Below are positions 1 through 64,000 of a stretch of 64,000 nt of DNA, piece by piece. The notes beneath the pieces are model-generated. The model worked only from the letters and a program-made list of their open reading frames with translations. It was not told the origin of the DNA and ran no database searches. A program made the translations under genes and the position numbers. Position 1 is the first letter of the stretch; each line of letters starts with the position of its first letter. Location of the stretch: the NCBI RefSeq assembly GCF_023897015.1, contig NZ_JAMHFY010000009.1:1-64000 (forward strand). Reading direction: 5' to 3'. The stretch comes from Desulfosporosinus nitroreducens. Lineage in GTDB: Bacteria; Bacillota; Desulfitobacteriia; Desulfitobacteriales; Desulfitobacteriaceae.

Positions 1-68
1 CCCTGTAAAACAGAGTCAGTTAAATTTTGGCTATAGAGCCTCTTTTTCTAACTGTCTATTTTACAGGG
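1..68. repeat. Long imperfect hairpin, possible IS-end remnant
   Basis: Bases 1-22 and 49-68 are near-complementary arms (ccctgtaaaa at the left edge, ttttacaggg at the right edge) around a loop of about 26 bases. There is no T-run, so a terminator is unlikely. The arm sequence resembles IS3-type terminal inverted repeats facing each other with almost nothing between them. The window edge cuts the left arm, so the true element may start further left. Confidence 0.45.
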
Positions 69-205
69 TCCATTTTAAAAAGATTTTAGCCCCTTTTTTA
101 GTGGTCTCTCCCCAATCGACCTGGCATGAGTACGAGTTCGTAACCATTTGGGATAAGTTAACACAATATAAATCAAATCGCACTTACGGGAACAGTTACC
201 CGTTC

Positions 206-245
206 AAAAGAAAGGAGAGCCGGGCAGCTCTCCTTTCTTTTTTTA
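206..245 (+). terminator. Rho-independent terminator
   Basis: A stem of about 15 bp (aaaagaaaggagagc pairing with gctctcctttctttt) has a short cgggca loop and is followed on the plus strand by a run of T. The arms are A/T rich at their outer ends, so the hairpin may work in both directions and also end the minus-strand nitroreductase transcript. Confidence 0.7.
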
Positions 246-256
246 CCAAAACACCT

Positions 257-1000
257 TTATAAAATTCTATAATTTGCAACGGCAATTAAATCTTCATCTT
301 CATCCTTTTTTTGCCCTGCATATAACATTCGTTTAAACTCATAGCCTTTATTCTTCATGGTAATTTCCATAAAGCACAGAAATATGCCCATATCAATGCT
401 ATTAAAATATGGGCGTCTGCCTTCCGGTATCATGGAACGAACTTGCGTTGAGCGATATATTTGAATATCCGCGCTCTCGCAAAAAACACGCCATGGCTGC
501 GAATTACACGAACTTGGCGCATACCTCACTACATTTGCTACATCTACTAAACTCTCACCATTCCAAATAATCGCTAATTCTTTGCGTTTTGCTTTCGTAT
601 AATCTTTTCTGAATTCTACCGAATGACCTTTACCAAAAGCCAACATAATCACAAAATCCAATCCGCCATACTGTTGCTCAGTGGTTTTCCCCATACCATA
701 CCAACACGCGCCTATATTTTCCGAGGCCATCCATAAATCGAGCTGCGCCAAAACGTATCCTATATTCAAAAGATAATCCTCTTTTTTTTCACTGTAAACT
801 AAAAGGCAGTATTCTCCACGTTTACACGTTGTTTTATCTTGTTTAACGATCTGATATTTTAAGTTAATATCATCAACTAAAGGTGGAAATTTGTAAAGCT
901 GCTGCTCAATCTTCTGCAATTCCTCATTTGAAAGCGCAAGTGTATCATCAAAGCGTCTGAACGATTTTCGTTTAAATATCATATCATACATATCATACAA
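257..1000 (-). CDS. Putative TM nitroreductase family protein, copy 1
   Basis: A 247-residue nitroreductase-like flavoprotein of the TM1586 type: early RKSFRRFDD, then a central block with APSSCNSQPWRV (about residues 160-172) that resembles the FMN-contacting region. Likely a cytoplasmic NAD(P)H-dependent reductase; the substrate is unknown. It is nearly identical to the protein at 24070-24915, and the similarity extends about 90 bp upstream of both starts. Compared with that copy, two bases (GA) are missing just before the end, so this protein stops at ANYRIL and has lost the original C-terminal residues. The start is inferred from the start of homology with the paralogue. Confidence 0.75.
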   Translation of the reverse strand: MYDMYDMIFKRKSFRRFDDTLALSNEELQKIEQQLYKFPPLVDDINLKYQIVKQDKTTCKRGEYCLLVYSEKKEDYLLNIGYVLAQLDLWMASENIGACWYGMGKTTEQQYGGLDFVIMLAFGKGHSVEFRKDYTKAKRKELAIIWNGESLVDVANVVRYAPSSCNSQPWRVFCESADIQIYRSTQVRSMIPEGRRPYFNSIDMGIFLCFMEITMKNKGYEFKRMLYAGQKKDEDEDLIAVANYRIL

Positions 1001-1088
1001 AATCTTTCTCTCCCCTCATAGAACATATTCGGAGAGTAACCGATTAAAAAATAATATTCAACTTAATTTTTAAAATATCCTTTCATTG

Positions 1089-1570
1089 CTATCCTTCAAA
1101 AACCTGATTTAAACAAGTAATTGATTTTTCTGAAAATATACGGACATAAGATTCAATATCTCTCAAATGTTCACGCACCAATTGTTCTTCTACTCCGAAA
1201 GGCGCATATACCGTATAAATAACACGGGTTGTATGCTCCGTTATGGCAGTTCGCAGGTCCGGGCCCCGAAGGATACTTGAGATGATGGCTTCTTGATCCT
1301 CAATCATAATGTCACCAGGTATGGTTGTTACATTATGACCACTCAGAGTTGTGAAGCTTTCGCTCCCAGTTGAGACTTTCAAACTCAGCGGTGTCTTTAT
1401 TTTATCGAGATCGTGGCTGGCTGTCAGAAACGTATTTTTTAGCTCCGCCATAACATTGCTTCAACCAACGTTGTAGAACCTGCCGCAAAAAGGGCAGGTT
1501 TCACACATGTCAGATATTCTATCTGCAGGAAAAGATTATTCACATACTGCCTGACAGCAACATCATATTC
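1089..1570 (-). pseudogene. B3/B4 tRNA-synthetase-like domain protein, frameshifted remnant
   Basis: The open part (1089-1451, 120 codons) is the C-terminal half of a B3/4-domain protein (PheT-like editing fold), with GDIMIEDQEAIISSIL and VYAPFGVEEQLVREHL. Upstream, in the +1 frame, the bases encode FLQIEYLTCVKPALFAAG then STTLVEAML, which joins naturally to MAELKNTFLTASHDLDKI. One base is therefore missing near 1443. Coding sense stops at a TAA at 1571-1573, just before the MATE stop codon, so the N-terminal half is deleted. Stand-alone B3/4 proteins are thought to act in editing mischarged tRNA or in related binding; this copy is very likely non-functional. Confidence 0.75.
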
Positions 1571-1594
1571 TTAATTCCTTTAGGGGCTATTCTG

Positions 1595-2917
1595 TTACTC
1601 CGCCGGACACTTTTCATTTTGCCGAATTAAAACAAAGGTTATGATAATCGTAAAGGCTTCTGTTACAGGTGCTACAAGCCATACACCTGTCATACCAAAT
1701 AATGAAGGTAATGTGAAGATACATATTAATAACACCACCAAGCCTCTGGAGGAAGAAATGAGTGCTGACTCTTTTGCTTTTCCAATGGATGTAAAGTAGA
1801 AGGTGGTAATGGTATTGATTCCCGAAAACAAAAAGGAAAACATAAAAATGCCAAGTCCTGAACGAATTAGGATTGCAACACTTTCACTGCTGACAAAAAC
1901 ATTGCTAAACCAGTCTGACACAACTGACAATATAATCATGACCGCTGCTCCTGATAAAAATACAAACAGATTGGTCAACTTTCGAATCGTTTTGCTTAAT
2001 TCAATTTCTTCCGCACCATAAGAGAAACTGATCAGGGGACTCGCACCCTGTCCAAAACCAATAATGACCATTCCAAATAAATATGCCACATATCCTACTA
2101 TGGTAAACGCAGCCACTCCCGGAACACCTACTGTTCTCATAATCACCCAGTTATACGCAAACATAGAGATACTCATGGACATCTGTCCAATGAATTCTGA
2201 GCTACCGTTTAATACAGTATCCCGTAACACACTTTTTGAAAATTTCAATCTCCGGAACTTGTAAACACTTGATTTTTTCAGAAAAAACATAACCATACAA
2301 ATCAACCCGATTAAAAGTGATATAAACGAGGCCGTAGCAACCCCCTCTATACCAAAATGGAACCATCGTATGAATAAATAATCCAAAAATATATTGCTTA
2401 CTACAGTCAGGATATTAATCAACATAAACAACTGCGGTTTACCTTCTCCTCGAATAAACATGCCAAACGTAGAATTTACGATCATAATAGGATACGCTAT
2501 GATCATAATGCAATAATATTTTTCAAAAAAGCTGGCAACCTGTACATCCATATTAAGTGCACCCATAATAGGTCTGAAAAAAGCAAGCACAAGTATACTT
2601 AATATTAACGATACAATGATGGTGGACATAACGGTCTGGTTAAACACATCATTACTTTTCTTTATATCCCCTGCTCCCAGTGCCATTCCCGCAATTGATA
2701 TGCCCCCGACGCTAAGCATGAGACCCACTCCCAAATAAATAAACAAAATGGGAAGACCAAGATTTACAGCAGCAATGCCTTCCTTCCCAACATAATTTCC
2801 AATAAAAAAGCCATCTACTATGGTAATAAGAGAAGTTAGCACCATTGCAATAATTGAGGGGATGGAAAACTGTAAAATCGTCTGCACCATTTTGTTTCTA
2901 ATACTTTCTAAATTCAT
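1595..2917 (-). CDS. MATE family multidrug efflux transporter
   Basis: A 440-residue integral membrane protein with about 12 hydrophobic segments and the usual MATE length. The N-terminus (PSIIAMVLTSLITIVDGFFIG) and the repeated GxG/P-rich helices resemble MepA-type cation-coupled exporters that expel cationic drugs and dyes. A strong AAAGGAG site precedes the ATG. An AraC-type regulator with a ligand-sensing domain lies immediately upstream on the same strand (about 90 bp gap), which fits a drug-inducible pair. The substrate cannot be told from sequence. Confidence 0.85.
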   Translation of the reverse strand: MNLESIRNKMVQTILQFSIPSIIAMVLTSLITIVDGFFIGNYVGKEGIAAVNLGLPILFIYLGVGLMLSVGGISIAGMALGAGDIKKSNDVFNQTVMSTIIVSLILSILVLAFFRPIMGALNMDVQVASFFEKYYCIMIIAYPIMIVNSTFGMFIRGEGKPQLFMLINILTVVSNIFLDYLFIRWFHFGIEGVATASFISLLIGLICMVMFFLKKSSVYKFRRLKFSKSVLRDTVLNGSSEFIGQMSMSISMFAYNWVIMRTVGVPGVAAFTIVGYVAYLFGMVIIGFGQGASPLISFSYGAEEIELSKTIRKLTNLFVFLSGAAVMIILSVVSDWFSNVFVSSESVAILIRSGLGIFMFSFLFSGINTITTFYFTSIGKAKESALISSSRGLVVLLICIFTLPSLFGMTGVWLVAPVTEAFTIIITFVLIRQNEKCPAE

Positions 2918-3007
2918 AAAAAATAGACTCCTTTCAAATCGAACTATAACTCAGTGGCAGTTCTCATTATAGAAAGAAGTCTATTTTTTTACTTCTGAAT
3001 TCTTGCT

Positions 3008-3847
3008 CTATTTAATCGGTATACACAAGTCCATCACAACATGCATGTTTTCTCTATCAACCGCCCGATAAATATCCAAACCATATCTTTCATCCATTTC
3101 ATAGCCACTACATGCCAGCCAGATATTAAAGATACCTTGAAAAGCGACAAAAATCTCCTGAATGAATCCTTCGAAACGGTAAACTGCAAATTTGCCGCCT
3201 TTTATAGTGGTCACGTTATCCAGAGAACAGCGTTTATCAACTGTCATACAGATATCATATAAACATTGCTCTACACTTGTTATGGAAGGATCGTCATAGG
3301 ATCTTTCAATCAATAGCGTATTTTCCGTAAAGAAGTTTTTATACTTTTCTGTAAAGGCGCACCAATTATTTCCCAGATCAATATAGTTTCCAATGTGTCT
3401 TTCATAGATAACAAAGAAATCATCAAATACCTGAATTGAAGTCTGTTGATTATATTCTTCAAATGATTTAAATTTGGCAAGATCAGGATAAAAGGGATGA
3501 GGTACACAGGTAGTATTCACACTCTTTCGAAATTCTGCCGGAGAAATGCTATGATGCTTCTTGAATACAGAACTGTAATTTGATGAACTATATCCATAGT
3601 CAAATCCTATGTCAGTAATGGACCTGTCTTTTTCAATCTTCAGTCGAATAGCACTTTGTTCCATTTTTAACCGTTTTATGAAGCTATAGATACTCTCTCC
3701 GGTTTCTGCCTTAAAAACTCTGCTAAAGTAATATTTTGAAAAATTACAGTAATTTGCAACATCTTTAACGGTAATTTCCTCATCTAAATGAGGCATGATA
3801 TAATCAATACTTTGATTTACCAATTCGTTTGTGATCATAATACGCAA
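3008..3847 (-). CDS. AraC family regulator with GyrI-like effector domain
   Basis: A 279-residue protein. Residues about 12-105 form the double helix-turn-helix of AraC/XylS regulators (YYFSRVFKAETGESIYSFI, then GFDYGYSSSNYSSVFKKH). Residues about 125-279 resemble the GyrI/BmrR ligand-binding fold. This pairing (Rob/SoxS-like head, small-molecule sensor) usually activates efflux or stress genes. It lies directly upstream of the MATE pump in the same orientation, so it is probably its regulator. The end of this module abuts the truncated kinase at 3904-4119, suggesting the module was inserted or the region deleted there. Confidence 0.8.
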   Translation of the reverse strand: MRIMITNELVNQSIDYIMPHLDEEITVKDVANYCNFSKYYFSRVFKAETGESIYSFIKRLKMEQSAIRLKIEKDRSITDIGFDYGYSSSNYSSVFKKHHSISPAEFRKSVNTTCVPHPFYPDLAKFKSFEEYNQQTSIQVFDDFFVIYERHIGNYIDLGNNWCAFTEKYKNFFTENTLLIERSYDDPSITSVEQCLYDICMTVDKRCSLDNVTTIKGGKFAVYRFEGFIQEIFVAFQGIFNIWLACSGYEMDERYGLDIYRAVDRENMHVVMDLCIPIK

Positions 3848-3903
3848 CTCCCATTGCTTTCTGCTATCATTTTACAATAACATCATATATTTAACTAGAA
3901 AAT

Positions 3904-4119
3904 CTAAGGTGCCATAGCTCGCTTTAGATATTCGGTTAGCTTTTCTATTTGCTGATATCTCCATCTCGTAAACATGAAGGATACTGCACCCATTAAAAGC
4001 AACGCTAACAAGGCGATGATCCCTGAGACGGGATTAAAAAAATAGCAGGCAACAAAACCTACTATTACAACTGCAGCCAAAAGTGTGATATATAGTTTAA
4101 TTTCCTTATTTCGCAACAC
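3904..4119 (-). pseudogene. Sensor histidine kinase, N-terminal fragment
   Basis: A GTG start (4119) follows GGGGG and lies one base past the response-regulator stop, the usual spacing of a coupled two-component pair. The product begins VLRNKEIKLYITLLAAVV, has two transmembrane segments and a WRYQQIEKLTEYLKR linker, then stops after about 71 residues. HAMP, dimerisation and ATPase domains are missing. The longer frame starting at 4185 would overlap the regulator by 65 bases and is less likely. The kinase was truncated by whatever placed the AraC/MATE module next to it. Confidence 0.75.
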
Positions 4120-4120
4120 C

Positions 4121-4798
4121 TTAGCTGCCCCCTTTATATCCGATTCCACGAACAGTTTTGATAATTGATGGGTTTTGACTATCATCCTCGATCTTTTCGC
4201 GCAGACGTTTAATATAGACCGTTAAGGTATTATCATTGACAAATTCCCCTGCAAAATCCCAGAGACCTTCTAGAAGCTGATTACGACTGAGGACTTGTCC
4301 CTCGTTATTCGCAAAAAATAAGAGCAAGCGATACTCTAGAGAGGTTAATACAATTTCCTGTTCTCCTTTATAGACCTTTGCCTGTGCAGTATCTATCTTA
4401 AGATTACTCAACTGATAAACTGTTTTTATAAGCTCTGTCTTGTCATACCTGCGAGTAACAGATTTTAGACGAGAGAGCAGCTCTCTTATTCGAAAGGGCT
4501 TTGTTATATAGTCATCAGCGCCCATATCGAGACCCATAACGACATTAACCTCGTCATCGATTGCCGTTAAAAATATAACTGGGATATCGACCTTTGCCTT
4601 GATTAATTTGCAAAGATCATAGCCACTTCCGTCTGGAAGGGATAGATCAAGGATCGCTAAGTCAAAGCTATTCTCATAAAGTGTAGTTTTTGCTGACTTA
4701 ACATCCACACAGTGAGTTACAAGATATCCTTCTTGGGTGAGTGAGTAGCAAAGACCTGACGCAATGATTCGATCGTCTTCAACAAATAGTATTTTCAT
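4121..4798 (-). CDS. OmpR/PhoB family response regulator
   Basis: 225 residues. The receiver domain has the acidic pair at residues 8-9, phospho-acceptor Asp51 in LAILDLSLPDGSG and Lys100 in YITKPF. The C-terminal winged helix (about 130-225) ends with VRGIGYKGGS, typical of OmpR-type DNA-binding domains. Its expected kinase partner, immediately downstream, is truncated (3904-4119). The regulator is therefore an orphan here and may be unphosphorylated, or served by another kinase. Confidence 0.9.
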   Translation of the reverse strand: MKILFVEDDRIIASGLCYSLTQEGYLVTHCVDVKSAKTTLYENSFDLAILDLSLPDGSGYDLCKLIKAKVDIPVIFLTAIDDEVNVVMGLDMGADDYITKPFRIRELLSRLKSVTRRYDKTELIKTVYQLSNLKIDTAQAKVYKGEQEIVLTSLEYRLLLFFANNEGQVLSRNQLLEGLWDFAGEFVNDNTLTVYIKRLREKIEDDSQNPSIIKTVRGIGYKGGS

Positions 4799-4963
4799 TT
4801 TGCCATGATCTCCTTGTCTCTGTAATCAATTCCCTTAACCTTTTCCGCCACACCTCATAGTGAACTAACAAGGCTTCCCATACTCTTCCATCGTGTATTC
4901 GTTAAATTCAACAGTATGGTATTAGCCACACTATGTCAAGAAGAAGCACACCCTAAGACAGAC

Positions 4964-4992
4964 AAAAGGAGCATCACGTTTCATGATGCCCC
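4964..4992 (-). terminator. Terminator downstream of the VOC gene
   Basis: On the minus strand ggggcatca tgaaacg tgatgctcc forms a stem of about 9 bp followed by TTTT. It lies 20 bases beyond the stop of the VOC gene at 5012. Confidence 0.55.
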
Positions 4993-5011
4993 TAACCGAA
5001 TCAACCATTAC

Positions 5012-5920
5012 TCATCCAGGCGAATACTTCATGGACTGGATTATTTTATAAGCCTTTATCAATTCAGCAATATCAAATTTCTTCATTTTAAGAAATGCTT
5101 CCGTTACTTGTGCCAATTTTGCAGCATTCTTAGTCTGCATCATCTCATTCATTACCGTGGGGACAATTTGCCATGAAAAGCCATATTTGTCCTTCAACCA
5201 ACCACATTGTTCTGCTTCAGGGACTGCGGATAGCTTATCCCAATAATAGTCGATTTCTTCTTGAGTATCGCACATCACCATCAAGGAAATGGCCTCATTA
5301 AACGTAAAGTTGTGCTCATGAGCGCTGTCCATCGCTGCAAAGGTTTGGTTTTCAAGTACAAAGTCGACATGTTGAATCGTGTTAGCTTTGTCTGGGGCAG
5401 CATCCTCGCCGTATCTAAGGATATGACCAACACTTGAATGTTTAAATAATGATGTATAGAAGCGGATGGCGTCTTCTGCATTTCCACACTGATCCCCGAC
5501 AAACATCAGCGTTGGGGTTATTTTTTGCTTAATCTCAAAATCACCCATGTACATTACTTGCCAAGAAAGGCCGTATTTGTCCATTACCCATCCATATTTT
5601 TCGCTAAACGGATAGGAGTCTAGCTCCATCAGCGCTGTGCCATTTTCGATAAGTTTGCCCCATAACCTTTCAACCTCTGAGACAGAACTACAAGCAATCA
5701 GAAAGGATACCGCTGGCGTAAATTTAAATAAGGGTCCCGCAGACAGCAACATGAATTCTTGTCCAGCAAGCTCAATTGTGATCATATCCACGGAGCCTGA
5801 TGGTGTGTCATTCAAGATAGTTTTGTCCTTGAGTTTTGATCCTTCAAATAGGGACATATAGAACTTTGATGCCTCATCGGCTTCCTTGTCAAACCATAAG
5901 TGTGGGACAATCCTTTGCAT
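5012..5920 (-). CDS. Tandem VOC / PhnB-like (3-demethylubiquinone methyltransferase-like) protein
   Basis: Two glyoxalase-fold halves of about 125 residues each; the first starts QRIVPHLWFDKEADEA, the second KITPTLMFVGDQCGNAEDAI. Each ends with a KYGxSWQ motif typical of PhnB-like proteins (PF06983). These are small cytoplasmic proteins of unknown or varied function, so no substrate is proposed. I chose the ATG at 5920 because GAGGGAG lies 7 bases before it; the longer frame from 5956 adds 12 residues with no homology. The tandem fusion is common in the family. Confidence 0.7.
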   Translation of the reverse strand: MQRIVPHLWFDKEADEASKFYMSLFEGSKLKDKTILNDTPSGSVDMITIELAGQEFMLLSAGPLFKFTPAVSFLIACSSVSEVERLWGKLIENGTALMELDSYPFSEKYGWVMDKYGLSWQVMYMGDFEIKQKITPTLMFVGDQCGNAEDAIRFYTSLFKHSSVGHILRYGEDAAPDKANTIQHVDFVLENQTFAAMDSAHEHNFTFNEAISLMVMCDTQEEIDYYWDKLSAVPEAEQCGWLKDKYGFSWQIVPTVMNEMMQTKNAAKLAQVTEAFLKMKKFDIAELIKAYKIIQSMKYSPG

Positions 5921-6045
5921 ATAGGTCTCCCTCGCCTTCACGCAGATTTTCCTCAATTATACTGCGTATTTAGAGAGACTCCAAATTTATAGAAAAACCG
6001 CTCCTCTTCCGGGACCCCAAGAAGGATGAGCGCCTGGGTGTAGGT

Positions 6046-6071
6046 CAAATTCGTCACCAGTGACGAATTTG
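6046..6071. repeat. Perfect 12-bp inverted repeat
   Basis: caaattcgtcac and gtgacgaatttg are perfect complements separated by two bases. The site lies in the gap between the VOC gene and the HxlR gene, with no T-run. It could be an operator or recombination site; nothing distinguishes these. Confidence 0.5.
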
Positions 6072-6159
6072 GATTACCGTCACTGTCGAGGGAAGCAAGC
6101 AGTTTGTCCCATACTCTTCGCAGAGCTGCATCAGTACGACATGAAGGCAGCTCTTCAAT

Positions 6160-6501
6160 TTAACAATTCTTATCCTTCAAAGTTTCGATGTATTCGTTTC
6201 CCCAAACTGCCAATTCTGCCAACACTTTTTTAAACTTTATCCCAATATCACTTAAAGAGTATTCGACCTTTGGCGGGACTTGGGGATAAATCTTTCTTTC
6301 AATCAATCCGTTCTCCTCCAAAGTGCGTAACTGTTTCGTCAGCGTTGACTGGGTTAAATCAGGCAACTGCCGCTGCAATTCTCCAAAGCGCATGGTCTTT
6401 TTTCCGAGATGGTAGAGAATAATTATTGACCATTTACCAGAAAGAACCTTCTGTGCAGTTGTATAAGGGCATATCCCAAATAAATCTTTCTCCAATTCCA
6501 C
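6160..6501 (-). CDS. HxlR family transcriptional regulator
   Basis: 113 residues, a normal length for the family. It has the HxlR signature LSGKWSIIILYHLGKKTMRF followed by a winged helix (LPDLTQSTLTKQLRTLEENGLIERKIYP) and a DNA-contact hairpin VPPKVEYSLSD. CysXaa at residue 11 (GICPYT) lies where redox- or electrophile-sensing HxlR proteins have their cysteine. It is divergent to a flavin-oxidoreductase-like gene at 6615 and probably controls it. Confidence 0.85.
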   Translation of the reverse strand: MELEKDLFGICPYTTAQKVLSGKWSIIILYHLGKKTMRFGELQRQLPDLTQSTLTKQLRTLEENGLIERKIYPQVPPKVEYSLSDIGIKFKKVLAELAVWGNEYIETLKDKNC

Positions 6502-6614
6502 AATCTCCTCCCGACAGTATCTATTTAGATACTATGTATCATAAATAATCGTACTTGTTATTTCAAGACTTTTACTGTAAATTTATTGTATAAATTTGAA
6601 AGGAGATTTCTTTA

Positions 6615-7007
6615 ATGCAAGAAGTTTTTGATTTCTTAAAGAAGTGCCAGACTTATTACTTAGCAACCGTCGATGGAGATCAGCCACGAGTTCGTCCCTT
6701 TGGAACTGTCAACATTTTTGAGGGTAAGCTTTATATTCAGACTGGTAAGGTAAAGGACGTTTCAAAACAAATGACAGCAAATCCCAAAATTGAAATTTGC
6801 GCTTTTAATGGCCAAGAATGGATTCGTATCCAGGCCGTTGCAGTAGAGGATGACCGTGTTGAAGCAAAGGAGAGTATGCTTGAAAGCTATCCTACACTTC
6901 AGTCTCGGTACTCTGCAACAGATCCTAACACCCAGGTATTGTATTTGCAGGATGCAGTAGCTACGATAGCTACCTTTACAGGTGAACCTAAAATAATTAA
7001 GTTCTAA
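6615..7007 (+). CDS. Pyridoxamine 5'-phosphate oxidase family (split-barrel FMN) protein
   Basis: 130 residues: MQEVFDFLKKCQTYYLATVDGDQPRVRPFG, with the split-barrel pattern of small FMN- or F420-binding oxidoreductases, including YFRxAT-like TYYLATVDG, and KVKDVSKQMTANPKIEICAF. Likely a cytoplasmic FMN-binding reductase of unknown substrate. AAAGGAG stands 9 bases before the ATG. It is divergent from HxlR at 6501, the common arrangement for HxlR-regulated detoxification genes. Confidence 0.8.
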   Translation: MQEVFDFLKKCQTYYLATVDGDQPRVRPFGTVNIFEGKLYIQTGKVKDVSKQMTANPKIEICAFNGQEWIRIQAVAVEDDRVEAKESMLESYPTLQSRYSATDPNTQVLYLQDAVATIATFTGEPKIIKF

Positions 7008-7034
7008 TTTCCATTAAATAGCCACTTAAACATT

Positions 7035-7137
7035 ACAAGCCGCCTGGCACTGTGATATGCTCCCCATTTTCGGTAGTAGGTTAGAATTATTTAACCTGTC
7101 TACCTTTAGGGGAGCATACCTGTGAACGGTGGCTTGT
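7035..7137. repeat. Long imperfect palindrome, MITE-like IS-end pair
   Basis: tatgctcccc at 7056-7065 pairs perfectly with ggggagcata at 7109-7118. Inside, ggtagtaggtta faces aacctgtctacc, and outside acaagccgcc faces ggtggcttgt. Two IS-like terminal repeats thus face each other with about 8 bases between. This fits an internally deleted insertion sequence or a small MITE. No protein is encoded. Confidence 0.5.
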
Positions 7138-7160
7138 TCTTTTCACTTTTTAATCAATCA

Positions 7161-7308
7161 TTAAAACACATCAAAAAGACTCATCTGATCACTTTCCGGA
7201 ATTCCTTTAAAGCAGCCAAATTTCCGAAGTGAATCGATCGTGGCATTCCCAATCTTAGCCCTTTTCTTCACATCCTCTACGGAATCGAAGGGCTTTTCTT
7301 GGGCCGCG
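7161..7308 (-). pseudogene. polC: polC 3'-terminal fragment
   Basis: This minus-strand stretch is about 94% identical to the last part of polC at 31952-32098 (roughly 8-9 differences in 145 bases, counted by eye). It encodes the last 48 residues of PolC, including VKKRAKIGNATIDSLRKFG and ending DQMSLFDVF stop. Homology ends at ggccgcgt. It has no start and sits 30 bases downstream of pstB. It is a relic of a diverged second polC, not an assembly duplicate, because the differences include substitutions spread through the fragment. Confidence 0.85.
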
Positions 7309-7340
7309 TAATTAATCCATGCAACAACAGAGAAGAAACC

Positions 7341-8090
7341 CTATCCAAATAATCCTTGCAGATATTGTTTTGTTTCTTCTTCTTGAGGGTTTGTGAAAAA
7401 TTCCTCAGTATTATTCATTTCGATGAGCTTACCTTCTAGGAAAAAGGCAGTACAATCTGCAATTCTTCTCGCTTGCTGTAAATTATGAGTAACAATGACG
7501 ATGGTATAATGCTGGGAGAGCTTCACGATCAGATCCTCAATTATTTTAGTATTATGGATATCAAGGGATGAACAAGGTTCATCCATCAATAAAACCTCAG
7601 GTTCTACACATAAGGAGCGAGCTATACTGAGTCTTTGTTGTTGTCCACCTGAAAGCTTTAAAGCAGACATCGTTAAATGATCTTTTACTTCCTCATAAAG
7701 TCCACATAATCTTAATTTAGCTTCGATAATCCTATATAAGTTGACCTTACCTCTTACGCCATGATATTTCAAAGCGTAGGCTAGATTATTATAAATCGAC
7801 ATGGGAAAGGGTGTGGGTTGTTGAAAAACCAGGCCAATGTCCTTCCTTAACTTTGCTAAGGGTATCTGATGAATAGACTTCCCCTTAAAGAGGATCTCAC
7901 CTGATACTCTTGCTTGCTTTTCCTCGTCAATGAGTCGATTTAGAGTCCTAAGCAAAGTGGTTTTTCCACAACCGGATGGCCCGATAACCGCTAAGATTTT
8001 ATTGTAAGGAATGGCCAGATTAACCTTTTTAAGTATTTCCGCATCCCCAATAGCGACACTTAAATCGTTGAGTATTAGATGATGTTTCAT
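7341..8090 (-). CDS. pstB: Phosphate ABC transporter ATP-binding protein PstB
   Basis: 249 residues with Walker A GPSGCGKT (about 37-44), signature LSGGQQQR, Walker B VLLMDEPCSSLD and a switch His in VTHN. The membrane-associated ATPase of the high-affinity phosphate importer. It is the last gene of pstS-pstC-pstA-pstB, overlapping pstA by 4 bases (ATGA), consistent with translational coupling. No phoU follows, so regulation by PhoU, if any, comes from elsewhere. Confidence 0.9.
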   Translation of the reverse strand: MKHHLILNDLSVAIGDAEILKKVNLAIPYNKILAVIGPSGCGKTTLLRTLNRLIDEEKQARVSGEILFKGKSIHQIPLAKLRKDIGLVFQQPTPFPMSIYNNLAYALKYHGVRGKVNLYRIIEAKLRLCGLYEEVKDHLTMSALKLSGGQQQRLSIARSLCVEPEVLLMDEPCSSLDIHNTKIIEDLIVKLSQHYTIVIVTHNLQQARRIADCTAFFLEGKLIEMNNTEEFFTNPQEEETKQYLQGLFG

Positions 8091-8914
8091 CGCTTTCCTC
8101 TCATTCCTAGTAGGGTAGGCACTGCTGCTAATAAATTAAGGAGTAAAACTAAAATCATCAAAACGAAAGCTGTACCATAAGCGTTTTCTAAGGAGATTCC
8201 TTGCCCTATTAAAACATAGAGGTGATAGGGCAAGGACATAAAGGGCGAGGCTAGGGACTCTGGCACGGGTGCATTCATCATGCATCCTGTCAGCATGACC
8301 GGGGCAGCAGCTCCCATCGCAAAACCTGAGGCCAGGGTGATGATTGAAAGGATCTGTTTTCTATACATTGGTAATAGCAGGTTAATGATGGTATAGGATC
8401 GATTGATGCCTAAAGAAGCCGACGCTTCCAGGAGCTGTTTGTTGGTCTCTAGAAATAGTTTTTGTAGCCTAATTTGAATATAGGGGAAAATCATAATGGC
8501 TAGAGTTAGGCCAGAAGCAAGGATCGATAATCCAAGCTCTAGCTTAATGACTAAAAAGGCATAACCGAAAAGTCCCAATACTATAGAAGGAATACCTGCA
8601 ATACATTGAATGATTAGGTTAACGACTAGCTTAATCCTATCATCTCTACAGTAAAAAACCATATAAACTGCTGTAAAAAAGGCAAGGATCGTGGCAAAGA
8701 GGCTGGCAATCAAGGTAACAAGCAGGCTGCCTGCAACTGCTGGCCAGATGCCTCCTGCTGAACCCACCGGAAAACCCGCAGGTTTTGCCAGAATGAAATT
8801 CAGGCTTATAACTCCCTGGGCTTTTATGAAAACGAAACTCAGCAAAAAAAACAGAAGGCCTATGGAGAGAACAGTGCTTAAGACAGTCCAGCACCTCAGT
8901 GGAAAATTAGTCAT
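8087..8914 (-). CDS. pstA: Phosphate ABC transporter permease PstA
   Basis: 275 residues with six predicted membrane helices. The central region GIPSIVLGLFGYAFLV and the ABC-2-type coupling segment QLLEASASLGINRSYTI are typical of PstA. It pairs with PstC to form the phosphate channel. It overlaps pstB by 4 bases and follows pstC by about 31 bases. One ATG is consistent with the gap. The assignment as PstA rather than PstC is by order and by the shorter N-terminal domain. Confidence 0.88.
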   Translation of the reverse strand: MTNFPLRCWTVLSTVLSIGLLFFLLSFVFIKAQGVISLNFILAKPAGFPVGSAGGIWPAVAGSLLVTLIASLFATILAFFTAVYMVFYCRDDRIKLVVNLIIQCIAGIPSIVLGLFGYAFLVIKLELGLSILASGLTLAIMIFPYIQIRLQKLFLETNKQLLEASASLGINRSYTIINLLLPMYRKQILSIITLASGFAMGAAAPVMLTGCMMNAPVPESLASPFMSLPYHLYVLIGQGISLENAYGTAFVLMILVLLLNLLAAVPTLLGMRGKR

Positions 8915-8945
8915 GTTAATATTATCACCTCTGTTCCTCTCTACC

Positions 8946-9848
8946 TCATTCGAGATGTTCAGTCAAGTTCTTCTTGATTAGATAGAAAAGAGCGTTCAGG
9001 AAAATCAAGAACATCATCAGTACAAAACCCGACGTAAAAAGCGCGTGGTAATGTAAACTCCCAAGACCCGCAGTTCCTATTTCCAAAGCGATGAGCGCCG
9101 AAATGGTCTCACCTTTCCCTAGCAGTTTTGGAAGAATCGGTGAATTTCCCATGACCATCATCACTGCCATCGTTTCACCCATCGCCCTGGAAAAGGCCAA
9201 GATCATGGAGGTTAAAATTGCCCCTTTGGCGTTCGGCAAAATTAGAGCTCTTAACATATAACTCTTAGAAACACCCAAGGCTAGAGAGGTTTCCTTATAC
9301 TTCTTATAGGATTTTTCCATTGTTTCTGTGACAGATGAAACGATGTACGGTAAAACCATTACTGCTAGGACAATTCCACCGCTAAGGATGGATTCACCGG
9401 CGGCCAGTCTAAACGTTTTCTCAAGAAATTTTACCACAACCAGAAGACCAATAAATCCATAAATAACGGAAGGTATTCCCGCTAACACCGCCAATATTGA
9501 TGTAAAAAAGCCCTTTAGCCTTTCATTTTCAAGCGCAGCTAACTCTAGGGCACAGCCAATTCCTATCGGTAGAGAGATTAACACTGCAACCATTGAGACA
9601 TAAAAGGTGGCTAAAATCATAGGCAGAATTCCTACCGTTGGCTCGCTAGCTAATGGGTTCCAGGTTAACCCACTAATAAAGTCCAAGAAATTAACTTCTT
9701 GAAAAATCAGCATGCTTTCCTGGGTAATAAAAAAAATCACTAGAAATAGCAAGACTACTGAGATTACCGTAAAGATTGTGCTTAAAATGCTAAATAGTTT
9801 TTCAAAGGTCTGCTCCACAAAAAACACCTCATCTGAAAAGACGCTCAT
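8946..9848 (-). CDS. pstC: Phosphate ABC transporter permease PstC
   Basis: 300 residues: a signal-like first helix followed by periplasm-facing and inner helices; the permease signature GVSKSYMLRALILPNAKGAI lies near the cytoplasmic loop, with GIPSVIYGFIG upstream. It partners PstA. It is separated from pstS by 67 bases that contain a strong hairpin (9862-9900). Confidence 0.88.
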   Translation of the reverse strand: MSVFSDEVFFVEQTFEKLFSILSTIFTVISVVLLFLVIFFITQESMLIFQEVNFLDFISGLTWNPLASEPTVGILPMILATFYVSMVAVLISLPIGIGCALELAALENERLKGFFTSILAVLAGIPSVIYGFIGLLVVVKFLEKTFRLAAGESILSGGIVLAVMVLPYIVSSVTETMEKSYKKYKETSLALGVSKSYMLRALILPNAKGAILTSMILAFSRAMGETMAVMMVMGNSPILPKLLGKGETISALIALEIGTAGLGSLHYHALFTSGFVLMMFLIFLNALFYLIKKNLTEHLE

Positions 9849-9861
9849 TGGATATACTAGT

Positions 9862-9900
9862 GCAAAAAATTCAGAGGCTGAGTGCCCCTGAATTTTTTGT
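9862..9900. terminator. Intercistronic hairpin between pstS and pstC
   Basis: gcaaaaaattcagaggc pairs with gcccctgaattttttgt (two or fewer mismatches, 17-bp arms). Both flanks end in A/T runs, so the hairpin can act as a terminator in either direction. In pst operons such a structure after the binding-protein gene partly stops or stabilises transcripts, giving more PstS than permease; that role is inferred. Confidence 0.65.
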
Positions 9901-9915
9901 TTTCCTTATCTGGTA

Positions 9916-10830
9916 CTATCTATTAGGAACAAAACCTAATTTTTCGATAATGTCCATCCCCTCGTCGGAAACGACATAGTCCATGAACGCTTTTTCTTGG
10001 GGTAACAGGTCTCCCTTTTTAAGTACAATCAGAGGTCGGGATACTTTGTAGGTACCATTCAAAATATTTTCTGACGTTGATTCTATCCCATCCACTTTAA
10101 AGGGAGCAAGTTTCCCTTTATTCTGATTAACCATACCATAGGAAGCATAGCCTATAGCATTTTCATTCTCAATAATTTTTGTAACTAACGCTCCCATAGA
10201 AGGTGCTTGAATCACATCGGCACGAACCTTGGCGTCTCCCATAATCGCTTTTTGGAACACCTCATGCGCTCCACCCCCGATATCACGAGTCACAACGACA
10301 ATTTCTGTTTTTGGTAAAAAAGGATCAACGTCATTCCAAGTCTTAAATTCTCCGGCGAATATTTTCTTTATCTCTTCTGTCGTTAGTGAGTCTTTTAGTT
10401 TTGTGAGATTATTCTTAGGGTTCACGGAAATGGTTAAGGCATCCATGCCCAGTTTAAATTCCTGATACCCTTCAATTTTAGATTTTTCTTCATCGGATAC
10501 CTTTCTGGAAGCCATACCGAAATCACTAACACCATCAATGATTGATTTAACACCTGCACTTGAACCGGCGCCAGATACATAAATTGCGATATCCTTTTTA
10601 GCAAATTGGCTATCAACTTTATCCCATGTCGCATAGTGCTCATTAAAGTTAGTCGATAATTGCGATAGGACTGGTGCTAAGGTTGTGGAACCATAAAACT
10701 TAATTTCTGATTTGAATTGAGTCTTAGCATCCTCGAGAGGTTTTGACCCCCCCGCTTGGCTGGAACATCCCACTAAACCAAAGGCCAACGATACGACCAA
10801 AAAGAGTGCGGTTAAAACTTTCCTGTTCAT
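9916..10830 (-). CDS. pstS: Phosphate-binding lipoprotein PstS
   Basis: 304 residues with a lipoprotein signal peptide ending in LVGCSS (Cys22 is the lipidation site). The mature protein has the PstS phosphate-binding fold: FYGSTTLAPV early, AGSSAGVKSIIDG and SDFGMASRKV, GGGAHEVF. Outer-surface receptor delivering phosphate to PstCA. An AAGGGGGAG ribosome site lies 8 bases before ATG. The gene has a 220-bp leader without an evident Pho box, although A/T-rich direct tracts are present. Confidence 0.92.
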   Translation of the reverse strand: MNRKVLTALFLVVSLAFGLVGCSSQAGGSKPLEDAKTQFKSEIKFYGSTTLAPVLSQLSTNFNEHYATWDKVDSQFAKKDIAIYVSGAGSSAGVKSIIDGVSDFGMASRKVSDEEKSKIEGYQEFKLGMDALTISVNPKNNLTKLKDSLTTEEIKKIFAGEFKTWNDVDPFLPKTEIVVVTRDIGGGAHEVFQKAIMGDAKVRADVIQAPSMGALVTKIIENENAIGYASYGMVNQNKGKLAPFKVDGIESTSENILNGTYKVSRPLIVLKKGDLLPQEKAFMDYVVSDEGMDIIEKLGFVPNR

Positions 10831-11052
10831 GTTTCTCCCCCTTATTCTAACTATCTACCCATATAATTCATCCGTAGGAAATTATATGATTGTTTTTTAA
10901 ATATGTACAATATAAGTTTTTAATGATGTTATTGGCATACGTTTTTGTTATGTTAATGGCCCAGGAGAGTTATCTCAAACAAGGCCTATATCGGACGTGC
11001 CTTTTCTTCCATATAGCCACTAAGTAACCTGATTGATTTATAACAATCATGA

Positions 11053-13731
11053 TTAATTCAGGGATGCTTCATTTATATAAACACGGCCTTCATCCCCATC
11101 AACGGTGACGGTCTGACCATCCTGAATGGCCTTCATAACACCTGGCACGTTAATTACACTTGGAATCCCATATTCTCTGGCAACAATTGCCCCATGCGAC
11201 ACATAACCTCCGGTTTCCATTACCACGGCCCCGGCTTTCAGAAACAGAGGAGTCCAACCCGGGTCGGTAGATGGAGCTATCATGACTTCGCCCGGCTGCA
11301 GTTTATTTCCCTCGTCAGGATGATTGATCAACCGGGCTGTGCCCGTGGCTTTACCGGCCGCAGCTCCCACGCCCTGCAAGTAATTTCCTGAGGGAATGAT
11401 AGCAGCTTGGGTACGTGTTGCCTCATTACCCTGGATAATGTCCGGAGGGAGAACTTTCTCATTGGCTTTATGATTTGCGATGCGGTCTTTCACCAGGCTT
11501 TTGAGCCTAATCCCATTCCATTCCCCACCTAATATTGATAATATCTCGGGCCAAGTGCAGAAGAAAATATCGGAGGATTTACGAATAAGGTTTCGTCTAG
11601 CAAAGCGGTCGCCCAACTCAATCGCCAGAGAACGATAGGGTTGTAAAGCCATGACCAAAACCGATTTAGTCATTTCTCGCAATCCTGCCCCCCGCTGGGC
11701 GTCAACAATTGTTTTGTGGATTTCCTCCAGTTTATCAACGGGAAGTAAGGCAGTGATTTCCGCCCAGGCCTGATTAAACTTTTCCTTTTGACGGACTCGC
11801 AAGTCGTCCAGATTGGCAGTGGCCATTGTTGTCCTTATAATATCAAACAGATAGGTAGGGTCTTCCTGCCAGCGGGGATTGATAATGTCCAATTCATATA
11901 CAGTTCTATGACCATATTCTTTTATGAATTTACGAAACGCCTGTTTAAACGGCGAATTTTCCGGAAGCTGTTGTTCCCATAAAAGCGGTAAAAAGGGACG
12001 GTTGTTAAAATATTGTACTGCATCATCATCCTGGCGTGCCTGTTCGGCCAATTCAACCAGGCGATACCCCTGATCGGCACTGGTTATAGAAGCACCTCCT
12101 CCCGCCATCAAGCCGTTGATAACCATGGGGGTCTTGGCACCCATAACCCCAAAAAGATCTTGCATCAGAATTGCCAAAGGCATCCCCCCGGCTCCACTTA
12201 ACCAGGGGTATTTTTCACTATAAGATTTAATGTTTTTACCCAAAGCCTTAAAAATATCTATCAAGGCATGATCCGGCAAAGCTTTAAATCCCTCTTCAGG
12301 CAGATCTTCAAGAGCAACAGTCACTCCGTAAAGGATGTCGGTTACTTTGGCAGCTGTATCCTTAATTAAGGTCATAGTCCGCATGCCGGTTTTTTGCCGT
12401 CTCACACCTGCTTCCCCTTCAAAAGGGTTGAGATCATCGATTTCAATTTCCGGCTGGTGCCCTCCCCAGATAAATGTCAGATCATGAGGTAATGTTCCAT
12501 TACAATCGTAGTGAGCCCAGTATACTGCCGACATATTACAGTATAAGCGGCCGTTAAAGAACCGGGAAAACTGAATTCCATCCGGCACCGGATAGCCGGG
12601 ATCCGAAAAAGTAGTAATCCATATAGTGTCAATGATATCTTTAAGTATTTGTTTATGAAGTGGAGATACGACCATGGGAACCGCATCCCGGTAATTGGCA
12701 TTTGACCACACCGTCGGCTGATTTTTGATAGCCTCGAAAGTACGATCCGGTAAAGTGGTGACCGGGCGGGCTTGAACCAGAACAAAGTCATTGCCGTCAA
12801 AAGCCCATTCTATGTCTTGCGGCTCTTCTCCGTTTCCCAAAGAGTCGAAAACTCGGGTTATCAATTGGCTCAATCTTTTTATATCCTCATCACTTAAAAC
12901 CTGCTCTGACCTTCGACTGCCACTGGAAGCCAGATAGACCCCTCCGTCTTCGCGAGTCTGAGTCAGCCCTGATTTGGAACCTAATTGTTTCATTCTGATT
13001 TCCGGCAGTAAGGTATAGACAGAAGGTGCAACAAAGTAGGTATCAGGCTTTATGGCTCCGCTTACCACGGATTCTCCCAGACCGAAATTGGCATTAATTA
13101 CATAAACATCCCGACGACCGCTCTGAGGGTCACAGCTAAAAGCCACGCCGGCCGACCGGGCCTCGGCCATCTCCATAATGATAACAGCAGGCATCAATTC
13201 GAGGTCGTCTATATTTTGTTTACGACGATAGGCTGCGGCCCTGGGTGTCCACAGGGATGCATAGCAACCCTTGATCGCTTCTGTGATGTTTTCCAGACCC
13301 CTGACGTTAAGGAAGGTATCATGGATGCCGGCGAAGGATGCCTGCCGCGAATCCTCCGCTGAGGCCGAAGACCTGACTGCTACCGCTTTATTATCTAATC
13401 CCTCGGCAGCTAACTTTCCTCGTATGGCTTCTACAGCAGCTGGGGGCAATGTTGCATTGATTATTTGTTCTCTTAAGCGGTACAGTATAGTATCGGCATC
13501 GCCCAGATTCTCACCATTTATCTGGCGGGAGATTAATTTTAGAGAATGACCAAGCTGGTTGTAATCTAAAAAGTCTTGATAAGCTGTAGTCGTTAAAACC
13601 CATCCATAAGGAATCTTAAAGCCATACCGTTCCAGTCTGGATAAGTTCCAAGCCTTTCCCCCCACCATACTGACGCCGAGCTGAAAAGCTTCTCTCCAGG
13701 AAACTACGAAATTACTCGCTCGATTTTGCAT
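11053..13731 (-). CDS. PEP synthase / rifampicin phosphotransferase-like enzyme
   Basis: 892 residues with the order ATP-grasp (PPDK_N; VAVRSSASAEDS near residue 120), a large central domain, then a C-terminal swivelling phosphohistidine domain with His846 in ETGGYVSHGAIVAREYG. It lacks the PEP/pyruvate TIM barrel of true PEP synthases, so a rifampicin phosphotransferase-like dikinase is the better class. Reaction in that class: ATP plus acceptor to phospho-acceptor plus AMP plus Pi. The acceptor here is unknown. It is co-directional with a C45 acyltransferase and TetR, only 31 bp downstream of the acyltransferase, suggesting one operon. Confidence 0.7.
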   Translation of the reverse strand: MQNRASNFVVSWREAFQLGVSMVGGKAWNLSRLERYGFKIPYGWVLTTTAYQDFLDYNQLGHSLKLISRQINGENLGDADTILYRLREQIINATLPPAAVEAIRGKLAAEGLDNKAVAVRSSASAEDSRQASFAGIHDTFLNVRGLENITEAIKGCYASLWTPRAAAYRRKQNIDDLELMPAVIIMEMAEARSAGVAFSCDPQSGRRDVYVINANFGLGESVVSGAIKPDTYFVAPSVYTLLPEIRMKQLGSKSGLTQTREDGGVYLASSGSRRSEQVLSDEDIKRLSQLITRVFDSLGNGEEPQDIEWAFDGNDFVLVQARPVTTLPDRTFEAIKNQPTVWSNANYRDAVPMVVSPLHKQILKDIIDTIWITTFSDPGYPVPDGIQFSRFFNGRLYCNMSAVYWAHYDCNGTLPHDLTFIWGGHQPEIEIDDLNPFEGEAGVRRQKTGMRTMTLIKDTAAKVTDILYGVTVALEDLPEEGFKALPDHALIDIFKALGKNIKSYSEKYPWLSGAGGMPLAILMQDLFGVMGAKTPMVINGLMAGGGASITSADQGYRLVELAEQARQDDDAVQYFNNRPFLPLLWEQQLPENSPFKQAFRKFIKEYGHRTVYELDIINPRWQEDPTYLFDIIRTTMATANLDDLRVRQKEKFNQAWAEITALLPVDKLEEIHKTIVDAQRGAGLREMTKSVLVMALQPYRSLAIELGDRFARRNLIRKSSDIFFCTWPEILSILGGEWNGIRLKSLVKDRIANHKANEKVLPPDIIQGNEATRTQAAIIPSGNYLQGVGAAAGKATGTARLINHPDEGNKLQPGEVMIAPSTDPGWTPLFLKAGAVVMETGGYVSHGAIVAREYGIPSVINVPGVMKAIQDGQTVTVDGDEGRVYINEASLN

Positions 13732-13762
13732 AGGATCACTCCATTTACCCGGGTATTATCAT

Positions 13763-14851
13763 TTAACCAATCTCATACCGTACATACTCGTATTCGCAGG
13801 GATTGCCGGCGGCTATATAAATAGCTCCTTCCGCCGGAACCATGATGAACGAGGCCAGAGTCACTGAGGGGGAGGGACCTGAACAGTCGTGACGGCAAAT
13901 GGCGTAAGGATGGTTTTCATGGTCGGTCAGAGCTTCCATGGCGGTTTCTGGCGTGATCCGACCATAATCTTTATACATCTGGTCGCGGATCCGATCGTAG
14001 CGATTGAGGCTCTCAGTAGCCATGGCAGGAGGAACGATTCCCTTTTTGGCCATGTAGGCCATCATATTGTCAGGTTTGAAACGCTCCGTCAGGTAATGAT
14101 TGGAGTGCAGCATAAGATCATCTACCGGCTGAATGACCTCATAGTCGTTATAGGTGCTTTCAATACCTATAATGACTCCATTGGCGTCGGCTAATTGAAA
14201 ATAACCCAGGCCGCGGGCGACCTGTTTCAGAAGCCTCATCGCCTCATGGATATTCTTCTGTCGCATCACCCGGGGCATATAGCAGGCCAAGGGAAGATGG
14301 AAGTCATAGTTCACACCTAAAGTACCCAGGGCGCAAATGCCGTAACCAGCGGAAGAGAAGGTATATTCAGTAGAATTGGAGAAGCTTAGGATATATTGGT
14401 CCGGTCCGCCTGCATGATGAACCTTTAAGAAGTCAATGGTGGCACCCGGCGACCAGTCGATATTTTGGCCCATTAAGGTTTGTCCACCGGCAGTGGCCTT
14501 CCCGGTGGCAGCAAAAGCAGTGCACAGGCCGCTGATCTGTTGATAATAGAAGAGCAGTTCGTTCATGCACCGCTGGGTTATGATCTCGTTAAAACTTAAC
14601 CCGGTGGAATCGGCTTGTCCTTTCAAAATGTCCACCAGATAGGGGTCGAATTCCTGGATCTGAGTTGCGAATTTCATGGCTGTTGTAATCACGTCTTCCT
14701 TTTTAACCTTGTACATTAACTCCATATTGCGAAAGCTATTTTCAGAAATTTGATGGATACTCTCCCGACAGCCTTCACCCCATTGCAGTCCGATCTCATA
14801 TGCGGTACCGCTGCACTCTACAATCTTGAACTCTTTGGTCGTCTTCATCAA
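13763..14851 (-). CDS. C45 family autoproteolytic acyltransferase/hydrolase
   Basis: 362 residues resembling isopenicillin-N acyltransferase (AAT, PF03417). Cys110 in GLCTAFAATGKAT is the expected self-cleavage nucleophile, and GQNIDWSPG and SNHYLTERF are conserved-looking blocks. It is an Ntn-hydrolase; family members hydrolyse or transfer acyl groups on amides. Substrate unknown. It lies between a TetR gene and the PEP-synthase-like gene on the same strand, so the three may form one inducible unit, perhaps for drug or signal modification (inference only). Confidence 0.75.
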   Translation of the reverse strand: MMKTTKEFKIVECSGTAYEIGLQWGEGCRESIHQISENSFRNMELMYKVKKEDVITTAMKFATQIQEFDPYLVDILKGQADSTGLSFNEIITQRCMNELLFYYQQISGLCTAFAATGKATAGGQTLMGQNIDWSPGATIDFLKVHHAGGPDQYILSFSNSTEYTFSSAGYGICALGTLGVNYDFHLPLACYMPRVMRQKNIHEAMRLLKQVARGLGYFQLADANGVIIGIESTYNDYEVIQPVDDLMLHSNHYLTERFKPDNMMAYMAKKGIVPPAMATESLNRYDRIRDQMYKDYGRITPETAMEALTDHENHPYAICRHDCSGPSPSVTLASFIMVPAEGAIYIAAGNPCEYEYVRYEIG

Positions 14852-14992
14852 AATACGCTCCTCTCATACACGCTTTTATATATCCTTTTTAACAAAATAC
14901 CTGCTCCTGGCAAGAGAATCTTAACCCATAGTCAAATCATCCCAGAGATATCCCTTTGACCTTCTGGCATTCTTCCCGTATGGTGTATTGGA

Positions 14993-15628
14993 TCACTCCT
15001 TCTTCAGTGAAAGATAATTTCGAGTATTATCTTGCTTGCCCAAAGCCCCGTAAAGTACCAGATCCACCAATCGAACGGTTTCCTCCCGAAGGTTTACCCG
15101 GGTATTGTCTTTTAGCCAATCTAACACCATTGCTGTACGCATGTATTCAATAATACCGAACACTCTTTCAATTGGGATGTCAGAACTAATTTTACCCCTT
15201 TCTTGATCAGCACGTAATATATTCATAATAAGAGTCTGAGTGCCACTCGATTCAAACTTGTGATTGGGTTCCTGCAACAAAACCTTCATACGATATCTTA
15301 AAACAATGCCGCAAAGTTCCGGGTTCAACTCCAGCCAGTCATAGCGATTGTTAATGGCTGAGATCAATTGTGATCTTGTATCCGGTAGATCAGAAAGTAT
15401 TTCTGACGTTTCCCGTGCTGTCTCTTTAGATATGCTCCGTACATACTCATCTGCGATTGCTTCTTTGAGGGGGAAATAATTATATAACGTTTTCCTGGCC
15501 ACAACCGCTTCGGCTGCAATTTGATCCATAGTTGTACTTTCAAAGCCCTGCCGATTAAACAACCCACCCGCTACGGCGATGATTCTGTCGCGAATCTCCT
15601 TTTTTTTTCTTTCAACCAGACCATCCAT
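14993..15628 (-). CDS. TetR family transcriptional regulator
   Basis: 211 residues. The N-terminal helix-turn-helix reads FNRQGFESTTMDQIAAEA followed by VVARKTLYNYFPLKEAIADEY. The rest is the variable ligand-binding domain. An AAAGGAG-like GGAGTAACC site precedes ATG. It is upstream and co-directional with the C45 and PEP-synthase-like genes and has a palindrome just upstream at 15663-15677, so autoregulation and control of the operon are likely. Confidence 0.82.
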   Translation of the reverse strand: MDGLVERKKKEIRDRIIAVAGGLFNRQGFESTTMDQIAAEAVVARKTLYNYFPLKEAIADEYVRSISKETARETSEILSDLPDTRSQLISAINNRYDWLELNPELCGIVLRYRMKVLLQEPNHKFESSGTQTLIMNILRADQERGKISSDIPIERVFGIIEYMRTAMVLDWLKDNTRVNLREETVRLVDLVLYGALGKQDNTRNYLSLKKE

Positions 15629-15662
15629 TGGTTACTCCTCCAAAATGATTAATCCGCACAAT

Positions 15663-15677
15663 ATATACTAAGTATAT
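15663..15677. promoter_or_regulatory. Candidate TetR operator
   Basis: atatactaagtatat is a perfect 15-bp palindrome (central base unpaired), and a related agtata half-site recurs at 15688-15697. It lies 35-50 bases upstream of the TetR start, in promoter position. Inferred to be the autoregulatory operator. Confidence 0.45.
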
Positions 15678-15723
15678 TTTTACACTGAGTATAAGTATAT
15701 TATTCACCCTCTTGTTTTAATTG

Positions 15724-15999
15724 TCAAGAACAGTTTGACCCATTCCTGAAGTTCGGGTTGCTGACCGTTTTCTTACCAAATAGGTCGGAAAATCGAAGCG
15801 TTACAGCGTCCATCAGTTCCATCAAACCGGAACGATTCAGGATAAGATCGTTTCCTAAATCATGGGAATAACCAACCACAGTAAAACACATTTGGCTGGC
15901 ATAGCTATCTAGTTTTTCGTGCTGACCTTTCAAAACACCATGTGTATCCTCCGGTGCATCGATACGACAATAAATCCATGCTCTTTTTGCTTTTTCCAT
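15724..15999 (-). pseudogene. Serine-recombinase-like N-terminal fragment, apparently degenerate
   Basis: 91 codons. Residues 7-75 resemble the resolvase fold: AWIYCRIDAPEDTHGVL, then QHEKLDSYASQMCFTV and NRSGLMELMDA. The catalytic Ser normally follows YxR(V/I), but here the site is YCRID, with Asp in place of Ser. The last 20 residues diverge (SDLFGKKTVSNPNFRNG), and no large-recombinase domain follows. Most likely an inactive remnant, though small stand-alone resolvase-like proteins exist. Confidence 0.5.
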
Positions 16000-16139
16000 A
16001 CAGAACCCTCCATTTCATTTTCATTAATGTCACATTCATAAGGGTCATGCACTGTTACCTATTTTTGGTAATCATCGAATCCGATCATGGTAACAAATGA
16101 AAACCAAAATTATACGGTAACAGAGGAAAATGTGAAAGC

Positions 16140-16163
16140 GACATTCCTGTGGTCAGGAATGTC
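16140..16163. repeat. Perfect 10-bp inverted repeat
   Basis: gacattcctg and caggaatgtc with a 4-base loop, just downstream of the CobW fragment's stop on the minus strand. There is no T-run, so termination is not supported. Possibly a stem left from a mobile element. Confidence 0.35.
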
Positions 16164-16173
16164 ACCAAAGCTC

Positions 16174-16476
16174 CTAGGAGAATAACACAATCGAACTGTC
16201 TTTTAACTGTTCGGACATTAAGGTTTCCATAGCGTTTTGTAGCCTTCTCCATCTCTTGGCGTCGACAATGGTTATAATATATGCGTCAAAACCAAGACTC
16301 TCCAATATGGCTTTTCCAATGCTTCCGGGATAAGCAACCCCTGTCGCCTCGATAATCAGCCACTCCGGATTAAGCGCTTTTTGGATATTTTTAATGCTGG
16401 AGACCAGCTCTCCGGAAAGAGAACAGCAGGCACACCCGGCAAAGAGATTATCCACCTTGAATCCGGCATTTAACAT
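16174..16476 (-). pseudogene. CobW/G3E GTPase internal fragment
   Basis: From Met81 of the open frame the protein reads MLNAGFKVDNLFAGCACC, with the CxCC-like GCACC signature of CobW/P47K metallochaperone GTPases, then EWLIIEATGVAYP and a VDAKRW block. The P-loop is absent upstream, and the frame stops at SSIVLFS, before the expected NKxD guanine motif. Codons further upstream run through a hairpin and are not plausible. A truncated gene; the intact relative would serve cobalt or zinc delivery. Confidence 0.6.
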
Positions 16477-16656
16477 CGGATGAATCCATAGATGCAATAC
16501 TGTGCGGAGACATGCGGATTGGATGTCAAGTCTAAAGATTTGATAGGCAAGCCCTTCGGAAAACGGTTTCCACATGCCGCTTTGGATTTCCCCTATATGT
16601 GGTTTGAACGGGATTTGCAGAGCAGGAACGATGGATTGATCTAAAATACAATTCAA

Positions 16657-16693
16657 AAAGCTGCAACATTGGCATAGCTTATGTTGCAGCTTT
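16657..16693 (-). terminator. Perfect 12-bp hairpin, possible terminator
   Basis: aaagctgcaaca and tgttgcagcttt flank a 13-base loop. On the minus strand the 3' arm runs into TTTTTGAATTG, a weak T-tract. It interrupts what would be the upstream part of the CobW frame, so it marks a boundary of that remnant. Confidence 0.4.
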
Positions 16694-16757
16694 ATCGTAC
16701 TAGGGTAGCATATCAAAGCTTTAGGTAAGTCCAGATATCAAGAGTCTCCATTGTGTT

Positions 16758-16904
16758 TCAATTGCCCTTAGTGGAAACAGGCCAAGGTTCCATAACATTC
16801 CGATTGTTTACGCCAAGGTAGTGACTGAGGTTTTCTACATTGCTATCTGCAATTGCAGCTAAAATTCTACGTTTCAATGGAACCAGAACCTCTAGCCTTT
16901 CCCA
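16758..16904 (-). pseudogene. Unidentified coding remnant
   Basis: Minus-strand codons from TGG give WERLEVLVPLKRRILAAI then ADSNVENLSHYLGVNN and a stop after VSTKGN, about 48 residues. The composition looks protein-like and the frame is clear, but a stop lies directly upstream and a terminator lies beyond it. It appears to be the C-terminus of a deleted gene. I do not recognise the family. Confidence 0.3.
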
Positions 16905-16917
16905 TTATGTAATAATT

Positions 16918-16960
16918 AAAGGCAATCAGTTCTTAAAATATGATACTGATTGCCTTTTTT
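16918..16960 (+). terminator. Rho-independent terminator
   Basis: aaaggcaatcagt pairs with actgattgccttt (13 bp) with a 14-base loop, followed by T6 on the plus strand. The left flank is A-rich, so it can also act on the minus strand. Beyond it (16961-17285) there is no gene and nothing further that I can support. Confidence 0.75.
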
Positions 16961-17285
16961 CGCCTAGGGTTGACGCTGAATTAAAAAGTCCGAAAGCTTG
17001 CCTGTCTGTTTTTAGTTAGCCAACACCCGGCTCATTGTAGTTTGAACATGGTAAAAATTTTAAATAAAATCATTCATTGATATCAATTTTCGTGGTGGGA
17101 AAATTGAAAAATCCTCGTCCCATACTATCCTCCGTTAATTTTTATTGGGGATTAGTGCGCCCAAAAATCTAAGTCCCCGGCAATACACCCCACGTTCCAT
17201 CACACTTATCTTTTCATATAGCGGAGCTAAATTAACATCTCTGTTGGATGAATTACACATACTCTTTTTAGAAGGAAAATAGTTA

Positions 17286-17771
17286 TTATCTTTTAGCGTT
17301 GACGTATTCAAGGGCTTCCTTGCCAGTTATGTGCTCGACGTCAATTGCAACCATATAAGATTGCGTACATCCGGATATTTCCTTATGCTTGGCTTCTTCA
17401 GGTTGATCTGCTGAATACTTTTCAACTAAAGCCTCAAAAGCTTCCAGCCTTTCATCACCTTCTACAATTCTAGCTTTACCAAAAGCAATAACGCTGCGGA
17501 AATAAGAAGTAAATTTTTCACTTACTATGGTATCTTCATCTATTACTGAAAAAGATACCTTTGGGTTCTTCGTCATAGCATCAATTTTATGTCCGGCTTT
17601 TGCTGAATGAAAATAGATTTTGTCATTCAAATAGACATAGCTAAGTGGAACTGCGTACGGATAATCTTCATCACCTAAGCACGCCAGGACACCATTTGTG
17701 CATCTGTCCATTACAGCTACGGTGTCTTCCATTGATAATAATTGCTTACCTCTTCTCATTTTTCTAAACAT
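17286..17771 (-). CDS. NimA-like nitroimidazole-resistance / PNPOx-fold protein
   Basis: 161 residues: FRKMRRGKQLLSMEDTVAVM, GVLACLGDEDYPYAVPLSYV, KIYFHSAKAGHKIDAMTKN. This order matches the Nim-type split-barrel flavoproteins, which reduce 5-nitroimidazoles to less toxic amines; other members have unknown roles. His58-like in HSAKAGHK is the conserved position. GGAAATAAT stands before ATG. It is a free-standing gene, about 90 bp from the exporter at 17864 and on the same strand. Confidence 0.75.
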   Translation of the reverse strand: MFRKMRRGKQLLSMEDTVAVMDRCTNGVLACLGDEDYPYAVPLSYVYLNDKIYFHSAKAGHKIDAMTKNPKVSFSVIDEDTIVSEKFTSYFRSVIAFGKARIVEGDERLEAFEALVEKYSADQPEEAKHKEISGCTQSYMVAIDVEHITGKEALEYVNAKR

Positions 17772-17863
17772 TATTATTTCCTCGCTTTCATTAACTAACT
17801 TTCATCCCACTATGCTTTAGGTGAACTGGATTGCTCTTCTGCTGTGTGCGGATCGGAGAAAAA

Positions 17864-18181
17864 CTATACAGAAGTAAGTTTTAACCCTATAATACCCACC
17901 ATTATCAAGCATAGAAATAAAATTCGCAAGATATTAGCGGGCTCATTGAAAAGGAAAATACCAATCAACACTACACCTAAAGCACCAATTCCTGTCCAAA
18001 TAGCATATGCTGTGCCAATTGGGAGTGACTTAATAGCAAGTGACAATAAATAAAAGCTGACTACCACGCCTCCCAATGTAATCAAAGATGGGAATAATTT
18101 CGTGAATCCATGAGAGTATTTAAGTCCTATTGCCCATATCACTTCAAAAACTCCTGCAATTACTAAATAGATCCAAGCCAT
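17864..18181 (-). CDS. gdx: Guanidinium exporter / SMR family transporter Gdx
   Basis: 105 residues with four membrane helices, the length of small multidrug resistance proteins. Glu13 in [16 protein letters not shown] is the conserved transport carboxylate; [12 protein letters not shown] is characteristic of the SugE/Gdx branch rather than EmrE. It likely swaps H+ for guanidinium. The upstream guanidine-I riboswitch (18198-18330) supports the substrate. A GGAGGTG site stands 7 bases before ATG. Older annotations call it SugE. Confidence 0.85.
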
Positions 18182-18197
18182 GTTTTCACCTCCATTA

Positions 18198-18330
18198 CAA
18201 AAAATAAAGCCTGAAAGATACCATCTTGATATCTCCCAGGCTTTTATCCTTCCGTGACACAGCTATAAAACTGTGAGTTCTCTCTTGGTCACAGACCAGT
18301 TAAAACTGCGGAACCCTAGAGAACTTTTAT
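18198..18330 (-). ncRNA. Guanidine-I riboswitch (ykkC class) with terminator
   Basis: On the minus strand the aptamer landmarks appear in order: CTAGGGTTCCG (18309-18319), ACTGGTCTG (18292-18300), and ACGGAAGGATAAAAGCC with TGGGAGA following (18232-18255). The expression platform is a hairpin whose arms start AAAGCCTGGGAGATA and end TATCTTTCAGGCTTT, followed by T-rich sequence, about 15 bases before the RBS. This matches the published ykkC class, which turns on gdx-type exporters when guanidinium is present. No consensus alignment was run. Confidence 0.88.
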
Positions 18331-18544
18331 TATTAACTTTTTATAAGCAAAACTCTTTCAAACTAATCATTAGTATATATTTATTTAATCAATAAATATA
18401 TATCCTTTGTATGGTGAATTATCCATATCGATGAAATCATTTCCCACATAGGGCATCTCCTATTATAAAAAGAGAAAATATCCTATACATTTATGCTCCT
18501 TTTATCCTAATAGCGTGTTGTCAGATTTTAGCCCGCTATATTTT

Positions 18545-18951
18545 CTATACATCTGTGATTCCAATTAGTGTTGGACAATTTGCAAATTTGTGCGGGTTAG
18601 GGTAATCGGAAATGTTTTCAAATTCAAGTTTTCCAGTAAGAATGTTTGTCTTTTTCACAATACCCCAAAATTCGGGATAAGCACCTCTTTAATTTGATAA
18701 ACAGTCCCATACTGAAGACTGGACTGAGCTAAAATAATCTTAACCTGTTCAACAGGTATAGTATCGCTTGTCACAAAAACTATCAAATAAGGAACTGATG
18801 GCTCCTTAGTTACAACTAAATCCGCTTTAAACGTACTCCCATCTTTCAGAAAAACTGGATAATCAATAATTACATGTTCCTCTGGATATTTGTAAGCATT
18901 AATAAGCAGGTTTTTTGCACTAATTATTATTTCTCTGTTATTATTTTCCAA
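18545..18951 (-). pseudogene. Frameshifted small protein, restriction-endonuclease-like fold suspected
   Basis: A TTG start with AGGA upstream gives a 98-residue frame (18655-18951): FKADLVVTKEPSVPYLIVF, a pattern like the PD-(D/E)xK N-terminus of HsdR-type proteins. After the stop the neighbouring frame continues sensibly: KTNILTGKLEFENISDYPNP, ending GITDV stop at 18545. A frameshift near 18655 is likely. It may be a truncated restriction-enzyme subunit or unknown gene. Confidence 0.4.
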
Positions 18952-19004
18952 AACCTGTTATCCTTTCTTCAAGTATTTTCTATGTCAAATCTGATGTTGA
19001 AAAT

Positions 19005-19361
19005 TCAAAGCTGTGTTAGAAGCAATTCAGCAGCCAGATCCGCTTCCTTTTTGTCATTGAAGAACAGCTCTTGAATAAGCTTCTGTTCTTCATCGGTTAA
19101 GGCATGGATTGCCAGCCACAGATTTCGGAGCTGCTCCTGAGTGATGAGTGTGTCCTCAATGCTCGGTTGAAACTTAACAACGAGATAATCTGTGCTGACA
19201 CCATCCTCTTGGAAACGCTCCAGCGAAAGCTCGCACTGGCGGATCAGCTTATTGCGGTAACGCTCGGCCTCTCGCTCTTGATGGTAGGCATGGTAGATCG
19301 TTTCGCTTACCTCTACCCGCTGGCTCTTTACAACTATCGTATATCTTTAATTCTCTGACAT
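19005..19361 (-). pseudogene. ICE-type sigma-70 family factor, broken
   Basis: ATG (19359-19361) with GGAGG gives MSEN, then TAA, then continues in the same frame RYTIVVKSQRVEVSETIYHAYHQ and so on: EREAERYRNKLIRQ, SLERFQEDGVSTDYLVVK, LWLAIHALTDEEQKLIQELF, ending AELLLTQL stop. This closely follows the small sigma-70-like proteins of Tn916/CTn-type conjugative elements, which usually run about 140 residues. Both the nonsense codon and the C-terminal loss make it non-functional. Confidence 0.7.
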
Positions 19362-19452
19362 ATTCTTGTCCTCCAAATTTTCAAAATGTGATTGAAAACG
19401 AAGGACAAGAGGCGGCGATCTGCACCGATACTCAATATCAGGGGAAAGTAAA

Positions 19453-19492
19453 AGAGCATACAAACGGATGTGATAATCCGCTTGTATGCTCT
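19453..19492. terminator. Strong hairpin upstream of the sigma remnant
   Basis: agagcatacaa..cgga and tccg..ttgtatgctct pair with one bulge on each side and an 8-base loop. The arms are 15-16 bp. On the plus strand TTTTT follows a few bases later. The stretch 19493-19875 has no gene; poly-A/T tracts and a second weaker hairpin are seen, consistent with remnants of a mobile element. Confidence 0.5.
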
Positions 19493-19875
19493 CAAATGAT
19501 TTTTCGTATTTATTCTGTTCTGTCAGTTCGTGTCGTTGGCCACACTCTGTCGCTGGGGGTGGCAGGCTTTTTTTAATGGTTCACACAGCAAAGAAAACAA
19601 AAAGAACACAACGATACCCTCCTTGTACTGCCGTGTCCTAAAAAAGGGTGAACTTAATACGTCCCCTGAATTCTGATTTTTTTAAAGAAAACAGCAGCTT
19701 GATTTTAAAAAAATCAAAACCGCTGCATGGCCGCCAGTGTGCAATTTCAGCATGGGAAATCAACTGCCCAAACTACGGTTTTTTTTATTCGCCGCTTGGT
19801 AGTTTACAAGTTCTAATTAAATTGGTGAGCATTTCATACTCACAGAAGCTACACTGAGCAGAATGTTTATAAAAC

Positions 19876-20139
19876 TTACTGCTTGTCCTTTATAGTATTT
19901 GAAACAACTGTGCAAACACCTGCCACACAGCCTGCAACGCCCCATAATGAACCATAGATAGTCCCAACTGTTCCGGCTATGAATAGCCCTACGCCCACAG
20001 TTTTGCCAATGGCTGATCCAATTCTTCTAACTTGAGGGGATGGATGAGTGAGCTTGTCAACAGTATATAGGGATTTTTTCAAGGTGTCGCTCGATACTTT
20101 TTGTGTTCTACTTAGTAGCCTTTCGTTATATTTTTTCAC
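19876..20139 (-). CDS. Small Gly-rich membrane protein of unknown function
   Basis: 87 residues. The N-terminus is charged (KKYNERLLSRTQKVSSDTLKK); the last half is a glycine-rich hydrophobic stretch, RIGSAIGKTVGVGLFIAGTV, continuing through a second hydrophobic segment. It is the last gene of the MFS/ABC cluster and is 12 bp from the 60-residue gene upstream. The pattern could be a small immunity or phage-like membrane protein. I do not recognise a family. Confidence 0.5.
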   Translation of the reverse strand: MKKYNERLLSRTQKVSSDTLKKSLYTVDKLTHPSPQVRRIGSAIGKTVGVGLFIAGTVGTIYGSLWGVAGCVAGVCTVVSNTIKDKQ

Positions 20140-20151
20140 ATTAAATCTCCT

Positions 20152-20334
20152 TTAAGCGTTAAATAAGTTAAAGTTAATGACTGCGCTAATTAAAGCAACC
20201 ACACCGATTACAATTAGCCATACAGCCCATTTGCTTTTTGTTCCTTTGATTTTTGCCAAGCCCATTACAATAATCCCTACTACAATTAAAGCGATTGAAA
20301 TAATAGTGCCAACAATAAAACCAATATGCATCAT
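20152..20334 (-). CDS. Small membrane protein
   Basis: 60 residues with two membrane segments (IVGTIISIALIVVGIIVMG and WAVWLIVIGVVALISAVI) separated by a short basic loop KIKGTKSK. It sits 16 bp downstream of the MFS gene, on the same strand, and is probably co-transcribed. A role as a helper of the efflux system is possible; there is no direct evidence. Confidence 0.5.
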   Translation of the reverse strand: MMHIGFIVGTIISIALIVVGIIVMGLAKIKGTKSKWAVWLIVIGVVALISAVINFNLFNA

Positions 20335-20350
20335 TCTACCTCCATGTTGA

Positions 20351-21580
20351 TTATAAATTTTTAAATATGTTTTTTGAAAATAAGGCTATACAGCCCGATG
20401 AAACCGCTGCGCCAATGACTATAAAGTATGGTGCAGCTCCAAAGGCATCAAACAAAAATCCATATATTGCTTGACCGAGGGGTTGAGCGCACATGGACAA
20501 TGCCATAACACAGGAGAGGACTTTCCCGGTTAGCTGTGTGGGCGTTTCTCCTTGAATAAAAGTAAGCATCTGCACCGTCACCATTGTTGCAACGCACATA
20601 AGGAAGAAGCAGCTTGCACTAATCACGAAGTAGCTGATTAAAGGGGGCAAATTAAGCCACAATGTAGCGGCAATGGGCAACAGCAATCCGGCGGTAATCA
20701 GCAAAAGTAGATGTAGTTTTTTAATGTTTAGCTTTTTGCCAAGCACCCCTGTAAGAATTCCGCCAACAAGTCCTCCTGCTGCCAGTGCCCCCTGCGAAAG
20801 GCCGTATAACTGGTCGGACAAACCGAGCGTCAATGTAATAAGCACAGGCATAGACACAATGAGCATTGAGCTTAAAAACAGGTTGAATGCACAGATAATG
20901 CCAATGCTTTTTAAAATAACCGGCTTATCCTTGCGCATAAATAAGAAACTATCATAAAAGTCCTGCTTTACAATATTGAAAACACCTTGTTTTGCTTTGA
21001 TTCTTGTGTGTGGAATTTTTATAAATAGTTCCATAACCGCCGAAACGAAAAAGCAAATTCCACCTACTAAGACAATCGGAGTAATTCCCCACAGTCCAAA
21101 AAGCACACCGCCCAAAATAGGAGCTATAATTCCAGAAAGGGCATTGACCTGATTGATAATCGCATTAGCCGACAGCAAATGCTCTTTGCCCTGCAAAAGC
21201 GGCATACTTGCCTGTACCGCTGGCTGATATGCACCCTGTATGCCGTAAAGGAACATGAGCGTTATAATAAGGAGGCTTACCAAATCAACCTTACCAAGCA
21301 TTAAGTAAAGTACGAGCATCAAAGCCGCAGTTAAAAAGTCAAGTGTCACCATAATATTTCTCTTGTTCACTCTGTCCGCAATAATACCGCCTAATGGAGT
21401 AAGTATAATCATCGGCACAAAGGAAAGGGCTGTTACAATACCGAAAAGTGATGCCGAGCCTGTTTGGTTCAGTAGAAACAAGGGCAGCGCAAAACGGACG
21501 ATACCGTTGCCGAACAGCGAGATAATCTGCCCAATTACCACCAAGGTAAAATCTTTGTGGAACAGCTTTTTTTGTTCCAT
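20351..21580 (-). CDS. MFS transporter, macrolide-efflux (MefA-like) type
   Basis: 409 residues with 12 hydrophobic helices. The N-terminal GNGIVRFALPLFLLNQTGSA and the loop GGIIADRVNKRN (the loop 2-3 motif) are characteristic of the MefA-like branch of MFS drug exporters. It begins one base after the ABC permease stop, so translation is likely coupled. Substrate not known; export of a peptide or macrolide-like compound would fit the ABC partner. A TetR operator lies at the head of the operon. Confidence 0.75.
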   Translation of the reverse strand: MEQKKLFHKDFTLVVIGQIISLFGNGIVRFALPLFLLNQTGSASLFGIVTALSFVPMIILTPLGGIIADRVNKRNIMVTLDFLTAALMLVLYLMLGKVDLVSLLIITLMFLYGIQGAYQPAVQASMPLLQGKEHLLSANAIINQVNALSGIIAPILGGVLFGLWGITPIVLVGGICFFVSAVMELFIKIPHTRIKAKQGVFNIVKQDFYDSFLFMRKDKPVILKSIGIICAFNLFLSSMLIVSMPVLITLTLGLSDQLYGLSQGALAAGGLVGGILTGVLGKKLNIKKLHLLLLITAGLLLPIAATLWLNLPPLISYFVISASCFFLMCVATMVTVQMLTFIQGETPTQLTGKVLSCVMALSMCAQPLGQAIYGFLFDAFGAAPYFIVIGAAVSSGCIALFSKNIFKNL

Positions 21581-21581
21581 A

Positions 21582-22313
21582 TTACACCGCTTCCATCTTG
21601 TTCACCTTTGACAGCAACTCCAAGAAAACGATTAGTCCGATAACAAGCAGAATTGCCATTCCAATCAACATAATCGTAAAGGTGCGATCGGGAAACATAG
21701 AAAATAAATTGCCGCAGGGACCAACCAATATAATGGCTGAAACAATCGTCCATGACAACGATTTTTTAATAAACCCAATACGCATTGCCACAAGCCCTAC
21801 CGATGCGGCAAGTAGTGATAACACAGCGGTGGTTTTAAGGAGATACAAAAACTCGCTCGTTGTAAATGTTTCCGGCAATATCCCTACCGCATTTGAGATA
21901 GCACCGAATAACGAAATCACAGCGATATTACAGGTAAACATTGCAATGCATGTAAAGCTGAAAACCAAGATGCACTTGGCAAACAATATCCGGCTTCGCT
22001 TAACAGGATAAGAGAACAAATGAATTGCTTTCTTTCCAGCGTATTCCTCTACCGTGAATTTTGCATTCATAATTGCCGACATAACAGTAAAGGCACCTAA
22101 AGATATTGTACCAATCAGCGGTATACAGCCTTTCCAAGTCATAAAGATTTCAAAAGCCGTATCACTGGGCAATACACCTTTTGAGGCTTCTATTTGCGGG
22201 CCGTAACCGAACAAAAAGCAAAACCCAAGCACGACAATTGCGATTATAATGCTTGAAATGAGATAAGTGCTGATTTTGTTTCGCCGTAGCTCTAAGCCAA
22301 TTAGCTTAATCAT
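21582..22313 (-). CDS. ABC-2 type permease (bacitracin/lantibiotic-immunity-like)
   Basis: 243 residues, six predicted helices with a VEEYAGKKAIHLFSYPVKRSR segment before the third, typical of ABC-2 permeases. It overlaps the ATPase gene by 8 bases and pairs with it, as in LanFEG- or NatAB-like exporters. Function: export of a small peptide or antibiotic, inferred from partners only. Confidence 0.72.
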   Translation of the reverse strand: MIKLIGLELRRNKISTYLISSIIIAIVVLGFCFLFGYGPQIEASKGVLPSDTAFEIFMTWKGCIPLIGTISLGAFTVMSAIMNAKFTVEEYAGKKAIHLFSYPVKRSRILFAKCILVFSFTCIAMFTCNIAVISLFGAISNAVGILPETFTTSEFLYLLKTTAVLSLLAASVGLVAMRIGFIKKSLSWTIVSAIILVGPCGNLFSMFPDRTFTIMLIGMAILLVIGLIVFLELLSKVNKMEAV

Positions 22314-23034
22314 TATATTTTCCTCCTCTCATTTTTCCTATAAGATAATTTTCCAAATTGTTTTGATGTGTGTTTTTAAGTTCCTCCATATTTGCTACCT
22401 CAATTAAGGTGCCGTTTGCAATCACAACCACACGCTCCACAGTCTGTTCAACCTCGCTCAAAATGTGACTTGAAAGCAGGATGGTCATACCTTCATTTTT
22501 GAGTGAAATAAATAGCTCACGCATTTCTCTGATAGCAACAGGATCAAGTCCGTTAATCGGCTCGTCAAGCAGCAGTACCTTTGGTCTGTGGATGATACTG
22601 CGGGCAATGCCCAAACGCTGACGCATACCGAGTGAAAATTTTGATACAGGTTTATTTCCCACATCAGGAAGACCGACATGGCTGAGTGCTTTGTCAATAT
22701 CAGCACTTACGCCCATATATTCAAGATGAATAGATAGATTTTGCGATGCCGATAGATGCTCATAAAAGTATGGTACTTCAATTAAGCTTCCAATATTTTG
22801 GAGTACCTTATTCCTTTGCTTCCATGAGTTTTCACCAAAAACATAAGCCCCGCCCTCCGTTGGCTCAAGGAGTCCGGCGATGAGCTTTAATAGAGTCGTT
22901 TTTCCTGCGCCATTTACGCCTAATATACCGTAAATCTCACCCTGCGCCACCTTGATTTCAAGACGATTTAATACCGCCTTGCCGTCAAACTCCTTGCTTA
23001 GATTTTTCGTCTGTACTGCTATTTGGGTATCCAT
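22306..23034 (-). CDS. ABC transporter ATP-binding protein
   Basis: 242 residues; Walker A GVNGAGKTT (39-47), signature FSLGMRQR, Walker B VLLLDEPINGLDP and the switch LSSHIL. It pairs with the permease immediately downstream. Related to immunity and natural-product exporters (NatA/LanF-like). The operator at 23048 lies just upstream of the ATG, so the operon is probably under TetR control. Confidence 0.82.
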   Translation of the reverse strand: MDTQIAVQTKNLSKEFDGKAVLNRLEIKVAQGEIYGILGVNGAGKTTLLKLIAGLLEPTEGGAYVFGENSWKQRNKVLQNIGSLIEVPYFYEHLSASQNLSIHLEYMGVSADIDKALSHVGLPDVGNKPVSKFSLGMRQRLGIARSIIHRPKVLLLDEPINGLDPVAIREMRELFISLKNEGMTILLSSHILSEVEQTVERVVVIANGTLIEVANMEELKNTHQNNLENYLIGKMRGGKYND

Positions 23035-23047
23035 ATTTCCTCCTTAG

Positions 23048-23064
23048 AAACCGACTAGCGGTTT
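23048..23064. promoter_or_regulatory. TetR operator upstream of the efflux operon
   Basis: aaaccgactagcggttt is an inverted repeat: AAACCG on one side, CGGTTT on the other. It lies 14 bases upstream of the ATPase start. A closely similar palindrome precedes the tetR gene at 23787-23803, so one regulator very likely binds both. Confidence 0.65.
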
Positions 23065-23076
23065 TTATTTCTTTTT

Positions 23077-23099
23077 AAAAAAACTGCCGCTATGGCAGC
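23077..23099 (-). terminator. tetR terminator
   Basis: On the minus strand ctgcc atagc ggcag is a short hairpin followed by seven T. It lies 20 bases beyond the TetR stop codon and just before the efflux-operon operator, so it insulates that operon from read-through. Confidence 0.55.
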
Positions 23100-23117
23100 T
23101 ATCTTTAGCTGAATTTT

Positions 23118-23771
23118 TTACCCTACGAAACCGCCCATTTTATCATAAGCATTCATCATTGCCACTATAAAATCATCGTCTATGATATCTAACCCAAGCA
23201 GGCACGTAAGGGATTTCAAATAATTTAACCGTTTCCTTGTTTGAGAAAAATCACGATCAAAAAGAACTGGATTCATCCAAAAGTTCAGAAGCAACAAAAA
23301 TACTTCCCCGCATAACTCCGGGTCAGCCGTATGGATAGAACCATCCTCCACCCCAGCCGCTATCATCTTGCTAATAATTGGTGCATCCAGTTTGACGCAA
23401 TTCTGAATGCCACTCACAACAAAATGTGGATTTTTAACCTGTACACTCAAAACAATATCAAGTGCGTGGGTTTCTGTGTCAGTTGCGATGTGGTGCAATA
23501 TTTTTTTAAGCTTTTCTTTTGAATTTGGCGCAGGGGTGTTTTGTATGAGGTCGTTTAAAGTTTCGTAAACATGCTGCGAGCGCTTTTCTATGACTGCCTC
23601 TAAAATTTCCTCTTTAGATTTGAAGTGATGATAAACTCCACCCTTTGAAATACTAAGCGCATCCATAATGTCTTGTATGCTTGTCTGCTCATAACCCTTT
23701 TCAATGAATAGCTTTGCGGATGTACTTAGTATTTTCTCCAGCGTTTGTTCCGGGTATTTGTTGCGTCCCAT
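23118..23771 (-). CDS. TetR family transcriptional repressor
   Basis: 217 residues with the N-terminal HTH: KLFIEKGYEQTSIQDIMDAL followed by SISKGGVYHHFKSKEEIL. The C-terminal domain is the variable ligand pocket. The AAACCG palindromes at its own promoter and at the adjacent ABC/MFS operon indicate an auto-repressing, drug-sensing role. RBS AAAGGAGG lies before the ATG. Confidence 0.85.
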   Translation of the reverse strand: MGRNKYPEQTLEKILSTSAKLFIEKGYEQTSIQDIMDALSISKGGVYHHFKSKEEILEAVIEKRSQHVYETLNDLIQNTPAPNSKEKLKKILHHIATDTETHALDIVLSVQVKNPHFVVSGIQNCVKLDAPIISKMIAAGVEDGSIHTADPELCGEVFLLLLNFWMNPVLFDRDFSQTRKRLNYLKSLTCLLGLDIIDDDFIVAMMNAYDKMGGFVG

Positions 23772-23786
23772 AGTTCGCCTCCTTTA

Positions 23787-23803
23787 AAACCGACCATCGG
23801 TTT
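23787..23803. promoter_or_regulatory. TetR operator at tetR promoter
   Basis: aaaccgaccatcggttt is a palindrome with perfect 7-bp arms and a 3-base centre. It is 16-32 bases before the tetR start and matches 23048-23064 in both half-sites. Confidence 0.7.
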
Positions 23804-23952
23804 GTATATATGATATCATGTAGGCCATTAATTGTCAATATTATAATTTATGCATTTCAAATCAGTTCTAATTAATCGTATAAAACACGAACCTACAGAA
23901 CGTTCCTCTTTCATCACCTGTACTGTAAAATGGTGTAGGAGGTGAACTGTGA

Positions 23953-24111
23953 ATGGAGAATATTATAAAACAGCTTGGGCAGACAATCAAAACGGCAAGG
24001 CAAGCAGCCGGATTAACACAGGATATGCTTGGCGAGCGAGCCGATGTAACAGGCCGGTACATAATGGCTTTAGAAAACGAAAGCAAAAAGCCGGGCTTCG
24101 ATGTGCCTTGA
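23953..24111 (+). pseudogene. XRE-type regulator, truncated
   Basis: ATG with AGGAGG gives MENIIKQLGQTIKTARQAAG, then LTQDMLGERADVTGRYIMAL, ENESKKPGFDVP and a stop. It closely follows the N-terminal HTH of the small XRE regulators carried by Tn916-like conjugative elements, which normally continue another 50-60 residues. The break falls at the ~60-bp repeat at 24104-24158, so a recombination at that site truncated it. Confidence 0.7.
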
Positions 24112-24915
24112 GGCGACAAAAAAGATGCCGTTTGAAGCTGGTGGGGCCTTGGCGGCAGAATACTTAACAAAAAGCTTATAAAATTCTCTATAATCTGCAA
24201 CAGCAATTAATTCTTCATCCTTTTTTTGCCCAGCATACACCATTCGTTTAAATTCATATCCTTTATTCTTCAAAGCAATTTCCATAAAACAAAGAAATAT
24301 GCCCATATCAATACTATTATAATACGGACGTCTACCTTCCGGTATCATTGAACGAGCTTTCGTTGAACAATATATTTGAATATCATCGTCCTCACAAAAA
24401 ACACGCCATGGCTGAGAATTACACGAACTTGGCGCATACCTAACTACATTTGCCACATCTACAAAACGTTCGTCATTCCAAATAATCTCTAATTCTTTGC
24501 GTTTTGCTTTCGTATAATCTTTTCTGAATTCTACCGAACGACCTTTACCCAAAGCCAACATAATCACATAATCCAAACCGTCATACTGTTGCTCAGTAGT
24601 TTTCCCCATGCCATACCAACATGCGCCGATATTTTCGGAGGCCATCCACAAATCGAGTTGCTCCAAAACGTATCCAATGTTCAAAAGATAATTCTCTTTT
24701 TTTTCACTGTAAACCAAAAGGCAGTATTCTCCTCGTTTACACGTTGTTTTTTCTCGCTTAACGATCTGATATTTTAGGTTAATGTCATCGACTAAAGGTG
24801 AAAGCTTGTAAAGCTTCTCCTCAATCTTCTGCAATTCCTCATTTGATAACGAAAGTGTATCATCAAAGCGTCTGAACGATTTTCGCTTAAATATCATGTC
24901 ATACAAATCATGCAA
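24070..24915 (-). CDS. Putative TM nitroreductase family protein, copy 2, altered C-terminus
   Basis: Residues 1-235 are nearly identical to the protein at 257-1000 (FKRKSFRRFDDTLSLSNEEL, APSSCNSQPWRVF). After ADYREFYKLFVKY the frame runs into a ~60-bp repeat and a truncated XRE gene, producing an unnatural tail (SAAKAPPASNGIFFVASRH and on) of roughly 35 residues. The original C-terminus is therefore lost. Activity is uncertain. The tail reads the junction repeat antisense, which dates the truncation to the recombination event. Confidence 0.65.
   Translation of the reverse strand: MHDLYDMIFKRKSFRRFDDTLSLSNEELQKIEEKLYKLSPLVDDINLKYQIVKREKTTCKRGEYCLLVYSEKKENYLLNIGYVLEQLDLWMASENIGACWYGMGKTTEQQYDGLDYVIMLALGKGRSVEFRKDYTKAKRKELEIIWNDERFVDVANVVRYAPSSCNSQPWRVFCEDDDIQIYCSTKARSMIPEGRRPYYNSIDMGIFLCFMEIALKNKGYEFKRMVYAGQKKDEELIAVADYREFYKLFVKYSAAKAPPASNGIFFVASRHIEARLFAFVF
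24104..24158. repeat. Junction repeat, copy 1
   Basis: One of four copies of a ~60-bp sequence: tgccttgag, then aaaaaagatgcc, then ttgaagctggtggggccttg. Here it fuses a truncated XRE gene to the second nitroreductase. The other copies are at 28917-28981, 30115-30172 and 50233-50300 (minus). Each copy sits at a junction between unrelated sequences. Confidence 0.6.
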
Positions 24916-25109
24916 GATTTTTCTCTCCCTTTATAGAACATATTCAGAGAGTAAAAGATTATAAAATAATATTCAACTTAATTTTTAAAATTATCCTTTC
25001 GCAGCAGCAGAACCACAACCTCACAAGCCCCGTAAATTACCGTTTAATATTAAGTTATTCGTTATTGCATACAATCTCACATTTCATAATTTTTTTAGAC
25101 AATAAAAAG

Positions 25110-25150
25110 AAGAGGCTATGTTTATTCAGTAACGAAGAACATAGCCTCTT
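25110..25150. repeat. Hairpin in the gap upstream of the nitroreductase
   Basis: aagaggctatgtt pairs with aacatagcctctt (13 bp). It is not followed by a strong T-run. Together with 25198-25242 it accounts for most of the intergenic space 24916-25272, where no gene is evident. Confidence 0.45.
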
Positions 25151-25197
25151 AGATAAATGCCTGATGATAGCTTTATTAAGTTATTTTTGGTTTATAT

Positions 25198-25242
25198 AGA
25201 CCCCAAGGTATCAAGATTTATAAACTCAATACCTTGGGGTCT
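25198..25242. repeat. Perfect 14-bp hairpin
   Basis: agaccccaaggtat pairs with ataccttggggtct around a 17-base loop; the arms are perfect and GC-rich near the centre. It sits about 30 bases downstream of the hydrolase stop on the minus strand and may end that transcript, though a T-run is weak. Confidence 0.5.
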
Positions 25243-25272
25243 AACTATTTCATTTTATAGTGTTCAATATAC

Positions 25273-25893
25273 TTATTTCATGATGATATGATCTTTTAGC
25301 CACTGCCTGAAAAATTGCAGTTGTACATCCGTATGAAAGTAATGTTCGCCATCTTCCATTATCACTAAATCACAATTGTATTGCTTAGCATATGAAGATA
25401 CTACATCAAACTCGCACAATTCATCTTTCGAGCCATATAGAATTGATGTTGGCTTATCCCAATCTTGAATAGGATGGGACTTTACATAGCAATAATAATC
25501 CCAATACAAGATCTGCCCAATAGGCGTTACAATTTCCTTTTCAGTGCTTAACCTATCTTCGCTTATATCAAACCATGTCATCATGTTATTTATAATGCGT
25601 TCCATGTTTACCACAGGTGAAAGAAATAAGCACTGTTTTAACGATAAATTGTAATATGCCAGCAGACTGAAATATGCGCCCATGCTGCAAGCAAATACAC
25701 TTATATTATTTGATATTGATTGAGCATAGTTTATTACTGTATTAAGATCATGAACACAATTTTGAACCTTGCAGGCGTAGGTTTCATTTTTGCGTTCGCC
25801 GTGCTCCGGCAAATCAAAACTAAGCACCTGGCAGCCCATCGGAACTACTTCTTCTGCAAGTATGACGATAACATCATCAGCCTTGTTCGACAT
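25273..25893 (-). CDS. Alpha/beta hydrolase fragment, 5' end frameshifted
   Basis: 206 residues with the nucleophile elbow ACSMGAYF and a late His (EDGEHYFHT), plus an Asp in GSKDELCEF. It is about 65% like the protein at 42094-42804 (by eye). That paralogue has an N-terminal piece, PAILWGEPSDKIF and VHGNMSS, missing here. The same coding sense is present upstream on the minus strand, but one base is off: from the ATG at 25981, overlapping the stop of the oxidase gene by 4 bases, MIKKKLKIK leads in one frame into PAILWGNNSDQLF in another. Without the repair it starts at Met25893 and loses the oxyanion-hole HGN. Probably inactive. Confidence 0.6.
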   Translation of the reverse strand: MSNKADDVIVILAEEVVPMGCQVLSFDLPEHGERKNETYACKVQNCVHDLNTVINYAQSISNNISVFACSMGAYFSLLAYYNLSLKQCLFLSPVVNMERIINNMMTWFDISEDRLSTEKEIVTPIGQILYWDYYCYVKSHPIQDWDKPTSILYGSKDELCEFDVVSSYAKQYNCDLVIMEDGEHYFHTDVQLQFFRQWLKDHIIMK

Positions 25894-25977
25894 ATTTCCA
25901 TGTATTGCAACGAATAACTGATCTGAATTATTGCCCCATAAAATTGCAGGGATATTTTATTTTTAACTTTTTCTTTA

Positions 25978-26397
25978 TCATACGATAAAGTCCTGTGAGC
26001 TAAAATTTGTATAGTACCTGCCACATTGCGCGGTAAATCTCAAAACGCAATAGTCGGGGTCAGTGACTCCCTTCGAGTAGTACATCGTATCACCATCTCG
26101 CCAAATCATTTCCTTGCTCTCCTCATCCTCCATTACTTCCATCGTACCCTTTAACATAGCACCGCGAAAAAACCGCTTGTCGCAAAAATAAATACATGCT
26201 TTGGAATTAGCACGGTATTGAGCCACACGCATGGAAGAAGTATTGGTGGTAAAATAAAAGACCTTGATACCCTCACGCTTTCTTGGTGGCAGCATGGCCT
26301 TTGTGTTCGGAAAGCCGTCTTGGCCGACTGAACTGATAAAAGCAACACTTTGTTTATCAATCAGATTTCCAATAGTTTGTCCTGCGTCCATTAGCAT
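25978..26397 (-). CDS. Pyridoxamine 5'-phosphate oxidase family protein
   Basis: About 139 residues from the ATG at 26397, chosen because GGGAGG lies 7 bases before it (the longer frame from 26493 has no homology). MLMDAGQTIGNLIDKQSVAF and YFTTNTSSMRVAQYRAN are the FMN-binding split-barrel pattern of general-stress or bilin-type proteins; KACIYFCD follows. It overlaps the hydrolase's proposed start by 4 bases. Substrate unknown. It follows an HxlR gene and may be its target. Confidence 0.72.
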   Translation of the reverse strand: MLMDAGQTIGNLIDKQSVAFISSVGQDGFPNTKAMLPPRKREGIKVFYFTTNTSSMRVAQYRANSKACIYFCDKRFFRGAMLKGTMEVMEDEESKEMIWRDGDTMYYSKGVTDPDYCVLRFTAQCGRYYTNFSSQDFIV

Positions 26398-26489
26398 ATG
26401 ATTACCTCCCGTATAACGAAGAATTTTTATATCTTCATAGTAATACGAGAAGGCCCCGCCGTAAATCACCCACTTTTTTGTGGGCATGA

Positions 26490-26849
26490 TCAATCAAGAA
26501 AACCTTTGGCTTTCAAAACATCTTCCATACCGTTTTCTTTCATGAGCTCTATACCAACGCTTTGCATAATTGCTACTGCTTCCAACAACTTTTTACCACG
26601 GTCAGTCAAAGAGTATTCTACTTTTAAAGGATATCCTTTGAAAGACCTCTTATCGATCAAGTTGTAATCACGGAGTTCCTTGAGTTGCTCCAGCAACATT
26701 TTTTGATTGATACCTTTGATTTCCCGCTCAAGCTGAGATAAGGATTTTCCACCTTTACCAAGTTGCCATAGAATAATCGGTTTCCATTTGCCTTTTGTAA
26801 GATCATGCGTTAGTTCCAAAGGGCATGTGTATTCTTCGCGTATTTTCAT
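26490..26849 (-). CDS. HxlR family transcriptional regulator
   Basis: 119 residues: CPLELTHDLTKGKWKPIILW then LGKGGKSLSQLEREIKGINQ and a winged hairpin KVEYSLTDRGKKLL. Cys at residue 9 (TCPLEL) is the usual redox position. It is upstream of the oxidase and hydrolase genes on the same strand and probably controls that unit. Confidence 0.82.
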   Translation of the reverse strand: MKIREEYTCPLELTHDLTKGKWKPIILWQLGKGGKSLSQLEREIKGINQKMLLEQLKELRDYNLIDKRSFKGYPLKVEYSLTDRGKKLLEAVAIMQSVGIELMKENGMEDVLKAKGFLD

Positions 26850-27010
26850 TTTGTCACCACCTATAGCTTAATTCAAAATTGTAAGCAATGAAGTTCTCAA
26901 ATACTCTTTCCATTCTTTGTATTTTCACCTGATACTCCAATATATTTATTTACCATCAGCCACTTTTTTCCTCCTTAAATGGACATAACAGATCCTCGCT
27001 TATAACCTAA

Positions 27011-27637
27011 TTATTGGATTGAATTCATCAACTCATAAAAACATTCGGATTTATGAGTCCTATAAAGATTATACCAAGCATCTAATGTTTTTGTAGAAAA
27101 CACATCCAAAACTCTCAAGACATGTACTGAGAATTCCAATGGAGCTGTTCCTGAAGCAGTTATCAATTTTCCGTCAGTTACGGCAGACTCCTGTTTATAG
27201 TACTTTTCTCCCGCATAGTTAGGGCAGATCATTTTAAGATATTCCAAGTCATTGCTTGTATGCCATCTTGAATCCAGCAAACCTTTCTGAGCAAGACCTA
27301 TTGTAGAACCACAAATCGCGGCTACAATAATACCTTCCTTTAAACACTGTTCTGCCTTTGACAATATAGATTCATGAATTGTTTCTGTCCATGTATTTCC
27401 GCCAGGTAAAATCAAGGCATCTGTATTTTCGATGCTGCACTCCTCTAGTACAATATCAGGTAATATCTTCAAACCTCCCATTGTAGTAACAGGAGTCTTT
27501 GTAACTCCCACAGTAACTATTTTTGATGGGGTTAATCCTTTCTTATAATATCTTCCGGAGTTCAGTTCAGCAGTTAAATAACCTACTTCACAATCTGCCA
27601 TTGTATCAAATACATAAAGATATACAGCATTATTCAT
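27011..27637 (-). CDS. DJ-1/PfpI family (type 1 glutamine amidotransferase-like) protein
   Basis: About 208 residues from the ATG at 27637, which has GGAGG 8 bases upstream. The nucleophile elbow AAICGST (Cys about 109) follows LILPGGNTWTE, the DJ-1 fold pattern; other members are chaperones, deglycases or amidotransferases. The family YdeA/YhbO branch is the closest by eye. It stands alone downstream of a WYL regulator on the same strand, so that regulator may control it. Confidence 0.75.
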   Translation of the reverse strand: MNNAVYLYVFDTMADCEVGYLTAELNSGRYYKKGLTPSKIVTVGVTKTPVTTMGGLKILPDIVLEECSIENTDALILPGGNTWTETIHESILSKAEQCLKEGIIVAAICGSTIGLAQKGLLDSRWHTSNDLEYLKMICPNYAGEKYYKQESAVTDGKLITASGTAPLEFSVHVLRVLDVFSTKTLDAWYNLYRTHKSECFYELMNSIQ

Positions 27638-27756
27638 TTGCATGTCCTCCACTTTTTAATTTATCAAACGCTAATCAAACATCCATCCATGATAAAGATC
27701 AATGTTTATCTCAATGATAAAACAGCTTCACTGACAACTACTGTCAGTGAAGCTAT

Positions 27757-28719
27757 CTACAATTGATAATATTCCATTAAATCCGATGCAACAGAAACAA
27801 GCTTTTTCTTTAAACTCTGCGGTTCTATTACTTGAATAGCCTTTCCGTAAGTCAGAAGATAATAAGGTACATATGAATGAATTGCTCTTTCGTCAAGTAA
27901 AAAAACTGCTTGATTTGACGTCCGCTCTTTCAGATGATGACCTAAAAACCAATGAATGCACAAATCGTCCAAAGCTTCTGACCTGCCACTGATAATTAAT
28001 GAAACCACCACATCCTTACTTTCTGAATCCGGTAAAAGATTCTGCAAAAAAAATTTCCTGGCAGAAAAGGCTTCAGGCCTTTTAAACATCATTTGCGTCC
28101 TCTTTATCCGAAAAATCCGTTCAACCCGGAAACTACGAATCTCATCCCGTAAATGACAAAATCCAATAATATACCATTTATTGTTCCAATAAATTATTCC
28201 ATATGGGTTAATCACTCTTGGATAGAACTGTTCTTCACTTTTTGAGCGATATTCAATTTCTACAGAATATTCGTTTGCTACAGATTGCTCTAATTCCTCC
28301 AATGCCACTTTCACAGAAGGGGCGATCTCTCGATTTATCACTTCAAAACCGACTAAATGGCGATTAAGAATACTTACCTGTTCTTGATTTGAATACAATT
28401 TCAATTTGTCGGTTGCTCTACTTAAAGCCTCACTAAAGGGGTATCCTGCCTCTCGTGCAAATACGGCAGCATGAAGAAGTGCTTTTTGTTCTTCCATATC
28501 AAAAAACAAAGGTGCTTGGATAAAATTGTTCAGTAAACTATATCCACCGTTTTGACCTGAGTCTGATATAATTGGTACTCCACTGGCGCATAGTGAATCA
28601 ATATAACGGTAAACGGTTCGTATATTTATCTCCAATTTCTCCGCTATTTGCTTTGCAGTTATTTTTGCTCCTGAATTCAGCATCCATAGAATTGCTAGCA
28701 TACAATCGTTTTTTGACAC
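27757..28719 (-). CDS. HTH-WYL (YafY-type) transcriptional regulator
   Basis: 320 residues. N-terminal HTH_11-like: AKQIAEKLEINIRTVYRYID. Central WYL domain with NPYGIIYWNNKWYIIGFCH and RSFRVERIFRIKRT. A C-terminal WCX-like extension follows. WYL regulators sense nucleotides or small ligands in many bacteria. GTG start with AAGGGG before it. It is upstream of DJ-1 and on the same strand. Confidence 0.8.
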   Translation of the reverse strand: MSKNDCMLAILWMLNSGAKITAKQIAEKLEINIRTVYRYIDSLCASGVPIISDSGQNGGYSLLNNFIQAPLFFDMEEQKALLHAAVFAREAGYPFSEALSRATDKLKLYSNQEQVSILNRHLVGFEVINREIAPSVKVALEELEQSVANEYSVEIEYRSKSEEQFYPRVINPYGIIYWNNKWYIIGFCHLRDEIRSFRVERIFRIKRTQMMFKRPEAFSARKFFLQNLLPDSESKDVVVSLIISGRSEALDDLCIHWFLGHHLKERTSNQAVFLLDERAIHSYVPYYLLTYGKAIQVIEPQSLKKKLVSVASDLMEYYQL

Positions 28720-28756
28720 AGCACAAACCCCTTTTATCTAATCTCCCATCATTTTA

Positions 28757-28931
28757 AATGCTCGATGTCATCTATAAAACACCTTAAAAAGCGGGGCTAA
28801 GAGATGCACTTTTTAAGTCCAATTTTCGCCCATGTTTTGCCCCAAAACCACAACATCTTGTGGCAAAGTTCCTTATTAACCGTTTTGACCACATTTCGTC
28901 ATCAGTATTACCGTCTCTACATTCCTTGAAC
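28757..28931 (-). repeat. rlmD 3' end and flank, copy A
   Basis: Minus strand carries NVETVILMTKCGQNG stop (stop at 28876-28878), the typical C-terminus of a TrmA/RlmD-type 23S rRNA uracil-C5 methyltransferase. It is followed by about 120 bases, ending tttatagatgacat, that match copy B at 29963-30144 in order and copy C at 31605-31730 less completely. The methyltransferase body is missing. The frame upstream runs into the junction repeat. Confidence 0.65.
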
Positions 28932-28981
28932 GGTCAAAAAAGATGCCGCTTGCCGCTTGAAGCTGGTGGGGCCTTGGTGGC
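28917..28981. repeat. Junction repeat, copy 2
   Basis: ctacattccttgaacggtc then aaaaaagatgccgcttg and gaagctggtggggcc. It contains a small internal duplication (gccgcttgccgcttg). It overlaps the rlmD 3' end (copy A) and precedes the HNH fragment. Confidence 0.55.
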
Positions 28982-29110
28982 ATTGGAACTTTTTTATCAC
29001 TTTTTATTCTGCAACATTGTCTTGCTATTTTCACAAAACTCTTCACCGGAAATATCTCCATAAAATTGCAAGTCAAAAAATCCAGCCTTTCACCTCAAAG
29101 CTTTGCTTCA

Positions 29111-29233
29111 TTAAACAACCGCTTTAATTTTTGCTTTCAGCTCATCAATGCTATAAACTTTGCCGCTAGCCTTTGAGTGAAGTGCTAAATGGCAGTTAGG
29201 GCAAACCGGGCGCAAATCATTTATTGGGTCATT
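29111..29233 (-). pseudogene. HNH endonuclease C-terminal fragment
   Basis: The codons read DPINDLRPVCPNCHLALHSK then SGKVYSIDELKAKIK and stop. CPNCH and the LRPVCxNCH pattern are the conserved end of HNH nucleases. A stop in frame just upstream means the N-terminal domain is gone. Confidence 0.6.
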
Positions 29234-29708
29234 CTATGATTCCCATTAATTATAGCACGCCTAGTTGCTTTACTTTCTTGCATTATGATAATAGGATTTT
29301 TTTCTTTCTCTGCAAAAAGAATATCCCATTTTTCAATCCTGATTTTATTATCTCTCTCATAATCATCTTGATAGTCCTCTGACATAATCGCAAGCAAATC
29401 GCTTATATTTGTAATGCGTAATCCTGTTTTCCAATACGAATTGGAAAGAGCACGTTTGCATCAAATAATTCATCTTTTATATTAATCTTTTCGTATTCAT
29501 CAATACTTGGCAATAGTACTAATTGTCGCCATTTCTTTCTAAACCTATTTAAGTAATAAATTGAAAAAAGTCTTAAGGGATGCTCTCTTTTGAATTTATC
29601 TAAAATACACAATTCATAAGCTGATATGGATTTTTCCATCATTTCCTTATCATGCTGATACTTTTTTAAAATTTCTTCATGTATATAATTTTCTATATAT
29701 GTGTTCAT
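29221..29708 (-). pseudogene. Unknown protein, frameshifted
   Basis: A 101-codon frame (29403-29708, GGAG before the ATG) has YIHEEILKKYQHDKEMMEKS and NVLFPIRIGKQD. The frame then shifts: LRITNISDLLAIMSEDYQDD and FAEKEKNPIIIMQESKATRR continue in the next frame to a stop at 29221. The whole would be about 165 residues. I do not recognise the family. It overlaps the HNH fragment by a few bases, suggesting both are relics. Confidence 0.4.
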
Positions 29709-29986
29709 TGTAAATCTCCGCTCTTTTTCACTTAACGAGGTGGTGATTTAACTAATGTCTAATACCATTAAAAATAATACCACATAAAATGGTTTTCCAA
29801 TAAGAGCCGATCATAATCTTCTCCATAATTTCGAATATCCAATTCAAGATCAGAATGCAAACACGGTTTAAGTTTACCAACCCTGTTACTGATAACCGTA
29901 GGCAGTTAATATTTCTTCCATAAGGAATCCATCATAAATTCATCACTCCTAAAAAAAATCAAATGTCATCTATAAAAAGCCCTAAA

Positions 29987-30026
29987 AAAACGGGTCAAAA
30001 AATGCATTTTTTTGACCCGTTTTTTG
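29987..30026. terminator. Bidirectional terminator in copy B
   Basis: aaaacgggtcaaaaaa and ttttttgacccgtttt are perfect arms around a short loop; both flanks carry A or T runs. It likely ends the original rlmD transcript on the minus strand. Confidence 0.65.
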
Positions 30027-30098
30027 CTCTTTTTTTGCCCCCAAAACGCTATATATGGTGTCCAAACCGTCTTATTTGCCCTTTTGACCACTATTCGT

Positions 30099-30144
30099 CA
30101 TCATTATTACGCACTCCACATGCCTTGAGTGCGTAATAATGATG
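30099..30144. repeat. 17-bp perfect inverted repeat at the rlmD end
   Basis: catcattattacgcact and agtgcgtaataatgatg are exact reverse complements, separated by 12 bases (ccacatgccttg). The left arm is the last codons of the rlmD C-terminus; the right arm is therefore an inverted copy of that sequence. Copy A has a weaker version of the same layout. Confidence 0.7.
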
Positions 30145-30172
30145 CCCGTTAAGCCTGGTACCCCCTTGGCGT
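30115..30172. repeat. Junction repeat, copy 3
   Basis: tccacatgccttgag, then gatgcccgttaagcctgg. It aligns with copies 1, 2 and 4, with mismatches in the middle part. Its left end is shared with the rlmD 3' end. The stretch 30173-30387 is A/T-rich with no gene. Confidence 0.45.
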
Positions 30173-30387
30173 TAGTGTATATTTCCGAAAAATCGCATGT
30201 GAACGCAGTTTTTTTCAGACTCCACTTTCCACCTTTGCAAATTTAGCGCTTCCTGTTACCACTTTCTTCTTGGCAATTCGGCACCTACTTTTTGCTTTAC
30301 AATTCAAATAAAATTGTAAGCAATAAAACCTTCAAAATCATGACATTATAGGACTCGTTTTATTTTGTAAGGACTTGTGAGCTGTTA

Positions 30388-31185
30388 TTAAATTAATCCT
30401 TCTTTAACAAGATAGACGTTATTTAAAAAAAAGGATATCAGGGTTGTATTCTCCCAACCCGAACCAATTGGAACACTTGTATCACGTTGAAGAGTGCTTC
30501 CTAACAGGCTAATTAGTTCTCCGTTTCTGACAAGGTAGAGAGATCTCCCAGAACCCGTCAAAACTGTAGTGCCATCCCACTCTCCGGTCTTGCCATCAAA
30601 TTCAAGAGTATATTGTTTCAGCCTAATTAGTTCATCATTTCGGAAAAGATAGATATACGAATCACCAGGTGCTGTTAATAAAGTAGCATCGGTCCATCCA
30701 GTGTCTTTTCCCTCTTCTTTGAGAGTTATGGCATTCATCTGAATTAAATCATCACCTCTAACAATATAGAGGTAGTGTCCCGAACCATCCATAAGTCTTG
30801 CATCTTCCCAACCTGAATCATGAAGACCAACAGGTTCAAGTTCAAAGTCCAGTTTAATAAGGTTACCATCTTTAATCACAAATATGTGCTGACCATCAGC
30901 ACCAGCAATAAGTTTAGTGTTACTATAACCTCCAACTGTTTTAAGTATTTCGAGTTCAGGGTGGGTTTCCATTTTAATTAGATAATCCCCTATGACCAGA
31001 AAAACATATCGATAATAAGCTAATAATGCAGTTGTGTCCTCCCGTGTTGGGATGCTTTGAACAATATTTGTAAGGTTATTTTGATCGACTTTATATAAGA
31101 TCCCATTTTGTCTTGGTTCAGTTATTAGATTTGTTGCATCACTTGGACGTAAATAAGCCCCTGCTATTGTATCCCTTTTATTCAT
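30388..31185 (-). CDS. Unknown repeat protein, predicted beta-propeller-like
   Basis: 265 residues from the ATG at 31185, which has GGAGG upstream. The protein is made of about five repeats of 42-45 residues, each ending in a strand such as YLYIVRGDDLIQM, YIYLFRNDELIRL or SLYLVRNGELISL, preceded by a GW-containing segment (SGWEDARLMDGSG, TGWTDATLLTAPG, GEWDGTTVLTGSG). This is the pattern of WD- or Kelch-type blades, but I do not recognise the family. No signal peptide. Three 20-bp repeats lie upstream. Confidence 0.55.
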   Translation of the reverse strand: MNKRDTIAGAYLRPSDATNLITEPRQNGILYKVDQNNLTNIVQSIPTREDTTALLAYYRYVFLVIGDYLIKMETHPELEILKTVGGYSNTKLIAGADGQHIFVIKDGNLIKLDFELEPVGLHDSGWEDARLMDGSGHYLYIVRGDDLIQMNAITLKEEGKDTGWTDATLLTAPGDSYIYLFRNDELIRLKQYTLEFDGKTGEWDGTTVLTGSGRSLYLVRNGELISLLGSTLQRDTSVPIGSGWENTTLISFFLNNVYLVKEGLI

Positions 31186-31281
31186 ATGTCTATACACCTC
31201 CAGTAGTTTATATTTTTTTTGATTAATACGCTTTCTTATCTTGACTTTTTTTCTCCAAAATATTCACTACTTTTTTGTTTT

Positions 31282-31360
31282 GATGTAGCTTTGAAATAAA
31301 GTCGTACTGTTTATAAAAAAGATGTACCGTTTTAAAGAAAGTTATACCGTCTTAAACTGT
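31282..31360. repeat. 20-bp tandem repeats upstream of the propeller gene
   Basis: 31301-31320, 31321-31340 and 31341-31360 align exactly in a 20-base register: gtcgtactgt ttataaaaaa, gatgtaccgt tttaaagaaa, gttataccgt cttaaactgt. A fourth, weaker unit lies at 31282-31300. The period of two helical turns places each unit on the same DNA face, and the block ends about 95 bp before the gene start. Likely protein-binding sites. Confidence 0.55.
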
Positions 31361-31489
31361 GGGGGATTTACGTAAATTATCCTGAATTTCGAAAGTACGA
31401 TTCTCTGAAAACGTGAAAAGGGCTCCGAATCTTTGGTAGAATGGTGTTTGTCCAAACAACATCACCCAAAGAGAGGAGCACCCTTTTAG

Positions 31490-31576
31490 GTGAAGTTTAC
31501 CACACCCGTCAGCAAAATCAAGACCGAATTTTCGCTGCGGCATGCAACGAGTTTTGATGTGACCCCCATAAGTTAG
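31490..31576 (+). mobile_element. Possible transposase N-terminal scrap
   Basis: A GTG (31490) with GGAG upstream gives VKFTTPVSKIKTEFSLRHAT and stops after ITPIS-like sequence. The stretch resembles the beginning of IS1380-type transposases, but is too short to be sure. An inverted repeat overlaps its 3' part. Confidence 0.25.
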
Positions 31577-31598
31577 ACTAAAAAATCTAACTTATGGG
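31565..31598. repeat. 13-bp inverted repeat, IS-end pair
   Basis: cccataagttaga and tctaacttatggg are perfect complements around 8 bases (ctaaaaaa). The arm (gacccccataagttaga) resembles IS3-family termini. Similar head-to-head arms occur at 1-68 and 7035-7137. Confidence 0.45.
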
Positions 31599-31669
31599 AG
31601 GTAAGTTCATTTTCAGCTCCTTTTTTGCCCCTTTTTTGTTCCAAAGCCACAACATCTAGTGGTTAAATC

Positions 31670-31949
31670 CTACTTTTTCGCCTCCGAACCACTATTCGTC
31701 ATCATTATTATCGTTTCAACGTGCCCTGTCCACGGAAACATATCCACTGGCTGCACCTCAACCACCTATAGCCCCTGCTCTGCAGTATCCCCAGATCCCG
31801 TGCCAAAGTCCTCGAATTACAGGAGACATAGATGATCTGATCCAGCCCCAATTCCAACAATCGTCCAGCACTCTCCGGTATGCTCCTGCGCGGGGCAGAT
31901 CGATGACGACGATATCTGGACGGTCAGGAATTTGCCGAAAGGTGTCTCA
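31670..31949 (-). pseudogene. rlmD: RlmD/RumA 23S rRNA uracil-C5 methyltransferase, C-terminal relic (copy C)
   Basis: Minus-strand reading, with two frameshifts, gives FRQIPDRPDIVVIDLPRAG, then LLELGLDQIIYVSCNSRTLA and RDLGILQSRGY, then VEVQPVDMFPWTGHVETIIM, ending MTNSGSEAKK stop (at 31670). YVSCNSRTLARDL contains the catalytic Cys region of TrmA-type enzymes. It directly abuts the polC stop codon. This is the native site from which copies A and B were derived. Confidence 0.8.
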
Positions 31950-34900
31950 TCAGATCACATCAAAAAGACTCATCTGATCACTTTCCGGAATTCCCTTAAA
32001 GCAGCCAAATTTTCGAAGTGAATCTATAGTAGCATTCCCGATCTTAGCCCGTTTCTTCACATCCTCTACGGAATTGAAGGGCTTTTCTTGGGCCGCGTTG
32101 TATAGACCTTCGGCTGCCACCGTTCCCATGCCGGATATGCTGTTGATGGGCGGCCTTATGCCCTCCTCCTCGAGCAGGAACTTTGTAGCATGGGATTTGT
32201 ATAAATCAATGGGCAGGAATCTAAAACCCCTTTCATACATTTCCAAAACCAATTCCAAGTCATCGTACATATCCTTATCCTTAGGGGTGGCAAGGTTACC
32301 CAGTTCCTCAATTTCCTTCATTTTGGCCTTAACCTTTTCTTTGCCGAAGATCATAAATTCAGCGTCAAAGGCCTTGGCTCGAATGGTGAAGTAGGCTGCA
32401 TAATAAGCCTGGGGTATGTGCACCTTAAACCAGGCTATGCGGAAGGCCATCATGACATAAGCAGCCGCATGGGCTTTAGGAAACATGTATTTTATTTTTC
32501 GGCAGGAATCAATATACCATTCCGGTACCTTATGCTTCCTCATTAAAGCTTCATATTCTGCCCATTTTTCAGGGTTCGATAAAGCCTTTCCTTTACGCAC
32601 CAGCTCCATGATCTTAAACGCCGTATTGGGCGGCAGGCCTTTACTAATCAAATAAGTCATAATATCATCCCGGGTACACACCGCTTCACTTAGGGTCACG
32701 GTTCCCGCATCGATTAAGTCCTTGGCATTTCCCAGCCAGACATCCGTACCATGAGAAAGTCCGGATATACAGATTAAATCCGTGAAGGCTTTGGGCCTTG
32801 TATCTAAAAGCATTCCTCTGACGAACTTCGTGCCAAACTCAGGAATTCCAAAGGTTCCGACCTTAGAATTGATCTGCTCCGGGGTAACCTCTAAGGCTTC
32901 CGTGGAGGAGAATATTGACATGGTCTCCTTATCATCCATGGGTATCGTTAGAGGGTCCACTCCTGTGATATCCTGAAGCATTCGGATGACCGTCGGGTCG
33001 TCATGACCCAGGATATCCAGCTTTAAGAGGTTCGAATCAATGGAGTGATAATCAAAATGGGTGGTTATGATATCCGAATTGGAGTCATCGGCAGGATGTT
33101 GCACGGGGCAAAATTCAAAGATTTCTCGTCCCTTCGGTACGACGATGATTCCTCCCGGGTGCTGCCCTGAGGTTCGTTTTATCCCGGTGCAGCCTTTGGA
33201 GACTCTCAGAGTTTCTGCCTTGTTTACGGTACGGCTTTTTTCCTCATAATATTTTTTCACGTAGCCGAAGGCTGTTTTTTCGGCGATAGTACCGATGGTT
33301 CCGGCCTTAAAGGTTGTACCCTTGCCAAAGATGACCTCTGTATATTTATGGGCCTTGGCCTGATATTCTCCTGAAAAATTCAAGTCAATATCTGGCTCTT
33401 TATCCCCATTGAAGCCTAAGAAGGTCTCGAAGGGGATATCGATGCCATCCTTGGCTAGCTTTTCTCCGCAAACCGGACACACCTTATCAGGCAAGTCAAA
33501 GCCGATCTTAACCCCATAATCGGAGAAGTCCGAATGCTGGCAACTGGGACACCGGTAATGGGCCTGCAGGGCATTGACTTCCGTAATCCCGGTCATATAG
33601 GCAACAACCGAGGAACCCACCGATCCTCGAGAGCCGACCAGATAGCCATCCTCATTTGATTTCCAGACAAGCTTTTGAGCAATGATATACATGACAGAAA
33701 AGCCATTTTTGATGATGGAATCCAGCTCTCTATCCAGCCTTTGCTGAACAATTTCCGGCAAGGGGTCTCCATAGAGGGCATAGGCCTTCTCATAGGTAAT
33801 ATCCTTAATAGTCTGCTCACAGCCTTCAATATGAGGCGCGCACTTTTCCGCTGAAATAGGACTGATCGGCTGGCACATATCGGCCACCAGATTGGTGTTG
33901 GTTACCACCACCTCATGGGCTTTTGCCGCTCCTAGATAGGAAAATTCCTCTAGCATCTCCTCAGTTGTTTTTAAATATAAGGGGGCCTGATTATCCGCAT
34001 CCTTAAAGCCTTGACCCGCTTCCAGGATTCGCCTGTAGATCTCATCTTCTGGATCCAGGAAGTGAACATCCCCGGTGGCGACGACAGGCTTGTTTAATTT
34101 TTTACCCAGAGCCACAATTTTGCGATTGATTTCCTTTAAATAGTCTTTGTCGGGCACCTGCTCTGTTCTGACCAAATAATCATTGTTCCCTAGAGGCTGG
34201 ATTTCCAGATAATCGTAGTCCTTAGCAATGGCTTCAATTTCCTCATTGGATTTTCCAAGCAAGATGGCCTGGTAAAGCTCGCCTTCACTGCAGGCACTGC
34301 CCAGAATTAAACCTTCAGAGTATTTTTTATAAAGGCTTTTTAAGATCCGCGGTTTTTTATAAAAATAATCTAAGTGGGAATAGGAAACCAGCTTATATAA
34401 ATTCTTTAATCCCACATAGTCCTTGGCTAAGATGATGGCATGATAGGTTTTAAGCTTCTTATACTCCACGCTCTTGGAATCTTCATCGGAGCCATAGCGA
34501 TCAATATCCTCAAGGGTTTCCGCTCCACGTTGTTTTAGTTTTTCCAGCATAACTTTAAAAACTTTGACCGTGGTATCCACATCATCTAAGGCCCTGTGAG
34601 CTACCTCCACCTTGAAGCCCATGTTCTTAGCGATTCTTCCTAATTTATAGGTTTTGTAATCCGGAAAGAGCTCCTTGGCCAAGGACAAGGTATCTAAATA
34701 GGTGTAATCAAAGTCACAGCCTAAGACCCGGGCATTATGCTTTAAGAAACCCATATCAAATTCAGCATTATGGGCCACCAAAACGCTTCCCTCTATAAAA
34801 TCCAGCAGTTTAGGAAAGACCTGTTCTATGGTTTCGGCATCTTTTACCATATCATCGGTTATGTTGGTAACCTCTACCACCCTAGCTGGAATGGGCTTTT

Positions 34901-36293
34901 TCGGATTAACAAAGCAACTGAACTGGTCGATGACCTTGCCATCTTTGAGTTTCATAATTCCTATTTCTGTGATCTTTTCCGTTACAGCTGAAAAGCCGGT
35001 AGTTTCCAAGTCCAACACACAATAGGTAGCATCAATGCTCTGACCCTTGGCGTTAGTTACCGAGGACTTTTTATCCGGTGTCAGATAGGCTTCCACTCCA
35101 TAGATAACCTTCATGTTCGGATTATCTCGTCCTAAGAGCTTATGGGCCTCAGGAAAAGACTGCACTACGCCATGATCCGTTATGGCAATGGATTTCATAC
35201 CCCAGCTCATAGCTCTTTTAATCAGATCCGTGGCACTGGTCATGGCATCCATCTGACTCATCTGGGTATGCATGTGCAGCTCGACCCGCTTCTCCTCTGC
35301 CCTATCCTGCCGCTGAGCCTTCTTCCTGCCTGGTGTTTCAACGATGGTATTGGCAATAAGCTCAATTTCCCCAGAAAACTGGCTAAGGCCTGCATTTCCA
35401 GCCAGCTTGACACCCTTAGCCTTTTTAAGCCTAGATACTATTTCACCATCTTCACCGGGCTTAATGAAGGCCTTACAGGTCATGGAACTCGTGCCGTCAT
35501 ATAAATCAAAGGAAATTAAGGTTTTTCCGCTTCTTAATTCCTTGGCTTCGATATTGGATAATTCACCCTGGATAGCTATCCTACCCTCATCCGGAGTAAT
35601 GTCCGTAATTTTAATGACCGTGTCCTTAATATTCGCGTTTCTGCCTAAAATCAAGGAAGGATCGCCTTTTTTTCCGTCCTTTTCTCCTTTGAGTTCCGGC
35701 TTTATTGGCCCAGCTTCCTTAGGGAATTCAGAGGTATATTGGCTTGGTGTGGCCACTTCCCTTTGCAGAAGCATCGTTTCCTTCTCTTGTGTATCTTCTT
35801 GTAGCCTTTTTAATTCTTCACTGCTTACATTATCCACAAAATTGATTTGATAGGTGGCGTCGCAAAGATTTTTTATGGCCTCTTGGATCTTTTTATCGTA
35901 ACCCCTCGCTTTTAATAAGTAGGATGCTGCCATTTTAAACGTAAACTTAATCGAATGATTTTCAGCAATTTCATAGTCACAAGTTTTGAGTGCCCCTTTT
36001 AAGACCGGATGTTTGTCGGCCAATGATGACAAAATACTTTCCAGCACCTCTTCTAAGGGCTTTCTTTGGGTTCCCTCAGTGTAAACGACTGTGATGAACG
36101 AATCGTTTAAGGCTAATCGTTCCCTTATAAACTGATTTAGGGATTCGATTTCACTGAGTTCAATATGTTTATCAGAACTGATTTCCATCTCCAGGGTTTT
36201 CGTACTTTTAGTTAAGACCACTGCTTGTACAATAGCAGTATTGAGGTTACCCTCTGCTTCATAATCGCTAAAAATTTCACTTATTTTTTTCAT
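31950..36293 (-). CDS. polC: DNA polymerase III subunit alpha, PolC type
   Basis: 1447 residues, the usual PolC size. N-terminal OB fold, PHP domain (ELHMHTQMS, about residue 340) split by a DEDDh 3'-5' exonuclease (VLDLETTGFSA, about 430), then the palm with DIDLNFSGEYQ and a zinc-like CPSCQHSDFSD..CPVCGEKL. The polymerase of low-GC Gram-positive replication forks; the cellular function is DNA elongation with proofreading. GGAGAG lies before the ATG. The 3' end is duplicated at 7161-7308. Leader with 34-bp repeats upstream. Confidence 0.95.
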   Translation of the reverse strand: MKKISEIFSDYEAEGNLNTAIVQAVVLTKSTKTLEMEISSDKHIELSEIESLNQFIRERLALNDSFITVVYTEGTQRKPLEEVLESILSSLADKHPVLKGALKTCDYEIAENHSIKFTFKMAASYLLKARGYDKKIQEAIKNLCDATYQINFVDNVSSEELKRLQEDTQEKETMLLQREVATPSQYTSEFPKEAGPIKPELKGEKDGKKGDPSLILGRNANIKDTVIKITDITPDEGRIAIQGELSNIEAKELRSGKTLISFDLYDGTSSMTCKAFIKPGEDGEIVSRLKKAKGVKLAGNAGLSQFSGEIELIANTIVETPGRKKAQRQDRAEEKRVELHMHTQMSQMDAMTSATDLIKRAMSWGMKSIAITDHGVVQSFPEAHKLLGRDNPNMKVIYGVEAYLTPDKKSSVTNAKGQSIDATYCVLDLETTGFSAVTEKITEIGIMKLKDGKVIDQFSCFVNPKKPIPARVVEVTNITDDMVKDAETIEQVFPKLLDFIEGSVLVAHNAEFDMGFLKHNARVLGCDFDYTYLDTLSLAKELFPDYKTYKLGRIAKNMGFKVEVAHRALDDVDTTVKVFKVMLEKLKQRGAETLEDIDRYGSDEDSKSVEYKKLKTYHAIILAKDYVGLKNLYKLVSYSHLDYFYKKPRILKSLYKKYSEGLILGSACSEGELYQAILLGKSNEEIEAIAKDYDYLEIQPLGNNDYLVRTEQVPDKDYLKEINRKIVALGKKLNKPVVATGDVHFLDPEDEIYRRILEAGQGFKDADNQAPLYLKTTEEMLEEFSYLGAAKAHEVVVTNTNLVADMCQPISPISAEKCAPHIEGCEQTIKDITYEKAYALYGDPLPEIVQQRLDRELDSIIKNGFSVMYIIAQKLVWKSNEDGYLVGSRGSVGSSVVAYMTGITEVNALQAHYRCPSCQHSDFSDYGVKIGFDLPDKVCPVCGEKLAKDGIDIPFETFLGFNGDKEPDIDLNFSGEYQAKAHKYTEVIFGKGTTFKAGTIGTIAEKTAFGYVKKYYEEKSRTVNKAETLRVSKGCTGIKRTSGQHPGGIIVVPKGREIFEFCPVQHPADDSNSDIITTHFDYHSIDSNLLKLDILGHDDPTVIRMLQDITGVDPLTIPMDDKETMSIFSSTEALEVTPEQINSKVGTFGIPEFGTKFVRGMLLDTRPKAFTDLICISGLSHGTDVWLGNAKDLIDAGTVTLSEAVCTRDDIMTYLISKGLPPNTAFKIMELVRKGKALSNPEKWAEYEALMRKHKVPEWYIDSCRKIKYMFPKAHAAAYVMMAFRIAWFKVHIPQAYYAAYFTIRAKAFDAEFMIFGKEKVKAKMKEIEELGNLATPKDKDMYDDLELVLEMYERGFRFLPIDLYKSHATKFLLEEEGIRPPINSISGMGTVAAEGLYNAAQEKPFNSVEDVKKRAKIGNATIDSLRKFGCFKGIPESDQMSLFDVI

Positions 36294-36358
36294 GTACTTC
36301 GTCAGTCTCTCCTAATAATTTTTCCGGTTAAAGAAAACTTGGCTAGCGCCCGCACGAA

Positions 36359-36458
36359 GACATTGTCTTCGCACGTGTTAGTCCCTCTTGCAGACACTGT
36401 CTTCGCACGTATTAGCACTTCTTGCAGTCACTGTCTTCGCACCGTATTAGCCTTCTTA
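36359..36458. repeat. Three 34-bp tandem repeats in the polC leader
   Basis: Units at 36359-36392, 36393-36426 and 36427-36458 share the core tcttcgcac followed by rtattag; the first two are exactly 34 bases. The first is also preceded by gaagac, so that gaagac attgtcttc is a short palindrome. The block is 66 bp upstream of the polC start. No spacer pattern of CRISPR type. Confidence 0.65.
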
Positions 36459-36551
36459 ATAGTATATACATTAAAGTTATACTTTCTGATTAGTAAAAAA
36501 CAGACACGACTTGGTATTAAATCGTGCCTTATCTTATCTAATCTTATCATC

Positions 36552-36599
36552 AAAGACCTTCCTCTGAAAAGGTATATTTTTCAGAAGAAGGTCTTTTTT
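36552..36599 (+). terminator. Strong terminator
   Basis: aaagaccttcctctgaaaa pairs with ttttcagaagaaggtcttt (19 bp, one mismatch), followed by T6 on the plus strand. It lies between polC and the Uma2 gene, both on the minus strand; on that strand it may end the Uma2 transcript. Confidence 0.65.
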
Positions 36600-36663
36600 A
36601 GAATGAGATATTCTTGCCCATTGAATTTTTCAAATCGATCCACAACCGAAATTAGCTTACAGA

Positions 36664-37248
36664 TCATTTAAATAACTCTTCAAGATTAATACTAAATCCC
36701 TTCAAAATCTCTGAATGGGCTATCCCTGTTTCCTTCAATACCTCTACCTGGTGATACTGCCCTTCCTCATTTAAACCATAGATTTGTACAGTATTCAAAA
36801 GAGGATTAACAATCCAATATTCTTTAACCCCATATTGCATATATAAATTAAGTTTCTTAACGAGATCATGCGCTTGATTTGAAGGAGATATAATTTCAAT
36901 GATAATTTCAGGTGAACCAACATATTTATTTTCGCCAAGTTTCGTCTTATCACAGATAACTGATAAATCTGGAATGACCACCTTGATTTTTTCAGTTTGA
37001 TCCCTTTGGTCTTCATCAGCTGTCCTAAGCTCAATGTCAAAGGGTGCCGGGAAAACTTCGCATTCTTTTCCTTCAAGGAAATTGAATAACTTCGCATGTA
37101 ATCTACTGGAAATCCGCTGATGCTTCGTCGAAGGAGATGGAGTCATATACACAATCCCATCAATGTATTCTAATCTACTCTCGGAATTTTCCCTGAGTTT
37201 ATTATATTCAGCGATTGTAATGACTTGAGGTTCAGTTAAGCTCACCAT
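36664..37248 (-). CDS. Uma2 family endonuclease (DUF820)
   Basis: About 194 residues from the ATG at 37248, chosen for GAGGGG 7 bases upstream. SRLEYIDGIVYMTPSPSTKH, VVIPDLSVICD and GSPEIIIEIISPSNQAHDL, KLNLYMQYGVKEYWIV are the hallmark blocks of the PD-(D/E)xK Uma2 family; D..E..K-like residues are in place. Members are often linked to mobile DNA; biological role unknown. Confidence 0.82.
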   Translation of the reverse strand: MVSLTEPQVITIAEYNKLRENSESRLEYIDGIVYMTPSPSTKHQRISSRLHAKLFNFLEGKECEVFPAPFDIELRTADEDQRDQTEKIKVVIPDLSVICDKTKLGENKYVGSPEIIIEIISPSNQAHDLVKKLNLYMQYGVKEYWIVNPLLNTVQIYGLNEEGQYHQVEVLKETGIAHSEILKGFSINLEELFK

Positions 37249-37307
37249 AAACACCCCTCATCTGCAAAGATTGATGTTTTTCCATATTATAACACAATCA
37301 ACCTACA

Positions 37308-37412
37308 CATTCTATCGATCCCCTCGTTAACTTCATGCTGAGCATGCTTGATGGCCTGAACAATGAACAAACTTTTGAAATTCGTTCTGAGCTAGAATTA
37401 AAAGTTTATTAA
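37308..37412 (+). pseudogene. Unidentified coding scrap
   Basis: Plus-strand reading gives HSIDPLVNFMLSMLDGLNNE then QTFEIRSELELKVY stop, 34 codons without a clear start. It overlaps the rhomboid end by a few bases on the other strand. A remnant of a lost gene is suspected; family unknown. Confidence 0.2.
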
Positions 37413-37694
37413 TCTACGTCTGCGTGGAAGACCAAAAGCGGCACCGCAGATTCCTCCCAGAATATGGGATATATGAGCTATTCCATCTTTCGATCCAACA
37501 CTTAATATCTCGCCCCCGAGATAAATAATTATAACCAATATGAGGGTGAGTGGAATTTTCCCATCCTTCATGCCTGCAACTGATGATAAGACTATCATCA
37601 TAAATACAATACCACTTGCACCTAGTAATACAGTACTCGAAAATAAAACAACATGAAATAATCCAGACACCACTGCAGTGATCGCAATCATTAG
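37398..37694 (-). pseudogene. Rhomboid protease, C-terminal half
   Basis: Begins LMIAITAVVSGLFHVVLFSS in frame after IS insertion. GASGIVFM carries the catalytic Ser and AHISHILGGICG the catalytic His of rhomboid proteases; the last helices and RRRRLINF complete the C-terminus. The N-terminal half is at 39491-39802. The IS200/IS605 element splits the gene, so the product cannot be made. Confidence 0.8.
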
Positions 37695-37799
37695 TGACAT
37701 ACTCCCACCACCTAAGAGGTGGGGGCTTCTTGGGACGTACCGACTAATGCCGATATAATTACCAAGCTATCCCCATTTGCCCAACGGTTCTTAGTCATT
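37695..37799 (-). ncRNA. Candidate omegaRNA (reRNA) at the tnpB 3' end
   Basis: TnpB proteins use an RNA made from the 3' end of the element, whose last part is the guide. Here the right end after the tnpB stop, including the hairpin at 37702-37721, is the expected scaffold, and the guide would begin outside it in the rhomboid flank (ctaatgattgcgatcac). This is family knowledge; no transcript is shown. Confidence 0.4.
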
Positions 37800-38924
37800 T
37801 TAGGCTATACCCAGTATCCGGCAGCCTTCATTTTTGATGTTTATGGCAGCGTTTATATCTCGATCAATCTCTGCGCCGCAATGCTTACAACTCCAAGTCC
37901 TATCTGCCAGCGTCAACTCCTCATTTATGTTCTTGCAATACCGGCATAGCTTACTGGACGGATACCATTTATCGATGATCACAAGCTGTTTTCCCTGTTC
38001 TGCCAGCTTGTATTCCAAAAATGTTTTCAGCATTCCAAAGCCATTGTCATTCGTTGACTTTGCCAAATTTAAGCATTGTGTCATGTTTCTCATGTTTAAG
38101 TCTTCAATTGCAACAGCGGCATAGGCATTGGCTATCTGCCTTGACAGCTTATGCAAAAAATCCTTTCGTTGGTTCGCTACCTTTTCATGAAGCTTAGCAA
38201 CCTTCTGTCGTTGTTTGTTTCTGTTCTTACCGCCTTTCAGTCGTTTCGATAATTTCCGTTGCTCTTTCTTTAGTTTGGTTTCCGCCTTTCGGTAGAATCT
38301 AGGATAGTCGGAACTTCTTGCCTCGCTATCGATGACGAGTGACTTCGATGAATAGTCTAAACCTAACGTTGACTCGACCGTTGGTGTTATCCGTTCTATT
38401 TTGGCTTCAAACTCAACCAAGATCGCTATGTAGTATTTACCCGTTGATGTTTGGCTGATCGTGGCTGATTTAATAATCGAATTTAGTGGTAACTGTCTGT
38501 GCAGCATAATGCGGACATCTTTCAATTTAGGCAATCGAATGGTTTTGCTATCAATCAGACGGATACTTCCTTTTTGGTTATTCGTTGTGTAGGATTTTTT
38601 ATCCCGATGCTTTCGTTTGAACTTTGGAAATCCGACGGATTTATCCCGGAAGAAATTTTTATAGGCCGTATTTAGATTGAGTTGGGCATTGGCAAGGGCC
38701 AAACTGTCCACTTCTTTTAACCACTCATATTGGTTTTTATAAGAGGCTGGTAAAGAATATTTTTGCTGCTTCAACGCTTCTTTATCGTCTTTATACTGCT
38801 CATAAATCGTTATTCTGTTGGCGAGCATTTGATTGTAGATAAATCGCACACATCCAAAGGTTTTATTAATAAGAATAGCTTGTTCAGAATTGGGATAAAG
38901 GCGATATCTATACGCTTTGTTCAT
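37800..38924 (-). CDS. tnpB: TnpB, RNA-guided endonuclease (IS605 accessory protein)
   Basis: 374 residues with an N-terminal HTH (AYRYRLYPNSEQAILINKTF), RuvC motifs LGLDYSSKSLVID (Asp190), VAIEDLNM (Glu274) and DRDINAAINI (Asp354), and a zinc finger CRYC..CKHCG (Cys327, 330, 346, 349). All three RuvC acids are present, so a functional nuclease is likely; it cuts DNA next to a TAM under an omegaRNA guide. Its start overlaps the tnpA end by 4 bases. Confidence 0.92.
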   Translation of the reverse strand: MNKAYRYRLYPNSEQAILINKTFGCVRFIYNQMLANRITIYEQYKDDKEALKQQKYSLPASYKNQYEWLKEVDSLALANAQLNLNTAYKNFFRDKSVGFPKFKRKHRDKKSYTTNNQKGSIRLIDSKTIRLPKLKDVRIMLHRQLPLNSIIKSATISQTSTGKYYIAILVEFEAKIERITPTVESTLGLDYSSKSLVIDSEARSSDYPRFYRKAETKLKKEQRKLSKRLKGGKNRNKQRQKVAKLHEKVANQRKDFLHKLSRQIANAYAAVAIEDLNMRNMTQCLNLAKSTNDNGFGMLKTFLEYKLAEQGKQLVIIDKWYPSSKLCRYCKNINEELTLADRTWSCKHCGAEIDRDINAAINIKNEGCRILGIA

Positions 38925-39322
38925 AGCTTCTCACCCTGATTTTCAATGTAACGTTTAATAATCTCAATAGGTGCACCGCCCGTCGTAAGCAAACAAAAAC
39001 TTCTTGACCAAAAGTATTCTTTCCAGAGGGACTCGCGTATTTGCGGGTATTCTTTTTTAATCAGTCGGGATGATGCACTTTTATAGGCGTTAATGAATTT
39101 TGATAATTCGCTGTTGGGGTGTGCCTTGAACAGAATATGAACATGATCTCTATCCTGATTCCATTCTTGCAAGGTAATATTGTAGTTGGAAGACACATAC
39201 TCAAATATTTCTTTGAGCCTGTTAGAAATGACTTCATCGATAACGTTTCTACGATATTTAATGACAAGAACAAGATGATAATACATAAGAAATACTGAAT
39301 GATTATTATTATCTAATTCCAT
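38921..39322 (-). CDS. tnpA: TnpA, IS200/IS605 Y1 transposase
   Basis: About 133 residues from the ATG at 39322, with AGGGTG before it; a longer frame from 39352 is open. HUH pair HVHIL (His70/72 of the longer frame) and the catalytic Tyr in KRYIENQG (Tyr135) are intact. It excises and inserts single-stranded DNA at the ends of the element. It is the smallest common transposase type and pairs with tnpB here. Confidence 0.9.
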   Translation of the reverse strand: MELDNNNHSVFLMYYHLVLVIKYRRNVIDEVISNRLKEIFEYVSSNYNITLQEWNQDRDHVHILFKAHPNSELSKFINAYKSASSRLIKKEYPQIRESLWKEYFWSRSFCLLTTGGAPIEIIKRYIENQGEKL

Positions 39323-39490
39323 TGATTTATCACCCTCTATTCTAATTACCACTGATTAGATTTTATCATAGATAGAAGTAACTAATCAATACTTATTTGG
39401 AATAAAATGGCGACAATTCATCTCCCACCTACGCACTCACTATCGTGAGCAAGGAAGCTTAGAGGTGGGAGACTTCTTGTCGCACGTGGT

Positions 39491-39802
39491 TAAAAAAGAT
39501 TGAGATTTATATTTTTCTTCGAGTATGGGACCTAACACCAGAAATAATACCATATTGCTGGAGTAATGGCTCCAATCCGCATGGCCAAGCACATGGCCAA
39601 ACAATCTGAAGTAAGTCAAAGGATCGGTCCAAGATGATCGATAGACACCAAAAAGCAAATTTGTAGTTAGTCCGTCTGTTATATAGCCTAACAGCAATAT
39701 AACTAAGGAAACAAACGTAAATGTCAGGGTTACCGGTGAATTATATTGGAGTTTTCCCCAAAATTCTTTCATATATTTCGCCCCTTCCTTATTCAATAAC
39801 AA
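39491..39802 (-). pseudogene. Rhomboid protease, N-terminal half
   Basis: From the ATG at 39772 (GGGG before it): KEFWGKLQYNSPVTLTF, then a helix-rich region with FGHVLGHADWSHYSSNMVLF and LVLGPILEEKYKSQSF, which is the rhomboid core. The open frame then enters the IS (TTCDKKSPTSKL). Its partner is 37398-37694. Confidence 0.8.
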
Positions 39803-39964
39803 TATTTCTTTCGGTTGTTAAGTCGGTTCAGATCAAGTATAAACCTATTTGGTCGCAAAAAATACACTCAGGATAAGGACTTAAAGACAATCTAAGAGAG
39901 GCAGGCGAAAAAGATATGCCTGAATCTTTTTTATCTTCCTTCAGCCTTTCCATATGTGAGCTGG

Positions 39965-39993
39965 TTGAATATTTTACAATCTATGGGTATAAT
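39965..39993 (+). promoter_or_regulatory. Sigma-A-type promoter, probable antitoxin RNA promoter
   Basis: ttgaat at 39965-39970, a 17-base spacer, then tataat at 39988-39993: a near-consensus vegetative promoter pointing to the plus strand. Transcription would start around 40000 and run into the terminator at 40074-40115, giving an RNA of about 115 bases antisense to the toxin gene's 3' end. Confidence 0.6.
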
Positions 39994-39998
39994 ATAGA

Positions 39999-40115
39999 AA
40001 AAGGACTGACGTGTTGCAATCACGCCAGCCCAGCAGATTGTCTAACCGAGGGTTAGCCCGAATTGGAGTTATAAGAAATAACCGCAGTCCTTGCTAGGGG
40101 GCGGTTATTTCTTCT
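39999..40115 (+). ncRNA. Candidate antisense RNA antitoxin
   Basis: Bounded by the promoter above and the hairpin agaaataaccgc/gcggttatttct with a T-rich tail. The segment forms further hairpins (gacgtgttgcaatcacgcc, ggttagccc). It overlaps the last codons and 3' UTR of the toxin mRNA by about 40 bases, the layout of bsrG/SR4-type type I systems. Not tested. Confidence 0.5.
40074..40115. terminator. Shared bidirectional terminator
   Basis: agaaataaccgc and gcggttatttct pair (12 bp). The toxin's stop codon (TAA) lies inside the stem, and T-rich sequence flanks it on both strands, so it could end both the toxin mRNA and the antisense RNA. Confidence 0.6.
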
Positions 40116-40182
40116 TTATGATCATAACAACGAGTGATGCAAATGCAATCATGAGATACATTGCCTCAACCATTGAGATCAT
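40105..40182 (-). CDS. Small hydrophobic peptide, holin-like type I toxin candidate
   Basis: 25 residues: MISMVEAMYLMIAFASLVVM then IIKKK and stop. One transmembrane helix with a lysine-rich C-terminus, like the Hol_Tox / BsrE-TxpA type I toxins. AGGGGGTGG lies 6-8 bases before the ATG. An extended -10 (TGCTATAAT) lies upstream at 40241-40249 (minus). The antisense RNA on the plus strand overlaps its end. Too short for common gene finders. Confidence 0.65.
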   Translation of the reverse strand: MISMVEAMYLMIAFASLVVMIIKKK

Positions 40183-40299
40183 CCTACCACCCCCTTTCTG
40201 AAGGGTGTGGCTAACCGTCCCTCGACAACCTGTTGCAAGTATTATAGCATAATCTTCCAGACAAAAAGATGAAACTTGTCACTGACTATTCAGAGAGTC

Positions 40300-40328
40300 C
40301 AGGCCGCCTCATAAAACGAGGCGGCCTG
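40300..40328. repeat. Perfect 11-bp GC-rich hairpin
   Basis: caggccgcctc and gaggcggcctg flank a 7-base loop (ataaaac). On the plus strand a weak T-tract follows. It separates the toxin promoter from the gap before the Rrf2 gene and may insulate the toxin locus. Confidence 0.5.
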
Positions 40329-40554
40329 ATTTGTTCCTCAGCCAAAGGTTAACCTTGAAGGACTCTGTTCCTCACAGCGATACATATAGTTGAAACGGAA
40401 ATATATTCTACCAATCAATTTGTTCTGGATACACCAAATTCAGACGGATATCATCAGGATTTCTATCATACTCTTCGTCTCGACAATTCAAAGACACGAT
40501 ATCAAACAATCGTTTTGGAGAAATCTGATGTGGCAATTTTATGCTTCTTTAATT

Positions 40555-41058
40555 TTATCTCGATTTAACATTATTGAACCATTCAATCGTTGCTTTTACA
40601 TGCTCTTCAGGAATCTTGTTACTTACTTGTTCATGAAGCCATCCTAAAGTCTTATTGTTCAAATATTGTCTCATCTGGTCTTCTGCTTCTACCATTACAA
40701 CTTTTATTAAGCAAGGACATTTTGTATATGTATCAGGTAAATTATTTTTATCTAACAATATCTCATTTTGTCGAATCTCAGCACATTGAAACAGTGGAGT
40801 CGTCCCTTCTACTGCTTCAATAATATTCCAAAAGGTTATGCCCTCTGGAATACGTGCTAACTCATATCCCCCATTAACACCTGGAATTGACTTCACAATC
40901 CCTGCTTTCCTTAATTTTGTAAATACTTTTGATAAATAAGTTTCTGAAACTCCCTGAAATGCCGCTAAATCTTTAATTCCAACAGCTTTTCCTGATGGAA
41001 TATCTACCATATATAATAAACAATGTAATGCATACTCTACTCCTATGGAAAATTGCAT
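40555..41058 (-). CDS. Rrf2 family transcriptional regulator
   Basis: 167 residues. N-terminal winged HTH: GIKDLAAFQGVSETYLSKVF then VKSIPGVNGGYELAR. Cys residues in the C-terminal part (QCAEIRQN, YTKCPCLIK) could bind an iron-sulphur cluster, as in IscR or NsrR-like proteins, but the exact spacing is not typical. GGAGGTGG precedes ATG. It is divergent to the split-barrel gene at 41280, with a large palindrome between. Confidence 0.82.
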   Translation of the reverse strand: MQFSIGVEYALHCLLYMVDIPSGKAVGIKDLAAFQGVSETYLSKVFTKLRKAGIVKSIPGVNGGYELARIPEGITFWNIIEAVEGTTPLFQCAEIRQNEILLDKNNLPDTYTKCPCLIKVVMVEAEDQMRQYLNNKTLGWLHEQVSNKIPEEHVKATIEWFNNVKSR

Positions 41059-41150
41059 TACAATCCACCTCCTAAATTAATATAATAAAGTTCCCACATA
41101 ATACTTATCATTTTTTGGTCATACAACATGATTCAATCGTAGATAATAAT

Positions 41151-41201
41151 TATCTTTAATATATATTGACTTTTTTATAAAGTCAATATATATTAAAGAT
41201 A
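41151..41201. promoter_or_regulatory. 23-bp perfect palindrome between the divergent genes
   Basis: Arms 41151-41173 (tatctttaatatatattgac then ttt) and 41179-41201 are perfect complements around a 5-base loop. It lies midway between the Rrf2 and oxidase starts. Long enough to be an operator pair or a cruciform; it has no T-run for termination. Rrf2 binding is a natural guess. Confidence 0.6.
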
Positions 41202-41279
41202 GACAATGTATATCGACGATATATCTTGTCTGTGATTGGGATTCGTATTGTTAAATAAATTTTTAGGAGGAAATATTCA

Positions 41280-41654
41280 ATGCTTACAGAAAAGTTTTTT
41301 GATGTACTAAAAAAGGAAGGTGTAGTTTCAATAGTGTCATGGGGGATAGATGAGCCGCATGTGGTTAACACCTGGAACTCATATTTAGAGGTAACATCTG
41401 ATGAAAGAATTTTAATTCCTGCATATGCAATGCGTAGAACAGAAAAAAATGTAAATAAAAACAATAAAGTAAAAATCGCTTTGGGTAGTAAAGAAGTTTT
41501 GGGTTATAAAGATTACCAGGGAACAGGCTTCGTGATTGAAGGTACTGCGAAATACCTTGAGTCAGGTACAGAATTCGATATGATGAAAGAAAAGTTCTCT
41601 TTTTTAACTAGAGTGTTAGAGATAACAGTTACATCAGCAAAGCAAATGCTTTAA
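41280..41654 (+). CDS. Pyridoxamine 5'-phosphate oxidase family protein
   Basis: 124 residues; GVVSIVSWGIDEPHVVNTWN, then DERILIPAYAMRRTEKNVNK and GTGFVIEGTAKYLESGTEFD. This is the FMN-binding split-barrel fold of small oxidoreductases. AGGAGG stands 8 bases before ATG. Divergent from an Rrf2 regulator, a layout seen in redox- or NO-stress genes. Activity not known. Confidence 0.72.
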   Translation: MLTEKFFDVLKKEGVVSIVSWGIDEPHVVNTWNSYLEVTSDERILIPAYAMRRTEKNVNKNNKVKIALGSKEVLGYKDYQGTGFVIEGTAKYLESGTEFDMMKEKFSFLTRVLEITVTSAKQML

Positions 41655-41708
41655 TGTTGTTGTTTTCTGCTGTTGTATTTTTTTAGGTAATTTTTCAACC
41701 AACTGACG

Positions 41709-41752
41709 AAAAAACCTTTGCGATATATTACTATATCTCAAAGGTTTTTTTA
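41709..41752 (+). terminator. Terminator after the oxidase gene
   Basis: aaaaaacctttg..gatata pairs with tatatc..caaaggtttttt, followed by T on the plus strand. It lies about 55 bases beyond the stop codon. Confidence 0.7.
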
Positions 41753-41782
41753 ACACATTCTCGCGTAGAATTTTCGTAAGGT

Positions 41783-41908
41783 AATCTGCCAGAATCTCAG
41801 AAGACTCAGCCGAATCAAGGGGCTGAGTATCTTTATGACAAGTTGCCGATCCACTCTATTCAGGTTTTCGTTGATGATTCCGTTAATGATTTCTTGTATA
41901 GGCCATAG
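41783..41908 (+). pseudogene. Transposase-like scrap
   Basis: Plus-strand reading: NLPESQKTQPNQGAEYLYDK then LPIHSIQVFVDDSVNDFLYR and stop. The PIxSIQVxxDS pattern recalls the catalytic Asp block of IS3/IS481-type DDE transposases. Only about 40 residues remain, with no start. Confidence 0.25.
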
Positions 41909-42000
41909 ATGATTTCTGACATGATGAACCTCTAATTCGGGACCAGTTTTAGCTTATTCTCAAGAGATATATTTTGGGGGGAATGTAAGTACTAAGAATA

Positions 42001-42028
42001 ATTGGAACCCGTTTCCATGTGGTATAAT
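42001..42028 (+). promoter_or_regulatory. Extended -10 promoter upstream of hydrolase
   Basis: tggtataat at 42020-42028 is an extended -10 element; attgga at 42001 could be a poor -35. Transcription would start near 42035, about 60 bases before the hydrolase ATG. Confidence 0.4.
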
Positions 42029-42093
42029 TAACAGTGAGACGCGTTCGTATCACGAAGTAAAGATTATTATATTGGTTGAAAGAGGAAAGAATT

Positions 42094-42804
42094 ATGTTAC
42101 AAATTAATTTGAAGATTGAAGGCATTCCTGCAATTTTGTGGGGAGAACCATCTGATAAAATATTTATTTCCGTTCACGGAAACATGTCCAGCAAGGATGA
42201 TGATTCAATTGTAATTTTTGCTGAAGAAGCAATTGACAAAGGATATCAGGTACTTAGCTTTGATTTGCCTGAACATGGTGACCGTAAAGGTGAAGGCTAT
42301 GATTGCAAGGTTCAAAACTGTGTTAGTGACCTTACAGTCATTGTGGAGTATGTCAAAACTATTTCAAGTAATATAAGCGTATTTGCTTGCAGTATGGGTT
42401 CATATTTCAGTTTACTTGCATACAGAGATTTGTCACTCAAACAATGTCTGTTTCTTTCTCCTGTGTTAAACATGGAGCGAATCATAAACAATATGATGAC
42501 ATGGTTCAACGTAAGCGAGGATAGATTAAAAGCCGAAAAAGAAATTGAAACACCAATTGGACAGACACTTTATTGGGATTATTACTGCTATGTGAAATCC
42601 CACCCTATTGACACTTGGAACCAACCTACTGCGATTCTCTATGGTTCAATTGACAATCTTTCTGAGTTTAATGTGGTTTCTGAATTTGCAAAACGTTACC
42701 ACTGTAAGTTAGATGTGTTGGAAGATGGGGAGCACTATTTCCATACTGTCGAACAACTGCACTATTTTAGGCAGTGGTTGAAGGATAATATTTCTGTGTT
42801 TTAG
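42094..42804 (+). CDS. Alpha/beta hydrolase
   Basis: 236 residues from the ATG at 42094, chosen for GAGGAAAG 7 bases before it. HGNMSS (oxyanion loop), FACSMGSYF (nucleophile Ser100, with the first Gly of GxSxG replaced by Ala), an Asp in YGSIDNLSEF and EDGEHYFHT with the late His make a complete triad. Similar to the frameshifted gene at 25273 (about 65% by eye). A cytoplasmic esterase or lipase-like enzyme; substrate unknown. The intergenic stretch 42805-43277 has no evident gene. Confidence 0.75.
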   Translation: MLQINLKIEGIPAILWGEPSDKIFISVHGNMSSKDDDSIVIFAEEAIDKGYQVLSFDLPEHGDRKGEGYDCKVQNCVSDLTVIVEYVKTISSNISVFACSMGSYFSLLAYRDLSLKQCLFLSPVLNMERIINNMMTWFNVSEDRLKAEKEIETPIGQTLYWDYYCYVKSHPIDTWNQPTAILYGSIDNLSEFNVVSEFAKRYHCKLDVLEDGEHYFHTVEQLHYFRQWLKDNISVF

Positions 42805-43277
42805 CATTATGGAAGATCGAGTTAGTTTATTTCTTCTTATCTGTGCGACAATCTTAGAGTTGGGAACCAGCTTCCCATTATTCTACTATAGTCACCAGTA
42901 TAAGAATAATTCGACATATTTTATTGGGATTTTAGGCGTGTAGTGTTAAACAAAAACAACAAAGCAGTTACCAAATAAAGAATGCATATTACTCCAAACA
43001 TCTTAAAAATTCCAGGTGTCCCTGCAAGATAAAAACTTATAGGTCAACAATATACTTTAACACAGCCAAATTTGAGTAAATGCAAAGGGAAGGGTTGAGC
43101 GGTACTGAATCCAAACGTTAGCATTCCGGAGCAATTGGGTCACTTTGGCAAGCCCATCTGCACTATATATCCTCTTTTTCATAAGATAGAGGATACTACT
43201 AATCTATTTAACGACGTAATGAGAATGTACGTTTTATCTCGTCTAACACTTTAAGTAAAGAAGGGATGAATGAATGA

Positions 43278-44171
43278 ATGGCCATTTTATCAACCGGACC
43301 GATTGAAAACCGTCCGGTAGGTGGGGTCAGACCCACCCAACAAGTAACCGTTAAAATCGATAACAATGATTCAACAAATTCCTCCAGTGTTTTATTACAG
43401 GGATATCACTTAAACGGGACCAGAACGTTATATGTCCTTGAACTTTTCATCGTTGCCCCTAATCAAGTGGTAACCAAGGATTATTTTGCCAACTTTGATG
43501 CAATTGAATTTGTTTTTACCACAAGTGGTCCAGCAGAAGGAAGTACGGAAATTTCCGTTTGGGGGAAAAGTGGATCTGGACAGCTCATTGCGGCTCATCG
43601 CCTCGTATTGGATGAACTTTCGGTATCAGTTGGTCCAGGCGTTCAAACGGTCACATCAGGACCGATTTTTCGAGACGCAGATACCAGCTTTATTCAAGTT
43701 TCCGCCCTCAACGTCAGCAACGCCCCCCAAACCGTCACCGTATCGATCCTAAATTGGCAAAACCTGTGTCCCCCTGAGGAATTTCCGAAGTTCGGGTTCC
43801 TTTGCGGGGAGATTGTGAATGAACCAGAGATTGGAAATGGAAATGGAGATGGCGTCACGATCCAAAATGGCGTGATCTTTTTTCCGCCTGTAGGGTTTAT
43901 CCCTGTTTTAACACCGTTTACGTTTACGATCCCAGCAGGGCAACTGTTCAGCGTTCAAGCCTATCCACCTGACCCTGTCATTCCACCAAACCCAATCTAC
44001 GAAGTTCAAGTGACCCATCCAACGGATCCTGTCCATCCACCGGATCCTATCCTTCCACCGGACCCTATCAGAGTGAATACATGGGGAATCGATGGGTTTG
44101 GTTTCATACAAGAGGGAAATACGGTTCTCCATCATCAGTTCACACGTTTTCTTCCAATTGACCCTATCTAA
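43278..44171 (+). CDS. Proline-rich protein of unknown function, spore-coat-like style
   Basis: 297 residues. N-terminal half is beta-rich (TVKIDNNDSTNSSSVLLQGY, VEVSVGPGVQTVTSGP-like). Near the C-terminus there is a run of PPDPVIPPNPI, HPTDPVHPPDP, ILPPDPIR repeats, followed by a short tail. No signal peptide or membrane helix. The sequence resembles Bacillus/Paenibacillus surface or spore-associated proteins, without a defined family. A GAAGGG lies before the second in-frame ATG. Context: a strong terminator follows. Confidence 0.55.
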   Translation: MAILSTGPIENRPVGGVRPTQQVTVKIDNNDSTNSSSVLLQGYHLNGTRTLYVLELFIVAPNQVVTKDYFANFDAIEFVFTTSGPAEGSTEISVWGKSGSGQLIAAHRLVLDELSVSVGPGVQTVTSGPIFRDADTSFIQVSALNVSNAPQTVTVSILNWQNLCPPEEFPKFGFLCGEIVNEPEIGNGNGDGVTIQNGVIFFPPVGFIPVLTPFTFTIPAGQLFSVQAYPPDPVIPPNPIYEVQVTHPTDPVHPPDPILPPDPIRVNTWGIDGFGFIQEGNTVLHHQFTRFLPIDPI

Positions 44172-44227
44172 GGAATGAATACCGTATTCATGTGAGGTTG
44201 GCATAACGTGTATTTTAGGAAGTCAGC

Positions 44228-44276
44228 AAAAACGCCAAACCCTTGAACCATAAGGGATTGGCGTTTTTGCATTTTT
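44228..44276 (+). terminator. Terminator
   Basis: aaaaacgccaaaccctt pairs with aagggattggcgttttt (17 bp, one or two mismatches), then T-rich sequence. It ends the proline-rich gene and can also end the minus-strand Rph transcript. The 270 bases beyond it (44277-44546) contain an open plus-strand frame of 72 codons without homology; I do not count it as a gene. Confidence 0.75.
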
Positions 44277-44546
44277 TATCGTTTATACAGGATTTTATAC
44301 ATCGTTGATGAATCAACGTTTAATCGTGGTTCGCTCGTGTTCCACATGCATAAAATCATGCATATTTCATTTTCATTCCCTTTTTTAGGATCGCCACATA
44401 GTCTATGGAAGTTAGAGCCTTCCACTTCAAACACTCCGTCTTTCAGTGCGGCATCGAAAGATCATATTGACGCTAACCCGAGCACCATCACCGCTTATGC
44501 AACCACTGGAGCGGTGCTACTCATTAAATCTGGACCTATTCAGCTA

Positions 44547-47273
<2,727 letters not shown>

Positions 47274-47387
47274 CTATTGCATTATAGCAGGAGCAAAGAT
47301 GTTATTTTCGGCGAGAGAACAGGTTAGATGTTATAATAGAAATGAGCCGTTTACGTAGCGATAAATCAGAATTTGAAAGGCGATACT

Positions 47388-47755
47388 ATGAATCTAAAAG
47401 AAAGAACAAGACAATTAAAAACAGTTATACTAGCCGTGTTTTTAAGTTTGAAAAGTAAAGATACACCAACGATTGCTAAAATTTTAGCCGGTATAACGAT
47501 TGCCTATGCTCTTTCGCCTATTGATTTGATTCCAGACTTTATTCCTGTACTCGGCTACCTTGGCAATGTTATTACTTACCAGCGTTAATAGCACTGACAA
47601 TTCACTTCATTCCCTAAAGTCCTTTTGAAAGATTTAGGAAAGAAGCCGAAGGGATGTGGCAAAACGGGAAGCCAAAGAAGTGGCTCTATACGATTCCTAT
47701 TGCCCTAATTTGGCTATTAGTTATCTGGCTGGTTATTAAAGCTGTCTTTTTCTGA
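47388..47755 (+). pseudogene. YkvA family (DUF1232) membrane protein, frameshifted
   Basis: ATG at 47388 with AAAGG upstream gives MNLKERTRQLKTVILAVFLS, then AYALSPIDLIPDFIPVLGYL, the DUF1232 core. At GNVIT the frame shifts: the next frame continues PALIALTIHFIP, then a stop (TAA), then SPFERFRKEAEGMWQNGKP and WLYTIPIALIWLLVIWLVI, ending at 47755. One indel and one nonsense change make it dead. Confidence 0.7.
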
Positions 47756-47828
47756 ACCGTATATTATGCCACAAAGACAAGCAAGGCACACTACGTTGTA
47801 ATTCCGTAGAGTGCCGCTTGTTTTATTG

Positions 47829-47993
47829 TTATGCTTCCACATCCACAGTCACGCCTGACTTGAATTCCACGGTGAATTTATTCTCGTAGACACTGACCTT
47901 TTAAATCAGATGCCTAGCCAGCTGCTCGGCATATTCTGAAATGGTGGTGGGCTGTTCTTGAAGGAATGCGCTCATATCATTGATTAATGACAT
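47829..47993 (-). pseudogene. Large serine recombinase, C-terminal scrap
   Basis: Minus-strand codons: MSLINDMSAFLQEQPTTISE, then YAEQLARHLI, a TAA in frame, then KVSVYENKFTVEFKSGVTVD and VEA stop. It matches the typical C-terminal end of ICE-type serine recombinases (YDEQLVRRLIEKVTVYEDKF). Everything upstream is gone. Confidence 0.6.
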
Positions 47994-48002
47994 TGGCGGT
48001 GA

Positions 48003-48110
48003 TTGGTTAATCGCCAATATGCGTGCACAATTACAACAGGCCGTAAGCAGTCACTAGTAGATCACCTGCATAATGTTTCTAGCCTGGCGCGGGTTTTTGC
48101 CCGAGGCACC
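48003..48110 (+). pseudogene. Possible Cas3 HD-domain N-terminal scrap
   Basis: Plus-strand reading, MVNRQYACTITTGRKQSLVD then HLHNVSSLARVFARG. The DHLxxVSxLAxxFA motif fits the start of the HD nuclease domain of type I Cas3. The frame then enters the GC-rich gene in antisense, so the remainder is absent. No CRISPR repeats or other cas genes are visible, so the call is weak. Confidence 0.3.
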
Positions 48111-48118
48111 TGGCGGCA

Positions 48119-49954
48119 TCATGCCAGGCTGTCAGCGAACTCCGCCAGCGGCGCAACAGTTGCGCCGACGGTCCCGACAATGTCGGTATCAGCCAGGGCC
48201 AGGTCCGAACGAAGCAGTGCGTCGAAGCCCGACCAATGCTCCTCCGGCAATTGCATTTGCTCGGCAAGTTCGGTCGTCAGGCCGCTGTTTATCAACTGTT
48301 CACGCGCGTGCCGAAGTTCAGTGCCTGGCGGGACGAGAGCCATGATATCTTGCTTCGCTTGTGGCTCGAGGCCACGAACCTCGTTCGCGAGGCTTCGTTG
48401 CAGGGCGGTCGCTGCGGCAAGATCCTGCTTGTGGTTCTCGGCCCACTGCGCGTCCCCCGCGGCCAGTGCTCCCAGCCGCCGACCTTCGATCAGGCTCTTC
48501 GTGAGTTCGATGCGCATAATACGCTCACTGAGCCGGTACAGCCGGATTACGTTGCGGTTCGGGCCAGACGCCGGCACCTCGCCGAGCGGCGGAAGCAGGA
48601 TGCGGCCCTGGAAATTGGGATCCGGTTCAGGCGGATCGAGGGCGATCGCGCCCGCGACGGAGGCCGCGGCATACGCCGCCGCACCCACGGCGGCCATGAT
48701 AATGCTTGCGGCGAAGACAGCAGCCGCGATTGCGGCCTTCATGGCAAACTGCCCCGCGAGGTACTTCGGCGTAGATACGATGACAGTAACGCGCAATTCG
48801 GCTGATGTTACCGGGGGATATGGATTTCCGTTGACATCCTTGGCTGAAATGAGCGCCTTGTATCGAAAGTCTTTATAAATTGGTCCCTTGACGACCCAGA
48901 CCACGGGAATGAACCATTGCCACTCCTTCTTGAGAGATCCCGTCGCCCCGGTTACTTCGCGCGAAGGCATCACGAGGCCATGTTCCGTCGAGCCCTGGTT
49001 CGCCTCGCCCATAATGCTCCCCATGTCCTCAGTGGTCTCAAAGATGGTGATGGCAAGGTCTTGAATGTTAAACCCACCCTTGTTCGTGAATGTCCCCGAT
49101 ACCGAGTACTCCTCCTTCCATGGTCTATTTCGCGGATTCTCGCCACGCCATTGCCACCAGTCGGGTTTGATTGGTTGGATATGGGCCGGCGATTGCTCAG
49201 GCGGAATCGGAGCAGGGTGGATATGAAACGAGAGGGGCAGGAAGGTGACCTGTCGCCCGTCGAAAGCCGACATTTGCAGGTATTTCTGAAACTGGATTGT
49301 CTCTGCGAAGCGGGCCGCCTCAATGCGGAGCGACGCTTCTATTTGCCCGCTGCGGGGAACGGAGACGACCACCGGTTTCATCGATAGTCCCGTATTAGCA
49401 TCCATTTCAAACCGGACAGCGGTGTCCGGCCCGAACGCCGACCGGACTGTAACGGACAGCACCGCTGTCTCCCCCTGAGTCACCGACACGGTGGTGGTCG
49501 GGACGTCCGCTTTCACCTGTCCCACCAGGGCCGACATCGGCACTGTGATCGGGCTCCCCGCTCCGATGATTACGAGTGTGGCTGAATGCCCACCCTCCGC
49601 CGCGTGGTCCTCGCCCCGGAATGCCACGTAAAAAACGACCTCCTGCTGCTCCCCGACGGTCAGCGGCGTGACGCCATCGGACGTGCCGATCACCGTCCTC
49701 TCGATCGAGACGTGGTAGCGAGGATCGTTTCGCATATGGGGCGGCAACTGGTCAATCTCATCAGGTGTAAGTTGCCGTGAGCTGACCGCTTGACACGCAA
49801 CGGTTACGATGCGAAACCGGTCGCCGCCTCCGTCAATCCGGGCTGTGACGTTCGCGGCCGAAGAAGCGACGAACATTATAGACTTTTGCGCCTCCCCGGG
49901 AATGACAGCACCGAAATTAATCACGGAAGATTCACCAGAATCTAATTTTAGCAT
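48119..49954 (-). CDS. Large GC-rich gene of unknown function
   Basis: About 611 residues from the ATG at 49954, which has GGAGG 7 bases upstream. GC content is clearly higher than its neighbours (about 58-60% by eye versus about 40%), and codon use differs, indicating recent transfer. N-terminal half is beta-rich, immunoglobulin-like (FGAVIPGEAQKSIMFVASSA; TVSVTQGETAVLSVTVRSAF). Residues about 425-465 form an alanine-rich membrane segment (AAIAAAVFAASIIMAAVGAA). A charged C-terminal part follows. No family recognised; flanked by recombinase and Cas3-like scraps. Confidence 0.5.
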   Translation of the reverse strand: MLKLDSGESSVINFGAVIPGEAQKSIMFVASSAANVTARIDGGGDRFRIVTVACQAVSSRQLTPDEIDQLPPHMRNDPRYHVSIERTVIGTSDGVTPLTVGEQQEVVFYVAFRGEDHAAEGGHSATLVIIGAGSPITVPMSALVGQVKADVPTTTVSVTQGETAVLSVTVRSAFGPDTAVRFEMDANTGLSMKPVVVSVPRSGQIEASLRIEAARFAETIQFQKYLQMSAFDGRQVTFLPLSFHIHPAPIPPEQSPAHIQPIKPDWWQWRGENPRNRPWKEEYSVSGTFTNKGGFNIQDLAITIFETTEDMGSIMGEANQGSTEHGLVMPSREVTGATGSLKKEWQWFIPVVWVVKGPIYKDFRYKALISAKDVNGNPYPPVTSAELRVTVIVSTPKYLAGQFAMKAAIAAAVFAASIIMAAVGAAAYAAASVAGAIALDPPEPDPNFQGRILLPPLGEVPASGPNRNVIRLYRLSERIMRIELTKSLIEGRRLGALAAGDAQWAENHKQDLAAATALQRSLANEVRGLEPQAKQDIMALVPPGTELRHAREQLINSGLTTELAEQMQLPEEHWSGFDALLRSDLALADTDIVGTVGATVAPLAEFADSLA

Positions 49955-50023
49955 CGCACTACCTCCTATTCGTCTTGCCAACCCGCTGAACCTCAGTTTA
50001 GTCGAGTTATTTATTATGCCCCA

Positions 50024-50146
50024 TTAGCTTTTCCTTATCCATTGTTTTTGCTCATTTTTCATATCTCCTATCCTTTTTTTTATCACATTACGCAATGTCT
50101 CTGACACGCCTTCAACTTCTTCTTGCGACAGTTCTTTAATCACTGT
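50024..50146 (-). pseudogene. MarR-like C-terminal scrap
   Basis: Minus-strand codons: TVIKELSQEEVEGVSETLRN then VIKKRIGDMKNEQKQWIRKS stop. The alternating pattern resembles the final helices of MarR-family regulators. No start or HTH present. Confidence 0.25.
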
Positions 50147-50232
50147 GCTTTCAAGACTGCGGACGGATTAGCCATATTGCCGGATCGCGTCGCGAAGTTG
50201 TTGATGTTCAGCAGCAGCGACACGCCGCCCGC

Positions 50233-50300
50233 CATTCTGCTCCGAAAAGGTCCCACTAGGCTCAACCGGCATCTTTTTTGGCCGTTCAAGGCAAGTAGAG
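50233..50300 (-). repeat. Junction repeat, copy 4
   Basis: On the minus strand ctctacttgccttgaacgg then ccaaaaaagatgccggttg and gagcctagtgggaccttttc. It aligns with the copies at 24104, 28917 and 30115. A hairpin (agagaggc..gcctctct, 50297-50334) adjoins it. The open minus frame 50140-50370 reads through the repeat, which I do not treat as a gene. Confidence 0.55.
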
Positions 50301-50447
50301 AGGCGCTATCCCTTGCGGGACAAGGCCTCTCTCTTGCTTTTCCGTATCGGTTTGGGGTATGGTTCAACAAGTTTCCCTATTAAACCGCGCCTTTTGGCCG
50401 CCTCGCTTTCATATATCCGTATTACTTAGTAGGAAAGAAAAAAGACT

Positions 50448-52193
50448 TTACTTAAATTTATTAATGGCCTGTTGTAATTCATTAGCTAAAGTAGAAAGAC
50501 CTTGGCTTGCATTCGCAATTTCCATCATTGATGCTGTTTGCTCTTCAGAAGCCGCCGAAACTTGCTGTGTACTGGCGGCATTTTCTTCAGCGATACGATC
50601 TAATTTCTTTACCATGTTAATAAGTTGATTCTCTTTTTTCTTCATACTTTGACCAGAAATATTTAAGTTTCCAATAATTTCTTTGGTCTTTTCTACGGCT
50701 TGGGCTATTCCTTCAAAGCGCTCACTCGTAATCTTAACACTGTTTTCTTGCTTCTCAGCAATGACCGAACTTTTTCCAATGATTTCTACGGCACTTTGTG
50801 AATTCGATTGTAGCTCATCTATTACGGAATGAATTTCGTTGGTCAAATTGCTTGATTGCTCTGCTAGCTTCCGAATTTCTTCTGCCACGACGGAAAATCC
50901 TCTTCCGGCTTCACCAGCCCGGGCTGCTTCAATAGCCGCGTTTAGAGCTAACAAATTAGTTTGATCTGCTACATTCTGAATCTGTTTGCTTGCAGAATAA
51001 ATTTTCTCAGCACTTACATTCGTTTTGATAATCCCTTCCTCTATCCGATCGGTATAATGTTCTCTTTCTCTTGTGCGCTCTATTAGGTCTGTTATAGCGA
51101 TTATACCTTCGTTTTTCATTCTTTCAACTGTTTCAGCTGAACTATTTAGGTCATTCAAATATTGTTGATCCAGTTCAATAATCTTACCTAACTCCGTAAT
51201 CTCATTGACGCCGTTATCTGTCTCTAAGGCCTGGGTGGTTGCACTAGAGGCAATTTGTTCGATTGTTTTAGAAATCTCTTCAACAGCTTTGGCTGACTCT
51301 TGTGATATGACTGTTAGTCCTTTAGAAGTTTCCGTAACCTGGTTCGTTGTTTGCAACAACCGATTCAAGATCTGTTTTTGACTGACATTTGTCGCTTTGA
51401 TTGCTTGTCCGAGAATACCAAACTCATCTTTTCTATTGACCAAACCCTTGACGATTGTTTCTGTTAGTGTATTTTTGAACCTATTTTTATACAATACAAC
51501 ATCCGTTTGTATTTCTTCAATCTCGTTCAAGACAATGTCTGTAGGAATAACCCCCAGGAACTTGCCCTTAAAAATAATCGGCATTACAACACTCGCCATT
51601 AAAATCTTTTTGCCTTTAATATTTTCCTCATAAGGCTCAGTTATTGTGATTTTGCCGGTTTTCTTTGGCACACTGTACCATGGCTGATTATAGATATCCC
51701 CGAGACTAATGACCTTAATGCCTTCGTCCCCATCACGGTAAACATAGGCCGTAAAAGTACCTTTATCATAGTAATCAATATTTTGAAAACTGCTGTCTCT
51801 CTGGTCAAAAGCATTGGGTTCCCAGAAAGAACTTAAAGCCATAAATTCGTGATTTTCCATTAATAATTTCTTTTGAATATTTATAAGCATTTCACGGTCT
51901 AAATTATTACTTTGAAGAATTGTCGTTATTTGGTCATTTAACTGCTCAACCAATCTTACTCCTTTTTCTAAAACCATGTAATCCCCTAGTGATCCCCGTT
52001 TCAAATATTCTATCGAGTAATCTAATAACTCGAAGGTCTTTCTGATATGTAATAAGCAAATAGTCATAAAGCCGCCGATACTAACTAAAAGTAATGGAAA
52101 AGTATAATTGCTATTCCTAAATATGACCCCTAGAAAAAGCATAGCCCCTGAAAATACTATAGGTACAATATAATGTTTCAACCAATTACTCAA
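50448..52193 (-). CDS. Methyl-accepting chemotaxis protein
   Basis: About 581 residues from TTG at 52193, chosen for GGGGGAG upstream. N-terminal transmembrane helix, an extracellular sensing part with a [17 protein letters not shown] and [14 protein letters not shown] (Cache-like), then the signalling domain with the absolutely conserved tip [19 protein letters not shown] and [19 protein letters not shown]. It would couple with CheA/CheW at the pole; no other che genes are in the window. The ligand is unknown. Confidence 0.85.
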
Positions 52194-52223
52194 AAAAACT
52201 CCCCCTCTAACCTTCGATATTAT

Positions 52224-52273
52224 AAAAAAGAGCTCTTCATATAATCCCGGTAACCAGGATAAATGAAGAGCCC
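52224..52273 (-). terminator. Hairpin with T-run upstream of the chemotaxis gene
   Basis: On the minus strand gggctcttcat and atgaagagctc pair around an inner small stem (cctggttaccggg), followed by TTTTTT. It lies 31 bases before the TTG start of the receptor. Placement before the gene suggests attenuation rather than the end of another transcript, though the upstream 200 bases hold no obvious gene. Confidence 0.5.
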
Positions 52274-52483
52274 TATTGCCCACTATTCCTTTTTATATAT
52301 GTTTAGTTTGACGCTAAAAAGTAACTTTTCAGCTACCTTCCTCGTAGCCACGAATATCTTCTACTTTATAAATTCTTTCGACATGTTTGATGAAATTCCT
52401 TCAAAGGTTGAAATGTATACACTTTATAAACTTTTAAGTGAATACCCTATCAGGATTCATCAGCTCCTGATACCTCGTCAACT

Positions 52484-52834
52484 CTAAAAGACCCTTTCTG
52501 CCAGATAATAGACGGTTACCAAAATTAGGAATATGCTAACTAATTGAAGTAGTTTGGGGGTAGTTCTCCGAGAGCTCAATAGATTTATCCCAATCTCTCC
52601 AAGTATCACTAGAATTGAAGACATAAGCGACAGTTCTAGGACCAGTATAGCGAAGATGCTGCCTATAATCCCTATAAAATGTACTAGAACAAAGCATAAC
52701 AATCCTATACCAACCAGCAAAATCGTTGGAAGAAGTTTGCTTTTCAATGATTTCTTTTTTCTGAAAGCGTAAATTTCGTAAACTACTAATAGAGTAAATA
52801 GGATCAAGCGCCCAATATTCATAGAATTATCCAA
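52484..52834 (-). CDS. Membrane protein of unknown function
   Basis: About 116 residues from TTG at 52834 (AGGAGGG six bases upstream). Four predicted helices: ILFTLLVVYEIYAF, LLPTILLVGIGLLCF, GIIGSIFAILVLELSLMSS, LLQLVSIFLILVTVYYLA. No family recognised. It lies alone between the chemotaxis gene and a decayed small gene. Confidence 0.5.
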   Translation of the reverse strand: MDNSMNIGRLILFTLLVVYEIYAFRKKKSLKSKLLPTILLVGIGLLCFVLVHFIGIIGSIFAILVLELSLMSSILVILGEIGINLLSSRRTTPKLLQLVSIFLILVTVYYLAERVF

Positions 52835-52948
52835 TTTATCCCTCCTAAGAAAGACATTCCCCAAACGACCTGCCTAGACTGGTAAACCCAAATAATATAA
52901 CCACCGGCTATTAGACTTAGCCAATTTGTGACTATTCCGCAAAGTCAT

Positions 52949-53213
52949 CTATACAAACCATAGAAACTGATACCTAATTGATTTTTTCTCGTATATCTTT
53001 AAAACTTTACCAACGATTTTAACGATTATCTTAAACAAAATAATACCTATAAAAATGTACATAAAGGGGCACTACTTTATTAAGTAGAAACAGTTCATAG
53101 ATTAAGTAAATAATACATTGAACAGCAGTAATCAACAGAGTTATATTCTAATAATCTGTCGCCCAATTGAGAGGAATAGCTATTGCTACAAGTATAGTAA
53201 CACGTTTTAACAT
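52949..53213 (-). pseudogene. Decayed small membrane protein
   Basis: ATG at 53211-53213 gives MLKRVTILVAIAIPLNWATD then a stop. Reading on with two frame changes gives LLITAVQCIIYLIYELFLLN and then IGIILFKIIVKIVGKVLKIY. Alternating hydrophobic segments show a former membrane protein. The family is unknown. Confidence 0.35.
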
Positions 53214-53239
53214 AGTGTGCCCCCTCATTTAGGTATTCT

Positions 53240-53275
53240 AAGAAGAGGATGATTTGTAAATCATCCTCTTCTTTC
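53240..53275. terminator. Strong terminator
   Basis: agaagaggatgattt and aatcatcctcttct pair (14-15 bp) with a 3-base loop, followed by ttcttt. Both flanks could terminate, so it can separate the decayed gene from the isochorismatase. Confidence 0.65.
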
Positions 53276-53390
53276 TTTATAGATTAATATTAAATTATAC
53301 ACGCCTTCGATTCTGAAAAATACACCTATGTTTGATTTTATAATTCTGGCCGGCCAAAAATGAACTCTTGTGGCTACGTGCATTACTTCT

Positions 53391-53939
53391 CTATTTTATC
53401 AGTTTAGAGAGTTCCTTGAACAGAGGTGTACCTGATTGCTTAATCAAATCGAATAATACCGTTTCTGTGTTAGTCTCTACTGCTCCCATAGATGTCATCA
53501 GGGATAACCCGTTTAAGTAATTCTCCTTGGTTCTTGAACACACCGCATCACGCACTACAAAAACCTGATAACCATTGTCAAGTAAATCCCTTACCGTTTG
53601 AAAAACACAAACATGGGTTTCCGTTCCGGTAATAATGATTTTCTTTCGTCCCAGCCCCTTAAGTGCCGAAGTTACCTCACCGGTACAGCCTGAAAAGGTA
53701 GACTTTTCGTAGGTTAACGATCCCTCGAGATTGTTGCTTACCTCTGAAACGGTCTTCCCTAGGCCTTTGGGGTATTGTTCTGTGACGATGATAGGAGCAC
53801 CTAATTTCTTGGCAGCGGAAATTAGTGTATTGATGTTTTGAATAACTTGTTCGCCGTATTTCATCACAGGAATTAATTTGTCTTGAATATCAATGACCAA
53901 TAACACTACTTCGGACTCTTTTAAAAAATATTTGTTCAA
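53391..53939 (-). CDS. Isochorismatase family cysteine hydrolase
   Basis: About 182 residues from TTG at 53939 (GGAGG upstream). VVLLVIDIQDKL (Asp), a Lys in SAAKKLGAPIIVTEQYPKGL and GTETHVCVFQTVRDL (Cys) make the D-K-C triad of the family, which includes isochorismatase, nicotinamidase and N-carbamoylsarcosine amidase. Substrate unknown; the short length and context fit a YcaC-like hydrolase. The remaining 440 bases before the pyruvate carboxylase gene contain only a small unassigned codon stretch and a weak inverted repeat at 54170-54202. Confidence 0.78.
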   Translation of the reverse strand: MNKYFLKESEVVLLVIDIQDKLIPVMKYGEQVIQNINTLISAAKKLGAPIIVTEQYPKGLGKTVSEVSNNLEGSLTYEKSTFSGCTGEVTSALKGLGRKKIIITGTETHVCVFQTVRDLLDNGYQVFVVRDAVCSRTKENYLNGLSLMTSMGAVETNTETVLFDLIKQSGTPLFKELSKLIK

Positions 53940-54382
53940 GTTGGTTCCCTCCACTCTACTTTCTTCAATAACTTCGTTGAAGTAAGTAATTCATCGATTT
54001 GCTTTATCTCGGAAATTATTGAGATATTGCCTTTTAAGGGGATGCCGGTATTCTTGAGTATCTTATTCGCCGAACTTTCTGATTTTCCTTCTACCGATCA
54101 CTGAATATTTCAAAAATAATGCCAAAGGGCACCTGTCAGCACGAAACACACTAGTAAAGGAAATTACAATGGGTATGCATAACATAAGTGTACGCATACC
54201 CAGGTGGTCCAAACATTACTTCAGTTCTTTTAGTCCTTCGGTTGCCATAACTATGGGCCGCCCTCTTCCGGTCCACTGTAGGCTTCAGTGTCTACAATCC
54301 ATCCCGACCGCTGTGCCAAACTCTGTTTCCTTCACAAACAATTTCCCTACAAAGCACGAGCTAAGCTAAGGGTAGGTTGTTG

Positions 54383-57300
54383 CTATTCGACAACAATAAG
54401 GAGTTCTCCAGCCTTGACCTGCTGTCCTTCCTTAATATTTACCGACCTGACAATCCCTGAGATAGAACTCGTTATCCTTGTTTCCATTTTCATAGCTTCG
54501 ACAACCACCAGGGTTTGATTTTGGGTTACCTGATCTCCTTCTTTTACCATTAACGTCACCACAGTCCCTGGGATAGTGGATCCAATCTCATTCTTATTGT
54601 CAGGGTCTGCCATCTCCGTCAAACTGTATTCTCCAGACTGGCTAAGAATGTTGATGTCGCTCCAGTTCTTGTCCTTGATTTTGATTTCTCTTCTATTCCT
54701 GTTGACTTCAAACACCAGAGTTCTGTACCCTTCCAGATCCGGCTTTCCAATGGAGCGGAGCTTGATCATTAGACTCCTTCCTTCTGCGACCTCAGCCTCG
54801 ATAATCTCTCCTTCATGTAGACCATGGAAGAACACATCGCTCCCGAGCCTGCTCAGGTCTCCGTATTCGGCTACAATTTTCAAGAATCCTTCAAACACTT
54901 CCGGATACAAGGCATAACTCAGGATATCCTTCTTAGTTGGTTCAAACTCAAATTTATCCCTTAGGTGATTAGAGATTTTCTCAAAATCCTCATCTGGGAG
55001 CAGTTCACCTGGACGCTCAGTAATGGGTTTTTCCCCCTTCAGGACCAGCTTCTGGAGTTTCTCTGGGAAACCTCCCATGGGCTGGCCCATCATCCCCTTA
55101 AAATAAGCTACGACAGAATCAGGAAAGGTCATATGTTCTGCTTTCTCGTAAATATTTTCTGGAGTGAGGTTATTTTGGACCATAAATATCGCAAAATCTC
55201 CTACGACTTTCGAGGACGGAGTGACTTTCACGATATCCCCTAACATCTCGTTAACTGTCTTGTACATTTCCTTAATCTCGGTAAATTTATGCCCAAGCCC
55301 GAAGCTTTCCACTTGAGGCTTAAGGTTGGAGTACTGCCCTCCGGGAATCTCATACTTATAAATTTCAGCAGATCCCGATCTCAAGCCCGACTCGTATTTG
55401 CCATAAACCGGTCGTACTGCTTCCCAGTAGTCAGACACCTTTTGGATTCCTTTTAAATCAATTCCCGTGTCCCTTTCCATATTTTTAAGAGCTGCAGCGA
55501 TGGAATTCAGGGCCGGTTGGCTCGTAAGTCCTGACATGCTATTAAATGCAGTGTCCACAATATCTACCCCCGCTTCCACAGCCATGAGTACGGTTGCCAC
55601 CCCATTACCTGTAGTGTCGTGGGTATGAAGATGAAGGGGAATACCGATCTCATTTTTCAAGGTGCTAACCAGCTTATAGGCCGCATGAGGCTTTAAGAGG
55701 GCCGACATGTCTTTTATACACAGAATATGGGCACCGGTTTTTTCTATCTCTTTCGCAAGCTTGATATAGTAATCTAAGTTATACTTTTCCTTCTTACTGT
55801 CGAGGATGTCTCCCGTATAACAAATACAGGCTTCGGCGATCTTCCCGTTCTTTAAGACTTCCTCGATAGAGAGTTCCATGCCTCTCAGCTCATTTAGAGA
55901 GTCGAAGATTCTAAAGACATCAATTCCAGTGACTGCTGACTCTTTAATAAATTCTCTGATGACATTGTCCGGATAGTTCTTATAGCCTACCCCATTCGCT
56001 CCTCTTATGAGCATCTGGAAGAGGATATTCGGGACTCGTTTCCTCAGCAGCTCCAGCCTTGCCCATGGAGACTCTTTGAGGAATCTGTAGGCCACGTCAA
56101 AGGTTGCGCCCCCCCACATTTCAAGAGAAAATAGATCTTTGCCGTAGGCTGAAGTTGCCTTGGCAATCTTAACCATATCCTTGGTCCTGATCCTTGTCGC
56201 CATCAGAGATTGATGGGCATCCCGCATAGTCGTGTCTGTAAGCAATACCTTCTTCTGAGATTTTATCCAGTTGACAAGCCCTTCAGCACCTTGAGCATCA
56301 AGGATCTGCTTGGTCCCACTCAGATCGTTCAGACTGATACCTTCGGTTTTGGGTACCTTGGGAACGTCATATTCCTGCTTTAACCCCCTCGTCTCATTGA
56401 CTACCACATTGCCGAGGAATTTCAGAAGCCGGCTTTCATCATCCGATTTCTGAGTAAGGGAGATTAAGTCAGGATTTTCCTCGATGAAACCGGTATGGCA
56501 CTCTCCGTTAAGAAACTGCGGGTGATTAAGAACATTGATCAAAAATCCCATATTGGTCTTGACCCCAGTAATCTGTGTCTCCGTTATAGATCGGATGGAT
56601 TTCTTAATGGCATCCTGAAAACTCCTGGACCAGGAGATGTTCTTGACGAGGAGGCTATCATAATAGGGACTGATTTCAGCGCCATTGAATCCGTTTCCGC
56701 CGTCCAATCTGATCCCGAATCCCGAACCCGTCTTGTAGGATTCGATCTTCCCAGTGTCAGGAGCGAAATTAGTCGCGGGATCCTCTGTCGTGATTCTACA
56801 TTGAATGGAATACCCATTGAACATGATATCCTCCTGGGAGTTTATCCCGATCTCAGGAGAATTCAGGGCGTATCCTTGGGCGATCAGGATCTGTGCCTGG
56901 ACGATATCTATCCCCGTAACCATCTCTGTAACCGTGTGCTCAACCTGGATCCGCGGATTCATTTCAATGAAATAATAATTCCCCTGGTTGTCTACCAGAA
57001 ATTCAAGGGTTCCGGCGTTTCTGTATTTTACAGCCTTCGCAATCTTCAGAGCGTCCTGATAGATATTATTTCTAATTTCCTGAGGGATGGAAAAGGCAGG
57101 TGTGAACTCCACGACCTTCTGATGCCGTCTCTGGATTGAACAGTCCCTTTCAAACATGTGTACTATATTGCCGTACTTGTCCCCGAGGACTTGTACTTCG
57201 ATATGTTTGGGTTTTTCAATGAATTTTTCCATAAATATATGATCAATGCCAAAGGCTTTTTTCGCCTCGCTTTTAGCGCCTAAGAAGCCAGACTCCAGCT

Positions 57301-57835
57301 CACTTTCGTCTCTGACGATCCGCATTCCCCTTCCGCCGCCTCCGGCAGTCGCCTTAAGCATCAGAGGATAACCGCATTCTTTCGCGTGCCTTCTTGCCTC
57401 AGCCACAGTTTTAATATCCTTCTCATAACCCGGAATAATCGGGACTCCGAATTTCTTGGCGACAATCTTTGACTTGATCTTGTCGCCCAGCGAGTCCATC
57501 ATCTCTGCAGTCGGTCCAATGAATTCGATACCTTCCTGTTCGCAACGTTTGGCAAATTCGGGGTTTTCTGACAAAAAGCCGTATCCTGGATGGATTGCAT
57601 CTACGCCCTTTTTGATTGCCAGACTGATGATTTCCTCAATATTTAGATAAGCGTCAACAGGACTTCTTCCTTCACCGATGAGATAAGCCTCATCGGCTTT
57701 GCTTCTGAAGAGGGAGTATTTGTCTTCGTTGGAATATATCGCGACAGTCCTTACTCCCAGCTCATTACAAGCTCTAAATACCCTAATCGCGATTTCGCCT
57801 CTATTGGCTACCATCACTCTTTTAAAACTACTCAT
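54383..57835 (-). CDS. pyc: Pyruvate carboxylase
   Basis: 1150 residues in the classic order: N-terminal biotin carboxylase (VMVANRGEIAIRVFRACNEL, ATP-grasp GGGGRGMRIVRDE), carboxyltransferase (LLTDTTMRDAHQSLMATRIR, WGGATFDVAYRFL), PYC oxaloacetate-allosteric domain and a C-terminal biotinyl domain with Lys1116 in VVEAMKMETRI. It converts pyruvate, bicarbonate and ATP to oxaloacetate. RBS GGAGG. A single-gene tetrameric enzyme, anaplerotic for the TCA cycle and gluconeogenesis. Confidence 0.95.
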   Translation of the reverse strand: MSSFKRVMVANRGEIAIRVFRACNELGVRTVAIYSNEDKYSLFRSKADEAYLIGEGRSPVDAYLNIEEIISLAIKKGVDAIHPGYGFLSENPEFAKRCEQEGIEFIGPTAEMMDSLGDKIKSKIVAKKFGVPIIPGYEKDIKTVAEARRHAKECGYPLMLKATAGGGGRGMRIVRDESELESGFLGAKSEAKKAFGIDHIFMEKFIEKPKHIEVQVLGDKYGNIVHMFERDCSIQRRHQKVVEFTPAFSIPQEIRNNIYQDALKIAKAVKYRNAGTLEFLVDNQGNYYFIEMNPRIQVEHTVTEMVTGIDIVQAQILIAQGYALNSPEIGINSQEDIMFNGYSIQCRITTEDPATNFAPDTGKIESYKTGSGFGIRLDGGNGFNGAEISPYYDSLLVKNISWSRSFQDAIKKSIRSITETQITGVKTNMGFLINVLNHPQFLNGECHTGFIEENPDLISLTQKSDDESRLLKFLGNVVVNETRGLKQEYDVPKVPKTEGISLNDLSGTKQILDAQGAEGLVNWIKSQKKVLLTDTTMRDAHQSLMATRIRTKDMVKIAKATSAYGKDLFSLEMWGGATFDVAYRFLKESPWARLELLRKRVPNILFQMLIRGANGVGYKNYPDNVIREFIKESAVTGIDVFRIFDSLNELRGMELSIEEVLKNGKIAEACICYTGDILDSKKEKYNLDYYIKLAKEIEKTGAHILCIKDMSALLKPHAAYKLVSTLKNEIGIPLHLHTHDTTGNGVATVLMAVEAGVDIVDTAFNSMSGLTSQPALNSIAAALKNMERDTGIDLKGIQKVSDYWEAVRPVYGKYESGLRSGSAEIYKYEIPGGQYSNLKPQVESFGLGHKFTEIKEMYKTVNEMLGDIVKVTPSSKVVGDFAIFMVQNNLTPENIYEKAEHMTFPDSVVAYFKGMMGQPMGGFPEKLQKLVLKGEKPITERPGELLPDEDFEKISNHLRDKFEFEPTKKDILSYALYPEVFEGFLKIVAEYGDLSRLGSDVFFHGLHEGEIIEAEVAEGRSLMIKLRSIGKPDLEGYRTLVFEVNRNRREIKIKDKNWSDINILSQSGEYSLTEMADPDNKNEIGSTIPGTVVTLMVKEGDQVTQNQTLVVVEAMKMETRITSSISGIVRSVNIKEGQQVKAGELLIVVE

Positions 57836-57990
57836 AAATTTCTTCCTCCATGATTATTTGAACACTCGACTTTGCGAAGGGTACTTGATACAATGGGTTT
57901 TCTAAAAATAACTTTTTCAATTATTTAATGCATTTAATTATACATTATTTTTACGTTCTTGTTGCCATATAAACAATGTATACAAGAATA

Positions 57991-58158
57991 CTTAGCACCA
58001 TCCTTCCCTGATCCGTTTGGAAGCTTCTATTCCATTCAGCCCCGGCATTTCAATATCCATGAAAATTATTTGGAACTCCAGAAAATTGCCCAGTCGATCA
58101 TAGGCAATTTTAAATTCCTCGATGCTCAAGGAATTATTGAGAAATCCACCTTGAGTTG
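57991..58158 (-). pseudogene. Response regulator receiver fragment
   Basis: Minus-strand codons: GFLNNSLSIEEFKIAYDRLG then NFLEFQIIFMDIEMPGLNGI and EASKRIREGWC stop. FMDIEMPGxNGIE is the phosphorylation loop of CheY-like receiver domains, especially LytTR-type regulators. The acidic N-terminal pair and the output domain are missing. Confidence 0.6.
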
Positions 58159-58172
58159 AGCCCTTCCTTCAA

Positions 58173-58206
58173 GCTAAGCCCGGAGACAAAACTCTCCGGG
58201 CTTAGC
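58173..58206. terminator. 14-bp hairpin
   Basis: gctaagcccggaga and tctccgggcttagc pair perfectly around a 6-base loop. It separates the response regulator scrap from the DsrE gene and can terminate the latter on the minus strand. Confidence 0.55.
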
Positions 58207-58233
58207 GATTGACGGAATGAATGTTGGCTTTGT

Positions 58234-58765
58234 TTAAATAAATAAATTAACGTTTGAATCCTCTGCTTCTCCTAAATAATAACCCACTCCGCCAATTTTA
58301 ACGCCGTCCAGCAGTTCCTCTTGTTTTAGACCCATCACATCCATGGACATTTGGCAGGCTACTACCTCTACTCCATTGCACATCGCTGCACTAATGAGAT
58401 CCTCCAGGGAAGAAACATTTTTGTCCTTCATAACTTTTCTGATCATTTTTCCGCCCATGCCCAGCATATTCATGTTCGATAACTTAAGCCGTTTACTTCC
58501 TCTCGGCATCATCATGCTGAACATCTTATCCATAAAGCCCTTTTGAGTGCTGACTTTTTCGTGTTTACGAAGAATATTTAATCCCCAAAAGGTGAAAAAC
58601 ATCGTAACTTTCTTGCCCATGGATGCAACGTCTTCAAGCGTACCTGAATAAAAATCCAAGGACTTTCCATACTTCTTTATCCATGCCTAGTTTTGCATCG
58701 ATACTTTCCAGTTGATTATTTATCGGTTGCACGTTGCTTGGTTGCTCTTCTAATTTAACTGTCAT
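58234..58765 (-). pseudogene. DsrE/DsrF-like peroxiredoxin family protein, decayed
   Basis: ATG at 58763-58765 with AGGAGGAGG gives MTVKLEEQPSNVQPINNQLE then SIDAKLGMDKEVWKV. The frame then breaks; the long open part 58234-58659 has DFYSGTLEDVASMGKKVTMF, TFWGLNILRK and AAMCNGVEVVACQMSMDVMG, matching DsrE_2 family proteins. Compared with the usual order, a block of about 17 residues after SGTLED is missing, so a frameshift and a deletion are both present. Confidence 0.6.
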
Positions 58766-59094
58766 TGTCTAAATCCTCCTCCTATCATTTTTCCGTAAAG
58801 AATCTAAGTCCTCATCACCACCTCTTCGTTTAATGATGAGCTTACGGATTAGCTGCCCCCAAATAGTTGATTGTGCACGATTTCGCATGATTGGGTATAA
58901 TCTAATCCGAATAAAACGATTATCTTTTTCTATTGTAGCTTAGAATAATTAATCTGCATAATATAGGTTTTGCTCCGATCAAAATTCAAAATTCCTCAGA
59001 CTTATCTTCAGAAAGCCTTCATAAACTCAGGCGTTTTTCTTAATTTGTGTGTTTTACAATAGATACAGTTAACAAATTAAGGATGGATAAAACG

Positions 59095-60567
59095 ATGAAA
59101 AAAATGACATTATGGCTTAATTCTGTTTTGAAGGTACTTTTTAGCATCATTATTGTGGGTTCAATCTATAACACCTGCATAGCATCGGGTTCGTATGATC
59201 AATCCCGCACAGGACTTGTCTTACTTGGTATTTGGACCGGATTGGGACTTTTGTTTTATAAGCTCAGGCCCAGACTCAGTTTTAAGGTACTTTTCACCGG
59301 CATCTTGCTCATAAGCTTGGATCTTCGAATTTTATGGTTCTTAAATATAGACAGTCTGCCGGTTTCTGATTTTGGCATGATGTTTTATAACGGCAGTCAG
59401 GTTATTCAAGGCCATACCGACATGTTTAAGGGTATCAACTATTTTGCTCGCTTTCCCCACATGTCACTTACCGTAATGTACTTCGGCTTGATCCAGTACC
59501 TGTTTGCGGATGCGCTCAGTATGACTCGTCTGATCAATATCGGCCTTTCGCTTATCAATGTTGTTTTACTTTATTTTATAGCCGATCAATTATTCCACGA
59601 CAGGCCTAAAAGTCTTGGGGTCATGTTTATTGCCGGCATTTTCCCGCCAATGATCTATTACAACAACGTTTTTGCCTCAGAAAACCTGGCGATGCCCTTA
59701 TTGCTGCTGAGTGTTCTTTTTTATCTTCAAGCAGTTAATGGCCAAAAAACAATCCCCTTCCTTTGTTCCGGTTTATTATTAAGCCTTGCCCATTTATTCC
59801 GGCCCCTCCTTTATGTAGTTCTTGTGGCTTACGTTCTTTACGCATTGATCTATTATCAAAATCATATCCAGGCCAAGCTTAAGGCTGTGCTTAGTGTTGT
59901 ACTGTCCTCCCTTTTACCCTTTGTTCTGATCAGCCTGATATTGGTGCAAATGGGCATCACCCAGTACCCCTTGTGGCATGGTACAGAACCTTTGACGGTT
60001 TCCGTACTTAAAGGTACCAATATTTCCTCCGGCGGCGGGTGGAATAAAGAGGACGCTTCCGTGTTTAGTCAATTCAACGGGGAATATGAGGCTGTTAATC
60101 AAGAATGCCAAAGGCTAATTAAACAAAGATTCACGGAAACTCCGCCCAGCGGATGGCTTAAATTTTACCTGGTAAAATGCAGCAACCAATGGAGCTCCGG
60201 CGATTTTGGCGGCGCCTATTGGGCGGAAGCAGGACGTACGGACTTCAAGACCCAGACCCTATTTGCCCAAGGTATTCACAGGGGGAACAAAATGGCCATC
60301 TCCATGCTTTCCCAGGGCTTTCTTTTCCATCAGATGGTCTGGATCGTCCTCTTGGCGTTGTCCCTTGGGGGATTATTTCGCAAAGAAAAATCTGGTGCCC
60401 AAAGCCTGCAGCTTTTATATATCCTTTTTATCGGGTTTGCCCTCTTCTATTTGATTACCGAATCACAATCACGCTACGCTTATATTGCCTGTTGGATCTT
60501 TCCGATTTTGGCGATGACTGCTTTTCGAGGAGAGTCTGCTAAGCATAAAGCTGGTGATGAACTGTGA
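59095..60567 (+). CDS. Glycosyltransferase family 39-like integral membrane protein
   Basis: About 490 residues from ATG at 59095 (AAGGA upstream). Ten to eleven predicted helices; the first extracytoplasmic loop has the SDFGMMFYNG acidic pattern of GT-C transferases such as ArnT/PMT, with later LFRPLLYVVLVAYV. Such enzymes move sugars from polyprenyl phosphates to lipids or proteins on the outer face. It overlaps UbiA by 4 bases, so the two are coupled. Confidence 0.65.
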   Translation: MKKMTLWLNSVLKVLFSIIIVGSIYNTCIASGSYDQSRTGLVLLGIWTGLGLLFYKLRPRLSFKVLFTGILLISLDLRILWFLNIDSLPVSDFGMMFYNGSQVIQGHTDMFKGINYFARFPHMSLTVMYFGLIQYLFADALSMTRLINIGLSLINVVLLYFIADQLFHDRPKSLGVMFIAGIFPPMIYYNNVFASENLAMPLLLLSVLFYLQAVNGQKTIPFLCSGLLLSLAHLFRPLLYVVLVAYVLYALIYYQNHIQAKLKAVLSVVLSSLLPFVLISLILVQMGITQYPLWHGTEPLTVSVLKGTNISSGGGWNKEDASVFSQFNGEYEAVNQECQRLIKQRFTETPPSGWLKFYLVKCSNQWSSGDFGGAYWAEAGRTDFKTQTLFAQGIHRGNKMAISMLSQGFLFHQMVWIVLLALSLGGLFRKEKSGAQSLQLLYILFIGFALFYLITESQSRYAYIACWIFPILAMTAFRGESAKHKAGDEL

Positions 60568-61478
60568 TCAAGATAAAAACCAAAATGATTTTAAAAGCCA
60601 TGCGCGTCCATCACTATCTGAAAAACTTTTTAATCTTTTTACCCTTGCTCTTTAGCGGCAATCTCTTCCAAGCAGAAATGCTTCTAAATACTATGGTTGG
60701 TTTTATCGCTTTCAGTCTGGCGGCATCGACTATCTATATTATTAACGACATTCGTGATGTCGAAAGCGATAGGCTGCATGAAATCAAATCAAAAAGGCCG
60801 ATTGCTTCCGGCGCTGTTTCCATAAGGTCCGCTAAAGTATTGGCCCTTATTCTGGTCATCATGAGTCTATTTCTTAACTACCTGGCCTTTGGAACCAGGG
60901 CCTTGGCCTGGATCATTATCCTAACCTATATCTTTCTCAATATGATGTATAGCTTGGGACTGAAAAACATCCCCCTCTTAGACATTAGTATTTTGGTCTC
61001 CGGTTTTTTGTTAAGAGTGATCTATGGTTCTGCCATTTCTTCTGTGATTATATCGAATTGGCTCTATTTAACCGTTATTTCCTTGTCCTTCTATCTGGCG
61101 CTCGGAAAAAGAAGAAATGAAATTAAAAAACACGGCAATATTCGCCAAGTATCCCAGTTCTATAGTCAAAACTTTCTTGATCGGAATATGTATGTCTGTT
61201 TAGGATTAACCATCACTTTTTACGCCCTGTGGTGTGTGGACCCGGTGACTATGGCCATGCATTCCACAAATAATATGATCTGGACCGTGATGCTGGTTCT
61301 GATCATTTGCATGAAATACAGCCTGCAAGTGGAAGGGGATTCCCAGGGTGATCCGGTTGACGTCTTTCTTGGGGACAAAACCTTGATCGGTCTCGTTATT
61401 TCCTACGCCCTCATTATGTTTATCATTATCTATTGTCATTCGATTAATGAGCTTGCAGCCACGATTTTTTTGATGTGA
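60564..61478 (+). CDS. UbiA family, decaprenyl-phosphate phosphoribosyltransferase-like
   Basis: 304 residues, about nine helices. The first Asp-rich motif NDIRDVESD (61-69) and KSKRPIASG fit the UbiA fold; the region YSLGLKNIPLLDIS and the overall length match Rv3806c-type enzymes that place 5-phosphoribose on decaprenyl phosphate. GTG start overlaps the GT39 gene. Product: decaprenyl-phosphoryl-5-phosphoribose, the donor precursor for pentose units of cell wall glycans. Confidence 0.72.
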   Translation: MIKIKTKMILKAMRVHHYLKNFLIFLPLLFSGNLFQAEMLLNTMVGFIAFSLAASTIYIINDIRDVESDRLHEIKSKRPIASGAVSIRSAKVLALILVIMSLFLNYLAFGTRALAWIIILTYIFLNMMYSLGLKNIPLLDISILVSGFLLRVIYGSAISSVIISNWLYLTVISLSFYLALGKRRNEIKKHGNIRQVSQFYSQNFLDRNMYVCLGLTITFYALWCVDPVTMAMHSTNNMIWTVMLVLIICMKYSLQVEGDSQGDPVDVFLGDKTLIGLVISYALIMFIIIYCHSINELAATIFLM

Positions 61479-61493
61479 GGATCTGAAGAAGCT

Positions 61494-62456
61494 ATGAATG
61501 TTTATGACTTCGATAAGACAATTTACGGCGGTGACAGTACCCTGGATTTCTATGTCTATTGCTTAAAGAAATACCCAAGAACCGCATGTTATCTTCCCTC
61601 CCAAATCGGTTCAGCGCTATTGTATGGATTGGGAGTACACAGCAAGGTACGCTTTAAAGAAATCTTTTATTCTTTTCTACGGTCCCTGCAAAATGTTGAC
61701 GAAGTCATCGATGGATTTTGGGAGTCTCATGAACGCAAAATCAAGGGTTGGTATTTAAAGCAGAGACATAACAGTGATCTGATCATCTCCGCCTCGCCGG
61801 AGTTTTTACTAAAGCCGATCGGCGAAAGACTGAGTATAACTATCCTGGCCTCAAAAGTAAATAAAACCAGCGGCCTGTATGAAGGGGAAAATTGTTACGG
61901 ACAAAATAAAGTTGAGCGCCTGAATCGTGAAATCAAGGATTGGGTGATTGATGAGTTTTATTCAGATTCCCTATCGGATGCGCCCCTGGCCATGCTGGCT
62001 AAGCAAAGTTTTCGTGTTGACGGTGATGATCTTATCCCATGGCCGGACTATCATCCATCGGGATTCAAGAAAGCTAAGGGGTTATTGACAACCAAAGAGT
62101 TCATTGGGTTTTTGGTCATCGGTACGATCAATACACTAAACGGTGTATTATTTGCTTACCTGTTTTCCCTGCTGTTTAATGTCAATACGGCTTTTATGGT
62201 TGGCTATTTAATGAGCCTCAGCCTATCCTATCTGCTTAACAGCTGCCTGACATTTAAAGAAGCGGTGTCTTGGCCTAAATATTTTAAATTTTGTTTTTCG
62301 TACATTCCAAATTTTTTGATCCAAAACTTCATTGTTCTAATCTTTTTTAACGTTTGTGGTCTGCCTGAATTGCTTGTTTATTCCCTTGCCGCCATTATCG
62401 GAGTTCCGATAACCTTTATCCTAATAAAGAATCTTGCTTTTAGATCGGTTACATAG
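61494..62456 (+). CDS. HAD phosphatase and GtrA-like membrane domain fusion
   Basis: 320 residues. N-terminal HAD of the SerB/CicA-like type: DFDKT (Asp5, Asp7), a Ser in ISASPEFLL, a Lys block and SDSLSDAPLA. C-terminal (about 195-320) four helices, FIGFLVIGTINTLNGVLFAY and LSYLLNSCLTFKEA, matching GtrA-like flippase helpers. A fusion of dephosphorylation and lipid-linked sugar translocation fits the UbiA neighbour: the HAD could remove the 5-phosphate and GtrA carry the lipid-ribose across. Confidence 0.75.
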   Translation: MNVYDFDKTIYGGDSTLDFYVYCLKKYPRTACYLPSQIGSALLYGLGVHSKVRFKEIFYSFLRSLQNVDEVIDGFWESHERKIKGWYLKQRHNSDLIISASPEFLLKPIGERLSITILASKVNKTSGLYEGENCYGQNKVERLNREIKDWVIDEFYSDSLSDAPLAMLAKQSFRVDGDDLIPWPDYHPSGFKKAKGLLTTKEFIGFLVIGTINTLNGVLFAYLFSLLFNVNTAFMVGYLMSLSLSYLLNSCLTFKEAVSWPKYFKFCFSYIPNFLIQNFIVLIFFNVCGLPELLVYSLAAIIGVPITFILIKNLAFRSVT

Positions 62457-62535
62457 CAGCCTCTAAGCAACTCATTACAAGATATAATGTGGTATACTTT
62501 GGACGTATGGCCGGAAGATAGGAGGAAAACTCGGT

Positions 62536-63237
62536 ATGGACAGCTACAAGATACTCATAGCCGATGACGAAGATGATATCCGGGACTTACTAGAGATCTA
62601 TCTAAAAAGCGAAGGATTTGAAGTCGCCACAGCCGTTGACGGGTATGAAGCCTTGCAAATACTCGAAACACGTGATTTTGATTTGATCATTCTGGATATC
62701 ATGATGCCGAGACTGGATGGCATTCAAACCTGCTTCAAAATCAGAAAAGATAAAGGCATCCCGATTATCATGTTGTCCGCCAAAAGTGAGGACGTCGATA
62801 AAATCCTGGGGTTAAACACAGGCGCAGACGACTACGTAACAAAGCCGTTTAATCCGTTGGAGGTTGTTGCCAGAGTCAAATCCCAACTCAGACGCTATAC
62901 CCGACTCAATGACTATATTCCCAAATCAAATGATGAAATCGTCATTGGAGGACTTGTTATCAATACCGCCAGCCACCAAATCAAAGTGGATGGCAAGGAT
63001 ATCAAGCTGACACCAACCGAATTCTCCATCCTGGAGGTGCTTGCTCGGAACAAAGGAAGGGTCTTGAGCATTGAAAACATCTATGAAAACGTGTGGAACG
63101 AACCTCTCTACGAATCAGAAAATACGGTTGCCGTTCATATCCGCAATATCAGAGAAAAAACCGAAATTAATCCGAAAGAGCCACGCTATATTAAGGTCGT
63201 TTGGGGGGTAGGCTATAAAATTGATCACAATCCATAA
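62536..63237 (+). CDS. OmpR/PhoB family response regulator
   Basis: 233 residues. Receiver domain with ADDEDD, Asp54 in LIILDIMMPRLDG and Lys in YVTKPF; C-terminal winged helix ending VWGVGYKID. GGAGG precedes ATG. Overlaps the start of the kinase gene. VanR-like by general order; no cell wall antibiotic genes are near, though the cluster just upstream concerns cell surface glycans. Confidence 0.9.
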   Translation: MDSYKILIADDEDDIRDLLEIYLKSEGFEVATAVDGYEALQILETRDFDLIILDIMMPRLDGIQTCFKIRKDKGIPIIMLSAKSEDVDKILGLNTGADDYVTKPFNPLEVVARVKSQLRRYTRLNDYIPKSNDEIVIGGLVINTASHQIKVDGKDIKLTPTEFSILEVLARNKGRVLSIENIYENVWNEPLYESENTVAVHIRNIREKTEINPKEPRYIKVVWGVGYKIDHNP

Positions 63238-64000
63238 AATTGACCTTGCCGAGATTGTTAAATCAAATATCATCCGGCTGATTATCTGTCTGGGTTCACC
63301 TCTTGCAGCTTATGGGATGGTCTTTACAGCCTACGGCTACCTGTATAATTGGTCCACTATAGCCGCGAAGGCGGCTGTACCGGTCTTCCTTATTGCCTTA
63401 ATTCTTACCGGCAACTTACAATCAACTCTTTGGAAAGTGATCCTCGGACTTGTGGTTTCTATTGTTGTTTATCTTGCCGGTTATTCTCTGACCTATGACC
63501 TATGGATATCCTTAGCTATGGCCGTCCCCAGCTTTCTGATGATTATGGCCTTTACCGGCAGATATAAAACGTTTGAACATTTTTTAATAAAATCTTGGTT
63601 TATGATCAAAGGGATATGCCTGCGAAGCGTAGGTATGGAGCTTTTTGTCTTTAATATATTAAGCCTCCTGGGAGGATGTATCGTCTTCGGCGTTCTTGAT
63701 TATTACTGGCCGTCGTACCTGATACCGACGGGGGTCCTCAGTGTTATTTCTTTCCTTATCATTAACATTCTGCTTGTCAGAAACAAGCTGAATTATCTTA
63801 AAGAAATCACCGGCGGGATTGCGGAAATATCCAAAGGCAATCTCGATTATCGGGTCACGGTAAAAGGCGAGGATGAATTTAAAACCCTCGCCCAAAACAT
63901 AAACCATATGTCCGAACAATTACTTCACAAGATTGAAGATGAAAGGCGGGCCGAACGGACTAAAAATGAACTGATCACTAATGTCTCCCATGATTTGAAG
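63221..64000 (+). CDS. Sensor histidine kinase, partial (cut by the window end)
   Basis: TTG at 63221 starts MITIHKIDLAEIVKSNIIRL in a frame that overlaps the regulator by 17 bases. Several membrane helices, then a HAMP domain (LKEITGGIAEISKGNLDYRV) and the H-box NVSHDLK at the very end of the window. The ATPase domain lies outside. It pairs with the regulator at 62536-63237. Confidence 0.8.
   Translation, partial: MITIHKIDLAEIVKSNIIRLIICLGSPLAAYGMVFTAYGYLYNWSTIAAKAAVPVFLIALILTGNLQSTLWKVILGLVVSIVVYLAGYSLTYDLWISLAMAVPSFLMIMAFTGRYKTFEHFLIKSWFMIKGICLRSVGMELFVFNILSLLGGCIVFGVLDYYWPSYLIPTGVLSVISFLIINILLVRNKLNYLKEITGGIAEISKGNLDYRVTVKGEDEFKTLAQNINHMSEQLLHKIEDERRAERTKNELITNVSHDLK

Follow-up and report, generated by a model that had tools for sequence, protein, structure and literature searches.

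Tandem recombinase-less elements with two recurrent end sequences probably lie behind a decayed second rlmD in Desulfosporosinus nitroreducens

SCC elements occupy the 3' end of rlmH (orfX), which encodes an rRNA methyltransferase; they stand there in tandem, and some lack recombinase genes. Integron cassettes are tandem same-strand units of one or a few genes (GNAT proteins, regulators, transporters). The end of rlmD, also named rumA, is already known as an insertion hot spot. Specifically, the passages on streptococcal ICEs and IMEs in PMC4701971 and PMC5704250 describe elements in rumA that carry a serine integrase and accrete in tandem with CIMEs; one of their att sites is internal to the integrase gene, and serine triplets use mutT, traG and hsdM. 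For Dehalobacter, the parts of PMC11578063 on the rumA hot spot report a recombinase-rich island of 100-400 kb that ends at the rumA 3' end and whose internal elements could not be delimited. In Dehalococcoides, islands stand in tandem behind the conserved gene ssrA, with 20-bp repeats of its 3' end as boundaries; the sections of PMC3146451 on these islands, in which CcrB is discussed, assign a CcrB-like serine recombinase to some and discuss others, without an integration module, as cis-mobilizable.

The window analyzed here, a stretch of 64,000 nucleotides on contig C95 of Desulfosporosinus nitroreducens, probably holds three CIME-like, recombinase-less elements in tandem, each arranged as core-LE-cargo-RE-core, after the 3' terminus of a second, decayed rlmD. 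The core common to every boundary, GGCAcGTtGAG, is followed by LE, about 165 bp that supply a new rlmD C-terminus, a stop, a stem-loop and a terminator-like hairpin, and is preceded either by rlmD or by RE, which is about 63 bp long and non-coding. Cores lie near 28916, 30115 and 31715 on the minus strand, and a fourth boundary at 24.1 kb closes the array, so that the window holds three tandem elements, of about 1.6, 1.2 and 4.8 kb. The closing RE and a lone RE outside the array (24098-24157 and 50242-50301, the latter on the plus strand) were absent from the initial annotation of this stretch; no tRNA or tmRNA lies within the window. The features are as follows.

31710-31949, minus: rlmD-2, immediately after polC, what remains of the C-terminal portion of a second rlmD, frameshifted (tblastn, query the intact rlmD on contig C31; frames; counterpart in relative G001)
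31568-31728, minus: LE of element 3, with tail HVETIIMMTNSGSEAKK* and a truncated inner end (covers positions 1-156 of the 166 in the model; profile)
30388-31197, minus: 269-aa ORF, element 3 cargo (no Pfam, PADLOC or NCBIfam match)
30113-30171, minus: RE of element 3 (profile; 18/18 inverted repeat with the next LE)
29963-30127, minus: LE of element 2, tail HVECVIMMTNSGQKGK* (profile)
29114-29708, minus: broken gene of element 2, split between a 101-aa ORF (29403-29708) and, in other frames, an HNH-like piece (29114-29233)
28914-28982, minus: RE of element 2 (profile)
28765-28928, minus: LE of element 1, tail NVETVILMTKCGQNG* (profile)
27757-28719, minus: WYL regulator, element 1 cargo gene 1 (PF13280 and PF08279; recurs in other arrays)
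27011-27652, minus: DJ-1/PfpI protein, element 1 cargo gene 2 (PF01965; recurs with WYL)
26490-26849, minus: HxlR regulator, element 1 (Pfam)
25978-26493, minus: PNPOx-like gene, element 1 (Pfam)
25273-25893, minus: alpha/beta hydrolase, element 1 (Pfam)
24070-24915, minus: nitroreductase ORF, running into RE, element 1 (Pfam)
24098-24157, minus: RE of element 1, the outer array boundary (profile)
50242-50301, plus: lone RE outside the array (profile)

The initial annotation had described three minus-strand copies of the rlmD tail with shared flanks, and both BLAST and profiles bear this out. Copy 1 (191 bp including flanks) aligns at 72% with each of the others, along 184 bp of copy 2 (E=2.5e-20) and 107 bp of copy 3 (E=4.1e-8), and profiles rebuilt without sequences from the same genome recover the three window LEs at 1.6e-42, 4.2e-37 and 3.7e-29 and the REs at 24157, 28982, 30171 and 50247 at 2.5e-17 to 1.4e-12. 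Twenty block-shuffled windows, searched with profiles that include the window copies, gave a single LE match with E<1 (0.22) and no RE match with E<1. The copies are not convergent short matches, which had been named as an outcome that would overturn the reading; the motif proposed for their tails, HVE[TC]VI[ML]MT[NK][SC]G, does not quite fit copies 1 and 3. The enzyme body is, as then described, present upstream of copy 3 only, where it is frameshifted.

The insertion target is this dead remnant adjoining polC and not the working gene. The search for an intact rlmD that the initial annotation had suggested finds one at C31:12013-13221, and that contig has core and RE sites of its own. The counterpart of rlmD-2 in G001 shares 88% DNA identity up to the core (window 31716), where the match ends, and identity between rlmD copies generally stops at the core. 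Across 137 core sites (some loci counted twice, and four rlmD matches without a recognizable core left out), 31 have a window-type LE, 17 of them after RE and 14 after rlmD; these 14 represent 11 distinct rlmD loci, in all of which LE continues the rlmD reading frame. In three close genomes, rlmD is 93-97% identical over the 150 bp before the core and 64-74% over the 80 bp after it, the latter to be read against an aligner background of 70 +/- 5% on reversed sequence. Fifteen similar rlmD genes average 0.80 identity before the core and 0.72 after it; a preset cut of <0.55 after the core was reached by none of their 104 pairs and is uninformative, as it was set below the aligner background of 0.70. 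At ten rlmD loci with a window-type LE, the tails have a mean identity of 0.81, the gene ends 0.74. The rlmD tail is thus replaced at the core in relatives, and the claim of repeated site-specific integration that renews the last codons each time holds, since homology stops at the core and 36 of the 150 relatives contain LE- or RE-like DNA.

These data bear on two other accounts. Homologous recombination that merely duplicated the rlmD 3' end as a segment, already disfavored, would suit direct repeats on one strand, but RE is not rlmD sequence, and the window copies differ from the C31 rlmD after the core and resemble LEs from other genera about as closely as they resemble one another, which leaves this account scarcely credible. 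A dispersed or transposon-like repeat that resembles the rlmD end and lands there only sometimes would explain the copies beside which no rlmD was found (C17:49400, C52, C57, C19, C34 and window 50242); it is nevertheless very unlikely, given the frame extension at 11 distinct loci and the break of rlmD homology at the same codons.

The two ends have properties of their own. RE-LE junctions form inverted repeats (across 17 junctions, 11.0 of the 18 positions match on average, against 5.6 and at most 6.9 in shuffled sequence), which fits the expectation for a recombinase site. The idea that RE might be where an integrase gene ends is not supported, as an upstream open frame of at least 80 codons occurs in only 4 of 59 distinct REs, one of these frames being the window's nitroreductase ORF. 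LE corresponds to no known RNA family, the window, L071 and L081 giving just a guanidine-I riboswitch at the Rfam gathering thresholds, and RNAalifold on 25 LEs gave 13 pairs, two with changes on both sides; one stem is supported (column pair 72-79: UA 15, AU 8), and the terminator-like hairpin is absent from the consensus. The hexamer ATAGAT is kept in 38 of 40 LEs; in 25 of the 38 it is accompanied by a -35-like hexamer that matches at 4/6 positions or more (15% in shuffles). A promoter function of LE is only possible on these motifs, because the LEs are related to each other and an ORF of at least 60 aa starts within 150 bp in only 16 of 40. Neither LE nor RE matched phage records.

The three window elements have no recombinase gene of their own, and contig C95 has no PF00239, PF00589 or PF07508 match; elsewhere, the genome encodes one 525-aa LSR and fragments, and no triplet. 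Several array-bearing genomes are without an intact serine recombinase: G003 has fragments only, G012 and G025 have no PF07508 match, and all three have LE/RE. In G043, G048 and G053, serine-recombinase triplets lie between LE and the next RE in four elements, and LE/RE DNA is found in 7 of 7 genomes whose 299-aa subunit is at least 66% identical (base rate 36/150, P=2.8e-5, kinship ignored). Among 11 triplet loci examined, six had no RE in the fetched stretch; in four of the six the contig stops no more than about 10 kb further downstream, and the other two, with no contig end that close, have a 299-aa subunit just 28% and 47% identical. The nearest curated models of these recombinases are CcrB, CcrC and XisF, at 107-127 bits against cut-offs of 375-900 (for G048 and CcrB, 113 and 127 against 900), scores so far under the cut-offs that they are not Ccr proper. 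A tyrosine recombinase could instead have moved the cassettes, as the RE at C31:11186 has the end of a 162-aa tyrosine-recombinase ORF fragment some 50 bp away. We judge this improbable: its relatives at the other array loci tested amount to one weak partial match in G003, and PF00589 is missing among the matches listed for G043 between the LE at 1314907 and the RE at 1345238.

In several relatives, LE terminates an rlmD gene whose identity to that of the window's host is 35-74%, and in many related bacteria the ends adjoin defense and other useful genes; a SIR2-like reading of the gene behind a G043 LE was dropped, as it has no Pfam, PADLOC or NCBIfam match. Cargo lies between the copies in the related arrays examined; an array of this kind in relatives with no mobile element between its copies had been named in the initial annotation as an outcome against its reading. 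Putative scars of the candidate platform considered below lie on plasmids, upstream of mph(B) in Escherichia coli and, in one Enterococcus plasmid, upstream of the ant(6)-sat4-aph(3')-III cluster. One cargo is reused: the WYL-DJ-1 pair, whose frames are open in the window, is present in four further arrays beside different neighbors. Successive boundaries in the arrays examined are commonly about 0.6-6 kb apart, as are many in D. lacus, G003, G040 and G043, and longer spacings also occur. With the RE profile, no degenerate RE that might divide element 1 turned up between DJ-1 and HxlR.

The initial annotation had also proposed loss of the element interiors. This is not established: element 1 carries the recurrent WYL-DJ-1 pair and short spacings are common, so that small size alone does not indicate decay. 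Elements 2 and 3 do look decayed, the former from its broken HNH-like gene and the latter from its shortened LE; HNH is a reading of the letters only, with no NCBIfam match for that piece, and the 101-aa ORF has no Pfam, PADLOC or NCBIfam match. All units might be seen as remnants of large conjugative elements with deleted interiors, never mobile as small cassettes. Large LE/RE-bounded elements are indeed known in G043, G048 and G053, where they carry Ccr-like serine recombinases with restriction, Gabija-like or ABC-3C genes, and the CIME passages of PMC5704250 have CIMEs arise, presumably, from ICE decay. A cargo repeated between such ends in five arrays with differing neighbors, together with many small spacings, is not expected from independent deletions, and we regard this account as rather unlikely.

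The locus shares the att-like repeats of CIMEs at a specific gene (core, LE and RE at four boundaries) and the lack of an integration gene. Among the frames scanned with Pfam, ten window proteins and a further set, no transfer-gene family was detected. The locus resembles SCC in its rRNA methyltransferase 3' end, tandem elements and recombinase-less members, but the target is rlmD, no ccrA/B/C lies near the array and the relatives' recombinases are not Ccr proper. With the Dehalococcoides islands it has in common tandem units, 3'-end repeats at boundaries and members without an integration module, whereas target, host group and ends (165-bp LE and 63-bp RE versus a 20-bp repeat) differ. The streptococcal elements use the same target gene family and accrete in tandem, yet have an att site within the serine integrase gene where RE here is non-coding. 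As in integrons, units of one to few genes stand in tandem on one strand; unlike integrons, no integron integrase adjoins the array, and ends and target are others. A literature search at the title and abstract level returned the rumA hot spot and CIMEs and no description of LE or RE.

The best reading, by analogy with SCC at rlmH, is that recombinase-less cassettes may have been accreted at rlmD by serine recombinases. Incoming elements would recombine at the core, which encodes the H-V-E codons, and the LE of the newest would become the rlmD 3' end, with last codons, stop and terminator-like hairpin, while each insertion would displace the older end outward; three rounds would yield four boundaries, and we infer the insertion order of the window elements. 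The enzyme might be a Ccr-like gene set, as in the large elements of relatives, or a single LSR, like the one that immediately follows rlmD in an element whose LE is of a different type. LE would terminate transcription and perhaps also start that of the cargo. The sequences examined included no excised circle and no pair of strains with and without a single cassette.

More tentatively, the rlmD of Bacillota may serve as a shared cassette-exchange platform, in which recombinase-less cassettes with standardized ends (RE, which is non-coding, and LE, from which the host gene gains a tail and a terminator, perhaps also a promoter) would be moved in trans by Ccr-like serine recombinases into integron-like arrays of defense and adaptive genes; the scars by mph(B) and ant(6)-sat4-aph(3')-III would then suggest a past supply of resistance genes to other hosts. 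In practical terms, two end sequences delimit hot-spot elements from sequence alone, which may also offer a way to delimit the internal elements of the Dehalobacter island, and the units so delimited are in many cases small, with one cargo reused between species. If a serine recombinase does move such cassettes in trans, environmental Bacillota would possess an SCC- or integron-like exchange system, traces of which would adjoin known resistance genes on plasmids of gut bacteria.

The minus strand of the window carries, as the initial annotation had claimed, three copies of the rlmD 3' end, each built around the core GGCAcGTtGAG (the H-V-E codons of rlmD). The C-terminal codons then noted are indeed shared, but the common stretch is longer: in copies 1 and 2 it starts some 60 bp ahead of the core, it extends roughly 130 bp past the tail codons, and it includes a stem-loop and a hairpin of terminator-like form. 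Each side of the core belongs to its own sequence family. Specifically, copies 1 and 2 have a 63-bp right end (RE) ahead of the core, while copy 3 has rlmD coding sequence there, in agreement with the earlier statement that only the last copy keeps part of the enzyme body; a 165-bp left end (LE) follows the core in all three. In sequence searches, copy 1 is 72% identical to each of the others, the match spanning 184 bp for copy 2 (E=2.5e-20) and 107 bp for copy 3 (E=4.1e-8). Profiles built exclusively from other genomes recover all three copies, and 20 block-shuffled windows, scanned with profiles that included the window copies, gave a single LE match with E<1 (E=0.22) and no RE match with E<1. 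Given these matches and controls, the repeated rlmD ends are not a product of chance.

Features of the window (array in minus-strand order, then others)
Core near 31715, minus strand: copy 3, the array start; remnant of a second rlmD (rlmD-2), then LE, 269-aa ORF, RE (element 3)
Core near 30115, minus strand: copy 2; LE, broken HNH-like gene, RE (element 2)
Core near 28916, minus strand: copy 1; LE, WYL regulator, DJ-1, HxlR, PNPOx, hydrolase, nitroreductase (Pfam), RE (element 1), with other DNA beyond
24157-24098, minus strand: fourth boundary, the RE of element 1, found by profile search and absent from the initial annotation
18231-18330, minus strand: guanidine-I riboswitch (Rfam RF00442, 79 bits)
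31560-31600: inverted repeat CCCATAAGTTAGA...TCTAACTTATGGG, exactly at the point of truncation of element 3's LE; putative insertion-sequence ends
38921-39352, minus strand: IS200-like transposase (PF01797)
50242-50301, plus strand: lone RE and core, opposite to the array and with no adjacent LE; possibly the scar of an older event or a rearrangement

The LE encodes HVE[TSC][IV]I[LM]MT[NK][SC]G and a stop (copy 1 has N as first residue), followed by the stem AACCACTATATGTAGTGGTT, the terminator-like hairpin and a terminal ATAGATGACAT. By its look it would terminate transcription, and it may possibly hold a promoter. The RE/LE junctions are inverted repeats around AAGGCACGTT, scoring on average 11.0 of 18 arm positions over 17 junctions versus 5.6 in shuffles; the 30.1-kb junction of the window pairs at 18/18.

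The genome retains one intact rlmD, on contig C31 (12013-13221), the sole match above the family cut-off. With the Desulfosporosinus lacus gene it shares 96% identity, which most probably places the genome in Desulfosporosinus. Three core sites follow it (11186, 7162 and 6269), of which two score as RE. The rlmD body in the window is a second copy, a frameshifted remnant immediately behind polC. The comparison took in 13 further genomes of the genus in which polC runs to its C-terminus and is >=90% identical at that end. In the 1.5 kb visible behind polC, one of them (G001) carries an rlmD remnant, which shares 88% DNA identity with the window up to the core, where a different tail begins. In D. 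lacus (G019), polC matches are split into several pieces over three contigs (C27, C34, C13), which reflects either duplicated fragments or an artefact of assembly. On C17 (9205-9342; L002, L029) the genome has a third rlmD 3' remnant, with a tail of the same family as that preceding a serine recombinase gene in the relatives G040 and G053.

Of 150 relatives, 36 have DNA resembling LE or RE, with at most five candidates scored per genome. Scanned with both profiles, eight genomes yielded 77 RE and 45 LE matches (E<=0.01), weak ones included; the present genome accounts for 20 RE and 11 LE. Clustering the tails of 137 sites, after four rlmD matches with no recognisable core were dropped, yields several families, each recurring on rlmD genes that vary greatly in identity. 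The window's family has 31 members, 17 preceded by RE and 14 by rlmD (11 distinct loci, as three contigs were entered twice). At least six further families recur on widely different rlmD genes (loci L084-L163), which suggests that several element families use one rlmD site, although some recurring families may be inherited rather than exchanged. Of 80 named rlmD loci, the gene itself ends in a full LE in six and in a partial or weak LE in another three, and an RE lies in the flank examined in three; the remainder have neither end in that flank, or an LE elsewhere. The rlmD genes of three close genomes are 93-97% identical before the core and fall to the aligner's background level after it, and at ten loci with window-type LE the tails are more alike than the gene ends (0.81 vs 0.74), which amounts to exchange at the core. 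In G040, a very long island surrounds rlmD (1465692): some 320 kb (C1, 1.39-1.71 Mb) hold 13 matches to RE and 8 to LE (E<=0.01), mostly on the plus strand.

The WYL-DJ-1 pair of element 1 has counterparts elsewhere. One is on contig C43 of this genome, with a decayed WYL gene and an RE just after DJ-1. In G012 the pair is flanked by an rlmD fragment and an RE; in D. lacus it comes immediately after RE, and in D. hippei after LE, with WYL in pieces. Other units of D. lacus and G003 carry GNAT, MFS, HipA-like, PhzF, GGDEF, nitroreductase and two-component genes. A serine-recombinase set, of 235, 561, 299 and 550 aa in G048, is present on large elements of G048, G053 and G043. Between this set and RE, G048 has Eco57I-type restriction genes and an OLD-TOPRIM ATPase-UvrD-like helicase pair, which we take to be Gabija-like, and G053 has ABC-3C genes, its RE being a partial match; McrBC genes follow an LE in G043.

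The ends, the core, the replaced tails, the tandem order and the reuse of one cargo are features of the sequences themselves; serine recombinases would carry out the integration. The Ccr-like triplet lies between LE and the next RE in four elements (G043, G048 and two in G053), and in a fifth case (G008) RE is about 12 kb downstream. The 299-aa subunit occurs at >=66% identity in seven genomes, all with LE/RE DNA (P=2.8e-5, kinship ignored), and at any identity 9 of 12 genomes have such DNA. However, a tyrosine-recombinase fragment adjoins one RE, which counts against this reading, and 6 of 11 triplet loci have no RE in the stretch examined, four of them near contig ends. The nearest NCBIfam families of the two large G048 recombinases are CcrB, CcrC and XisF, with scores far below the cut-offs. 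In favour of serine recombinases, a single large serine recombinase (LSR) gene begins about 140-150 bp past rlmD in G040, where it is open (419 aa), and past an RE in G053, where it is broken; D. lacus has a broken one too. These genes belong to elements whose LE is of another type, so RE is common to both kinds of element. Against, no recombinase gene of these kinds was found on the window's contig, and the genome has one LSR away from the array plus fragments; G003 has recombinase fragments only, and PF07508 has no match in G012 or G025. The array is therefore most probably supplied from outside, or no longer active.

Outside the group, one Enterococcus faecalis plasmid in the plasmid collection searched has a full LE (L217, 7979-8138) with a weak RE (E=5.6e-5); downstream follow an aminoglycoside/streptothricin resistance cluster of ant(6), sat4 and aph(3')-III, and erm(B). 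A 51-bp stretch of RE plus core is matched at 84% by 18 Escherichia coli plasmids; in the one examined (L218, 2991-3051), TetR, hydrolase and mph(B) genes follow downstream. Such traces beside resistance genes are a lead only. The phage records searched gave no LE/RE match, and LE occurs in five contigs of a viral collection.

The array works like SCC, but an SCC proper is ruled out, as the target differs and the Ccr score is below that required. A streptococcal rumA ICE was likewise rejected: an att site within the integrase gene, as described in PMC4701971, was not found here. In Dehalobacter, rumA is a hot spot in which, according to PMC11578063, the internal elements could not be delimited. 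The closest published likeness is the Dehalococcoides ssrA islands, whose members include module-less ones (PMC3146451), and in the features tested the array agrees with the definition of a CIME (PMC5704250).
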